DNA from: Paragemmobacter kunshanensis
Lineage (GTDB): Bacteria; Pseudomonadota; Alphaproteobacteria; Rhodobacterales; Rhodobacteraceae
Direction of reading: 5' to 3'
DNA: 43,018 nucleotides
NCBI RefSeq assembly: GCF_011059185.1
Contig: NZ_JAALFE010000025.1
Span: forward strand, 1-43,018
Positions 1 to 43,018 of this stretch are shown piece by piece (position 1 is the first letter of the stretch; each line of letters opens with the position of its first letter). A program made the position numbers and the translations under genes. The notes under the pieces were generated by a model. That model was not told where the DNA came from. It searched no databases and was given only the letters and a program-made list of their open reading frames with translations.

Positions 1-72
1 CAACCCGGGCCTACTCCCATCGCCCGTCCCTGGGGCGACGTGATCGCCCGCACCTTCAAGCTGAAAGGATGA
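1..72 (+). CDS. C-terminal end of an upstream phage head gene (partial)
   Basis: An open frame enters from the left edge and stops at 70-72, giving 23 residues that end in ARTFKLKG. The stop lies six bases before the decoration-protein start, and the AAAGGATGA around it doubles as the next ribosome site. From lambda-type gene order the likely gene is the S49/ClpP-like head maturation protease or scaffold, but the visible residues are too few to recognise a family. The frame and stop are seen; the identity is inferred from position only. Confidence 0.45.
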   Translation, partial: QPGPTPIARPWGDVIARTFKLKG

Positions 73-78
73 TCTTCC

Positions 79-450
79 ATGACCACGCTGACCGAAGGCA
101 GACACGCGGGCGGCTTCCTCGTCTGGGAAGCGTCGCGCGACTACACCCGTGACACCGTCACCCTCACCTCCGGCGCGGGCAAGCTCGACCCCGGCACGGT
201 GCTGGGCAAGATCACCACGGGCGGAAAATTCACCCAGCTTGCCCCCGCCGCGTCGAATGGCAGCCAGAACGCCGCCGGGATCCTGTGGGGCCACGCTGAC
301 GCAACGGCCGCCGATGCCGCTGCCGTCGTGGTTCTGCGCGGCCCGGCCATCGTCAACCGCAATGACCTCATCTGGCCCACGGGCGCGACGGAACCGCAGA
401 TCGCCGCCGCCACCGCGGCGCTGGCCGCGCTTGGCATCCTGCTGCGCTGA
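79..450 (+). CDS. Head decoration protein (lambda gpD-like)
   Basis: A 123-residue protein of the size and composition of the gpD/HDPD decoration family, which binds the outside of expanded capsids as trimers and cements them. It starts TEGRHAGGFLVWEAS and contains a small beta-rich domain with a DPGTVLGKIT segment near residues 37-46, typical of this family, and an alanine-rich C-terminus. It lies directly upstream of the major capsid gene with a 24-base gap, the standard lambda D-E arrangement. The start has AAAGGA about ten bases upstream. The overlapping frames in this interval are compositional shadows. Confidence 0.85.
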   Translation: MTTLTEGRHAGGFLVWEASRDYTRDTVTLTSGAGKLDPGTVLGKITTGGKFTQLAPAASNGSQNAAGILWGHADATAADAAAVVVLRGPAIVNRNDLIWPTGATEPQIAAATAALAALGILLR

Positions 451-474
451 ACTCTTCATCGAAAGGACATCCCC

Positions 475-1488
475 ATGGCGACCATGGACATCTTCGAAGG
501 CGATGCCTTCTCGATCATCGAACTGACCCGCGCGCTGGAGAACATCCCCTTCAAGCCCGCGATCCTCTCGGGCGCGAACCTCTTCGGGCCCCGCGGCGTG
601 CGTGCGCGCACCGTGGTCATCGAGAGCCGGGACGGCACGCTGCAGCTGATCCCGTTCTCCGAACGCGGCTCGGCCTACGAGAGCCAGGTGCCGGAACGCC
701 GCGAGATGCGCGCCTTCGTCGTGCGCCAGTTCAAGAAACAGGATGTGCTCTGGGCCTCCGAGATTCAGGGCATCCGCGACCACGGATCGGAAACCGCGAC
801 CCAGCAGGTGCAGACCGAGGTGGCCCGCAAGCTCGGCCGGCTCCGGAACGACGCCGAGGCCACCTTCGAGTTCCACCTCTTCAACGGCATTCAGGGCGTG
901 GTGAAGGACCCGAAGGACGGGGCGACGGTGGTCAACTACTTCACAGAGTTCGGCATCACGCCTGCCACCGAGGTCGACTTCGACCTCGACAACGCGAGCC
1001 CCGCGTCGGGTGCGCTGCGCAAGCGCTGCCAGGCGCTGATCGAAAGCGTCGAGGACAGCCTTGGCGGGCTGGCCGCCGGTCAGGTCCAGCTGCGCGCCGA
1101 ATGCGGTTCGGCATTCTTCGCCGATCTGGTCGCCCACAAGGAGGTGCGCGAGACCTATCTCAACACCGCAGCCGCCGCCGACCTTCGCGGCCGCGTGGGC
1201 GAGGAGGTCAGCTTCGGCGGCATCACCTTCCGCCGCTACCGGGGCGGCCTCGGCTTTGGCGTGCCGACCGACAAGGCCTACTTCTATCCCGAGGGGGTCG
1301 AGGGCCTCTTCGAGATCTACTTCGCTCCGGCCGACACCTTCGAGACGGTCAACACGCTCGGCTTGCCGCTTTATGCGCGTATGATCCCGGACCGTGACAG
1401 GGATGAATGGGTGCGCCTCGAGATCGAGAGCAACCCGCTGCCGATCTGCACCCGCCCGCAGGTGCTGCGTTCGGCGCGGCGGACGTGA
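475..1488 (+). CDS. Major capsid protein, lambda gpE family
   Basis: A 337-residue protein matching the phage capsid E family (PF03864 type, HK97-like fold), which forms the icosahedral shell. Family-like features are the N-terminal AFSIIELTRALENIPF segment, the central stretch QVQTEVARKLGRLRNDAEATFEF split over residues about 111-135, and the C-terminal ARMIPDRDRDEWVRLEIESNPLPICTRP block, where this family is well conserved. Length is normal. The start is preceded by GAAAGGAC. It follows the decoration gene and should be followed by head-completion genes, but the next + strand phage gene comes only at 2671 because a toxin-antitoxin pair sits between. Its stop overlaps an ATG at 1488 that opens a short frame, perhaps the relic of the next phage gene. 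Confidence 0.93.
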   Translation: MATMDIFEGDAFSIIELTRALENIPFKPAILSGANLFGPRGVRARTVVIESRDGTLQLIPFSERGSAYESQVPERREMRAFVVRQFKKQDVLWASEIQGIRDHGSETATQQVQTEVARKLGRLRNDAEATFEFHLFNGIQGVVKDPKDGATVVNYFTEFGITPATEVDFDLDNASPASGALRKRCQALIESVEDSLGGLAAGQVQLRAECGSAFFADLVAHKEVRETYLNTAAAADLRGRVGEEVSFGGITFRRYRGGLGFGVPTDKAYFYPEGVEGLFEIYFAPADTFETVNTLGLPLYARMIPDRDRDEWVRLEIESNPLPICTRPQVLRSARRT

Positions 1489-1495
1489 TGACGGC

Positions 1496-2278
1496 CTACC
1501 GGGCGCGGGGGCGGTCCCAGATCATGCCGGCAAGGCGTGGATCCGGGGCGAAGCTGTCCTTCGGGAACTCGATCCCGAGGCGCGGATGCTCGCGCAGCGC
1601 CTGCGCGCCGGTGGGGCCGATCCGGATGCGCCATGTCTGACGCTCGACCGGCTGTGGGGCGGCAAAGGCCCGGCAGGTCAGCACGGCAAGGTTCGCACCC
1701 CGGGCAGGATCGCGGACAGAGGCGTAGCGGATCACCTCTGCACCGATCGCGCGGGCCTCCTCGGCCAGATCCTGGCAGGCCGCGTATTCTGTGAGGTGGG
1801 TCCAGACAGCCTGATCGGTGGCCAGTGCCCCGGCCGTCAGGTCGACCGCCACGGGCGTTGCGACCTCTGCCGAGAAGGCGGTGTAGTCGGCCGCATCGTC
1901 GGGAAAGGGCGTCTCCGGGCTCTCGGCGTAGAACAGGAAGCGGTAGAACACCATTTCGGCCGCCGCCGTCTCGGGCGCCTCGGCCCCGTACCAGACGCCC
2001 GGTGTCAGTCCCGCCCGGCGGAACCGCGAACCCGCCGGATAGGGGCGATACCGGAAGGGCGTGGCCAGCAGATAATCGAGCGCGCGGCAGTCCTCCGGCA
2101 GGGGCGGCTTCGTGGCCTCGAGGATCTCCTCAAGCGCCGCCTGTTCGGCGAGGCTGTCGACAAGCTTCAGGGTCGAGACCCGATGCTGGGCCTCGACGAA
2201 CCGCCATGCCGGGCCCGCGTAGGGCCGCGCCTCAGAGCGGAGCGCGTCTTGCGTCCAGATAGGTCGTGACATCGACAA
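1496..2278 (-). CDS. RES-domain toxin
   Basis: A 260-residue RES-family protein. The three residues that name the family are visible: Arg in RFRR (about 85-88), Glu in the PETAAAE segment (about 103-108) and Ser in YASVRDP (about 187). The W-Y-GAE motif at 96-100 is also typical. RES toxins of the Xre/RES class deplete NAD+ and arrest growth; that activity is known for family members and inferred here. The start overlaps the antitoxin gene by 47 bases, so the two are translated from one message. The gene is antisense to the prophage operon and stops seven bases from the capsid stop. It is longer than typical stand-alone RES proteins because of an N-terminal extension of about 75 residues. An alternative start is Met3. 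Confidence 0.9.
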   Translation of the reverse strand: MSMSRPIWTQDALRSEARPYAGPAWRFVEAQHRVSTLKLVDSLAEQAALEEILEATKPPLPEDCRALDYLLATPFRYRPYPAGSRFRRAGLTPGVWYGAEAPETAAAEMVFYRFLFYAESPETPFPDDAADYTAFSAEVATPVAVDLTAGALATDQAVWTHLTEYAACQDLAEEARAIGAEVIRYASVRDPARGANLAVLTCRAFAAPQPVERQTWRIRIGPTGAQALREHPRLGIEFPKDSFAPDPRLAGMIWDRPRAR

Positions 2279-2612
2279 GCCCCTGCACCTGCGTCATCCG
2301 CTCCACGGGCCGCGCCGCGAGCGCCGTGTTGGGGGCGGCCAGCCAGCGTCGCGCCACCGCCTCGTCGCCCCCGGTGATCGCGTCGAGCGAGCGGAAGGTC
2401 CGCACAAGAAGGGCCGCAAGCTCGAAGGGCTTCGAGCCCGGCTCAAGCAGGCTGTCGCCCCGTTTCCAGCGCGAGACGGTTGCCTCGGAGACGCCGACGA
2501 TGTCGGCCAGTTGCCGGCCCGAAAGGCCAAGCCGGTCTGCCGCCCGCAGCGCGGCCTTGGTCAGCACGGCACCGGCTTCGGGGTTTCGGGCGATCTGATG
2601 GGAAAGGGTCAT
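2232..2612 (-). CDS. Xre/MbcA/ParS-type antitoxin of the RES toxin
   Basis: A 126-residue protein with an N-terminal helix-turn-helix (LSGRQLADIVGVSEATVSRWKR, about residues 30-51) and a C-terminal MbcA/ParS/Xre toxin-binding domain (SLDAITGGDEAVARRWL and the ending around GLVDVTTYLDARRA). It is the standard partner of RES toxins, binding the toxin and repressing the pair's promoter. It is upstream of the toxin, with AGGAG eight bases before the ATG on the minus strand. The promoter region is shared with the divergent phage gene at 2671 and carries a repeated decamer that is a good operator candidate. Confidence 0.9.
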   Translation of the reverse strand: MTLSHQIARNPEAGAVLTKAALRAADRLGLSGRQLADIVGVSEATVSRWKRGDSLLEPGSKPFELAALLVRTFRSLDAITGGDEAVARRWLAAPNTALAARPVERMTQVQGLVDVTTYLDARRAPL

Positions 2613-2670
2613 GACTTTCTCCTGTCTGAGGAAAACATAGTATCACTTCCTTTCTGAGGAAAGAGAAAAC
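2613..2670 (-). promoter_or_regulatory. Divergent promoter/operator region of the RES-Xre module
   Basis: The 58-base gap between the antitoxin and phage gene 2671 contains two direct copies of TCTGAGGAAA at 2625-2634 and 2653-2662, 28 bases apart. The second forms a small palindrome (TTCCT, five bases, AGGAA). On the minus strand a GATACT at 2639-2644 between the repeats can serve as a -10 box; no strong -35 is seen. Antitoxins of this class autoregulate, so the repeats are likely its operators. The second copy also overlaps the ribosome site of the phage gene at 2671. Confidence 0.5.
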
Positions 2671-2985
2671 ATGCCGGACGCCTTCTCCGCCGCGCTTGCG
2701 GCACTCTTCGCCGATCCGAACATCGGCCGGGACGCGGTCTACATCGCCGAGGGCGGCGCGCCGATCCTGGTGCGCATCGTCGCCCGGCGTGCCGATGCCG
2801 TCACCGACTTCGGCGATACCCGCCTCTGGTCCGAGACCACCCGGATCGACCTGCGCGTGGCCGAGGCGCCTAACCCGCGCCCTGGTGACCGCATCAAGAT
2901 CGAGGGCGACGCCTTCCTCATCCAGGGAGAACCCGTCCGCGACCGCGAGCGGCTGGTCTGGACCGTCGACCTGCGCCCGGCATGA
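2671..2985 (+). CDS. Head-tail joining protein (gpFII-like)
   Basis: A 104-residue protein beginning MPDAFSAALAALFADPNIGRDA, with a beta-rich remainder (APILVRIVARRADAV, DLRVAEAPNPRPGDRIKI, FLIQGEPVRDRERLVWTVDLRPA). Size, the PGDRIKIEG turn and position fit the lambda gpFII/Phage_attach head-tail attachment family, which caps the connector and receives the tail. Its stop overlaps the next start by four bases, so translation is coupled. The upstream region is now shared with the toxin-antitoxin operator, so its original link to the capsid message may be interrupted. Assignment rests on family resemblance and gene order. Confidence 0.65.
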   Translation: MPDAFSAALAALFADPNIGRDAVYIAEGGAPILVRIVARRADAVTDFGDTRLWSETTRIDLRVAEAPNPRPGDRIKIEGDAFLIQGEPVRDRERLVWTVDLRPA

Positions 2986-3626
2986 CCGCGATGAAGCTGA
3001 AGCTCGACGTCGATCCCGACATCGTCGCGATGATGGCGACCGAGGTCGCGGCGGGGGAGCGGGCTGTCTCGGCCGCGATCCGCGAGGCCGGAACCGGGCT
3101 GAAGGCCGCTTGGCGGCTGCAGATCACCGGCGCGGGCCTTGGGCCCCGGCTGGCCCGCACCATACGGTCGGAGCAGTTCCCCAAGGCCACGCCCAGCCTT
3201 AACGCGGCGGCCGTGGTCTGGTCCAACGCCCCGGTCATCGTCGGCGCGCACGATACCGGCCCGCTGATCCGCTCGAAGAACGGCTTCTGGCTGGCGATCC
3301 CCACGCCCGCGGCAGGAAAGTCCCTGCGCGGCGGGCGTATCACCCCAGGCGAGTGGGAGCGCCGCACCGGCATGCGCCTGCGGTTCGTCTATCGCCGTCT
3401 GGGCCCAAGCCTGCTGGTGGACGAGGGGCGGCTGGACACGAAAGGCCGTGCAGTGGCGTCACGGTCGAAGACTGGCCGGGGCCTCGTGACTGCCCCGATC
3501 TTCCTGCTGGTGCCACAGGTCAAGCTGCCGAAACGGCTGGACCTGGCGCGGGACGCAGAGCGGGTGCATGATGCGGTGCCGGCCCTGATCGTGGCGAACT
3601 GGGCATCGTTGTCGAGTGCGTCCTAG
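2982..3626 (+). CDS. DUF6441 family phage tail-completion protein
   Basis: A 214-residue protein resembling the DUF6441 family of alphaproteobacterial prophages, which occupies the place of HK97 gp10/minor tail genes between head-tail joiner and tail terminator. Visible blocks are REAGTGLKAAWRLQITGAGLG (about 34-54), FWLAIPTP, the RITPGEWERRTGMRLRFVYRR segment and APIFLLVPQVKLPKRLDL near the C-terminus. The last residues (VANWASLSSAS) do not look conserved, and the stop at 3624-3626 coincides with the start of a lower-GC foreign cassette. I infer that the original C-terminus was replaced on insertion. The start overlaps the previous gene by four bases. Confidence 0.7.
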   Translation: MTAMKLKLDVDPDIVAMMATEVAAGERAVSAAIREAGTGLKAAWRLQITGAGLGPRLARTIRSEQFPKATPSLNAAAVVWSNAPVIVGAHDTGPLIRSKNGFWLAIPTPAAGKSLRGGRITPGEWERRTGMRLRFVYRRLGPSLLVDEGRLDTKGRAVASRSKTGRGLVTAPIFLLVPQVKLPKRLDLARDAERVHDAVPALIVANWASLSSAS

Positions 3627-4535
3627 TCATGGCGTTTTCGACCTACGCGCTGGCAGAAGATGTGTGCCGATTTGACTGATCGCCAGACCCAATGTGACGA
3701 TGACAATGCTCGTCCATTGAAGTGTCGTTGGAACCTCGCCGATAACGACGGCGCCGATGAGAGTTGCAAGGGCCGGCATTGCAGGCGACAGAGCGGCCAC
3801 TTGGCTACTCCCAAGGACTGAGATTGCAAAAGGATACAAGAACACAGCCACGATCCCCACTAGCCCCCCCTGATAGACGATCTGCAGTGCGATCGCCGTG
3901 GAATCGCCATCGAGAATGCCAAGGCCTCGGAACCAGAGATAAGCTGGCAGGAATAGCACCGGTGAGATCGAGCCCAGTATCACGAGGGCGGTTCTTGCGG
4001 GTACATTCCAATGGCGAACGAAGTAAGCATAACTTCCCCACATGGCTGCGGAGCAGAGAAATAGGGCGATACCGATAAGGTCACTCGTTCGCCAAGTGCC
4101 GCTTTGGTCCAAGAAAACAACGGCAAGTCCGCAGATGCAGACCAAGTTTCCGGACAACACCGAGCGAGGTGGCTTCCTGCCCTCGACCATGAAGGCAAGC
4201 AACATGACAACGAAAGGTTGCAGCCCGGGTACGAGCGCTGCACCATAAGCAACGGGGGCAAAGGTCAAACCTCCCAAGAAGACCGCGCTATAGGTCGCCC
4301 CGTTCAGCAGCGCGAGCATGATGGAGCGGCGAAGGCCGATCCTGCCGAGGATTTCCTTCAGCGTGAACATTCCAAAGGGCAACACAAGGATGGTCGAGAC
4401 GAGAAAGCGCAGCGCAGTCTGGTCATAACCGTCGAGACCGGCTGCGGAACCGGCGCGTCCAACTGTAAACATTCCTGCATAGATGGAGATGGCACCAGCC
4501 GCGGCGAGATAGCCAAGAAGGGTGCGATCAGCCAT
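3627..4535 (-). CDS. EamA/DMT-superfamily exporter
   Basis: A 302-residue membrane protein with about ten hydrophobic segments arranged as two EamA repeats. Typical stretches are LLGYLAAAGAISIYAGMF (first segment), LRFLVSTILVLPFG, FAPVAYGAALVPGLQPFVVMLL and, in the second half, VAALSPAMPALATLIGAVVIGE, where the proline-rich PxxxxL and GE signature of the family is seen. Family members export amino acids, other metabolites or drugs; the substrate cannot be read here. The start chosen at 4535 (MADRTLLGYL) overlaps the end of the CGNR gene by eight bases. The longer open frame reaching 4859 lies inside that gene and is rejected. Confidence 0.88.
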   Translation of the reverse strand: MADRTLLGYLAAAGAISIYAGMFTVGRAGSAAGLDGYDQTALRFLVSTILVLPFGMFTLKEILGRIGLRRSIMLALLNGATYSAVFLGGLTFAPVAYGAALVPGLQPFVVMLLAFMVEGRKPPRSVLSGNLVCICGLAVVFLDQSGTWRTSDLIGIALFLCSAAMWGSYAYFVRHWNVPARTALVILGSISPVLFLPAYLWFRGLGILDGDSTAIALQIVYQGGLVGIVAVFLYPFAISVLGSSQVAALSPAMPALATLIGAVVIGEVPTTLQWTSIVIVTLGLAISQIGTHLLPARRSKTP

Positions 4536-5142
4536 GGTCGTCACTTCGAGCAGACGACGGGTTGTCGGACTGCCCCTGATGGCGACGCACCTTTGCGCGA
4601 TTGCCACAGGTGGCCATGCTGCACCAGCGCCGTCGGCCGCCACGTGTGACATCAAGAAACATCCAGCCGCAAGCCGGACAGGCCCCAAGTCGCTCCACAG
4701 GTAACCGGAACAAGGCATCAAGTATCTGGAGCGCAATGACGCCCAGCAGGCTTTCATCTGACTCAATAGTCGCGGAGCAGGATGCGATGTCGGAAGGTGA
4801 AGCGAAGGAAATGCCTTTCCGTATGCTCTTAACTTGCTCCACGATCGCAATGATCGCACTCACCGAGGGATCCTGTTTCCGAACTCTGGCAAGCAAAGCC
4901 TCATGGGCCGCCTCTCTAAGGACCCGAGCGTCCAGCACGAGCCGCGCCCCGTGATCTTGGCCCTCGATTTGGACGACCTTCGTGGCGGGACGCAGTCCCG
5001 CGCGCTCTGCCCAGCTTCGAAGGTCTTCCACCGTCACCATCCGATCTTCGCACAAACTCGGATCAACGCGATGAGACAGCGTGTTGACGAAATCCAGCGC
5101 GGGGTGGTTGCCCACGAAGTGGCTGTCCAACCATCGGTCCAT
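4528..5142 (-). CDS. ABATE/CGNR zinc-finger regulator
   Basis: A 204-residue protein with an N-terminal ABATE domain (GNHPALDFVNTLSHR at about 11-25 is the classic opening) and a C-terminal CGNR treble-clef zinc finger. The finger shows CPACGWMFLDVTRGGRRRWC followed by CGNRAKVRRH, so all four cysteines and the eponymous CGNR motif are present. The family is predicted to bind DNA and regulate stress or detoxification genes. It sits first in a two-gene operon with the EamA exporter and diverges from lysE. The 26-bp palindrome at 5164-5189 in the divergent gap is a natural target for it. No ligand can be inferred. Confidence 0.9.
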   Translation of the reverse strand: MDRWLDSHFVGNHPALDFVNTLSHRVDPSLCEDRMVTVEDLRSWAERAGLRPATKVVQIEGQDHGARLVLDARVLREAAHEALLARVRKQDPSVSAIIAIVEQVKSIRKGISFASPSDIASCSATIESDESLLGVIALQILDALFRLPVERLGACPACGWMFLDVTRGGRRRWCSMATCGNRAKVRRHQGQSDNPSSARSDDHG

Positions 5143-5163
5143 GGAGCGGCTCTCCCCTTGTGA

Positions 5164-5189
5164 AACCGTATAAAGGTATTTATAAGGTT
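5164..5189. promoter_or_regulatory. Palindromic operator between the CGNR regulator and lysE
   Basis: Arms AACCGTATAAA (5164-5174) and TTTATAAGGTT (5179-5189) pair at 10 of 11 positions around GGTA. The element starts 22 bases upstream of the CGNR start and ends 27 bases before the proposed lysE TTG start. Its A+T-rich TATAAA/TTTATA halves may contain -10 boxes for both directions. The most economical reading is a dimer-binding operator that controls both divergent genes, recognised by the CGNR protein or another local regulator. Confidence 0.6.
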
Positions 5190-5216
5190 ACATTCGAACA
5201 AGCAAGAGGCTTACGA

Positions 5217-5849
5217 TTGCACTACGATCTCGCGCACTGGGCGACCTTCCTGGCGACCGCTGTTTTCTTGAATCTTGCGCCGGGGCCCGACATGGCGTTC
5301 ATCCTCGGTCACACAGTCAAGGGTGGGGCCAGGGCGGGAACGGCGGCAATGCTGGGCATCTGGACCGGCGCGCTCGGTCACGTTGTGCTGGCTGTCTCGG
5401 GGTTGTCCGCGATCATCGCAACTTCAGCCCTGGCATTCTCTGTCGTGAAATGGATTGGGGTTGCCTATCTGCTCTGGATTGGCATTCAGGCCATTCGCCA
5501 TGCCGGCGGGACGTTCATCAACGAAGCGGCACCGGTTGGCTCGAGCTTTGGCCGAATATACTGGCAGGGGGTTCTTGTGGACCTGCTCAATCCCAAGGTC
5601 GCAATCTTTTTCCTCGCGTTTCTTCCTCAATTCGTCGTGCCAGGTGCTGGCCCGGTCTGGGCACAACTCCTCCTACATGGGGTCCTCATCATAGTTGTCG
5701 CGGCCGTAATCGAGCCGCCCCTTGTTTTGCTTGGCAGCACGCTGACGACTCCGCTGCGTAGTAGCCCGGGTTTGGCGAAGGCTCTGGATCGCACGCTCGG
5801 TGCTCTACTGATCGCACTTGCAGCGCGGTTGGCCTTGTCCAAGATTTAG
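5217..5849 (+). CDS. LysE/RhtB family exporter
   Basis: A 210-residue inner-membrane protein with the LysE/RhtB signature FLNLAPGPDMAFILGHTVKGGARAG split over about residues 18-42, WIGVAYLLWIGIQAIR, and the NPKVAIFFLAFLPQF motif, with about six membrane segments. Family members export amino acids or homoserine lactones by proton exchange. I prefer the TTG at 5217 (AGAGG seven bases upstream). The longer frame from ATG 5160 adds 19 polar residues unlike the family N-terminus and would place the palindromic operator inside the gene. From 5217 the length is normal for the family. It diverges from the CGNR-EamA pair, so one regulator probably governs two exporters. Confidence 0.85.
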   Translation: MHYDLAHWATFLATAVFLNLAPGPDMAFILGHTVKGGARAGTAAMLGIWTGALGHVVLAVSGLSAIIATSALAFSVVKWIGVAYLLWIGIQAIRHAGGTFINEAAPVGSSFGRIYWQGVLVDLLNPKVAIFFLAFLPQFVVPGAGPVWAQLLLHGVLIIVVAAVIEPPLVLLGSTLTTPLRSSPGLAKALDRTLGALLIALAARLALSKI

Positions 5850-6008
5850 TTTCGCCTCGCGAACTGACATTCGATCCAGCACGGCAATCCCGGGGCCGAG
5901 CCGAAGGTCGTGTGCCGCTGACGAAGTAAGCCCATAAGTACCGCAGAGACTAGCAACTCGGGCGCCGAGCCCCCATGCGTTCAGTCCAATGAGCCTTAGT
6001 GACTTGAA
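5850..6008. other. Right edge of the cassette, no gene seen
   Basis: The 159 bases between lysE and the tail-terminator gene contain no convincing frame, terminator or good ribosome site for the phage gene at 6009. The cassette/phage junction is probably in the last few bases, where TTGAAATGGCC resembles a TGA/ATG junction of phage genes. Confidence 0.4.
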
Positions 6009-6428
6009 ATGGCCACCCCCCGCGAAACCATCCTCGCAACGCTGCACGCGCGGCTCTCGGCGTTGCCCGCCACCACCCTGCGCGGTGATGTTCTGCCCGA
6101 GCGCGTGCCAAGCTCCGGCCTCCTGATCCTGCGCGACGGCGAGCCGGGCGAGCCCGAGGTCACGCTCTCGCCGCTGCGCTATCACTACCAGCACCGGGCC
6201 GAGATCGAGGCGGTCGTCCAGGGTGCGGCCCGTGACGCCGCCTTCGACACGCTCTGCGCAAGTGTCGGCGCGGCGCTTGCCGCGGACCGCACGCTGGGCG
6301 GCCTCTGCGACTGGGTCGAGGCGGAAGCGCCGCGTCCGGTCGATCTGGCAGTCGAAGGCGCTGCCAGCCTGAAAGCCGCCGTGATCCCTGTAATCCTGCA
6401 CTATTCCACGGCCGATCCACTCGGCTGA
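6009..6428 (+). CDS. Tail terminator/minor tail protein (gpU-like)
   Basis: A 139-residue protein beginning MATPRETILATLHARLSALP, followed by a beta-alpha arrangement with LLILRDGEPGEPEVTLSPLRYHYQHRAEIEAVV, a segment seen in short proteins upstream of the tail-tube gene in many alphaproteobacterial prophages. Size, fold pattern and place (just before tail tube) fit the lambda gpU/gpZ tail-terminator role, which stops tube growth and joins the tail to the head. It is the first phage gene after the foreign cassette, and its own upstream region offers no clear Shine-Dalgarno sequence, so its expression may be changed. Confidence 0.65.
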   Translation: MATPRETILATLHARLSALPATTLRGDVLPERVPSSGLLILRDGEPGEPEVTLSPLRYHYQHRAEIEAVVQGAARDAAFDTLCASVGAALAADRTLGGLCDWVEAEAPRPVDLAVEGAASLKAAVIPVILHYSTADPLG

Positions 6429-6452
6429 CCCCCTTCACCACAGGAGACTACG

Positions 6453-7391
6453 ATGGCACGAGCCCATGGGGCGCGGGCGCAGATGGCGCTTGCGTTCGAG
6501 ACCGTCTATGGCACAGCGCCCGCCTCGGGCTATCGCACGGTGCCCTTCGCCAGCACCACGCTCGGCTCCGAGCAACCGCTGATCGCCTCGGAACTGCTGG
6601 GCCAGGGGCGCGATCCTCTGGCCCCGATCAAGGACGCGGTCACCGCGGATGGCGATGTCGTCGTGCCGATCGACGTCGAGAACTTCGGCCTCTGGCTGAA
6701 GGCGGCCTTCGGTCAGCCGACGACCACCGGCACGACGCCCAAGACGCATACCTACCAGTCGGGCAACTGGACGCTGCCGAGCATCGCCGTCGAGACAGCG
6801 ATGCCCGAGGTGCCGCGCTATGCGATGTATACCGGCTGCGTCTGCGACCAGCTCTCTTGGCAGATGGCGCGGTCGGGGCTGCTGACCGCGACCGCCCGGC
6901 TTGTGGCGCAGGGCGAGAACGTCGCCGCCACAACGGCCGCGGGCACGCCCACCTCGCTTTCGCTGCAGCGGTTCGGCCATTTCAACGGGGCGATCACCCG
7001 GAACGGCTCGCCACTCGGCAACGTCATCTCGGCCGAGGTCACCTATTCCAACGGCCTCGACCGGATCGAGACCATCCGCTCGGACGGGCGCATCGAGGGG
7101 GCCGACCCCGGCATGGCCGCGCTTACCGGCCGGGTGGAGGTGCGTTTCGCCGACAGCACGCTGATCACGCAGGCCATCGACGGCACGCCTTGCGAGCTGG
7201 TCTTCGCCTGGAGCCTCGGCGCCAACGCGAGCTTCACCTTCACCGCCCATGCCGTCTACCTACCGCGCCCCCGGATCGAGATTCCCGGGCCCCAGGGCAT
7301 CCAGGCGACCTTCGACTGGCAGGCCGCCAAGGCTGTCAGCCCCGCCCGCATGTGCACCGCCGTCCTCGTCAACACTGTCGCAACCTATTGA
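6453..7391 (+). CDS. Major tail tube protein
   Basis: A 312-residue protein of the phage tail-tube type: MARAHGARAQMALAFETVYG opening, SEQPLIASELLGQGRDP, and a long run of beta strands with GDVVVPIDVENFGLWLKAAFG (about 66-86). The C-terminal part (about 230-312) may be an added Ig-like or outer domain, as it exceeds the roughly 200-250 residues of simple tube proteins. Hexameric rings of such proteins stack around the tape measure. ACAGGAG lies before the start. The next gene, the chaperone, follows by 11 bases, as in lambda V-G. Confidence 0.8.
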   Translation: MARAHGARAQMALAFETVYGTAPASGYRTVPFASTTLGSEQPLIASELLGQGRDPLAPIKDAVTADGDVVVPIDVENFGLWLKAAFGQPTTTGTTPKTHTYQSGNWTLPSIAVETAMPEVPRYAMYTGCVCDQLSWQMARSGLLTATARLVAQGENVAATTAAGTPTSLSLQRFGHFNGAITRNGSPLGNVISAEVTYSNGLDRIETIRSDGRIEGADPGMAALTGRVEVRFADSTLITQAIDGTPCELVFAWSLGANASFTFTAHAVYLPRPRIEIPGPQGIQATFDWQAAKAVSPARMCTAVLVNTVATY

Positions 7392-7402
7392 GAAGGCAAG
7401 CC

Positions 7403-7840
7403 ATGCTGACCCTCGATCTCATCAACGCGCCGCAATGGTGCGACCTCATCCCCGGCGTGCGCGTCCGGCTCCGCCCGCTCACCACCGCGCTGATGGTCTC
7501 GGCGCGCGGCGATCCGGCGATTGCCGATCTGTCCGAGGGGGCTGCGACCGAGGAAGCCGCGCTTGCCATGGCGAAGTCGCTGGCGCGGCGTGCGATCCTC
7601 GAATGGGAAGGGATCGGCGATGCCGATGGCAATCCCATCGATCCGAGCCCCGAGGCCATCGACGCGCTCCTCGACCTCTGGCCTGCCTTCGAGGCGTTCC
7701 AGACCCACTACGTTGCCAAGGCGCTGTTGCTGGACGCGGAAAAAAACGGCTCTGCGCCCTTGCCGACTGGTCCTTCGGCGGGGGCGAAGGCTACTGCACG
7801 GCCTGCGCAGGACCCTGTCCCGACTGCCCCGCACGGCTGA
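7403..7840 (+). CDS. Tail assembly chaperone, zero-frame product (gpG-like)
   Basis: A 145-residue protein between tail tube and tape measure, the place of lambda G. The helical first part (residues 1-115: MLTLDLINAPQWC, LRPLTTALMVSARGD, EEAALAMAKSLARRAILEW, DALLDLWPAFEAFQTHYVAKALLLDAEKN) looks like a real chaperone domain. The last 30 residues after the A AAA AAC heptamer are low-complexity proline/alanine, as expected of a short zero-frame tail. AGAAGG lies ahead of the ATG. Chaperones of this type bind the tape measure and recruit tube subunits and are absent from the mature virion. The longer frameshifted form is listed separately. Confidence 0.8.
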   Translation: MLTLDLINAPQWCDLIPGVRVRLRPLTTALMVSARGDPAIADLSEGAATEEAALAMAKSLARRAILEWEGIGDADGNPIDPSPEAIDALLDLWPAFEAFQTHYVAKALLLDAEKNGSAPLPTGPSAGAKATARPAQDPVPTAPHG

Positions 7841-8067
7841 ACCGGCCGCTGACGCTAGAGGGCGCGCAGGTCTGGGACCTGGCACAGCGCCTTGGTGGCC
7901 AGATTCGCGTCATCCCCAGCGCGGTGATCGGTTGGGACATGGGCGCGGCGCTGGCACTGGGCGCGGCCCTCGGCATTTCCCTGCCCGCCATCGCCGAACT
8001 GCTGCCCGCCCTAGAGGCGGTGATGGTCCGCCGCGTCAACGAACAGATCGCAGCGAACCGCGACTGA
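7403..8067 (+). CDS. Tail assembly chaperone, -1 frameshift product (gpGT-like)
   Basis: Reading 7403-7747 in frame zero and then 7747-8067 in the -1 frame gives about 221 residues. The added T part contains a possible zinc knuckle (CTACAGPCPDC), then a structured segment, PLTLEGAQVWDLAQRLGGQIR, and ends MVRRVNEQIAANRD, 22 bases before the tape measure. The -1 segment lacks a good independent start at its beginning: its first ATG (7938) falls well inside the conserved-looking part. This matches lambda gpG/gpGT, where the rare fusion is needed to load the tape measure. Assignment combines the seen overlap and slippery site with established phage biology; the fusion protein itself is inferred. 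Confidence 0.75.
7741..7810 (+). promoter_or_regulatory. Programmed -1 frameshift signal: A AAA AAC slippery site plus stem structure
   Basis: The heptamer AAAAAAC (7741-7747) lies in exact X XXY YYZ register with the zero frame (GAA AAA AAC). Five bases downstream an outer stem can form between CTGCGC (7752-7757) and GCGCAG (7805-7810), enclosing a perfect hairpin CCTTCG (7772-7777) with CGAAGG (7785-7790). Slippery site, spacer and structure are the three elements of a -1 signal, and it is found between the tail tube and tape-measure genes, where siphophages nearly always have one. Confidence 0.8.
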
Positions 8068-8089
8068 ACCCATCTGGAGCCCCGATCCC

Positions 8090-10552
8090 ATGGCCGAGAA
8101 ACGCGTCTCCGTCCGGCTCGCCGCCGTGGGCGGCCGCCAAGTGCGCGCCGAACTGGAAGGGGTGGGCGAGGCCGGGGCAAAGGGCCTCGGACGTCTGTCA
8201 CGCGAGATGGAACTGGCAAACACCCGGCTTGCTGCTTTCGCACGCCGTGCCGGGCTTGCCCTCGGGGCCGCTGCTGCTGCTGCCACGGCCTCGCTCGGCC
8301 TGATCGTCCGATCCACCGCCGAGAGCGCTGCCCAGATCCGGCAGTTCGCGCAGGTCGCCAATGCCACGCCCGAGGCGCTGCAGCGCTGGTCGGCCGGGGC
8401 ACGCACGGTGGGCATCGAGCAGGAGAAGCTGGCTGACATCCTGAAGGACGTGAACGACCGGGTCGGGGATTTCCTGCAGACGGGCGGCGGACCGATGGCG
8501 GATTTCTTCGAGAATGTCGCCCCGCGCGTGGGTGTGACGGCCGATCAATTCGCCCGTCTGTCGGGGCCGGAAGCCCTGCAGCTCTACGTCGACACGCTGG
8601 AACGCGCAGGGCTCAGCCAGCAGGAGATGACCTTCTATCTGGAGGCCATGGCCTCGGACGCCACACGCCTGCTGCCGCTGCTGCGCAACGGCGGGGCCGA
8701 GATGGCCCGTCTGGGTGACCAAGCCTCCGACCTTGGGACGGTTCTGGACAGTGATGCCCTCGAAGCCTTGCGCCGTACGCAACTTGCGCTGGGCACAGTC
8801 TCGCTGGTCTTCGACGGCCTTCGGAACCGCATCGCCGTCGCCGTCGCTCCGACCATCGAGGCACTGGCCAATGCCTTCGTCGCCCTCGCGTCAGACGGTG
8901 GCATCCTGCGGTCGGCTATCGACACGCTGATCGGCAACCTCGGGCGTCTGGCGTCCTATGCCGCCACTTTCGCCGCTGTCATGGCGGGGCGCTGGGTCGC
9001 TGGTATGGCGGCCGCTGCTCTGTCCGTGCGCGGCCTCGCCACCGCTCTGGTCTTCCTGCGCGGCGCCCTGATCCGCACCGGCATCGGCGCGCTGATCGTC
9101 GGCGCGGGCGAATTGGTCTACCAGTTCTCGCAGCTGATCACTCGGGTCGGCGGCGTGGGCGAGGCGTTTCGCCTCCTCGGCGATCTGGCCCGCGAGGTCT
9201 GGTCCCGCATCGGCCTGTCGCTGGATGCGGCGCTGGCGCGAATGGCGGCCGGATGGGAGGGCCTGAAGGCGGCCGGTCTCTCGGCGCTGGAAGGCACGAT
9301 CGCAGGCGTTGTCAGCTTTGGCGACCGAACGGCCGCGATCTTCCAGGGGGCCTATGACGCCGCCGTGGCGATCTGGGGCAGCTTGCCCGGCGCCATCGGC
9401 GATTTCGCCTTCCAGGCCGCCAACGGGCTGATCTCCGGCGTCGAGGCGATGCTGAACGGCGTCGTCACCCGCATCAACAGCTTCATCGAGACCCTGAACG
9501 CGGCGCTGGCGCTGTTGCCGGAATGGGCCACCGGCGAGGGCGGGGTGCGGATCGGCATCCTCGATCCGGTGGAACTGGGCCGCATCGGCAATCCCTTCGA
9601 GGGAGCCGCGACCGCAGCCGGTGCAGCCGCCGCCGATGCCTTCTCGGCTGCGCTGTCGCGGACCTATCTCGAGCCACCCGATCTCGGGCTTGGCGCGATG
9701 GCCGACGATGCCCGCGCCCGTGTCGACGGATACCGCGAAGCGGCCGGGATGCTAGCCGATGCCGCCGGTCGGCCGCTCGCCAGCTGGCAGGCGCTGAAGG
9801 ATGCGGTGACCGGCACGGGGACCGAAGCCGAGACCGCACTCGCCGATGCAGCCGCTTCTGCCGGTGCCCTCACGGCCGGGCTTAATGACACCGCCACCGC
9901 CGCCGAGGGTGCTGGCGGCGCTGCACGCGACGCGGGGGCGGCTGCAGCCGAAGGCGCGGACACCGCCCTCACGGGCTGGCAAGCCGTCACCGCCGCACTC
10001 GCCGACTACGCCGCGAAGGCGCGCGACATTGGCGGGGACGTCGGCAGCGCGCTGGTCGGGGCCTTCCAGAGCGCCGAGAACGCCATCGGCGACTTCGTGA
10101 AGACCGGCAAGCTCGACTTCCGGGATCTGGTCACCTCGATGATCGCCGATCTGGCGAAGCTCGCGGCCCGCCGCTTCATCCTCGGTCCGATCGCCAATGC
10201 CCTTTCCGGCGCCATGGGTGGGGCGGGCGGGATCTTCGCCAACATCCTGCATGCGGGCGGCATTGTCGGTGCCGCTGGCCCCGGCCGGATGGTCCCGGCG
10301 CTGGCCTTCGCCCATGCGCCGCGCATGCACAGCGGCGGTTGGGCCGGGCTGCGGCCCGATGAGGTGCCCGCGATCCTGCAACGTGGGGAGCGGGTTCTCT
10401 CCCGGCGCGAGGCGGCGGGGTACGGCCAGGCGGGCGTCTCGACCGTCAATGTCACGATCAACGCCCGCGACGCCGAGAGCTTCCGCCAGTCCCGGACACA
10501 GGTCGCCAGCGACATCGCCCGCGCCGTGTCGCTGGGGCGGCGCGGCATGTGA
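8090..10552 (+). CDS. Tail tape measure protein
   Basis: An 820-residue protein rich in alanine and glycine. It has an N-terminal coiled region, a block typical of lambda-like tape measures (SAAQIRQFAQVANATPEALQRW at about 82-103), several hydrophobic stretches at about 280-345 that may enter the host membrane, and a C-terminal lambda-type domain (GDVGSALVGAFQSAENAIGDF, then KLDFRDLVTSMIADLAKLAARRF, residues about 645-700). The very end has a histidine/glycine-rich loop and RRGM. The protein sets tail length and helps DNA enter; at about 1.5 A per residue the tail would be roughly 120 nm, as an inference. It starts 22 bases after the chaperone stop. Confidence 0.9.
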   Translation: MAEKRVSVRLAAVGGRQVRAELEGVGEAGAKGLGRLSREMELANTRLAAFARRAGLALGAAAAAATASLGLIVRSTAESAAQIRQFAQVANATPEALQRWSAGARTVGIEQEKLADILKDVNDRVGDFLQTGGGPMADFFENVAPRVGVTADQFARLSGPEALQLYVDTLERAGLSQQEMTFYLEAMASDATRLLPLLRNGGAEMARLGDQASDLGTVLDSDALEALRRTQLALGTVSLVFDGLRNRIAVAVAPTIEALANAFVALASDGGILRSAIDTLIGNLGRLASYAATFAAVMAGRWVAGMAAAALSVRGLATALVFLRGALIRTGIGALIVGAGELVYQFSQLITRVGGVGEAFRLLGDLAREVWSRIGLSLDAALARMAAGWEGLKAAGLSALEGTIAGVVSFGDRTAAIFQGAYDAAVAIWGSLPGAIGDFAFQAANGLISGVEAMLNGVVTRINSFIETLNAALALLPEWATGEGGVRIGILDPVELGRIGNPFEGAATAAGAAAADAFSAALSRTYLEPPDLGLGAMADDARARVDGYREAAGMLADAAGRPLASWQALKDAVTGTGTEAETALADAAASAGALTAGLNDTATAAEGAGGAARDAGAAAAEGADTALTGWQAVTAALADYAAKARDIGGDVGSALVGAFQSAENAIGDFVKTGKLDFRDLVTSMIADLAKLAARRFILGPIANALSGAMGGAGGIFANILHAGGIVGAAGPGRMVPALAFAHAPRMHSGGWAGLRPDEVPAILQRGERVLSRREAAGYGQAGVSTVNVTINARDAESFRQSRTQVASDIARAVSLGRRGM

Positions 10553-10561
10553 GGATCAGCC

Positions 10562-11188
10562 ATGGCGTTTCACGAGGTCCGCTTTCCGGACAACATCAGC
10601 CGAGGCGCGCGCGGTGGCCCGGAACGGCGCACGCAGATCGTCGAACTGGCAAGCGGTGCCGAGGAGCGCAACGCGAGCTGGGCCAACTCGCGCCGCCGCT
10701 ACGACGTCGCCTATGGTATCCGCCGCGCCGACGATCTGGCGGCAGTCGTCGCCTTCTTCGAGGCCCGCAACGGCCGCCTCCACGGTTTCCGCTTCAAGGA
10801 CTGGGCCGATTTCAAGTCCTGCCTGCCGTCGCAGACCCCGGCGTCAACCGATCACCCCATCGGCACCGGCAACGGCAGTACGAACACCTTTCAGCTGGCC
10901 AAACGCTACACCTCCGGCGCGCAGTCCTGGACGCGCGCCATCAGCAAGCCCGTCGCCGGGACCGTGACCATCGCCCTGAACGGCACGCCGCAGGCTTCCG
11001 GCTGGTCGGTCTCCACCGCAACCGGCCTCGTCACCTTCACCACCGCCCCGGCCCTGGGCGTGGCCATCACCGCGGGCTTCGAATTCGACGTCCCCGTCCG
11101 CTTCGACACCGACGCCCTCGACGTCACCCTCGACCTCGAACGCCTGGGCTCGATCACCTCGATCCCCCTCATCGAACTCCGCCTCTGA
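10562..11188 (+). CDS. DUF2460 distal tail protein (GTA ORFg12-like)
   Basis: A 208-residue protein with the unmistakable DUF2460/TIGR02217 opening MAFHEVRFPDNISRGARGGP, the YDVAYGIRRADDLAAVVAFFEARNGRLHGFRFKDWADF block (about residues 43-82) and a C-terminus ending RLGSITSIPLIELRL. In the Rhodobacter GTA the homologue is the distal tail ring joining the tube to the hub. It follows the tape measure by nine bases and starts the GTA-like tail-tip set. Confidence 0.93.
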   Translation: MAFHEVRFPDNISRGARGGPERRTQIVELASGAEERNASWANSRRRYDVAYGIRRADDLAAVVAFFEARNGRLHGFRFKDWADFKSCLPSQTPASTDHPIGTGNGSTNTFQLAKRYTSGAQSWTRAISKPVAGTVTIALNGTPQASGWSVSTATGLVTFTTAPALGVAITAGFEFDVPVRFDTDALDVTLDLERLGSITSIPLIELRL

Positions 11189-11200
11189 AGGACCGATCCC

Positions 11201-11491
11201 ATGTCGGAACCCACGACCGTGCGCATGGGCGCACTGGCCGCTTACCTGAGCCTTGCCCTCGCGCTGTCGGCGCAGGGCGGGGCCGCGATCTGGTGGGCGG
11301 GCACGCAGAACACCCGCCTGACCTCGCTCGAGGCGCGGGTGGCCGAACTGCTCTCCACCTCGCCCCTCTACCACAACCAGGTGGTGGAGGCCGACCGCCG
11401 CATCGCGGTCATCGACGAGCGGATTGCCAACATCCTCGCCCGGATCGAGGCGCTGACCGCCGCACTCGAACGTCGACACGACGCCCCATGA
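11201..11491 (+). CDS. Small membrane-anchored coiled-coil protein
   Basis: A 96-residue protein with one N-terminal hydrophobic segment (about residues 10-32, AYLSLALALSAQGGAAIWW) followed by a heptad-like helix (TRLTSLEARVAELL, then DRRIAVIDERIANILARIEALTAALERR). I do not recognise a family. One membrane segment plus a periplasmic or cytoplasmic coiled coil just upstream of the endolysin suggests a lysis role (spanin-like or holin regulator), but this rests on layout only. AAGGACC precedes the start. Confidence 0.6.
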   Translation: MSEPTTVRMGALAAYLSLALALSAQGGAAIWWAGTQNTRLTSLEARVAELLSTSPLYHNQVVEADRRIAVIDERIANILARIEALTAALERRHDAP

Positions 11492-11512
11492 TTTCCCCAA
11501 AGGACCATCGCC

Positions 11513-12163
11513 ATGCAGACCACTGACCGGGGGCTTCTTGCCTTGATCCGGCACGAAGGCGTCGTGCCCGGACCCTATCTCGACGTGAAGGACGTCTGGA
11601 CCTTCGGCATCGGCCACACCGCCGCTGCTGGTCCGCCCAATCCGGCGCGAATGCAGCGCGGCATGCCCGCCGACACGCAAGCCGGGATCCGCGAGGCATT
11701 CCGGCTCTTTCGCGCCGACCTCGCGGCTTACGAAGCCGACGTGCTGCGCGCCGTGAAGGTGCCGCTGGAACCCCACGAATTCGATGCGCTGGTCAGCTTC
11801 CACTACAACACCGGCGGCATCGCCAAGGCCGCGCTGACGCGGCACCTGAATGCGGGGAACCGCGCAGCAGCCGCAGCGGCCTTCATGGGCTGGCTCAAGC
11901 CCGCCGCCATCCGGTCCCGCCGCGAGGCGGAGCGCGATCTCTTCGCGAAAGGTATCTATCCGACCGGCACCATCCCGGTCTGGCCGGTCGACCGCAACGG
12001 CAGGGTGGATTTCTCGCGGCCGATCCGGCGGCTCAGCGAGGCCGAGGCGCTCGCCTTGCTGCGCCCGACCGGCACGCTGATGCCGCCACCCGCCCAACCC
12101 GCCACCACGCCCAGCTGGTGGCAGCAGCTCGCCAGCTTCTTCACCGGAAAGGAAACGACATGA
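11513..12163 (+). CDS. Endolysin, GH24 lysozyme family
   Basis: A 216-residue lysozyme of the T4/P22 (glycoside hydrolase 24) type that cleaves the peptidoglycan sugar backbone. The catalytic Glu sits in LIRHEGVVPGPYLD (about residue 15), followed by VWTFGIGHT with the catalytic Asp/Thr region (about 20-36), and FDALVSFHYNTGG (about 85-97) of the second lobe. No signal peptide is seen, so release needs the holin. The C-terminal 60 residues are a proline-rich extension beyond the usual domain. AAAGGACC precedes the start; the stop overlaps the next gene. Confidence 0.9.
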   Translation: MQTTDRGLLALIRHEGVVPGPYLDVKDVWTFGIGHTAAAGPPNPARMQRGMPADTQAGIREAFRLFRADLAAYEADVLRAVKVPLEPHEFDALVSFHYNTGGIAKAALTRHLNAGNRAAAAAAFMGWLKPAAIRSRREAERDLFAKGIYPTGTIPVWPVDRNGRVDFSRPIRRLSEAEALALLRPTGTLMPPPAQPATTPSWWQQLASFFTGKETT

Positions 12164-12369
12164 ACTGGACCCTCGCACGCGGCCTCGTCTATCTCGCCTG
12201 TCTCGTCGCTTCCGGCCTCGCCATGGCGGGGCTCGCGGATTTCGACCTGGCGACCGGAACCTTCGACCTGAGGCCCTTCAACCTCTACGCCCTGACCGGC
12301 GCTGCAGGTGGCGTCGTTTCCTCGGCGCTGGCCTCGATCGCGCTCTGGCGCGGCTGGGGGCGGAAGTGA
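12160..12369 (+). CDS. Holin-like small membrane protein
   Basis: A 69-residue protein with two hydrophobic segments (LVYLACLVASGLAMAGL at about 9-25 and YALTGAAGGVVSSALASIALW at about 44-64) and a positively charged end (RGWGRK). Overlap of its ATG with the endolysin stop (ATGA) and its size suggest a holin that lets the signal-less endolysin reach the wall. The family is not one I recognise, so the role is inferred from neighbours and topology. Confidence 0.65.
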   Translation: MNWTLARGLVYLACLVASGLAMAGLADFDLATGTFDLRPFNLYALTGAAGGVVSSALASIALWRGWGRK

Positions 12370-13250
12370 AGTCGCTACCGCCCGCGCTGCAGGCGCATCT
12401 GGACGAAGGCACGACGACGCTCGCGTGGTGCTGGCGCATCACCCGTGCCGATGGCGTGACCTTCGGTTTCACCGACCACGACCTGAAGCTCACCTTCGAC
12501 GGCACCGAGTTCGAACCGGAAAGCGGGCTGACGGCGTCCGAGGTGCGCTCAGGGTCGGACCTGTCGGTCGATGCGCAGGACGCGCAAGGCGTGCTGTCGT
12601 CGGACCGGATCACCGAGACCGACATCCTCGATGGCCGATGGGATAATGCAGCGGTCGAGGTCTGGCGGGTGAACTGGTCGGCCCCGGCGCAGCGCGTGCT
12701 CTTGCGGCGCGGGGCCATCGGCCAGATCCGGCGCGGGCGGTTGGCCTTCGTGGCAGAGGTGCGAAGCCTTGCCCATGTTCTCGGGCAGACCGTCGGGCGA
12801 ACTTTCCAGGCCAGCTGCGACGCCGCGCTGGGCGATCCGCGCTGCGGCGTGAACCTCGAGGCCCCGGCCTTCAAGGGCAGCGGAACCGTCATCGATGTGC
12901 TGCGGGATCGGGCCTTCACAGCATCCGGACTCGGCACCTTCGCGGCGGGCTGGTTCACCTTCGGCCTTGTCGAATGGTCGACCGGCGCGAATGCCGGGCG
13001 GCGGGTTGAAGTGCTGTCGCATGACCTCGTCGACGGCGTCGCCATCCTGACCCTTCTGGAAGCCCCAGTACGGCCGATCACGGCGACGGATGCCTTCGTG
13101 GTCCGGGCGGGCTGCGACAAGCGGATCGCGACCTGCGGGACGAAATTTGCCAATGTTGCCAACTTCCGGGGTTTCCCCCACATCCCGGGTCAGGACGCAG
13201 TCCTGCGCTACGCGACGAAGGACGGCGGGCACGAGGGGGCGGTGTTGTGA
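12366..13250 (+). CDS. DUF2163 phage hub protein (GTA ORFg13-like)
   Basis: A 294-residue protein of the DUF2163/phage BR0599 family. Typical marks are the opening LPPALQAHLDEGTTTLAWCWRITRADG split across residues 4-30, GFTDHDLKLTFDG, and the C-terminal cysteine-containing blocks DAALGDPRCGVN and AGCDKRIATCGTKFANVANFRGFPHIPGQD. In GTA the homologue is a baseplate hub subunit that holds an iron-sulphur cluster; the cysteines here agree with that. GTG start overlaps the previous stop (GTGA). Confidence 0.92.
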   Translation: MKSLPPALQAHLDEGTTTLAWCWRITRADGVTFGFTDHDLKLTFDGTEFEPESGLTASEVRSGSDLSVDAQDAQGVLSSDRITETDILDGRWDNAAVEVWRVNWSAPAQRVLLRRGAIGQIRRGRLAFVAEVRSLAHVLGQTVGRTFQASCDAALGDPRCGVNLEAPAFKGSGTVIDVLRDRAFTASGLGTFAAGWFTFGLVEWSTGANAGRRVEVLSHDLVDGVAILTLLEAPVRPITATDAFVVRAGCDKRIATCGTKFANVANFRGFPHIPGQDAVLRYATKDGGHEGAVL

Positions 13251-13681
13251 TGACTGCCAATCCCGCCCTTGTCATCGCCGTCGCGCGCTCCTGGCTTGGC
13301 ACGCCCTATCACGACCAAGCCAGTCTGCGCGGGGTCGGCTGCGACTGCCTCGGCATCGCGCGCGGTGTCTGGCGCGAGGTCGTTGGCCCGGAGCCCTTCC
13401 CGATCCCGCCCTACAGCCGCGATTGGGGCGAGACCGGCACGCGCGAGGTTCTGGCCGATGGGGCGCGGGCGATGATGCCCGAGATCGCACCGGCCGATGC
13501 GCCGCCTGGCGCGCTGATCCTGTTCCGCATGATGCCTCGCGCCATCGCCAAGCATGTCGGGATCCTGACCGGCCCCGACACCTTCCTACACGCCTATGAG
13601 CGGCTGGGCGTGATCGAGGAACCGCTGACGCCCGCATGGCGACGCCGCATCGCTTTCGCCTTTCTGTTCCCTGCACGCTGA
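13250..13681 (+). CDS. NlpC/P60 peptidase (GTA ORFg14-like)
   Basis: A 143-residue peptidase of the GTA-like NlpC/P60 kind. The catalytic Cys is in GVGCDCLGIARGVW (about residues 27-40) and the His in AKHVGILTG (about 101-109), preceded by the ARSWLGTPYHDQASL block. Such proteins degrade the peptide part of the wall during DNA entry and sit in the tail tip. I start at ATG 13250, which shares a base with the previous stop (TGATG); a GTG three bases earlier is also possible. Confidence 0.9.
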   Translation: MTANPALVIAVARSWLGTPYHDQASLRGVGCDCLGIARGVWREVVGPEPFPIPPYSRDWGETGTREVLADGARAMMPEIAPADAPPGALILFRMMPRAIAKHVGILTGPDTFLHAYERLGVIEEPLTPAWRRRIAFAFLFPAR

Positions 13682-13690
13682 GTTTTCCAC

Positions 13691-16600
13691 ATGGCCACCC
13701 TTGTCCTCGGCGCTGTCGGCTCCGCCATCGGCGGGGCTTTTGGCGGCGCGATCCTCGGCTTTTCTGGCGCTGCCATCGGTGGCTTCATCGGCTCGACCAT
13801 CGGTTCGGTGGTGGACAGCTGGATCGTGTCCTCGCTGGCGCCCGCGCAGAAGATCGAGGGCCAGCGCCTCGACAGCTTGCGGATCACGTCCGCGACCGAG
13901 GGGGCGATCATCCCGCGCCTCTACGGCCGCATGCGGATCGGCGGCAATATCATCTGGGCGACCGATTTCCGCGAGGAGACCAAGACCACCACGCAAGGCG
14001 GCGGCAAGGGCGGTGGCGGTGGCAGGGTCCAGACGACCGAGTATCTGTACTACGCCAGCTTTGCAGTCGCCTTGTGTGAAGGCCCGATCACCGGCATCGG
14101 CCGCATCTGGGCCGATGGCAAGCCGCTCGACATGACCGGCGATCTACCCATGCGCTGGTATCCTGGGAACGAGACCCAAGGGGCCGATCCCTTCATTGCG
14201 GCCAAGATGGGGGCGGCCAACACCCCGGCCTATCGCGGCACGGCCTATGTCGTCTTCGAGGAACTGCCGCTTGCGAGCTACGGCAACCGCCTGCCGCAGC
14301 TTTCGTTCGAGGTCTTTCGGCCACTTGCCGACCCTGACACGGCCGAGGGGCTCGTGACGGCGGTGACGATGATCCCCGCCTCAGGCGAGTTCACCTATGC
14401 GACCGAGGCTGTCCGCAAGACGGTGGGCGCCACGACCACGGTGTTCGGCCAGACCACCGGCGGCACGACCTCGGCCGAGAACCTCAACGCGCTGCCCGAC
14501 GAGGCCGACATCGTCGTGGCGCTGGACCGCCTGCAAGCCATGGCCCCGGCTGTGGAGAGCGTCAGCCTGGTCGTCGCCTGGTTCGGCGATGACCTGCGCG
14601 CGGGGAACTGCACGATCAAGCCCGGCGTCGAAGTGGCGGCAAAGGTTACCAGCCCGAAGGTCTGGTCCGTGAATGGCGTGGCACGGGCGAATGCGCATCT
14701 GGTCAGCCGCGATGCTGAAGACCGGCCAGTCTATGGCGGCACGCCTGCCGATTTCGCGGTGGTGCAGGCGATCCGCGAGATGAAGGCGCGCGGGCTGCGG
14801 GTGACCTTCTATCCCTTCATGCTGATGGACGTCCCGCCCGGCAATACCCTGCCGAACCCCTACAGCGCCAACGCCGCCACGCCCGGCCAGCCCAGCTTCC
14901 CCTGGCGCGGCCGGATCACCTGTTCCCCAGCGGCAGGCTATGCCGGGACGGCCGACAAGACCGCCGCCGCCGCAACGCAGGTCTCCAGCTTCTTCGGTGC
15001 GGCCACCCCGGCGCAGTTCGCGATCTCTGGCGACGCGGTCAACTGGATCGGCCCATCCGGCGATTGGGGCCTGCGCCGGATGATCCTGCACTACGCGCAT
15101 CTCTGCGCGGTCGCGGGCGGTGTCGATGCCTTCCTCATCGGCACCGAGATGCGGGGCCTGACGACGATCCGCTCTAGCGCCAGCGCCTATCCGGCCGTGA
15201 CGGCTTTCAAGGCGCTGGCAGCGGCCGTGAAGACGATCCTCGGGCCGGGCACCAAGGTGGGCTACGCCTCCGACTGGTCGGAGTATTTTGGCCACCAGCC
15301 GGGCGACGGCAGTGGCGACGTGTTCTTCCACCTCGACCCGCTCTGGTCGGATGCCAACATCGATTTCATCGGCATCGACAACTACATGCCGCTCTCGGAT
15401 TGGCGCGACGGGTTCGACCATGCCGACGCCCTGCAAGGTTGGCCCGCGATCCATGATCGCGGCTACCTGCAGGCGAACATCGCGGGTGGTGAAGGCTTCG
15501 ACTGGTTCTATGCCAGCGCGGCCGACCGGTCGGCCCAGATCCGGACGCCGATCACGGATGGCGCTGCAGGCAAGCCATGGGTCTTCCGCTACAAGGATCT
15601 GCGCGCCTGGTGGTCGAACCCGCATTTCAACCGGCCGGGCGGGGTGGAGAGTGGAACGTCCACCGCATGGGTGCCGCAGTCGAAGCCCGTTTGGTTCACG
15701 GAACTCGGCTGTCCCGCCATCGACCGGGGCACGAACCAGCCAAACGTCTTCTTCGACCCGAAGTCGTCGGAGAGCTTCACGCCCTACTTCTCGCGCGGCT
15801 GGCGGGATGACGCGATCCAGCGCGCCTATCTCGAGGCCAGCTATCTCTGGTGGGGTCAGGGCGCGAACAACCCGACCTCATCCGTCTACGGCGGCCGGAT
15901 GGTCCATGTCCCCGAATGCGCTGCCTGGACCTGGGACGCGCGACCCTATCCGTTCTTTCCGGAACTCACCGGCGTCTGGACGGACGGGCCGAACTGGCGG
16001 CTTGGCCACTGGCTGACCGGGCGGCTGGGCGCGGTGTCGCTGGCGGCCCTTGTGCGCCACCTCTGCTTGCGCGCTGGGCTCGATGAGGCGTTGATCGACG
16101 TCTCTGGCCTCTGGGGCGCGGTCGAGGGCTATGTCATCGGGGCGCTGGAAAGCCCCCGCGCGTCGATTTCCACGCTGGCCCGACATTTCGGGTTCGATGC
16201 CATCGAGACCGAAGGCGTGATCCGCTTCGTGATGCGCGGCCGCGCCTCGGTCGCCACACTGGCCATCGACGATCTGGTCGCAAGCCGTGAAGGCGAGGCA
16301 TTCGAGCTGACCCGTGGCCAGGAGACTGAACTGCCGCAGGCGCTGAAGTGGCAGGTCGCACGCGCCGACGAAGATTACGATGCGGCGCTCGTCGAGGCAC
16401 GCCGCATCACCGTCGATACCACGCGCATCGCCTCCGAATCCTTCCCCATGGCAATCCCGCCCGAGGAGGCCGAACGCCGCTGCCGCCGCGCGCTGATGGA
16501 AGCCTGGATCGGCCGGGAAAGCGCAACCTTCCGCCTGCCGCCCTCGCGGTTGGCGCTGGACCCAGCCGACGTGATCCGGCTCGCCCATGACGGACGCGAG

Positions 16601-17692
16601 GTGGAATTCCGTCTCGTCTCGGTCGCAGATGCCGAGGCGCGCGGGATCGAGGCTGTCCGCCAGGACCGGGCCGCCTATGATCTCCCGCCCGGTGATCCAC
16701 GTCCCGCCTCGCTCTCCAGCCCCGTCGTCTTCGGCACGCCCGAGGTGGTGATGCTGGACCTTCCGCAGATCACCGAGGATCAGCCCGCCCATCGCCCCCT
16801 GATTGCAGCCCATGCCAGCCCCTGGCCGGGCGAGATCGCGGTCTTCCGCAGCGCCTCGACGGATGGGTTCAATCTGCTCACCACCTTCGGCAGTCGGGCG
16901 CGGATCGGCACCTTGGCTTTCGACTTCTTTCCGGGCCCTACCTCCCGCTTCGATCTGGGCAACGCGCTGGTCGTCGATCTCCTGTCGGGAACGCTGGAGA
17001 GTGTGACCGACGTTGCCCTGTTCGGCGGGGCGAATGCGCTGGCCGTGGAGATGGAGGTCGGGGTCTGGGAGATCGTCCAGGCTGGCCAAGCCGAACTGAT
17101 CGCCGCTGGCCGCTACCGACTGACCCGCCTCTTGCGCGGCCAGCGCGGGACGGAACATGCCATCGGCAACCCGGCACCGGCTGGCGCGCGGGTCGTGGTG
17201 CTTGACACGACGCTGGCCTCGCTACCCATCGCGGAGGCCGATCTCGGACTGCCGTGGAACTGGCGTGTCGGCCCGGCCGCCCGGGCGGTCAGTGACGCGA
17301 GCTATGCCGCGCTGGGCTTAACCCCCACTGGCCGGGGGCTTGTTCCCTTCGCCACGGTCCATGTCGAGCAGCCATGGCGAACGGCTCGTAGCTCGGGCGA
17401 TCTGACGATCCGCTGGACGCGGCGATCGCGGGCGCTGGTCGCGGATGCCTGGGAACAGGTCGAAGTGCCGCTGGCCGAAGACCTGGAAAGCTATGACGTC
17501 CAGATCCTCGACGGGGCATCGATCAAGCGCACACTGACCAGCAGCACGACATCCGTACTCTACACCGCCGCCCAGCAGACAGCCGATTGGGGCGCACCGC
17601 TCGGCCCCGGCCAAACGCTGGCGATCCGCATCTACCAGCTTTCGAACCGCCTCGGCCGTGGCACGCCTGCGGCCGTGACCCTCCAGTTCTGA
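13691..17692 (+). CDS. Baseplate megatron protein with TIM-barrel domain (GTA ORFg15-like)
   Basis: A 1333-residue protein. The N-terminal glycine-rich hydrophobic stretch (residues 1-45, GSAIGGAFGGAILGFSGAAIGGFIG) is followed by the tail-tip segment (RLYGRMRIGGNIIWATDFREE). A GTA TIM-barrel-like domain lies at about 440-740 (HLCAVAGGVDAFLIGTEMRGL; FHLDPLWSDANIDFIGIDNYMPL; VWFTELGCPAIDRG, glycosidase-like), then the phage tail domain at about 800-1040 and a C-terminal rcc01698-like domain (RLTRLLRGQRGTEHAIG). It forms the tail tip and contacts the host surface; the barrel may hydrolyse surface sugars. Length is normal for the family. Confidence 0.93.
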   Translation: MATLVLGAVGSAIGGAFGGAILGFSGAAIGGFIGSTIGSVVDSWIVSSLAPAQKIEGQRLDSLRITSATEGAIIPRLYGRMRIGGNIIWATDFREETKTTTQGGGKGGGGGRVQTTEYLYYASFAVALCEGPITGIGRIWADGKPLDMTGDLPMRWYPGNETQGADPFIAAKMGAANTPAYRGTAYVVFEELPLASYGNRLPQLSFEVFRPLADPDTAEGLVTAVTMIPASGEFTYATEAVRKTVGATTTVFGQTTGGTTSAENLNALPDEADIVVALDRLQAMAPAVESVSLVVAWFGDDLRAGNCTIKPGVEVAAKVTSPKVWSVNGVARANAHLVSRDAEDRPVYGGTPADFAVVQAIREMKARGLRVTFYPFMLMDVPPGNTLPNPYSANAATPGQPSFPWRGRITCSPAAGYAGTADKTAAAATQVSSFFGAATPAQFAISGDAVNWIGPSGDWGLRRMILHYAHLCAVAGGVDAFLIGTEMRGLTTIRSSASAYPAVTAFKALAAAVKTILGPGTKVGYASDWSEYFGHQPGDGSGDVFFHLDPLWSDANIDFIGIDNYMPLSDWRDGFDHADALQGWPAIHDRGYLQANIAGGEGFDWFYASAADRSAQIRTPITDGAAGKPWVFRYKDLRAWWSNPHFNRPGGVESGTSTAWVPQSKPVWFTELGCPAIDRGTNQPNVFFDPKSSESFTPYFSRGWRDDAIQRAYLEASYLWWGQGANNPTSSVYGGRMVHVPECAAWTWDARPYPFFPELTGVWTDGPNWRLGHWLTGRLGAVSLAALVRHLCLRAGLDEALIDVSGLWGAVEGYVIGALESPRASISTLARHFGFDAIETEGVIRFVMRGRASVATLAIDDLVASREGEAFELTRGQETELPQALKWQVARADEDYDAALVEARRITVDTTRIASESFPMAIPPEEAERRCRRALMEAWIGRESATFRLPPSRLALDPADVIRLAHDGREVEFRLVSVADAEARGIEAVRQDRAAYDLPPGDPRPASLSSPVVFGTPEVVMLDLPQITEDQPAHRPLIAAHASPWPGEIAVFRSASTDGFNLLTTFGSRARIGTLAFDFFPGPTSRFDLGNALVVDLLSGTLESVTDVALFGGANALAVEMEVGVWEIVQAGQAELIAAGRYRLTRLLRGQRGTEHAIGNPAPAGARVVVLDTTLASLPIAEADLGLPWNWRVGPAARAVSDASYAALGLTPTGRGLVPFATVHVEQPWRTARSSGDLTIRWTRRSRALVADAWEQVEVPLAEDLESYDVQILDGASIKRTLTSSTTSVLYTAAQQTADWGAPLGPGQTLAIRIYQLSNRLGRGTPAAVTLQF

Positions 17693-17703
17693 CGGGATTT
17701 CCC

Positions 17704-19626
17704 ATGTCCGACACCACGACCCATCTGGGCTTGCCTTACCTCCTGGCCGCCCAGGCGCAGAAGCATGTCACCCACAACGAGGCGCTGCGCCTGCTCGATG
17801 CCATGGTGCAGTTCTCTGTCCTCGACCGCACGCGCACCGCGCCCCCGGCCAGCCCCGCGGACGGCAACCGGCACCTTGTGGCCTCGGGCGCCACCGGCCT
17901 CTGGGCCGGGTGGGATCTGAACATCGCCTTCTGGATCGATGGCGCGTGGATCAGGCTGGTGCCGCGCACCGGCTGGCTGGTCTGGGTCGCGGCCGAGGGG
18001 CTATTCCTCGTCTGGACCGGTGCGGCCTGGGAGGTCGTGGGCGAGCCGCGCGATGTGTCGGATGCCGTCTTCAGCCTCGTAAACGACGCGGACCCGACAA
18101 AGAAAGCGACCTTCTTGCTGGCAGGCATCAGCGCCGGGACGACGCGGAGTTTCACGCTGCCGAACACCTCGTCCGAACTGGCGATCCTCGCTGGCACGCA
18201 GACCTTCACCGGTAACAAGACGTTTTCGGGAACGCTGACGGCGTCCGGGACAGTGACGGTGTCTGCGGCCAGCGCCAGCATCGGCACGGCGACGACGACC
18301 GCCACCTATGGGGTGGGCACCGGGGCCACGACGACCGGCGTCACGAAGACATTGAACCTCGGTACCGGCGGTGCGTCCGGATCGACTACGGTCGTGAACA
18401 TCGGCTCGGCCAGCGCCGGTGCGGGCGGCACGACCGTCATCAATACGCCGACGGTAACCTTCGCCAATGCTGTCACACAAGTTGGCATGCCGCAGGCGAA
18501 TCTGACCGCGCAGCTTTTGGGCCTCGGCGGGGCCACAGCGGACAGTTACAACCGGGTTTCGGTCAACACGCCTGCTGTGCTGCTGAACAACGCAGGCGCC
18601 GGGATCGAAGCGACGGTGAACAAGGCGGCACCGGCGAACGACGCCACCTTCGCCTTCAAGACCGGCTTCTCCGCCCGAGCGCTGATCGGGCTCCTCGGCA
18701 ACGACGACTTCAGCTTCAAGGTCAGCCCGGACGGCTCGGCCTTCTATGACGCGCTGCGCATCGACCGGACCAACGGCCAGGTGGAACTGCCGCAGCCGAC
18801 GGTCCTGCCCGGCCTCAGCGCCGCGCCGACCCCGCCGCCCGCAGGGAAGGCCGCCGTCTATGCGCGCAGCCGTGCCGGGGCGCCATGGATCGACGTCATG
18901 CGTCCCTCGGGACGGGATTTCCCTTTGCAGCCGCATTTCGGGGTGAACCGGATCGCCACGTGGTCACCTTCGGTCACGACGACGATCACCACCGAAGGGA
19001 TGCCGATCACCTCGGTCGGCACCGTGTCGCACCCGACGCTGGCCGCGACGAACCTGGCCGCCTCGATGCGGCGCTGGCGCCTGACCTCGGCGGCCGTCGT
19101 GGACTCGGTCGCCGACCAGCGATCCGCAGGCTGGGCCTGCTGGCGCGGGAACGCGGCGGGCCTCGGCGGCTGGACCTTCGTCACCCGGCTTTCGCTGACG
19201 ACACTGCAGGCAACCGGCATGGGTTTCTTCGGCCTCTACGGATCGACCGCTGCGCTGGCCACCACCCTGACGCTGGCCGCCGCCATCAACTGCATCGGCA
19301 TCGGATTCCAGCGCGGGACGCACACCCGTTGGCAGCTGGTCGCGAACGATGGCACCGGCGCACCGACCCTGACTGACATGGGCGCGTCGTTCGCCATCGC
19401 CACGGGCGGCGTGCTGACGCTGTTCATTGCCGCCCCGCCGAATGGGTCATCTGTCTGGGTGCGCGTCGTCGACGAGGTTTCGGGCGCGGTCTTCGAACAG
19501 GAGGTCACCGCCGATCTGCTCGCCGCGACGCAGTTCCTGTCACCACGGCTGTTCCTGAACACCGGCGCGACAGCCGCCGCGGTCGCCTTCGACTGCGCCG
19601 GGGTCTACCTCGAGACGGACTTCTGA
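17704..19626 (+). CDS. DUF2793 tail fibre protein
   Basis: A 640-residue protein with an N-terminal DUF2793 domain (HLGLPYLLAAQAQKHVTHNEALRLLDAMVQ at about 7-36, and LWAGWDLNIAFWIDGAWIRLVPRTGWLVWV). A threonine/glycine/alanine-rich repeat follows (about 165-260: TFTGNKTFSGTLTASGTVTV and similar), typical of trimeric fibre shafts, then a DGSAFYDALRIDRTNGQVELP-type fibre segment and a globular C-terminal region likely to bind the receptor. It closes the prophage operon. I start at ATG 17704; the longer frame from 17587 lies inside the megatron gene and is rejected. Confidence 0.85.
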   Translation: MSDTTTHLGLPYLLAAQAQKHVTHNEALRLLDAMVQFSVLDRTRTAPPASPADGNRHLVASGATGLWAGWDLNIAFWIDGAWIRLVPRTGWLVWVAAEGLFLVWTGAAWEVVGEPRDVSDAVFSLVNDADPTKKATFLLAGISAGTTRSFTLPNTSSELAILAGTQTFTGNKTFSGTLTASGTVTVSAASASIGTATTTATYGVGTGATTTGVTKTLNLGTGGASGSTTVVNIGSASAGAGGTTVINTPTVTFANAVTQVGMPQANLTAQLLGLGGATADSYNRVSVNTPAVLLNNAGAGIEATVNKAAPANDATFAFKTGFSARALIGLLGNDDFSFKVSPDGSAFYDALRIDRTNGQVELPQPTVLPGLSAAPTPPPAGKAAVYARSRAGAPWIDVMRPSGRDFPLQPHFGVNRIATWSPSVTTTITTEGMPITSVGTVSHPTLAATNLAASMRRWRLTSAAVVDSVADQRSAGWACWRGNAAGLGGWTFVTRLSLTTLQATGMGFFGLYGSTAALATTLTLAAAINCIGIGFQRGTHTRWQLVANDGTGAPTLTDMGASFAIATGGVLTLFIAAPPNGSSVWVRVVDEVSGAVFEQEVTADLLAATQFLSPRLFLNTGATAAAVAFDCAGVYLETDF

Positions 19627-19726
19627 AGCGTTCCGCTGATCGGCCTTCCTTAAGATTGCAGCCACTTCATTGTTCAGCGGCGAGGTCAAGTACGATGCGA
19701 CGCCATCGCCGCATTCGCCCGACCCC

Positions 19727-19774
19727 TTGACTCAAAGATTGGCATCATTAAATACCGTGCAGACGGTTTTAAAT
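19727..19774 (+). promoter_or_regulatory. Promoter and palindromic operator of the SMR-hydrolase-TetR operon
   Basis: TTGACT (19727-19732) and TAAATA (19749-19754), 16 bases apart, form a sigma-70-like promoter. Overlapping the -10 is a palindrome with arms ATTAAATACCGT (19747-19758) and ACGGTTTTAAAT (19763-19774), matching at 10 of 12 positions around GCAG. Location and symmetry fit a TetR-family operator for the regulator encoded at 21022. GGAG at 19775-19778 is the ribosome site for the SMR gene. The rest of the 19627-19785 gap shows only an inverted repeat, CCGCTGA/TCAGCGG. Confidence 0.65.
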
Positions 19775-19785
19775 GGAGACCACAC

Positions 19786-20121
19786 ATGCCGTATCTTCTC
19801 TTGCTTCTTGCCATCGGACTGGAGGTCGGGGCTTCGCTGGCGCTCAAGGCGTCCGAGGGATTCTCGCGCCTGTTGCCGGGGGCCGCCGCCCTGGCGGGGT
19901 TCGGCGCATCGCTCTTTCTTCTGGCTCAGATCACCACGCGCCTTCCCCTCAGCCTGACCTACCCGACCTGGGCGGGCCTTGGCATCGTCGGCGCGACAAT
20001 CGGCGCGATGCTCCTCTTCGGCGAGACGGTCAGCCTGCAGCGCTGGCTTGGCATCGTGATCGTCGTCATCGGGATCGTCGTGATGTATCTGCCGACGCTT
20101 GCCGCAGGGGCACGCGCATGA
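19786..20121 (+). CDS. SMR-family multidrug efflux transporter
   Basis: A 111-residue protein with four membrane helices. The essential membrane-embedded Glu is in LAIGLEVGASLALKAS (Glu13), and PLSLTYPTWAGLGIVGATIGAMLLFGE (about 54-80) and the C-terminal GIVIVVIGIVVMYL helix are typical. SMR proteins work as antiparallel dimers exchanging protons for cationic drugs, guanidinium or polyamines; the substrate cannot be decided from sequence. It is first in an operon with a hydrolase and TetR, coupled to the hydrolase by a four-base overlap. Confidence 0.88.
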   Translation: MPYLLLLLAIGLEVGASLALKASEGFSRLLPGAAALAGFGASLFLLAQITTRLPLSLTYPTWAGLGIVGATIGAMLLFGETVSLQRWLGIVIVVIGIVVMYLPTLAAGARA

Positions 20122-21011
20122 CCTGGAACATCGAAACCCGCCCCACAGCCACTTGCACAGCCCTACGCAGCGGCCTGTGGCACCCCAAGGGCGAAGCGAA
20201 GGCCCTTTGCCTGTTCCTGCCGGGGCTGGGAGATTCGTTTGAGAAGCGGGCCGATGTCGCGGCGCGGCTGGCGGCGCAGGGGCATGAAGTGCTGTCCCTC
20301 GACTGGTGCGGTCAGGGCGGATCGGGGCGTCTTGGTGCGCACCCGCAGGCCGCACATGCCGATGACTTCGCCCGCTACGGGGCGGATGCGGCGTCGGTCC
20401 TGCGGGCGCGGGGCCGACCAGACGTGCCGCTTTGGGTTCTGGCCTATTCGATGGGGGCTGCCGTGGCCCTGCCGCTGATCGGCAGCGGGGTCTTGGCCCC
20501 CCGGGCGGTCACGCTGGTCAGCCCGATGCTGCGCATCCCGCTGCCCATACCCGAAACCCTTGCCTTGGCTGGCGCCTCCCTTGCGGTCGCGCTCGGGTTT
20601 GGCCGGACCTTCGCGCCGGGTGAATCGCAGAAGCCCGCCATGGGGACGTCTTCGGCCGACGTCACCGATCCGGCCTGTCAGTTGCGCGTGGCCGAGCTTG
20701 CCGCGGATTCCCCCGAACTCTCGCTCCGGGGGGTCACCTGGGGCTGGAGCCGGGCGGCACTGGCGGCGATGCGGTCGGCGCGTTCCGTCGGCTGGCGCAA
20801 GGGTCCGGTACTGATTGCCACGGCAGATCAGGAGACATCGGTGGACCTGTCGCCGGTGCCTGATGTGGCGCGACGGCTGGACGCGCGGGTCGTGGACCTG
20901 CCGGGCGGCCATGATCTGTTCCTGGCCGGACCCGCGACCCGGGATCGCCTCTTCGCCGAAATCTCGGCGACCGTGGATCCGGCCATTGCCGGTGATCGGC
21001 AGGGAGGATAG
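20118..21011 (+). CDS. Alpha/beta hydrolase (serine hydrolase, S33/lysophospholipase-like)
   Basis: A 297-residue alpha/beta hydrolase. The oxyanion segment FLPGLGDSFEK (about 33-43), the nucleophile elbow AYSMGA (Ser at about 112), an Asp in ATADQET and a His in PGGHDLFL complete the expected triad. Note the elbow is A-x-S-x-G rather than the usual G-x-S-x-G. No signal peptide is seen, so it is cytoplasmic. Its start overlaps the SMR stop (ATGA), so a pump and a hydrolase are made together, perhaps to hydrolyse and expel the same ester-like compound. Substrate unknown. Confidence 0.82.
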   Translation: MTWNIETRPTATCTALRSGLWHPKGEAKALCLFLPGLGDSFEKRADVAARLAAQGHEVLSLDWCGQGGSGRLGAHPQAAHADDFARYGADAASVLRARGRPDVPLWVLAYSMGAAVALPLIGSGVLAPRAVTLVSPMLRIPLPIPETLALAGASLAVALGFGRTFAPGESQKPAMGTSSADVTDPACQLRVAELAADSPELSLRGVTWGWSRAALAAMRSARSVGWRKGPVLIATADQETSVDLSPVPDVARRLDARVVDLPGGHDLFLAGPATRDRLFAEISATVDPAIAGDRQGG

Positions 21012-21021
21012 TACCGTAAGG

Positions 21022-21561
21022 ATGTCACGCCCGCCGAAATTCTCGTCCGAACAGATCATTGCCGCAGCCGAGCGCGTGGTCTCCCGCCTTGGTGCGGCAG
21101 GCCTCAGCTTCGAGGCGGTCGCCCGCGAGGCGGGCGTTTCGAAGGGCGCGGTGCTGCATTACTTCGGGACCAAGGATGCGCTTGTGGCGGCCATGGTCGA
21201 ACGTCTGGTCCGGCGCCTCACACCTTCGGCAGACCCCGATCCGGCGTCGGTCGATGCGGGGAGCCTGATCGACCGGGCCGAGGCGGCACATGGCGCGCGT
21301 GATCCGGCCGCAGCGGCGCTGCTGGCCGCGCTGACGCAGGATCTCTCGGTTCTGGCACCGCTCCGCGCTGCAACCGGGACCTGGCTGGACCGGCTTGGCA
21401 GTTCGCCGCTCGGGCCGGATCAGGCGCGGCTTCTGCATTTCGCGCTCGACGGGCTCTGGATGTCGGAAGTCCTCGGGATCAGCCCTCTGGACGAAGCCGG
21501 GCGTGCCGCCTTCTTCGATCACTTGCGCCGGCAGTTCGCGGCAAGGGGCGAAGCGGACTGA
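21022..21561 (+). CDS. TetR/AcrR family regulator
   Basis: A 179-residue regulator with an N-terminal TetR helix-turn-helix (SSEQIIAAAERVVSRLGAAG, then SFEAVAREAGVSKGAVLHYFGTKDALVAAMVERL, about residues 8-61) and a helical ligand domain of normal but short length. It is third in the SMR operon, ten bases after the hydrolase. It probably represses that operon through the palindrome at 19747-19774. The ATG at 21022 is preceded by a GTAAGGAT segment; the larger frame to the left overlaps the hydrolase and is not used. Confidence 0.88.
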   Translation: MSRPPKFSSEQIIAAAERVVSRLGAAGLSFEAVAREAGVSKGAVLHYFGTKDALVAAMVERLVRRLTPSADPDPASVDAGSLIDRAEAAHGARDPAAAALLAALTQDLSVLAPLRAATGTWLDRLGSSPLGPDQARLLHFALDGLWMSEVLGISPLDEAGRAAFFDHLRRQFAARGEAD

Positions 21562-21648
21562 TCTGCTGCGGCGGCTTGCGCCACGGCTGACGGCGCTGCG
21601 GCCCGCTTCGACGCGCACGGGCGAACCGGGCCCTCGCCCCGACGCATC

Positions 21649-21675
21649 GGGGGGACTGCCAGCGGCAATCCCCCC
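21649..21675. terminator. Hairpin between convergent operons
   Basis: Arms GGGGGGACTGCC (21649-21660) and GGCAATCCCCCC (21664-21675) pair at 11 of 12 positions around AGC. It lies between the TetR gene and the convergent saccharopine-dehydrogenase-like gene. A T-tract is absent on both sides, so termination by this hairpin, perhaps in both directions, is inferred. Confidence 0.45.
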
Positions 21676-21687
21676 CGGCCCCGGCGG

Positions 21688-22917
21688 TCACTCGGCGGCC
21701 ACGGCCTCGTGTCCCGGGCCTGCGTCGCGGACAAGGGCCACCGGGTCGGTCACGACCCGGCCTTCGCTGTCGCGCAGGTAGGGGGCGAGGGCCGCGAAGA
21801 AGCGGTCGGGATCGACCGCCGTCTCGACGCTGTGGACCCCGGGGCCCGGGTTCGCCGCGCCCGTGGCGAGAAGCCCGGCGATCAGCGCGCAGGGAACGCC
21901 GGTCATGCGCCCGGTTCCGCCCGGCACATAGCCGTTCAGCGAGGCGCCGATGCGGGCGGGGCGGCCGTCCCGTTCCCCTTCGGCGAGCGCCCAGAGCGGC
22001 GGCAGCCACAGCTTGGGCGCCAACGCATCGCGCATCCCCTGGAACGCCAGCCTTGCGAGCGCGCCGAACCGGTCCGCCAGCGACGCATCCTCGCCGAACC
22101 GGGCGGCGAGGATGCGCGCCCCTTCGGCGGGGCTCGCCCCCGCATTCACGGCGGCGGCGGCGGCCTCGAGCCCGTCAAAGACGAAGTCCGAGAAGTTCAT
22201 CACGTTGAACGCCTCGCGCAGCTCCGGGAACCGCCGTGCCAGCGTCACCGGCTCCGGATGGCCGACGGTCCGGCCGGTCACCGGCCCGAGACCGGGGTAG
22301 TCCACCACGACGCGGCGCAGCGGCGGCACATCGGCGATCCGCCCGTCAACCAGCGCCGGGATCGCGCCGGAGCACTGTTCGACCCAGTGCTGCAACGCCG
22401 CATTGGCCCCGTCGCCCGGTTCGTCATCGTCGCCGCTTTCCTCGCCGCCGCTGCCCCAGCCGGTGAGCAGGCGGTCAACCCGGTCAAGGGCGCGACCTGC
22501 CGCCACGGCCAGGAGGTTCGAGACGCCGGGGCTGGCGCCGGTGCCGATGATCGCCGTCACGCCTGCGGCCCGGGCTTCGGCATCCAGCTTCAGCATGTCC
22601 AGCGTCGGGTGGGGGTCGTCGGTGATGTCCACAAAGGTCCGACGCGCCCGAATGGCCGCGCGCAGGGTCGAGACACCGAAGCGGGTGGCCGGGCCGATGG
22701 CCGAGACCACGAGGTCGGCCTGTTCCATCAGCGTGACAAGCGCGGCCTGATCGGTCGCATCGACGGCGACGCCCGTGCCCCCGACCTCTGCCGCGAGGTT
22801 CGCCGCGCGGCCCGGAAGCCGGTCGGCGACGGTGATCCCGCCGAAGACGGGCATGTCGGCGGCGGTTCGGGCGATGTGCTTGCCGACGACGCCGGCACCG
22901 AGAACGAGAAGTTTCAT
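21688..22917 (-). CDS. Saccharopine dehydrogenase-like NAD(P)-binding oxidoreductase
   Basis: A 409-residue protein with an N-terminal Rossmann fold (LVLGAGVVGKHIARTA, about residues 4-19), AVDATDQAAL, and VVSAIGPATRFGVSTLRAAI characteristic of the saccharopine-dehydrogenase NADP-binding domain. GTGASPGVSNLLAVAAGRALD (about 125-145) follows, then an acidic insertion (GEESGDDDEPGDG). Family members act on very different substrates and not necessarily saccharopine. It is third in the monooxygenase operon, 24 bases after the hydrolase, so it probably oxidises or reduces an intermediate of that pathway. Confidence 0.8.
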   Translation of the reverse strand: MKLLVLGAGVVGKHIARTAADMPVFGGITVADRLPGRAANLAAEVGGTGVAVDATDQAALVTLMEQADLVVSAIGPATRFGVSTLRAAIRARRTFVDITDDPHPTLDMLKLDAEARAAGVTAIIGTGASPGVSNLLAVAAGRALDRVDRLLTGWGSGGEESGDDDEPGDGANAALQHWVEQCSGAIPALVDGRIADVPPLRRVVVDYPGLGPVTGRTVGHPEPVTLARRFPELREAFNVMNFSDFVFDGLEAAAAAVNAGASPAEGARILAARFGEDASLADRFGALARLAFQGMRDALAPKLWLPPLWALAEGERDGRPARIGASLNGYVPGGTGRMTGVPCALIAGLLATGAANPGPGVHSVETAVDPDRFFAALAPYLRDSEGRVVTDPVALVRDAGPGHEAVAAE

Positions 22918-22941
22918 GGTGGGTTCCTTTTCCTGGTGGGT

Positions 22942-23925
22942 TCAGAGGGGCGGCTGGCCGCGCAGGTGGCGGCTGACCAGTTGTGCAAGGACCGGGGCGA
23001 AGCTCGCGGTGATCTCGTGCCCCATCCGCGGCAGCAGGATGCGCCGCGCGCCGGGGATGCGGTTCGCGATGTCGATGCCATGGTCGGGCCGGACGAAGGG
23101 GTCGTCCTCGCCATGGATGACCAGGGTCGGCACGTCGAGATCCGCCAGAAGCCTGTAGCGTGCCGTATCGGCAAGGATGGCGGCGTACTGGCGCCGGGTG
23201 CCCGCGTCATGGGGCGTGCCATAGGCGAAGGCAGCGGCCACCCGCGCCGCGAGTTCCGCCCGGTCCGCCGGGTCCAGCGGGCCGGCGACGAGTTCGCGGA
23301 ACTGCAGCATCCCGGCCAAGTCGGGTGCCTCCGGCGTGGCAAGGGCTGCCGCGACATCCTCGCGCGGGGGCGGCAGGCCGGGTGCGCCCGACGACGACAT
23401 GATGCAGGTCATCGACAGGACGCGCCCGGGGGCGAGCGCCGCCAGATGCTGCACGATCATCCCGCCCATCGAGACCCCCACGACATGCGCACGGGAGATC
23501 CCGAGGCCGTCCATCACTCCGATGACGTCCCCGGCCATGGCGGCAAGCCTGTAGGGCGGCGGCACGAGGTCCGGCAGGCCGACGGCATGTCCCAGTGACT
23601 GAAGGACCAGCGCCGGATCACCCAGATGTGTGAGGCGGGAGGACCGACCGGCGTCGCGGTTGTCGAGCCGGACGACCCGATACCCCTGCGCGGCAAGCCC
23701 CGACACGAAGCCCTCCGGCCAGTCGGCGATCGTCTGGCCGAGGCCGTGGACGAGGATCACGGCCTCGCCCGAGTCTGGCCCGTCGGTGACGCAGGCAAGC
23801 TCCATCGGCCCGGGCCGGATGATGCGCCGGGGTTCCGTGGTCCCGTCGGCGGCTTTGTCGAGGGCGTCTTCGATCATCCCCTCCGCGACCTCCTCCAGGA
23901 CCTCTTCCACGATGGCGCCGATCAT
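22942..23925 (-). CDS. Alpha/beta hydrolase
   Basis: A 327-residue hydrolase. After an acidic 45-residue N-terminal extension (MIGAIVEEVLEEVAEGMIED), the core shows ILVHGLGQTIADW (oxyanion), nucleophile elbow GVSMGG, GEDDPF (Asp) and GHEI (His). HGxG with GVSMGGM is typical of esterase/epoxide-hydrolase-like enzymes. Its start overlaps the monooxygenase stop by four bases, so both are translated together. If the monooxygenase makes esters from ketones, this enzyme is the natural candidate to open them; that is an inference from co-transcription. Confidence 0.88.
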   Translation of the reverse strand: MIGAIVEEVLEEVAEGMIEDALDKAADGTTEPRRIIRPGPMELACVTDGPDSGEAVILVHGLGQTIADWPEGFVSGLAAQGYRVVRLDNRDAGRSSRLTHLGDPALVLQSLGHAVGLPDLVPPPYRLAAMAGDVIGVMDGLGISRAHVVGVSMGGMIVQHLAALAPGRVLSMTCIMSSSGAPGLPPPREDVAAALATPEAPDLAGMLQFRELVAGPLDPADRAELAARVAAAFAYGTPHDAGTRRQYAAILADTARYRLLADLDVPTLVIHGEDDPFVRPDHGIDIANRIPGARRILLPRMGHEITASFAPVLAQLVSRHLRGQPPL

Positions 23926-25337
23926 GACGTCACCGCCGTGCGGCCGGTCCGGGCCAGCAGCTCGAGGTTCGTGCGGGCCTTCGATCTGCCGGTGCCCGAC
24001 CGGGCATCGGGGGCGCCGATCTGGTCGAGCAGCCCGTTCAGCATGCGCCCGCTGGCAACATGGTGCTGCAGGCTGAGCGAGCGGGTGTCGGCCGGTGCGA
24101 CGGGGTCATGGCCGAAGGCCCATTTCGCAAAGCGCATCCGGGCCGTGCCCGAGATCGCCTCCATCACGCCCTGCGGATGGCGCGCGTCATGGGCCGCCAT
24201 CCGCGCAGCCAGATAGCCGCCCAGTTCGAAGAGCGGTCCGCCTCCGGTGCGCGCCTGCCCCAGACCCGCGATGAACAGTCCCCGCGCCTTGGGCAGGGCC
24301 AGCTGCAGGAACATGACCGGCTTGCCGCCCTTCCAGTCGAGCAGATCGTCCTCGGGTGCCAGCATCGGAAAGGCCATCTGATAGCCGATCGCCCAGAAGA
24401 TCAGGTCGTAGTCGCGGCTCGTCCCGTCCGTGAAGGTCACGGTGTTGCCGTCATGCCGGGCGATCTCGGGGCGGACGCCGATCCGGCCCAGCTTGATCCG
24501 CCGCAGGAGTTCCGAGTTGATCACCGGGTGGCGGTCAAAGATGCGGTAGGTGGGGCGGGGCAGGCCATAGCGGGCTGGGTCGCCCACGGCGGCCTTGTGC
24601 ACGACCCAGCCGAACAGCCGCTCCAGCCAGGGCGCATCGAAGGGGATGGCCCGCAGGAAGGTGTCGAGCGGCTTGCCCATGAAGGTGCGGGGGAAGAAAT
24701 AGACGCCCTCGCGCACCGAGATGTCGGCCCCCGCGCCGTGCAGCGACGCCTCCACGGCCGCATCGCAAGCGGTGTTGCCGTTGCCCACGACCAGCACGCG
24801 CTTGCCCTTGAAGACCTCCGACGTGCGGTAGGCATCCGAATGCATCGTCTCGCCTTGCCAGGTGCCGGGGTAGCCCGCGACGTTTGGCTTGCTGTGGTGG
24901 CCGTTGGCGATGACGACCGTGCGCGACAGCACGGCGGAACCGTCGCCGCATTCGGTGCGCCAGCGCGCGCCGCGCGCGGCCTCCGCGGCAGAGGCGGGCC
25001 GGACGCGCGTCACGGCGGTGTTGAACCGGATGTGTGGCAGCAGGGCGAAGTGCTCGGCATAGGACCGGAAGTAGCGCTGCATCTCGCGCTTCGACGGAAA
25101 GTCGGGGTAGCTCTCGGGCATCGGGAAATCCGCGAACCCCGTGGCCGAGCGCGACGAGATGATGTGCGCCGTCTCATAGGCGCCGGTGTGCCAGATGCCG
25201 CCGACATCCTCGTTCCGGTCAAGGCAGATCACCTTCTCGCCCATCTCGGTCAGCTTCTTGAGGACGGGCAGGCCCTGGAACCCCGCGCCGATGACGCAAT
25301 GGTCGATGAAGGTCGTGGTCGCTGCGGTGTCGGTCAT
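23922..25337 (-). CDS. FAD-dependent monooxygenase, FMO/Baeyer-Villiger type
   Basis: A 471-residue flavoprotein. FAD site GAGFQG near residue 17, NADPH site VVGNGNTA (about 175-182) and, between them, the segment GYPGTWQGETMHSDAYR, which corresponds to the FxGxxxHxxxF/Y fingerprint of class B monooxygenases with Trp in place of the first Phe. FWAIGYQ corresponds to the ATG motif of the family. Such enzymes insert oxygen in ketones or oxidise N or S. It is first in an operon with a hydrolase and an oxidoreductase and is divergent from a TetR gene. GGAG precedes the start. Confidence 0.88.
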   Translation of the reverse strand: MTDTAATTTFIDHCVIGAGFQGLPVLKKLTEMGEKVICLDRNEDVGGIWHTGAYETAHIISSRSATGFADFPMPESYPDFPSKREMQRYFRSYAEHFALLPHIRFNTAVTRVRPASAAEAARGARWRTECGDGSAVLSRTVVIANGHHSKPNVAGYPGTWQGETMHSDAYRTSEVFKGKRVLVVGNGNTACDAAVEASLHGAGADISVREGVYFFPRTFMGKPLDTFLRAIPFDAPWLERLFGWVVHKAAVGDPARYGLPRPTYRIFDRHPVINSELLRRIKLGRIGVRPEIARHDGNTVTFTDGTSRDYDLIFWAIGYQMAFPMLAPEDDLLDWKGGKPVMFLQLALPKARGLFIAGLGQARTGGGPLFELGGYLAARMAAHDARHPQGVMEAISGTARMRFAKWAFGHDPVAPADTRSLSLQHHVASGRMLNGLLDQIGAPDARSGTGRSKARTNLELLARTGRTAVTS

Positions 25338-25347
25338 GATTCGCTCC

Positions 25348-25387
25348 TAAAGCAGTTGCTTTAAGCGCACCTAAAGCGCTTGCTTTA
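25348..25387. promoter_or_regulatory. Twin palindromic operators between monooxygenase and TetR
   Basis: TAAAGCAGTTGCTTTA (25348-25363) is a perfect 7+7 palindrome and TAAAGCGCTTGCTTTA (25372-25387) a second copy with one mismatch, 24 bases centre to centre. They lie 11 bases upstream of the monooxygenase start and 56 bases before the TetR start. Double TetR-like operators in a divergent gap suggest that the regulator controls both its own gene and the operon. Confidence 0.7.
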
Positions 25388-25442
25388 TCCCGTCAAGCGC
25401 GCGATAGGGAAAATGCTCCGCAACCGGCGAAGGGAGACAGGG

Positions 25443-26120
25443 ATGAGCGAGGCAGCGCCCCGCGGGCAGGCTGAACGGGCCGAGGAGACGCGCGACCTTC
25501 TGGTGCGCACGGCGATCCGGCTGTTCGCCGAAAAGGGGGTGAACGGCGTCAGCCTTCGGGCGGTCGGCGAGGCGGCGGGGCAGAAGAACACCGCCGCCGT
25601 GCACTATCACTTCGGCGACCGTGACCGGCTGCTGATGGCGGCGGTGGACCGCATCCTGGCGGCCCTGGCGGAACCGGTCGATGCCGGAACGGCAAGCCTT
25701 GTGCGCGTGGACCGCGCCTTCTGCGACCGCTCGGGCATCCATGCCGTCCTCGCGGCGCTGTTCCTGCCGATGGTCACCCTGCCGTTGCGGCACCCCGCCT
25801 GGGGCAGCGACGCGGTGAAGCTCCTTTCACGGGTCGTGACCGGCGAGGCCGGCCAAATCGCGCAAGAGTTCAGCGAGAAGGTGAACCTCCACAACGACCG
25901 GATCATCGACGAGCTGAGCGCCCGGTCGGGCCTGACCGGCCGCGACCACCTCGCCGCGCGGCTCGACTTCGCCTTCGTCTCGATCCTTGCCGTTCTCGCC
26001 AGCGCCGAGTTCCTGCGACCGCTCGTCGGCGAAACGGAACTCAGGCAGCGATACCTCGCCGAGGTGCCTCAGCTGCTCGATTTCGTCGCCTGCGGCTTTG
26101 GCGGGCAGGGGTACGCCTGA
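25443..26120 (+). CDS. TetR family regulator of the monooxygenase operon
   Basis: A 225-residue regulator with an N-terminal helix-turn-helix (TRDLLVRTAIRLFAEKGVNG, then SLRAVGEAAGQKNTAAVHYHFGDRDRLL, about residues 16-63) and a longer helical ligand domain. The ATG at 25443 has GGGAGA nine bases ahead; the longer frame opening at 25380 would start inside the operator and is rejected. It is divergent from the monooxygenase operon and faces twin operators. The ligand is probably a pathway substrate such as a ketone or ester. Confidence 0.88.
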   Translation: MSEAAPRGQAERAEETRDLLVRTAIRLFAEKGVNGVSLRAVGEAAGQKNTAAVHYHFGDRDRLLMAAVDRILAALAEPVDAGTASLVRVDRAFCDRSGIHAVLAALFLPMVTLPLRHPAWGSDAVKLLSRVVTGEAGQIAQEFSEKVNLHNDRIIDELSARSGLTGRDHLAARLDFAFVSILAVLASAEFLRPLVGETELRQRYLAEVPQLLDFVACGFGGQGYA

Positions 26121-26159
26121 TCAGGCGCGCCGCCTGTTCCGTGCCAGCCCGCAGGGGCC

Positions 26160-27989
26160 CTAGAAGCGGCTCACTAGCGCAAGGCGCAGCCCCGAGGCAG
26201 AAAGCCCCCTGTCGCTGCCCGGCTGGAGCGAGCCGTAGACGCTGGCGCTGCCCGACACCGACGCGCCAAGCTTGACCTTGACCCCGAGTTCGAGGCTCGC
26301 CGTCGTGCCGCCCGCGCCCCCCACGGGGCGCGACACGATGGTGTCGGCGGTCGGACCGGCCTTCACCGTCATGTCGCGCCCCGAAAAGTCGTGGTTGAGC
26401 GACAGGGTCGAGAAGGGCCGGAACACCTCGGTCTCGGCACCGTAGATCACCTCGGCATCCAGATTGCCGGTGAAGCCCGCGCTTTCCGCATCGCCGAAAT
26501 GCAGGGCCAGAACGCCGGGCGCTTCGGCATAGCCGTCGATCGACATCTTCTCGTAGCTCACCCCCGCGCTTGCGCGCACCGACCAGTTGCCCAGCGTCCG
26601 CGCTGCTTCCATACCCAGACCCGCCGAATAATACGCCCCGTCGGCGGACCCGAGGCCCCGCGCCTCGGCCAACGCGCCGAGGCGCGCCTTCCGTTCGATC
26701 CGGTCAAAGGTGGTGCGTCCGGCCGAGCCGTGTGCCGTCAGCGCCAGCCCTTCGGACAGCGGGTGCAGCAGGCTGATCTCGAAGAGCGTCGAGCGCGACT
26801 TGGCCGAACCGGATGCCCCCCCGAAGGTGGTGGCACCGCGGAACATCGACAGGCCCGCATCGATCGCCGTGCCGTTCTGGAAGGTGTAGCCCACCCCGAA
26901 GGTCGCCCCGTTGAAGGTCAGGTCCGCCTCGGGCGAGATGGCGTTGCCCCGCGCGTGGCTGGACAGCCCGCCGAAGGGCGCGCCGTAGATCTGCCATCCC
27001 TCGCCACGGTTTGCGGACCGTGCGGCCGACAGGGACTGCGACGCCTGACGGTAGCTGTCCGAGGACTGCAGAAGCAGGCTGCCGATCTGGTCGCCCGCAC
27101 GTAGCTGGGCCAGCGTGTAATCGGCGATCACATCCTGCATGGCCGAGGTATAGTGGCCATCCAGCGTGAAGACGTTCCCGTCATTGGGCAGGGTCTGCGA
27201 TTCCGGCGGGTTGGGGTTGCCCATCTGCTGGTAGCCATCGGTCGTGGCGGTAAAGCCGTAGCGTCCGGGATCGGCGATGATGTCATCGCCCAGCCTGTTC
27301 ATGTCGATGATGAACACGTCGTTCTGCGCTAGACGCGGCCAGAGCGCGGCCTCAGCCAGCAGGGTTTCCTGCCGCAGAAGCGCGATCATCTCCGGCGGGG
27401 TCCCGATGTCGAGCGCGAACTGTTCGGGAATGAGCCCGACTTCGGCCCCGAAGGCCACGATGTTGCGCGCGCCAAGGCCGCGGAGCCGCTCGATCTGGGT
27501 GATGTAGGCATCGGTATAGGACTGCGCGCTGTAGGGCAGCCCGTCGGGCAGGGCGGTCGTGATGTCGTTCCGCGTGAACCACGTGAAGACCAGGTCGTTG
27601 CTGGCAAAGCGGCCACGGTCGGCGGCAAAGAAATCGACCTGCTGGCCGAAGCTGACGCAGCAATCGAAGGTCAGGGCCGTGCCGCCGTTCACCGCATAAT
27701 TCTCGCCACCCGTGGCGAGGATGTCGATGCCGTCCGCGGTGGCGTTGATCCTGAATTCCCGCGCGTGGCGGTTCTGCAGGTTTAAGGCGCGGGCGACGGT
27801 CTCGCTCCACATGCTGCCGGCATTCGTGGGCCGCCGCTGCGGGCCTTGCGAGCCGACATCGGCGTTGCTGTCTCCAAAGACGAACATGTTGGCGACGGGG
27901 TCGGCCTTGGCACCGGAACAGGCCAGCGTCGTGGCCAGAAGAAGGCCGAGGATCCGGCGGGAACGGGCCGCCGTGAAGGGGATGGACAT
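26160..27989 (-). CDS. GDSL/SGNH esterase autotransporter
   Basis: A 609-residue secreted protein. It has an N-terminal signal peptide (RRILGLLLATTLACSGAKA, cut near residue 29), then an SGNH hydrolase: block I FVFGDSNADVG with catalytic Ser at about 41, block III FTWFTRND, and block V LDGHYTSAM with the Asp-His pair. The C-terminal autotransporter beta-barrel of about 270 residues (from about 340) ends LRLALVSRF with the terminal aromatic needed for outer-membrane insertion. Known relatives (EstA type) show the lipase/esterase on the cell surface. It is divergent from the AraC gene. Confidence 0.9.
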   Translation of the reverse strand: MSIPFTAARSRRILGLLLATTLACSGAKADPVANMFVFGDSNADVGSQGPQRRPTNAGSMWSETVARALNLQNRHAREFRINATADGIDILATGGENYAVNGGTALTFDCCVSFGQQVDFFAADRGRFASNDLVFTWFTRNDITTALPDGLPYSAQSYTDAYITQIERLRGLGARNIVAFGAEVGLIPEQFALDIGTPPEMIALLRQETLLAEAALWPRLAQNDVFIIDMNRLGDDIIADPGRYGFTATTDGYQQMGNPNPPESQTLPNDGNVFTLDGHYTSAMQDVIADYTLAQLRAGDQIGSLLLQSSDSYRQASQSLSAARSANRGEGWQIYGAPFGGLSSHARGNAISPEADLTFNGATFGVGYTFQNGTAIDAGLSMFRGATTFGGASGSAKSRSTLFEISLLHPLSEGLALTAHGSAGRTTFDRIERKARLGALAEARGLGSADGAYYSAGLGMEAARTLGNWSVRASAGVSYEKMSIDGYAEAPGVLALHFGDAESAGFTGNLDAEVIYGAETEVFRPFSTLSLNHDFSGRDMTVKAGPTADTIVSRPVGGAGGTTASLELGVKVKLGASVSGSASVYGSLQPGSDRGLSASGLRLALVSRF

Positions 27990-28140
27990 CGTGTTTACTT
28001 TCCGCTTGATGGAGGAGGAGGAAAGCCCTTAGCTGTCGCGGCGGGTGGGATGCGCCCTCAGCCAAGTCGGCAGGACACGTCCGATGTCCTGCCCTGCTGG
28101 GACGGACACGACCCGGGATCGGCCGTGGTTCGGGGCGAGT

Positions 28141-29310
28141 ATGGAAGACGCCGTTTCTCTTGTGCTCTACGGCATGACGGCCGGCGCATCCATCGTGGCG
28201 GCGCTATCGCTCGGTCGCAGGTGGCGCGCGGCCGAAAGCTTTGCAGCGGGGGCGGCGACGGCGCTGCTGCTGGTGCTGACGGCGCTATGCAACGCGGTCG
28301 ATGCTGCAAGCGCCGAGGCGCCGCTCTGGGTCATTTCTCTGTCAGGGGCGGCGTCGGCGGGGGTGTTCGTGACCGCATGGGTCTATTCGCGGGACCTGTC
28401 GTCTGACGTGCCCCGCCCCCTGCGCCGCAGCGAGGTCGTGCATTTTATGGTGCCGATTGCGTTTCTTGTCCATGCGCTCTGGGCGATGATCGCCTATGGC
28501 GGCAGTGCGGGGATTGACCTTGGCGCGCAGGCGGGTCTGTCGGGGCTTCTTTTCAGGCTGAGCGGTCTCGTCCTGCTGTTTGCGTGGCTGGTGCATGTCA
28601 CGGCCTATTCGGCGGCCACCATCCTAACCATGCGCAGCCTGCCGCGGCGGCTGAAACTTGTCTTTGCAGATACCGGTGGCCGCGACCTGATCTGGTTGCG
28701 GGCCATCATCGCGCTTTTGGTGCTGCACATTCCTGTGGCGATTGCCGAAAACCTCGGCCTGCTGGACGTTCCCGAACTGCTCTTCGCGCTGCTGTCCTCT
28801 GTGCTCGGGGTGCTGTTTGCGACGTGGTCGATCCATCAGAATCCCGTCTTCCAGCTGACCCCCAGCGAAAAGCGGCGCATCGCCGTCGATGAGGACGCGA
28901 CGGAGCAGCCCCGTTACGCGAAATCGCTGCTCGGCGACGAGCGGATGGTCCAGATCGCCCGCAGGATCGAGGCGGTATTCGCGGGCGAACGGTTGCATCT
29001 GACGCCCAACCTGTCGCTTGCGCGGCTGGCGGCGAAGCTAGGCGTCAGCGAGGGGCACCTGTCGCAGACCTTTTCGCGGCACCTGAAATGCACCTTCTTC
29101 GACTATGTCAACCGATGGCGGGTGGAAGAGGCCAAGCGCCTGCTCGGGGATCCGGAAGCGATCATCGCCCAGGTGGGCGTCGATGCCGGATACAACTCGC
29201 GCTCGGCCTTCTACAGCGCCTTCCGCGAGGCGACAGGCATGACCCCCGCCGCGTACCGAGATCGGCAGGTGGCGGGGCAAGGCGCGGCGGAACCCGCCGG
29301 CGGAGCCTGA
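28141..29310 (+). CDS. Membrane-anchored AraC family regulator
   Basis: A 389-residue protein. Its N-terminal half has about seven hydrophobic segments (from VLYGMTAGASIVAAL to ELLFALLSSVLGVLFATW, residues 5-240). The C-terminal 110 residues are an AraC/XylS DNA-binding domain with two helix-turn-helix motifs (SLARLAAKLGVSEGHLSQTFSRHL, and IIAQVGVDAGYNSRSAFYSAFREATGMTPAAYR). It could sense a signal at the membrane and regulate nearby genes such as the divergent GDSL autotransporter. I chose ATG 28141; the frame from 28045 adds a non-hydrophobic lead that is less likely. Confidence 0.85.
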   Translation: MEDAVSLVLYGMTAGASIVAALSLGRRWRAAESFAAGAATALLLVLTALCNAVDAASAEAPLWVISLSGAASAGVFVTAWVYSRDLSSDVPRPLRRSEVVHFMVPIAFLVHALWAMIAYGGSAGIDLGAQAGLSGLLFRLSGLVLLFAWLVHVTAYSAATILTMRSLPRRLKLVFADTGGRDLIWLRAIIALLVLHIPVAIAENLGLLDVPELLFALLSSVLGVLFATWSIHQNPVFQLTPSEKRRIAVDEDATEQPRYAKSLLGDERMVQIARRIEAVFAGERLHLTPNLSLARLAAKLGVSEGHLSQTFSRHLKCTFFDYVNRWRVEEAKRLLGDPEAIIAQVGVDAGYNSRSAFYSAFREATGMTPAAYRDRQVAGQGAAEPAGGA

Positions 29311-29325
29311 GCCGACCCGCCCTGA

Positions 29326-29343
29326 GCCCTGCGATCGCAGGGC
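29326..29343 (+). terminator. Hairpin after the AraC gene
   Basis: A perfect 18-base palindrome (GCCCTGCGATCGCAGGGC) 15 bases after the araC-type stop. It can form a seven-base-pair stem with a GATC loop. There is no T-tract after it, so terminator function is only likely by position. Confidence 0.4.
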
Positions 29344-30018
29344 GGCCGGCCGGACGGATCACGGGGCGTTGCGCGCCGCGAAAAGAACGGGCCTTTCCGT
29401 CCAAGGTCTGACGAAAAGTTCCGCCGACCAGACGTGGAGTCTCGGGGCGCTGTTCGAAACAGGATGGCGCGCGTGTATCGTTAACACGATAATGCCTCAG
29501 GTATGAGAGGTCATGCATTGCTCATATTCGTTCACCCGGCGCATGTCATGGGTGCGGCCAAGCCGGGGCAAAGCCAGGAGGAGGGCGTGCGCTAGGATGG
29601 ATTGCCTTCTCCGACGTACCTCATGCCGCGACCAATGGACCCCACGACAAAGAACTAAGATACCAGCTTCACATTCCACCCCGGAGAAGGTTCGACGTCA
29701 GACCCATCCTCTCCGCCACTTGCCCCTGCGAAAGCGTTCTCCCGATCCGGCCGCGGCCGGCTTTTCTCGTTGTTTTCGAGGGTTATGCGGGAGGGGCTGT
29801 TGACCTTCCTGCGCCGCGACGTGCCAAAATCGTTCTCTCGACGCCCAATTTCTCTGAAGCTCATGACTGCGCGGATTTGGTGAATAGCTTGTAACTATCA
29901 GAAATTTCATACTTTTCCAGACACCCCACCTGAACACTTCGATGTCAGTGGCGTTCGTGAAAAGGAACCCGGATCGAACATTCAACAGGCGGATCATGGC
30001 CTTGCTGCGCTGGATCAA
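29344..30018. other. Gene-free stretch at the left edge of the defence island
   Basis: About 675 bases without a convincing gene. Composition changes from the high-GC left neighbour to less biased DNA. It contains a 6+6 inverted repeat TATCGT/ACGATA around TAAC (29476-29491) and a palindrome CCGGCCGCGGCCGG (29747-29760) followed by CTTTTC, a possible terminator for the + strand. A minus-strand frame opening with TTG at 30018 lacks family features. The left end of the island is probably here, but I saw no repeat that defines it. Confidence 0.4.
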
Positions 30019-30516
30019 TCAGTGGAAAGAGCCGGCGTCCTCACCTTCTCTCACGTGTGCCGAAGCCTCGTTTTCACCGAGTTCGAGCGTATCACCAGCA
30101 GCAACCAGCCATTCTGCAAGGCGGTCGGCGGCCACGAAGACCTGTTCGGGCTTGCGCAGGGCACACTCCCAAATCGTCGCCACGCGCCAACCCTGATCAA
30201 GCAGCGCTCCGCGAACGACGCTGTCCCGTGCAACGTTGGCCGCGAACTTGGCCCGCCAGAACTCCGAGCGCGTTGCGGGCGTGGTGGCGTAGCGGCATCC
30301 CTCATGCCGATGCCAGAAGCAGCCGTGCACAAAGACGACGGCGCGATACTTCGGCAGAACGAGGTCCGGTCGTCCGTGGACCTTCTTTGAATGAAGTCGG
30401 AAGCGGAAACCGCGCGCGTGCAACGCCCGCCTGAGAGCCAGCTCGGGCTTGGTGTCCTTTCCCCTGATCCCCGACATCATCCGGGAGCGGGTCTTCTGGT
30501 CCACGATGTCGGTCAC
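30019..30516 (-). CDS. vsr: Vsr very-short-patch mismatch endonuclease
   Basis: A 165-residue Vsr-type nuclease. The family blocks are clear: RSRMMSGIRGKDTKPELALR (about residues 10-29), HGRPDLVLPKYRAVVFVHGCFWHRHEGC (about 47-74, with the catalytic Asp and the zinc-binding Cys/His) and a C-terminal VATIWECALR. Vsr nicks next to T in T:G mismatches that arise when 5-methylcytosine deaminates in the site of a companion Dcm enzyme. Its start is a GTG, divergent from the methyltransferase gene 67 bases away, the usual pairing. A role in the defence set is to protect the host from the methylase's mutagenicity. Confidence 0.93.
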   Translation of the reverse strand: MTDIVDQKTRSRMMSGIRGKDTKPELALRRALHARGFRFRLHSKKVHGRPDLVLPKYRAVVFVHGCFWHRHEGCRYATTPATRSEFWRAKFAANVARDSVVRGALLDQGWRVATIWECALRKPEQVFVAADRLAEWLVAAGDTLELGENEASAHVREGEDAGSFH

Positions 30517-30583
30517 ATCCGTCCTGGTTTTCGTCCCTGAAGCTGGTATACACCGGCTGAATGAAATTCATCAGGAGCCTGAT
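30517..30583. promoter_or_regulatory. Divergent vsr/methyltransferase control region
   Basis: The 67-base gap must hold promoters for both genes. It includes the inverted repeat ATGAA-A-TTCAT (30561-30571) directly before the AGGAG (30573-30577) of the methyltransferase and a GTATAC at 30546-30551. C5 methyltransferases often regulate their own transcription through such sites. Promoter boxes cannot be fixed with confidence. Confidence 0.4.
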
Positions 30584-32119
30584 TTGCCTTCCACTTTCGG
30601 CATTGTCGATCTGTTTGCCGGTCCAGGCGGGCTTGGCGAGGGATTTGCGTCCCTTGCCAAGGATGGCCATGCGCCGTTCCGGATCGGCATTTCGGTCGAG
30701 AAGGAGGCGTCGGCCCATCGGACCCTGACGTTGCGTGCGTTCTTGCGTGAATACATGGCGTTTCACGGCACCTTGCCCGATCAGTTCATCAATTTTCATG
30801 CAGGGCTTGAGACCGAACCAGACTGGTCAGCCGTCGACGCTCAGGCGTGGAAGCATGCCGTCGACGAAGCCCGTGCGCTTGAACTTGGAACCGATGTCGC
30901 CGCGTCCGCAATAGATTGCGCCATCGAGAATCTGAAGGCGGGATACGACGATACGATCCTGATCGGCGGCCCCCCTTGCCAGGCCTATTCCCTGGTCGGG
31001 CGCGCTCGGTCCAAGGGCAAGGTCGGCTATGTTCCCGAGGAGGACGCACGGCACTACCTCTTCCGCGAGTACATCCGGGTGCTGGACAAGCTTCGCCCAG
31101 CCGCCTTCGTCATGGAAAACGTCAAGGGCATGCTGTCCTCGACCGTCGAAAGCCGACTGGTCTTCGAGATGCTGATGGAAGACCTGGCTTCCTTGGGCAC
31201 GGGTCACGGCCATCACTACGAGCTTCGGGCCATCCGCCTTGCGGACGGCATGGCCACCCTGCAAGTGGCAACACAGCCATCCGACTTCATCGTGCGTGCC
31301 GAACAATTCGGTGTTCCGCAGCGCCGCCATCGGGTCATCATCGTCGGCATCAGATCGGATTTGGCAACCCGAGCATCCGGCGCACGCATCGCGGTGTCGT
31401 GCACTACCCGCACGGTAGACGAGACCATCGGCAACATGCCGCCTCTGCGCAGCGGCATCAGCCGCGCGTCAGACACCGCCGAGGCATGGAGAAAGGAGGT
31501 CGCAGGGTTCGCCAGACTGCTCGAGAGGATTTCCAATGGCGACGAGGACGGTGCCCTCGCATCGGAATTCCGGGAGATCAGGGAAGTCCTGAAACACGGC
31601 GCCGAAACCCGCCGCTCCTCCTCTAGGCTTCCTGCCGCCTATGGAACTTCGAATGACGTCCTGATGCGCTGGCTGGAGCGTCCCGGCTTGCGCGCGCTGG
31701 CCCAGCACGAAACCAGGGGCCATATGGCCAGTGACCTCGGCCGCTACCTGTTTGCCGCAGTCTTTGGCAAGGTGCGCGGTTACAGCCCCAAGGCGGCCGA
31801 CTTCCCGCTAGCCCTCAGCCCGGATCACCGGAACTGGCACAGCGGCGTCTTCAATGACCGCTTTCGCGTTCAGCTTGCCCATGAGCCTTCAACGACGGTG
31901 ACCAGCCACATCTCGAAGGATGGCCACTATTTCATTCACCCCGACCCGCTGCAGTGCCGCAGTCTGACAGTGCGCGAAGCCGCGCGGTTGCAGACCTTTC
32001 CGGACGACTACCTGTTTCTCGGCAACAGGACTCAGCAATATGTTCAAGTCGGGAATGCGGTGCCGCCCTTTCTCGCACGGCAAATCGCAACCCTCGTGCA
32101 TTCCGCCCTCACGAAGTAA
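30584..32119 (+). CDS. DNA (cytosine-5) methyltransferase
   Basis: A 511-residue C5 methyltransferase. Motif I FGIVDLFAGPGGLGEGF (residues 5-21), motif IV GGPPCQAYSLVGRAR with catalytic Cys at 132, motif VI FVMENVKGML, motif VIII EQFGVPQRRHRVIIVG and motif X YVQVGNAVPPFLARQIA. The target-recognition region (between VIII and X) is about 190 residues; the sequence recognised is unknown. The start is TTG 30584, with AGGAG six bases ahead, so that motif I comes right after the N-terminus; the longer frame from 30449 runs into vsr and is rejected. It is the methylase arm of the defence set, separated from the next gene by a hairpin and 101 bases. Confidence 0.92.
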   Translation: MPSTFGIVDLFAGPGGLGEGFASLAKDGHAPFRIGISVEKEASAHRTLTLRAFLREYMAFHGTLPDQFINFHAGLETEPDWSAVDAQAWKHAVDEARALELGTDVAASAIDCAIENLKAGYDDTILIGGPPCQAYSLVGRARSKGKVGYVPEEDARHYLFREYIRVLDKLRPAAFVMENVKGMLSSTVESRLVFEMLMEDLASLGTGHGHHYELRAIRLADGMATLQVATQPSDFIVRAEQFGVPQRRHRVIIVGIRSDLATRASGARIAVSCTTRTVDETIGNMPPLRSGISRASDTAEAWRKEVAGFARLLERISNGDEDGALASEFREIREVLKHGAETRRSSSRLPAAYGTSNDVLMRWLERPGLRALAQHETRGHMASDLGRYLFAAVFGKVRGYSPKAADFPLALSPDHRNWHSGVFNDRFRVQLAHEPSTTVTSHISKDGHYFIHPDPLQCRSLTVREAARLQTFPDDYLFLGNRTQQYVQVGNAVPPFLARQIATLVHSALTK

Positions 32120-32154
32120 GGCACCCCGACTGTCGGTTGCCCCGCTTTTGTCTT
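32120..32154 (+). terminator. Terminator-like hairpin after the methyltransferase gene
   Basis: GGCA (32120-32123) and CCGA (32126-32129) pair with TCGG (32133-32136) and TGCC (32138-32141) around CTG, with a small internal loop, followed by CCGCTTTTGTCTTT. It begins directly after the methyltransferase stop. The stem is weak, so partial termination (attenuation) is more likely than a full stop. Confidence 0.45.
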
Positions 32155-32185
32155 TCACGTGCCTTGTAACCGCCTATCATCTCAC

Positions 32186-32212
32186 GTCAAACTCGAGTCA
32201 ATCATTTTGACT
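32186..32212. promoter_or_regulatory. Inverted GTCAA repeats in front of the effector operon
   Basis: A palindrome with arms AGTCAA (32196-32201) and TTGACT (32207-32212) around five bases, plus a further GTCAA copy at 32186-32190, one helical turn away. It ends eight bases before the ATPase start, where no good Shine-Dalgarno is present. A weak TTTCAC (32153-32158) / TATCAT (32175-32180) pair with 16 bases between could be its promoter. The element may let a regulator silence the four effector genes independently of the methylase. Confidence 0.5.
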
Positions 32213-32220
32213 AGGTTCGC

Positions 32221-33714
32221 ATGCAAGAGAAAGTCATTTCAAGGTGGGCAGATGCCACTCCTCACGCCGCCGCATTGATCGAGGGGCTGCGGGACATCGG
32301 CTATTCGCTCGAAACTGCAATTTCAGACATTGTCGACAATTCCATCACCGCGGGCGCACAACGGATCGAGATCGCCACGGAGACCTATTCGGACGAGCCC
32401 TATATCGCGATCATCGACGATGGCCTCGGCATGACCGAAGACGAACTTGTCGCGGCGATGCGACCCGGCAGCAGGAACCCGCTGGCCACGCGTGATGAAC
32501 CGGACCTCGGTCGGTTCGGCCTCGGCCTCAAGAGCGCCAGCTTCTCCCAGTGCCGTCGGCTCACGGTCGTGTCCCGGCGTTCCGGGCAGACCAGCGCAGC
32601 AATCTGGGATCTTGATGATGTCGCGGAACGAAACGAATGGGCGGTGCAATTGCCCGATCATTTCGATCTCATCCCCGGCATCGAGAAGCTGGGGCAGCAA
32701 GGTACGCTTGTGCTTTGGCAGAAACTTGACCGACTGACGGGCGGGTACTCGCACAATGCCGCCAAGCGCGCGGAGGTCATCAACCAGAGGATCGCCGAAA
32801 CCGAACGCCACCTGCGCCTCGTGTTTCATCGGTTCATGGAGGACGCCAAACCGCTGCGCATCCTCCTGAACGGGCGACTGCTTCGCCCGCTTGACCCATT
32901 CGCCCGAAAGAACCCCGCGATCATTTCAGACCCGGAAGAAACGCTGACCCTCATCAGAGGCGATGTGGAGATCCAGAGCTTCACGCTTCCCCATCACAAG
33001 CAGATGTCCAAGACGGAATGGGAGGATATCGGTGGGCCGGAAGGTCACCTGAAATCGCAGGGTTTCTATCTCTATCGCGGCAAGCGTCTGATCCTGCACG
33101 GAACCTGGTTCGGACTGTGTCGACAGTCGGAACTGACAAAGCTGTCCCGGGTCAGGATCGACATTCCCAACAGCATGGATGCGGACTGGAAGATCGACGT
33201 CAAGAAGTCCTCGGCGCAGCTTCCGCCGGTCGTTCGCGACCGCCTGAAGAAGGTCATTGAGCGCATCCTCGCCGGTTCAAAGCGCACCTACAGCAAGCGG
33301 GGCCAGAAGCTCGTCGATCATGAACGGCTGCCCATGTGGCACCGGATTCAGGCGGATGGGCAAATACGCTACCGCCCGAACATCGAACATCCGGCGTTTG
33401 CCGATTTCGCCGAAAGCCTGCCCCCGGACCTCCGGCGCGGCTTCTTCAACTGCATTGCCCTGGTCGGGGCGTCATTGCCCATAGAAACGTTGCACGCAGA
33501 CATGGCAGGCACGGCCGAACAGATTGTCCCGGATAAGGTAGACGAAGACACGCTTGCCCAGGCAGTTCAGGCAACTCTCTCCGTTCTTTTGAGCGCGCGA
33601 AAGGACATTAAGGAAATCAAGTCGATGATGAAGGACGTCGATCCGTTCAGATCGGCCTGGGATGATACGGAACGCATCATCGCGGCAACGATCGAGACGA
33701 AGGAAGACACGTGA
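32221..33714 (+). CDS. GHKL (MutL/MORC-like) ATPase
   Basis: A 497-residue protein with an N-terminal GHKL ATPase domain: N-box ETAISDIVDNS (residues 31-41), G1 box DDGLGM (66-71) and G2 box GRFGLGLKSASFSQC (97-111). A second domain at about 220-350 (RLILHGTWFGL; VRIDIPNSMDADWKIDVKKSSAQLP) resembles the S5/transducer part of MutL/MORC proteins. The C-terminal 150 residues are unassigned. ATP-driven dimer closing on DNA is the known mode of this group. Comparative studies have described such ATPases in restriction-like clusters. It overlaps the Z1 gene by four bases. Confidence 0.88.
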   Translation: MQEKVISRWADATPHAAALIEGLRDIGYSLETAISDIVDNSITAGAQRIEIATETYSDEPYIAIIDDGLGMTEDELVAAMRPGSRNPLATRDEPDLGRFGLGLKSASFSQCRRLTVVSRRSGQTSAAIWDLDDVAERNEWAVQLPDHFDLIPGIEKLGQQGTLVLWQKLDRLTGGYSHNAAKRAEVINQRIAETERHLRLVFHRFMEDAKPLRILLNGRLLRPLDPFARKNPAIISDPEETLTLIRGDVEIQSFTLPHHKQMSKTEWEDIGGPEGHLKSQGFYLYRGKRLILHGTWFGLCRQSELTKLSRVRIDIPNSMDADWKIDVKKSSAQLPPVVRDRLKKVIERILAGSKRTYSKRGQKLVDHERLPMWHRIQADGQIRYRPNIEHPAFADFAESLPPDLRRGFFNCIALVGASLPIETLHADMAGTAEQIVPDKVDEDTLAQAVQATLSVLLSARKDIKEIKSMMKDVDPFRSAWDDTERIIAATIETKEDT

Positions 33715-36455
33715 AGCAGATGCTGAGCAGCCTCGAGGGCATGACGTCCATGTACATGGCGTCGCAGCCCGGCCCCCATACGGCCCAGTCGATCCGGGAG
33801 ATCATCGCCCAGCTGCGTGTCATGCCAATGTTCGCGGGCCAGATCGAAGAGGATGACGCAGAGGAACTCGCGCGCCTGATCGAGGAGAAATACGGCATCA
33901 GCATGGGCTTCGGTGCCATTGTCGATGCCGAAGATTTCAGACCCTGGCTGCATGACGCCCGGATCAACGGTGAGATCGACGATTTCTATTGGGGCCGGTA
34001 CCGCAGACTCCTGAACCTGAAGGGAATGCCGAAGTCGGTGATCGACGCGACGGATGAGGTGACGGATCGGGTGCTGGATCGGCTGGGAAATCCCCGCAAC
34101 CTCAGCCCGTGGAGCCGCCGCGGCATGGTCGTGGGCCATGTGCAAAGCGGCAAGACCGCCAATTACACGGGGCTGATCTGCAAGGCGGCTGATGCGGGCT
34201 ATCGCCTGATCGTCGTGATCGCAGGGATCCATAACAACCTGCGGAACCAGACCCAGGCCCGCATAGACGAGGGATTCATCGGCCGCGATACCGGTCGGCT
34301 GGCCCATGCCAACAGGGCGCAACGCCAGAGGATCATCGGCGTCGGCCAGTTCGACCAGCGCGAGTTTCCGGTCTCTCTCACCAACACGCTGCGCGACTTC
34401 AACAAGGCGACGGCCACCACGAACACCAGCCAGATCGGGCAATACAACGTGCCCGTCGTTCTGGTGATCAAAAAGAACTCCAGCACGCTGAAGAACCTGC
34501 TGGAATGGCTGGAGGAACACTCTGCAACCGGGGTTACCAGGATGGTCAGCCAGCCCATGCTGCTGATCGATGACGAGGCCGACAACGCCTCGATCAACAC
34601 CGCCTATGCGCGCGACGAGGTGACCCGGATCAACGGGCAGCTCCGGCAGCTGCTGTCGATGTTCCACCGCAGCTGCTATGTGGGCTACACGGCGACGCCC
34701 TTTGCCAACATCTTCATCGACCCGGATACCGATGATGATGCGCTGAAGCAGGACCTGTTCCCGCGGCACTTCATCATCGGCCTCGACGCGCCATCGAACT
34801 ATTTCGGGGCGCAGAAGGTGTTCCTTGATGCCCGGGACCGGCATGTCCGCCTGATCGACGACAACGAGGACATCCTGCCGATGAAGCACAAGATCGACCA
34901 TCCGGTCGATGTGCTGCCGGAAAGCCTCATCCGTGCCGTGCGCGCCTTCATCGTCGCGCGGGCGATCCGGAATGCCCGGGGCCAGCAGGGGGCCCATGCC
35001 TCGATGCTGATCAACGCCTCACGCTTTACCGATGTCCAGGGGCGGTTGCGGTCCCGGGTGGCGGATGTCGTCGACAGGATACGGGATGCCGTCGCGGTCG
35101 ATGGGGCCAAGGGCAAGGCAGCGCTGCGCAACCCCGAGATTGCGGCCCTGCATGCGGTCTGGGAGGCCGAGTTCACCGGGGCTGAGGGCGCGGACTGGCC
35201 CGCCGTCCAGGCCCGCCTGCACGAGGTTCTGGTTGCCGCGCGGGTTGTCGAGGTCAACGCATCAAAGCGGTCGCAGCCGCTCGACTATGACCAAGGTGGG
35301 GAACATGGCGTGACGGTGATTGCCGTCGGCGGTTTCTCCCTCTCGCGCGGGCTGACGCTGGAAGGGCTGACCATCAGCTACTTCCTGCGGAACTCGATGA
35401 TGTATGACACGCTGATGCAGATGGGCCGTTGGTTCGGCTACCGGCCCGGATACGAGGACCTGTGCCGCGTCTGGATCCCTGCCGATGGTGTGGGCTGGTA
35501 TGCTCATATCCACGAGGCCATGGACGACCTGCAGACCCAGCTGAAGCGCATGGAACTGGCCAAGGCCACGCCCGAGCAGTTCGGTCTCGCCGTTCGCAGC
35601 CACCCGGAATCGCTGATCGTGACGGCGAGGAACAAGATGGGCACGGGGAAGGAATTCCCCATGAAGGTCAGCCTCGAAAAGAAACTCGTCGAAACGACAC
35701 GCATCGTCGCCGAAGAGGGCTTGATGCAGCGCAACTTCGCGGCAGGCGAGGCACTGCTGCAGGACTTGGTCTCAGATGGCCGCTCGTTCGAGAAGCGAAG
35801 CCGCGGTCACCTGGTGAAGGGCGTGGCCGTCGGGCGGATCGACGCTTTCCTGCGGACCTTCCGTACGGATCCGGCGAATGTGCCAGCCGATCTTCTGACG
35901 GACCCCAAGCTGATCCGCGACTACATCGCCGCCCGGGCGGACAGCGAATTGCGGCTGTGGGACGTCTTCATTGCCAGTTCGACCGGAAATGAGTTCGATC
36001 CGGTCGCCTTCGGGCATCTGGATCTCGTGCCATACGGGCGATCGGTCGACCCTCGCGACTTCGCAAAGGGCGTTCTGACGATCAGCGGCACAAGCCGCCG
36101 GGTTGGTTCGGCCGAGGATGAACGCGAAGGGCTGACGGACGAACAGATCGCGGCCGCCGAGAACGCCTTCAGGCGCGACCGTCCTGAAGCAAAACCGAAG
36201 TCCACCATAAACCCCAGTTACTACAGATCGGTAGAGGGACGCCGACCGCTGTTGATCTTGCGGCTCGTGCGGCCGAAGGTCGAAGATTCGGATGGCAATA
36301 CCGTTTTCGGAAAGGACGTCCTCGCCTGGGGCCTTTCCTTCCCGTCCAGCAAGATCGCAGGCGGCACGGTGGAATACATCGTCAACACCATCCGCATGCG
36401 CGAAATGTTCGGCGATGAAGAGATCGAGGAGGAGGCGCGCGGTGATACCGAATGA
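33711..36455 (+). CDS. Z1-domain superfamily-II helicase-like ATPase
   Basis: A 914-residue protein. Walker A GHVQSGKT (142-149), motif II LIDDEADN (Asp287-Asp291), motif III TATP (327-330), and toward the C-terminal half GGFSLSRGLTLEGLTISYF and the motif VI-like QMGRWFGYR (570-578), the Z1-domain signature. The C-terminal 300 residues are not assigned. Z1 ATPases occur next to MutL/MORC-like ATPases and predicted nucleases in restriction-like operons; the combination suggests DNA tracking or remodelling. GTG start overlaps the previous stop; ATG nine bases later is an alternative. Confidence 0.92.
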   Translation: MKQMLSSLEGMTSMYMASQPGPHTAQSIREIIAQLRVMPMFAGQIEEDDAEELARLIEEKYGISMGFGAIVDAEDFRPWLHDARINGEIDDFYWGRYRRLLNLKGMPKSVIDATDEVTDRVLDRLGNPRNLSPWSRRGMVVGHVQSGKTANYTGLICKAADAGYRLIVVIAGIHNNLRNQTQARIDEGFIGRDTGRLAHANRAQRQRIIGVGQFDQREFPVSLTNTLRDFNKATATTNTSQIGQYNVPVVLVIKKNSSTLKNLLEWLEEHSATGVTRMVSQPMLLIDDEADNASINTAYARDEVTRINGQLRQLLSMFHRSCYVGYTATPFANIFIDPDTDDDALKQDLFPRHFIIGLDAPSNYFGAQKVFLDARDRHVRLIDDNEDILPMKHKIDHPVDVLPESLIRAVRAFIVARAIRNARGQQGAHASMLINASRFTDVQGRLRSRVADVVDRIRDAVAVDGAKGKAALRNPEIAALHAVWEAEFTGAEGADWPAVQARLHEVLVAARVVEVNASKRSQPLDYDQGGEHGVTVIAVGGFSLSRGLTLEGLTISYFLRNSMMYDTLMQMGRWFGYRPGYEDLCRVWIPADGVGWYAHIHEAMDDLQTQLKRMELAKATPEQFGLAVRSHPESLIVTARNKMGTGKEFPMKVSLEKKLVETTRIVAEEGLMQRNFAAGEALLQDLVSDGRSFEKRSRGHLVKGVAVGRIDAFLRTFRTDPANVPADLLTDPKLIRDYIAARADSELRLWDVFIASSTGNEFDPVAFGHLDLVPYGRSVDPRDFAKGVLTISGTSRRVGSAEDEREGLTDEQIAAAENAFRRDRPEAKPKSTINPSYYRSVEGRRPLLILRLVRPKVEDSDGNTVFGKDVLAWGLSFPSSKIAGGTVEYIVNTIRMREMFGDEEIEEEARGDTE

Positions 36456-37416
36456 CTCGCCATGGTCCGGCCTCGAGGCAGGGAAGGTGGACACGCGCCG
36501 GGTTTCGGCGTCGGCACGTTGGAACTGGTTCTGGGCAGTGATGCCGCGGGCGGATGTGGCCCTTGTCCTGCAATTGTCCAACCTGCCAAAACCCGCCCCG
36601 GACCTGCCCAAGCTCCGGAACCTCGAGATCCGGTTCCAGACGTTGCCTGGCGGCCCGATCCTCTACATCCGGCTCAAGGACAGCGCCCAGCTTGAACTGT
36701 TCGAGACCCTGTGTCGCGATGTGATGGCGGCGGGCGAGCTTGCAGTGAACGAGGCTGAAGCCCTCGAACGCGCCATCGGCCGCACCTTCCGCTGGCACTA
36801 TCTGCTTCGCGGCGGAAAGCTCGAAGCGCTTTCGGAGGAAGCCCAGAAGGGCCTGATCGGCGAGATCGAAGTCCTGAAGCTGCTGATTTCCACGCTCGGT
36901 GCCAAACCGGCGTTGACCGCGTGGACGGGGCCGTCTGGCGCACCGAAGGATTTCGAGCTGAAGGCCGACTGCATCGAGGTCAAGGCGAGGCGCGGGGCTT
37001 CGCAGCCCTTCGTGAAGATCACCAACGAGTTCCAGCTGGCCGATGTGCCGGAACGGCGGCTGTGGCTTGCGGTGCTGGCCGTCGACAAGGTGCAGCCGCC
37101 ACACGGCCGGACGTTGACCGAGTATGTCTCGGAAGTCACTGAGTTTCTGGAACGAACCGAACCTTCGGCCATAATGGACTGGGATCTGCACCTGGCTGAC
37201 GCGGGTTTCGACATCCTGCACGACTATTCGGCATGGCGCTGGATCGTCTCGGCTCCCGATTTCCATGCCGTGACCGAGGACTTCCCACGGATTGCCGCGC
37301 CCGTGCCCCTGGGGCTGTCTGCGGTTTCCTACGCCATTGCCCTTTCTGCCTGCACGCCATTCCGGACGGATTGGGACACGGTGCAGGAAAACCTGAACGA
37401 AGTAGCCCAGCCATGA
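36442..37416 (+). CDS. DUF4420 PD-(D/E)XK nuclease
   Basis: A 324-residue protein of the DUF4420/PD-(D/E)XK motif family. The nuclease core is visible: Glu in LIGEIEVLKLLI, Asp170 in PKDFELKAD and the E-x-K of CIEVKARRG (Glu179, Lys181), then QLADVPERRLWLAVL. The core is that of a type II-like restriction enzyme, so this is the best candidate for the cutting subunit. The GTG start at 36442 overlaps the Z1 gene by 14 bases, with AGGAGG upstream. The longer frame from 36292 lies in the Z1 gene. Confidence 0.9.
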   Translation: MIPNDSPWSGLEAGKVDTRRVSASARWNWFWAVMPRADVALVLQLSNLPKPAPDLPKLRNLEIRFQTLPGGPILYIRLKDSAQLELFETLCRDVMAAGELAVNEAEALERAIGRTFRWHYLLRGGKLEALSEEAQKGLIGEIEVLKLLISTLGAKPALTAWTGPSGAPKDFELKADCIEVKARRGASQPFVKITNEFQLADVPERRLWLAVLAVDKVQPPHGRTLTEYVSEVTEFLERTEPSAIMDWDLHLADAGFDILHDYSAWRWIVSAPDFHAVTEDFPRIAAPVPLGLSAVSYAIALSACTPFRTDWDTVQENLNEVAQP

Positions 37417-39476
37417 GCGAACTCGACGAGTACCACCAGAACCTGATGGCCGATATCCGCCGCGAAGCGGATGCCAGCGGCATCTTCCCCGTCGAGGCAT
37501 TCTTCGACCGGATGACGGACCGTCTGACCGAAGCCGGCGAACTGGAGGTAGCCGATCGAGCCTACTTCCAGAGCGGCGAAGGCGGTCAGAAACTGAGGAT
37601 CGACGGCTATGCCGGTGATCCGAGAGACAGCGAAGGTGTCCTTGGTTTGATTGTCTGCGATTTCGCCGACAGCGACAATGTGCAGACCTTTGGCAAGGGC
37701 GATGTCCCACCGATCCTGAACCCCCTGATCCGATTTCTGAAGAAGGCGAAGACCGAGGAATTCCGGGATTCCCTCAACGAGGCCAATCCGGCGTTTCAGG
37801 TCTCGGACCTGATCATAACGACATGGGCACAGGTCACGAAGGTCAAGCTGATCCTTGTATCGAATCGCCAGTACATCGGTCGCGATGATGCGGTGAAGCT
37901 GGCAGAAATCGGTGACGTTCCGATTACCTGGTCCGTCTGGGATCTCGCTCGGTTCGAGCGCTTCGATCTGAAGGGAAGCGACGAAATCGAGATCGACCTG
38001 AACGGAGATTTCGGCGGCGCGATACCCGCCCTCAAGGCCTCGCGATCCGGTGACGCCTTGGAAAGCTACCTGATGATCATTCCTGGTTCGCAACTGGCGA
38101 GCATCTACGATCGCTGGGGCGAAAAGCTCCTTCAGGGCAATGTGCGCTCGTTTCTTCAGGCGCGGGCCAAGACGAACAAGGGAATCCAGAACACGATCCG
38201 GAACGAGCCGGAACTGTTCTTCCCCTACAACAACGGCTTGTCCGCGACCGCCAACGCAGTCGCGTGCGAAGAAGGTTCGAATGGCCTCTTCGTCACGTCG
38301 ATCAGCAACCTCCAGATCGTGAACGGTGCCCAGACGACCGGGTCGCTTCATGCCGTGATGAAAACTGCGGCAGAGCAACTGCAGCGGGTCTTCGTGCAGA
38401 TGAAGCTGACGGTGGTCCCGTTCGATCGGGCGGAAGAAATCGTACCGCGGATCTCGGAATATGCGAACACCCAAAACAAGGTGAACGCTGCCGACTTCTT
38501 TGCCAACCATCCGTTCCACGTCCGCATGCAGGATTTCTCGCGGGACGTCATTTTTGCGCGCCGCGAGGGCGAACGTCATGACACCAAATGGTTCTATGAG
38601 CGGGCGCGTGGTCAATACATCAACGCAAGGCCGAAGACGCGGGGGCGAGCCCAGACCGATTTCGATATTCAGTTCCCAAAGCCGCAGCTCTTCAGCAAGA
38701 CAGATCTGGCCAAGTTCGAATTCTCGGCCGCGGGCCACCCCCACATCGTGTCGCGAGGGGCCCAGAAGAACTTCGCCGAATTTGCGAAGGACATCGGCGA
38801 AACCTGGTCAAAGAACGATGCCAAGTTCGACGAGCTTTGGTACAGACGACTGATATCAAAGGCGATCGTGTTTCGCTGGCTCGAGACCGAGATTCCCAAG
38901 CAGCCATGGTACGAAGGCGGCTACCGCGCAAATATCGTCACGTATGCAATGGCCAAGGTGTTTCACGACGCCAACGGCGAGAAACAGGTTCTGGACCTCG
39001 ATGCGATCTGGCGTCGCCAGTCCGTTTCTGACGCATTGAAACAGGCTTTGTTGCTGGCTGCGGGCGAAGCAAATGACGTGATCACCAATCCTCCTGCAGG
39101 CGTGCGCAACATGTCGGAGTGGGCGAAACAGCAGGCGTGCTGGAACGGACTGAAGGGGCGATCACTGGATTATGGTCCAGAATTCGATGGCTGTCTCGTG
39201 CTGGCAGAGAATGCCCGAACCAACGAGCGTGACCAGAGGAAGAAAAAGCGGGAGATTGACGGCATATCCGCTCAGTCTGAAGTCGTGAATCGTGGGGCCG
39301 ATTTCTGGCGGGAAATTCTCGAGCTGGGCATGGCCGACCGGAAACTCACTCCGAAAGACCAGCAGATCTTGCAGGTTTGCGCCTCGATGCCGCGACAGCT
39401 ACCGAGTGAACTACAGTGCAAACATGCCTTGAGTGTCCTTGAACGACTGAGGGAACAAGGGTTGGTATCCGTTTGA
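37413..39476 (+). CDS. AIPR family (abortive-infection phage resistance) protein
   Basis: A 687-residue protein. An N-terminal AIPR_N-like domain (residues about 1-150) has RIDGYAGDPRDSEGVLGLIVCDF, and the AIPR core (about 270-420) has FFPYNNGLSATANAV, ISNLQIVNGAQTTGSL and YANTQNKVNAADFFANHPFH, the hallmark blocks of the family. AIPR proteins include abortive-infection factors of lactococci and are recurrent last genes of restriction-like operons. It overlaps the nuclease by four bases (ATGA) and closes the operon. Mechanism unknown; the core resembles a nucleic-acid-binding/enzymatic module. Confidence 0.92.
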   Translation: MSELDEYHQNLMADIRREADASGIFPVEAFFDRMTDRLTEAGELEVADRAYFQSGEGGQKLRIDGYAGDPRDSEGVLGLIVCDFADSDNVQTFGKGDVPPILNPLIRFLKKAKTEEFRDSLNEANPAFQVSDLIITTWAQVTKVKLILVSNRQYIGRDDAVKLAEIGDVPITWSVWDLARFERFDLKGSDEIEIDLNGDFGGAIPALKASRSGDALESYLMIIPGSQLASIYDRWGEKLLQGNVRSFLQARAKTNKGIQNTIRNEPELFFPYNNGLSATANAVACEEGSNGLFVTSISNLQIVNGAQTTGSLHAVMKTAAEQLQRVFVQMKLTVVPFDRAEEIVPRISEYANTQNKVNAADFFANHPFHVRMQDFSRDVIFARREGERHDTKWFYERARGQYINARPKTRGRAQTDFDIQFPKPQLFSKTDLAKFEFSAAGHPHIVSRGAQKNFAEFAKDIGETWSKNDAKFDELWYRRLISKAIVFRWLETEIPKQPWYEGGYRANIVTYAMAKVFHDANGEKQVLDLDAIWRRQSVSDALKQALLLAAGEANDVITNPPAGVRNMSEWAKQQACWNGLKGRSLDYGPEFDGCLVLAENARTNERDQRKKKREIDGISAQSEVVNRGADFWREILELGMADRKLTPKDQQILQVCASMPRQLPSELQCKHALSVLERLREQGLVSV

Positions 39477-39516
39477 TGCTTTGCCAGTCGGTGAATGATC
39501 GGAGTGCCGTGATAGC

Positions 39517-39900
39517 TTACCCGATTGCGGATTCCTGAGTCTGCCAGTGTTGCGGGAACGGCTGCAGTAGCTGAGCGAGCGTGGCCCCTGATCCCTGCCT
39601 GCCGTCGAGGATCGCCTCGACGATATCAGGCGCGAGCAACGTCAAACGCAGGACACGGGTCATGTATGAGGGCGCGATCTCCTCGCGCTCAGCCAGATCG
39701 GCTATGGTGGCGAACTCGCCTGAATCGAGCATGCGCTTCCAGCGGAACGCGCGACCCAGCGCCTTTACCAGCGTATTGTCCGGCTTGCGCGTCTGTTCGG
39801 CGCCATCCGGCAGCACCATCTCTTTCCTTCCGCCGCGCTTCACGACGCGGAACGGGACAAGGATGGTGACTGTGTCGGGGAGGGACGTGGCCCGGGTCAT
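39517..39900 (-). CDS. ParB-like HTH protein of the recombinase module
   Basis: A 127-residue basic protein with DNTLVKALGRAFRWKRMLDSGEFATIADLAEREEIAPSYMTRVLRLTLLAPDIVEAILDG (about residues 37-97), a ParB/KorB-like helix-turn-helix segment. Similar small proteins follow serine recombinases in many alphaproteobacterial islands. Function unknown; it may help the recombinase to choose sites. Start ATG at 39900 overlaps the recombinase stop by four bases. Confidence 0.75.
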   Translation of the reverse strand: MTRATSLPDTVTILVPFRVVKRGGRKEMVLPDGAEQTRKPDNTLVKALGRAFRWKRMLDSGEFATIADLAEREEIAPSYMTRVLRLTLLAPDIVEAILDGRQGSGATLAQLLQPFPQHWQTQESAIG

Positions 39901-41200
39901 GCTTCGGCTCCTGTATCTGCGGTGATTTCGCGCGCCAGTGCTGCCAGCCCGTCCGTGCGCAGGCGGATATTCAGCGCGTGCAACCCGATCTCCACTCTCT
40001 CCACCAGCAGCGCGACGATCCGCGCCTGTGCAACCGGGAACAATTCGTCCCACAGCGGGTCCAACCGCGTGAGGGCGTCCCGGGCTTCCTGCTCGCAGAT
40101 GCCGTCTGTGTGGGCCTGTGCGGCCCTCCAGGTGCCCGCCACGATCTCGGGCTGCCGGAACACCGCGCGCAGTTGGTCAATGACGGCCGCCTCGATGTCC
40201 CCGGCCGCCACACGGCCCACCGGGCATGTCCCCGCCCCATGCCGCAAGATGGTCTGGCTGACATAGTAACGATACAGACGCCCGCCCTTGCGCGTGTGGC
40301 TGGGCGAGAAGGCCGCCCCATCCGGCCCGAACAGCAGCCCCTTCAGCAGGGCAGGAGTGTCCGCCCGCGTCTTGGCCGCCCGCTGGCGGGGACTGACCTT
40401 CTGGATGGACTGCACCTTCTCCCAAGTCTCGCGATCCACGATGGCCTCATGCTCACCGGGATAGCGCTTGCCCCTGTGGACCGCCTCCCCGATGTAGACC
40501 GGGTTGTCGACCAGACGGTGGATGAACTTCTTGTCGATGGCCTTGCCGGAAGTGGTGCGCATGCCACGCTCTTCTGCTTCCCGAGCGATGAGCGTCGCGG
40601 ACCCCACCTCCAGAAAGCGCTGATACACCCAGCGCACATGGGCAGCCTGATCCTCATTGATGACCAGCTTGCGGTTCTCCACCCGGTAACCATAGGCCAC
40701 ACCCCCGCCCATCCAGATGCCCTTCGCGCGGGAGGCCGCCACCTTATCCCGAATGCGCTCTGCGGTGACCTCGCGTTCGAATTGTGCAAAGGAGAGCAGG
40801 ATGTTCAGGGTCAAGCGACCCATGGATGTTGTCGTATTGAAGGACTGCGTCACCGACACGAACGTCACGCCGTTCCGGTCGAAGACCTCGACCAGCTTCG
40901 AAAAGTCCATCAGGGACCGGGACAGGCGGTCGATCTTGTAGACGACCACCACATCGACCAGCCCATCCTCGATATCCGCCAGCAGGCGCTTCAAGCCGGG
41001 GCGGTCCAGCGTGCCCCCGCTGATGCCGCCATCATCATAGTGATCCCGCACCAGCACCCATCCCTCGGATCGCTGGCTGGCGACGTAGGCCTCGCAAGCC
41101 TCACGCTGGGCGTGGAGCGAGTTGAACTCCTGCTCCAACCCTTCCTCGGAGGATTTCCGGGTATAGACGGCGCAGCGGAGCTTCTGGACGATGCCTTCGG

Positions 41201-41204
<4 letters not shown>
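39897..41204 (-). CDS. Large serine recombinase
   Basis: A 435-residue serine recombinase: the catalytic region YTRKSSEEGL with Ser at residue 18, ISGGTLDRPGLKRLLADIE, VVVVYKIDRLSRSLMDF and ASFAQFERE-like LLSFAQFEREVTAERI of the resolvase domain (about 9-150), then a recombinase domain (GGVAYGYRVENRKLVINEDQA; VDNPVYIGEAVHRGKRYPGEHEAIV). The zinc-ribbon region lacks the usual cysteine pairs (LLFGPDGAAF, SHTRKGGRLYRYYVS), so it differs from typical large recombinases. It probably catalyses integration and excision of the island. Translationally coupled on both sides. Confidence 0.92.
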
Positions 41205-41655
<451 letters not shown>

Positions 41656-41659
<4 letters not shown>

Positions 41660-41850
41660 GCGGTTCTCCGGTGCGTCGGAGTTGCATGTGCGCTCTGGTC
41701 GGGCAGAGAGTGTAGCGAAGTTTCTCCAGCGGGATCAGAGAGTTGACTTGACTGGCGCTGCATCAGCCGGATCAGGCCCAAGGCCAGGATGCGGCACAAC
41801 TCGGTGCGGCGCTCGGCAGGGGTCATGAGGGAGGGGGCGAGGGGGTTCAT
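41656..41850 (-). CDS. Small unknown protein at the head of the recombinase operon
   Basis: A 64-residue protein with a helical N-terminal half (PAERRTELCRILALGLIRLMQRQ) and a low-complexity C-terminus. I do not recognise a family. ATGA overlap with DUF2924 and an AGGAG ribosome site (GGAGTGAGGAATG) favour a real gene. It is preceded by the palindrome at 41865-41878. Possibly a regulator or leader peptide of the operon. Confidence 0.6.
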
Positions 41851-41864
41851 TCCTCACTCCTCTT

Positions 41865-41878
41865 AAGCGTTGACGCTT
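41865..41878. promoter_or_regulatory. Palindrome upstream of the recombinase operon
   Basis: AAGCGTTGACGCTT, a perfect 14-base palindrome with 6-bp arms, begins 15 bases upstream of the operon's first start. The half-site AAGCGTTGGC is repeated at about 41911. An operator for the HTH protein at 41936-42160 is the natural candidate. Confidence 0.5.
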
Positions 41879-41935
41879 CACCCCCATGGCAGGAGTGGGA
41901 GCTATTCCGGAAAGCGTTGGCTGAGATTGGCGCCA

Positions 41936-42160
41936 TCAGCGTGAAACCGGCGACGCGCGATGGCGGTTCTCGTATTCGACAATGTCGGAAAGCCGATAGC
42001 GGATGCTTCCCCCCAACCGAAGAAAATGGGGTCCATAGTCCTCTGCGCGCCAACGCTGGAGGGTGCGTGTGGTGCACCTCCAGCGCATTGCGAGTTCCCT
42101 TTCAGAAATCAGGGCGCAATCCGCTATCGCTTCGGTCAGTGGCTGCTCGTTCTTTCCCAT
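41936..42160 (-). CDS. AlpA-like helix-turn-helix protein
   Basis: A 74-residue protein with a helix-turn-helix of the AlpA/excisionase type: ISERELAMRWRCTTRTLQRWRAEDYGPHFLRLGGSIRYRLSDIVEYE (about residues 18-64). Such proteins bind element ends or promoters and either direct excision or activate the integrase. It lies 85 bases ahead of the recombinase operon and in the same direction. Function is inferred from family and place. Confidence 0.8.
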   Translation of the reverse strand: MGKNEQPLTEAIADCALISERELAMRWRCTTRTLQRWRAEDYGPHFLRLGGSIRYRLSDIVEYENRHRASPVSR

Positions 42161-42284
42161 GTTGGATCATCTCCATGGCCATGATGTTCGCCCAGCATGC
42201 CATCGGTGACCCGTCCTGTACGGGAATAGCCAGAAGGCCTCTCCGACTAGATTCAAGAATTTGATTTATATGGAAATTTCAAAA

Positions 42285-42303
42285 GATAATCGTTAACCGA
42301 TTA
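42285..42303 (-). terminator. Terminator-like hairpin after the 215-residue gene
   Basis: Arms TAATCG (42287-42292) and CGATTA (42298-42303) around TTAAC. On the minus strand the stem is followed by TCTTTTGAAATTT. Low-GC stem, so a weak terminator. The surrounding 42220-42300 DNA is notably A+T-rich. Confidence 0.4.
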
Positions 42304-42948
42304 GCCGTTGTGCGGTTCCCAGTCATCAGGGATGAAGCTCGCGCCCAGCTTCAGGAACTTTCGGACCGTGTCGTCTGAAATCGACAAGCCCATTTCAGAC
42401 GCCAACTCCGCGATTTCCCTCGGGACGGAGCTTCGCGCTGAGCGTGGATTGTAGCCGAGTTGGTCGATTGCCATGGCTGTGAAGAGTTGTGCGATCGTAT
42501 CGACTTCGCGCCTGTCCTGTTTCGGAAGAGGGCGGCTTGGCGATCTTTGCTGTTCAGGGCCGTGATACTTTCGCAAGAGGGCGAGAAAGTCCGGGTGCAC
42601 TTCGAACTCCATGCGATCGACCCATCGCAAGAAATCTGCCGGTCGGACACGTTTTTCGTACCCATTTGGATTGAACTGCCTGGTAAGGAGCTGATGGCGT
42701 TCGATAAGGAATTTGACTGATTGATACTGAAAATGAGGGTCTTTGGCAGTTATTGCGTCGATCCTCTTTGCGATCTCTTGGCGTGGATCGAAGCCGATGG
42801 ACAGGCACGTCAATTCATCCACCGAGAAGAAGGGTTGACGAGCCCAGTACACAAAATCGGCGATGCGGTCGCAATGACCAAACCCACCGGCGAACCAAGG
42901 TGGGGCCTGCTTTTGTAGACGATAGATCTCGTTGTCCTGAACCCACAT
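42301..42948 (-). CDS. Unknown protein of the recombinase module
   Basis: A 215-residue hypothetical protein. The N-terminal part has WFAGGFGHCDRIADFVYWARQPFFSVDELTCLSIGFDPR, the middle is basic and the C-terminal third has an HTH-like helix pair (VPREIAELASEMGLSISDDTVRKFLKLG, about residues 173-200). I do not recognise a family. Its company (AlpA-like HTH, DUF2924, recombinase) suggests a role in regulating or replicating the element. The GGAG before the ATG is unusually close (two bases). Confidence 0.65.
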   Translation of the reverse strand: MWVQDNEIYRLQKQAPPWFAGGFGHCDRIADFVYWARQPFFSVDELTCLSIGFDPRQEIAKRIDAITAKDPHFQYQSVKFLIERHQLLTRQFNPNGYEKRVRPADFLRWVDRMEFEVHPDFLALLRKYHGPEQQRSPSRPLPKQDRREVDTIAQLFTAMAIDQLGYNPRSARSSVPREIAELASEMGLSISDDTVRKFLKLGASFIPDDWEPHNG

Positions 42949-43018
42949 TCTCCAAGTAAGTCGCTGATTTCGCTGTCGTAATCGTGATATTTCGCATATA
43001 AATCATGGCGTTGACGGC

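Follow-up and report, generated by a model that had tools for sequence, protein, structure and literature searches.

Sequence comparison suggests an Mza-like core and an exchangeable Vsr-methyltransferase cassette in Paragemmobacter kunshanensis

Six neighbouring genes occupy positions 30019-39476 of the window, by which we mean the whole 43,018-nucleotide stretch of P. kunshanensis DNA analysed. Their comparison with related loci suggests two units, a four-gene core and an exchangeable cassette composed of a Vsr endonuclease and a C5-cytosine methyltransferase (MTase). An earlier note on this DNA had treated the six genes as a single system, a view that does not fit with Vsr and MTase apparently acting as a separate, exchangeable cassette.

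Gene content and known relatives

The six reading frames are all present and uninterrupted, and each matches the family that the earlier note had given it:

30019-30516, minus strand: Vsr mismatch endonuclease, cassette gene 1 (PF03852, 1.6e-32; TIGR00632, 137 bits, cut-off 97.85)
30581-32119, plus strand: C5-cytosine methyltransferase, cassette gene 2 (PF00145, 1.4e-43; TIGR00675, 134 bits, cut-off 100.65)
32221-33714, plus strand: GHKL ATPase, MzaB-like, MutL/MORC-type (HATPase_c_3, 1.1e-32; PADLOC MzaB, 3.1e-81)
33711-36455, plus strand: Z1-domain SF2 ATPase, MzaC-like (PF10593, 1.6e-78; PADLOC MzaC, 1.8e-135)
36442-37416, plus strand: DUF4420 PD-(D/E)XK protein, MzaD-like (PF14390, 3e-73; PADLOC MzaD, 1.4e-14)
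37413-39476, plus strand: AIPR protein, MzaE-like (PF10592, 7.1e-96; AIPR_N, 9.5e-33; PADLOC MzaE, 1.5e-65)

The MTase frame opens inside vsr, at 30449; its start is uncertain, with the TTG near 30581 fitting better. Counted from about 30581, the catalytic cysteine of the MTase is C133. The last four genes are joined by start/stop overlaps, as previously noted: 4 bases between GHKL and Z1 (GTGA at 33711), 14 between Z1 and DUF4420, provided that GTG at 36442 is the start, and 4 between DUF4420 and AIPR (ATGA at 37413). The accompanying idea of one message for these four agrees with the overlaps. Of the other two genes, that of the MTase is separated from GHKL by a gap of 101 bases, and vsr is divergent in orientation from the other five and thus outside their message.

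The locus is, by sequence, a divergent relative of Mza that lacks MzaA and carries a C5-MTase and Vsr in addition, a family assignment absent from the earlier note. Mza is reportedly defined, in Gao et al. 2020, by MzaABCDE. The GHKL, Z1, PD-(D/E)XK and AIPR genes follow the same order as their PADLOC homologues MzaB, C, D and E, but their scores fall far below the NCBIfam equivalog cut-offs (326 of 850 bits for MzaB, 539 of 1500 for MzaC, 94 of 420 for MzaD and 292 of 1050 for MzaE). The MzaA sigma factor of L191, a nearly canonical Mza locus which also has a C5-MTase and Vsr, found no match in the window (E 1e-5); in the host genome four sigma-like matches were obtained, none above cut-off and none inside the window.

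With its methylase, the locus corresponds to Type II of Miller 2022 (PMC9523054), which combines Z1, PD-(D/E)XK, a cytosine methyltransferase and AIPR with an associated MORC-type protein; Vsr, in contrast, goes unnamed in the accessible part of that description. The same paper terms Mza validated, prints DUF4220 where the window protein is DUF4420, and in the accessible part of its section on Type II reports no anti-phage activity. The MORC/paraMORC neighbourhoods of Iyer, Abhiman and Aravind 2008 (PMC2292703), as far as the available text goes, share with the locus a GHKL ATPase, an SFII helicase, a restriction-fold nuclease, a cytosine methylase, Vsr and AIPR. That account is a prediction only, in which such systems are said to behave as mobile elements, and exchange of a methylase-Vsr unit was not found in the text available. 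Since both Iyer 2008 and Miller 2022 (Type II) had predicted this gene set, the locus as such is not new, and the earlier note was right that similar methylase-linked MutL/MORC-Z1 systems had been predicted. CglI and NgoAVII (PMC5737866, PMC4267653) likewise pair an SF2 and Z1 ATPase with a C5-MTase, but they have three genes, a PLD-B3 nuclease and demonstrated site-specific cutting according to the portions available; a PLD-B3 nuclease subunit found no Pfam match among the six proteins (E 0.01). In those same portions, the Z1-bearing N.CglI and N.NgoAVII are dsDNA-dependent ATPases required for cutting, and CglI is reported to be a translocase. The earlier note knew of no demonstrated mechanism for this exact set; for Z1 ATPases, one has been demonstrated in these two systems.

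Conserved catalytic motifs are found in both the motor and the nuclease. Residues G142, Q145-T149, D287-E289, D291, R573 and R578 of the Z1 protein are invariant, and an SF2 motor fold is predicted from its AF2 model, whose top PDB match is HsdR of EcoR124I (E 3.9e-8) and whose best matches also include LlaBIII, RapA and Rad54. The PD site of the DUF4420 protein (E141, D170, E179-x-K181, Q198) shows no variation across all 101 loci aligned. Against PDB sequences the GHKL protein matches MutL (5e-6) and MORC2 (0.0023); the Z1, AIPR and DUF4420 proteins gave chance-level matches only to the sequences of solved structures. A fold search with the AIPR model reached a lowest E of 0.31, and weak likeness to McrC, ParB-N and MspJI was set aside.

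Separate divergence of core and cassette

The survey was based on 78 long-form Z1 loci with enough flank on both sides; a few genomes are present in two samples, and L048 and L076 are one locus. The four core genes are complete in 72 of the 78 and all six genes in 62, a conservation beyond chance. The earlier note had predicted a methylase-linked defence set whose four core genes stay together, against which homologous clusters lacking core genes as a rule would have spoken; the rule found is their joint presence. All 78 loci have an MTase no more than 9 kb from Z1, and in 71 its distance to a core gene is at most 1.5 kb; the cassette may lie on one side of the core or the other. Among 292 genomes surveyed, this MTase type occurs in 22 of the 24 with long Z1 (2.6 expected, p 2e-23), and any C5-MTase is found in 58 of 101 genomes of the same taxonomic order. 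Neither MTase nor Vsr was found near E. coli mzaABCDE in the six loci examined (8-9 kb fetched on each side; 55 genomes matched), three of which have mzaB split by IS421. However, E. coli has its own dcm-vsr, so these MTase-free loci are not decisive against self-marking. In the class of G524, a search for NCBI-grade MzaC matched 8 of 369 genomes (E 1e-30), none above cut-off. Z1 searches also matched 48 plasmid records and 7 phage records, the phage matches being in unannotated faecal records.

Across 84 loci the four core genes co-diverge (r 0.89-0.96), as do Vsr and MTase (r 0.68; partial r 0.62 given the core, p 0.001), whereas MTase and Vsr follow the core weakly (r 0.33-0.39); these correlations of identity level off where identity is low, and the partial Mantel tests are approximate. 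Given the other core genes, the coupling of MTase to single ones ranges from -0.13 to 0.10 (p 0.11-0.99; 84 loci), and a residual coupling of Vsr to the core persists given the MTase (0.14, p 0.01). In search of a specificity subunit, 40-residue core segments were examined for covariation with the recognition domain of the MTase in 689 pairs, and nothing convincing emerged: the best segment, GHKL 361-400, falls from r 0.40 to 0.16 after correcting for the remaining MTase, and the top partial r among 28 listed segments is 0.23 (PD 121-160). Such missing covariation is weak evidence against recognition, and most MTases may share one target. AIPR 521-600 tracks several segments of the MTase (highest r 0.41). 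The C-terminal third of Z1, considered as a swapped recognition domain from the comparison of the window with L097, did not track the MTase domain and was discarded.

Exchange of the cassette can be followed at the DNA level, and the island carrying the locus has flanks in common with several others:

30106-32099, unstranded: Vsr+MTase exchange unit, bounded by the outermost points of DNA resemblance to loci whose cores have diverged
29703-29894, unstranded: common left flank of the carrier island, similar in L196, L044, L212, L058, L053 and L068
39517-41659, minus strand: right flank of the island, common to L068 and L044 (39554-39974 also similar in L196)
39517-40053, minus strand, right flank: small ORF with a weak ParB-like match below cut-off
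39897-41204, minus strand, right flank: serine recombinase
41201-41659, minus strand, right flank: DUF2924

Six loci (L031, L034, L036, L038, L039 and L042) match the exchange unit at 74-78% DNA identity, starting at 30106-30150 and ending at 32085-32099; outside it they match in short Z1 stretches only, plus 67 bases of GHKL in L031. In five MzaA-bearing loci, whose cores are 28% identical, DNA similarity comprises Vsr and MTase (about 30106-32099) and otherwise only short motifs. The reverse combination occurs in L062 (Pusillimonas minor), whose core genes share 66-84% identity with the window clade's and whose MTase shares 27-28%. Near-identical cores link the window to L068 (Rhodobacteraceae bacterium DSL-40), and L097 (Paracoccus aminovorans) to L062. 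AU tree tests reject a single shared history (p 5e-78 and 1e-41). In L196 and L044 the core appears, from sequence comparison, to have been replaced with inversion inside one island. Within the same taxonomic order, related MTases also adjoin DISARM and SspFGH-like genes, and in L211 a relative of the window MTase (80% over 390 residues) adjoins drmA/drmB. In the window itself the top PADLOC model for the MTase is DrmMII (2.3e-80), and neither DrmA nor DrmB is among the matches listed for the six genes (for the MTase, the best 25 of 55). No account of cassette exchange was found in the open-access literature searched, a scope outside which Gao 2020 falls.

Proposed mode of action and its alternatives

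We favour, at a little short of even confidence, a four-protein, ATP-driven anti-phage nuclease system held back by 5-methylcytosine (5mC) from an exchangeable MTase-Vsr cassette, with no matched private site. The GHKL protein would be the clamp of the putative complex, Z1 the translocating DNA motor, the PD-(D/E)XK protein the nuclease that cuts, and AIPR a fourth protein. By laying down 5mC, the cassette MTase would mark self and restrain motor and nuclease, and the core would sense missing 5mC, or a missing widely shared mark, instead of a private sequence matched to its MTase. Vsr, whose function is the repair of T:G mismatches caused by 5mC, would fix those arising from the mark. In favour of this reading we count the co-divergence within the core and within the cassette, the lack of a core segment that clearly tracks the recognition domain, the constant presence of an exchangeable MTase with sharply bounded swaps, the motor-like Z1 model, the dsDNA-dependent Z1 ATPases of CglI and NgoAVII, and the invariant PD site; the MTase-free E. 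coli loci and the residual couplings of Vsr and AIPR 521-600 count against it. For DISARM, the available text of PMC9142583 proposes a similar model, a helicase core held back by 5mC sensed without a given sequence; the protection against modified phage reported there counts against 5mC restraint.

A sequence-blind core is also at odds with CglI and NgoAVII, whose cuts fall at a set distance from a single sequence (PMC5737866, PMC4267653, in the portions available). The locus could perform matched-specificity, ATP-dependent restriction-modification as in CglI, the core reading one short site (e.g., GCNGC-like) which most or all exchangeable MTases protect. We consider this possible, though rather doubtful. 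CglI and NgoAVII are described in the same portions as having GCSGC MTases and cutting at GCCGC, and four Listeria monocytogenes strains reported with methyltransferase-encoding mza show modified GCWGC/GCSGC (PMC10687267, available part). The recognition domain is conserved in 83 of 103 MTases, so that one target might be read by all cores. However, the recognition region of the other 20, including L062 with its close core, is not alignable to the window's (identity at most 0.16), and no core segment clearly tracks the domain.

Abortive infection, with AIPR or the complex killing the infected cell and the cassette a bystander or a shield against neighbouring restriction enzymes only, seems unlikely to us. 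AIPR is named after abortive infection, the AbiU model matches its gene (1.3e-19), and the E. coli mza loci examined have no MTase nearby; against this stand the MTase in 78 of 78 loci, its excess in long-Z1 genomes and the invariant PD-(D/E)XK site. We give little credence to the MTase being a target-recognition subunit, in which case the core would dock on any C5-MTase through a conserved surface and use it to find sites. Modification subunits serve this purpose in Type I and ISP enzymes. Motors of both kinds are among the best Z1-model matches, and the MTase is constant yet exchangeable, but as a whole it does not follow the core, L062 pairs a close core with a distant MTase, and the same MTase type adjoins unrelated effectors. 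That Vsr and MTase are an independent selfish or repair cassette merely sharing a defence hotspot would suit their place beside several unrelated effectors and to one or the other side of the core, but is most improbable given that all 78 core loci have an MTase whereas, within the order, any C5-MTase is present in just 58 of 101 genomes.

A possible self tag shared between defence systems

The favoured reading, restraint by 5mC, can be extended to a single C5-MTase and Vsr cassette that would serve as a self tag of general use and pass whole among unrelated motor-driven immune systems (Mza with or without MzaA, DISARM, SspFGH-like and possibly Druantia-like), because each of them would respond to 5mC status in general instead of a private site; we put this forward tentatively, as a genuine possibility. 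On this reading, the sharply bounded cassette swaps and the core replacement in L196 and L044 would be the traces of such trade. No account of how Mza distinguishes self from phage was found in the accessible text of the open-access literature searched. Should the self mark come from the cassette, the same logic would underlie Mza and DISARM, and experiments on Mza in dcm-plus E. coli would be affected by a variable not controlled for. Natural experiments in this respect are offered by the swap pairs, like cores with different MTases and like MTases with different cores. In effect, the comparison suggests that MTase and Vsr form a plug-in module which passes between defence machineries of very different kinds.

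The six genes and their family

All six genes of the set proposed in the earlier note are present and uninterrupted in the window; the stretch corresponds to contig 36 (bases 1-43018) in a genome of 4.46 Mb. Reading frames and domain matches give the following:

30019-39476; Vsr on the minus strand, the other five on the plus strand; six intact genes
Plus-strand order: C5-methyltransferase (MTase), GHKL ATPase, Z1 SF2 ATPase, DUF4420 PD-(D/E)XK protein (PD), AIPR protein

Start/stop overlaps join the GHKL, Z1, DUF4420 and AIPR genes (the core). The idea of a single message does not extend to all six, given that Vsr is divergent and 101 bases separate the methylase end from the core. At 26160-27989 the minus strand encodes a fusion of a GDSL lipase and an autotransporter beta-domain, and another contig of the host genome (G000:C65:500-1778) carries a further C5-MTase with an adjoining Vsr match.

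PADLOC labels the core genes MzaB, MzaC, MzaD and MzaE, as in canonical Mza, but MzaA was not found in the window and its proteins fall far below NCBI's stricter Mza model cut-offs. In Miller 2022 (PMC9523054) the same gene set with a cytosine methyltransferase is Type II of a predicted system, and Iyer 2008 (PMC2292703) predicts such neighbourhoods with Vsr and AIPR earlier still. Since these predictions cover the gene set, the locus, on its sequence, adds one more example to a kind already described but largely untested, and is ordinary as a locus.

Z1 occurs in 31 of 292 Rhodobacterales genomes (30 above cut-off) and in 26 of 398 genomes of a phylum sample (25 above cut-off). The 129 loci examined, with some genomes counted twice, comprise 29 of the 31 order hits (omitting the host's own and one below cut-off), the 80 best listed contig-scan matches, a set biased toward close relatives, and 20 of the 26 phylum hits (omitting four already included or in the order sample, and two others). 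Eleven loci whose Z1 was short or scored weakly (<600 bits) were set aside, leaving 118; 40 of these, where the flank of Z1 was under 5 kb on the upstream side or under 6.4 kb on the downstream side, were set aside as well. Among the remaining 78, counting genes at most 9 kb from Z1 by HMMs built from these very loci, MTase is present in 78, PD in 77, GHKL and AIPR in 74 each and Vsr in 66. All six genes occur in 62 loci and the four core genes together in 72, and so the neighbourhood proposed in the earlier note recurs, its core not being incomplete as a rule. The MTase lies at most 1.5 kb from some core gene in 71 of 78 loci, and Vsr at most 300 bases from the MTase in 61 of the 66 having it; by way of comparison, a C5-MTase of any kind is present in 58 of 101 Rhodobacterales genomes. 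The MTase may stand upstream or downstream of the core, in either orientation, and 14 arrangements occur when its side, its strand and the position of Vsr are taken together. Five loci (L051, L052, L053, L175, L176) hold Z1 and PD, with an MTase about 3.6 kb off and Vsr in four of the five, and gave no GHKL or AIPR match with the survey HMMs; this variant resembles Miller's Type I.

The surveyed locus L191 is nearly canonical (MzaA to MzaE, score/cut-off: 585/800, 806/850, 1325/1500, 354/420 and 942/1050 bits), and a C5-MTase and Vsr adjoin its mzaE; L165 (MzaC 1137 bits) has both as well. The MzaA of L191 (L191:9612-11891) belongs to the sigma-70 factors and bears ankyrin repeats at its N-terminus, and homologues occur in 12 surveyed stretches, including L031-L039, L163, L165 and L167. 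Six E. coli mza loci showed neither MTase nor Vsr within the fetched stretch (four of the six also by HMM). E. coli has a chromosomal dcm-vsr pair, which may stand in for the missing cassette. In three of the six (L198, L199, L202) mzaB is split by IS421, at nearby but differing places. The Thalassospira locus L200 has a different small methylase and a restriction endonuclease; Vsr was not found in the stretch examined.

Core and cassette as separate units

Across 84 non-redundant loci having all six genes, pairwise identities among the four core genes correlate at r 0.89-0.96 and those of Vsr and MTase at 0.68, whereas Vsr or MTase against any core gene gives 0.33-0.39. In partial Mantel tests Vsr follows MTase given the core (0.62, p 0.001), while MTase against GHKL, Z1, PD and AIPR, given the other core genes, yields 0.05, 0.02, -0.13 and 0.10 (p 0.17, 0.39, 0.99 and 0.11). 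A small coupling remains between Vsr and the core given MTase (0.14, p 0.01), and AIPR 521-600 tracks several MTase segments (r up to 0.41). By these comparisons the six genes behave as two units, the core and a Vsr-MTase cassette, not as one.

Counting pairs among 103 loci, where loci recur between pairs and near-copies are retained, 75 of the 132 pairs whose recognition domains are at least 0.65 identical have cores no more than 0.5 identical; conversely, 10 of the 69 whose cores are at least 0.8 identical have recognition domains no more than 0.5 identical, every one involving L167, whose MTase lies 3.0 kb from the core, or L044. In six MzaA-bearing loci (L031, L034, L035, L036, L038, L039) the MTase is 82-87% identical to that of the window when the recognition domain is set aside and 67-72% inside that domain, Vsr is 73-80% and the core 28-29% identical. 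In the Z1 tree a starred branch sets the nine MzaA-bearing rows apart; the MTase tree rejects this grouping (p-AU 5e-78), and the Z1 tree rejects a group made of the window clade and five MzaA-bearing loci (p-AU 1e-41), both being quick trees with some long branches and the tested groups having been picked after the identities were known.

The exchange is also visible in DNA. Six loci whose cores have diverged (five carry MzaA) resemble the window from 30106-30150 to 32085-32099, and beyond the cassette match it only in short, mostly Z1, stretches. Pusillimonas minor (L062) is the reverse case: its core matches (32248-35669, 36318-39175) and its cassette does not. L196, a Shinella plasmid, and L044 match the window in the cassette and in the flanks on both sides, while the intervening core is inverted and diverged (29-37% in L196, about 51% in L044). 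In the window's nearest relative, Rhodobacteraceae bacterium DSL-40 (L068; AIPR 98%, Z1 90% identical), the MTase clusters with the L031 type (99*); beyond the recognition domain this MTase retains 90% identity to the window's, so the switch may have happened inside the gene. The cassette is thus retained yet exchanged. The island's common left edge in relatives lies near 29703-29711, and a serine recombinase, DUF2924 and a small ORF (39517-41659) flank the system, in whole or part, in L068, L058, L044 and L196.

The methyltransferase beside other defence genes

MTases of the window's type are carried by 32 of the 292 Rhodobacterales genomes (E <= 1e-60) and by 22 of the 24 with long-form Z1 (2.6 expected, p 2e-23), an association by genome co-occurrence, the two being on different contigs in G014, G229 and G230, where Z1 is near a contig end. 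Ten genomes carry the type without long-form Z1, L058 being a remnant island. Among the other nine neighbourhoods, whose genes were scanned in part, Vsr is present in six. SspF-SspG-SspH-like genes adjoin the MTase in L206 (MTase 78% identical to the window's) and L210 (51%), and the DNA similarity of L206 to the window again covers the cassette only (30140-32090). DISARM drmA/drmB stand beside the MTase in L211 (80% over 390 residues), close to where the contig ends, and a DruE-like protein in L212. L208 and L214 (MTase 46% and 41%) each encode a GHKL-domain protein that also weakly matches a Type II restriction enzyme; L209 (MTase 48%) has a PDC-M33A neighbour and L207 (50%) TIR-NLR-like and IetA-like matches. 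No neighbour was recognised in L213 (83% over 253, contig edge). In L206:671-11322 and L210:854-11322 the Ssp-like genes are accompanied by a convergent C5-MTase and Vsr. At L212:8861-10893 the first 242 residues of the MTase share 94% identity with the window's, after which the frame is broken, and Vsr is 93% identical.

A core that may respond to 5mC

Among 101 loci with full core and MTase, DUF4420 E141, D170, E179, K181 and Q198 never vary. Conservation is at least 95% in the SF2 motifs of Z1 (Walker A near 142-149, Walker B 287-291) and at D66, G68, G70 and R98-G102 of GHKL; the usual catalytic Glu of GHKL presumably corresponds to an Asp (D36), judging by alignment with MutL. The top solved match of the Z1 model (mean pLDDT 82.5) is HsdR of EcoR124I (E 3.9e-8), with RapA, Chd1, Rad54 and LlaBIII within the first 15. 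Because RNA helicases and MDA5 also match, with TM-scores of 0.2-0.3 by query length, the model supports an SF2 motor core and nothing beyond that. A fold search with the AIPR model (pLDDT 85.7, pTM 0.53) gave no significant match. Between the window and the otherwise close L097 (Paracoccus aminovorans) and L081, identity drops abruptly in Z1 residues about 640-880, from about 90-100% to about 40-60%, and likewise at the AIPR C-terminus; the Z1 C-terminal third and AIPR C-terminus appear to be mosaic replacements.

N.CglI and N.NgoAVII are reported to hydrolyse ATP on double-strand DNA and to be required for cutting, and CglI is reported as translocating (PMC4267653, PMC5737866); the DISARM core ATPase is slowed by 5mC and sequence-independent action is proposed, protection against modified phage being noted too (PMC9142583). 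Four Listeria strains with a reported methyltransferase-encoding mza system have modified GCWGC/GCSGC sites, which suggests that such MTases can be active genome-wide (PMC10687267). The exchange data fit a core that would need a 5mC mark without being matched to one particular MTase. We lean, tentatively and short of even confidence, toward a sequence-blind core restrained by 5mC from the exchangeable cassette. The main alternative, which we rate lower, has most cassettes protecting a single common site: 83 of 103 MTases share a conserved recognition domain, as a common site would have it. The other 20, L062 above all, speak against it, not decisively, because one site can be read by recognition domains that are unrelated. 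It is the cassette exchange, and not the locus itself, that is worth following.
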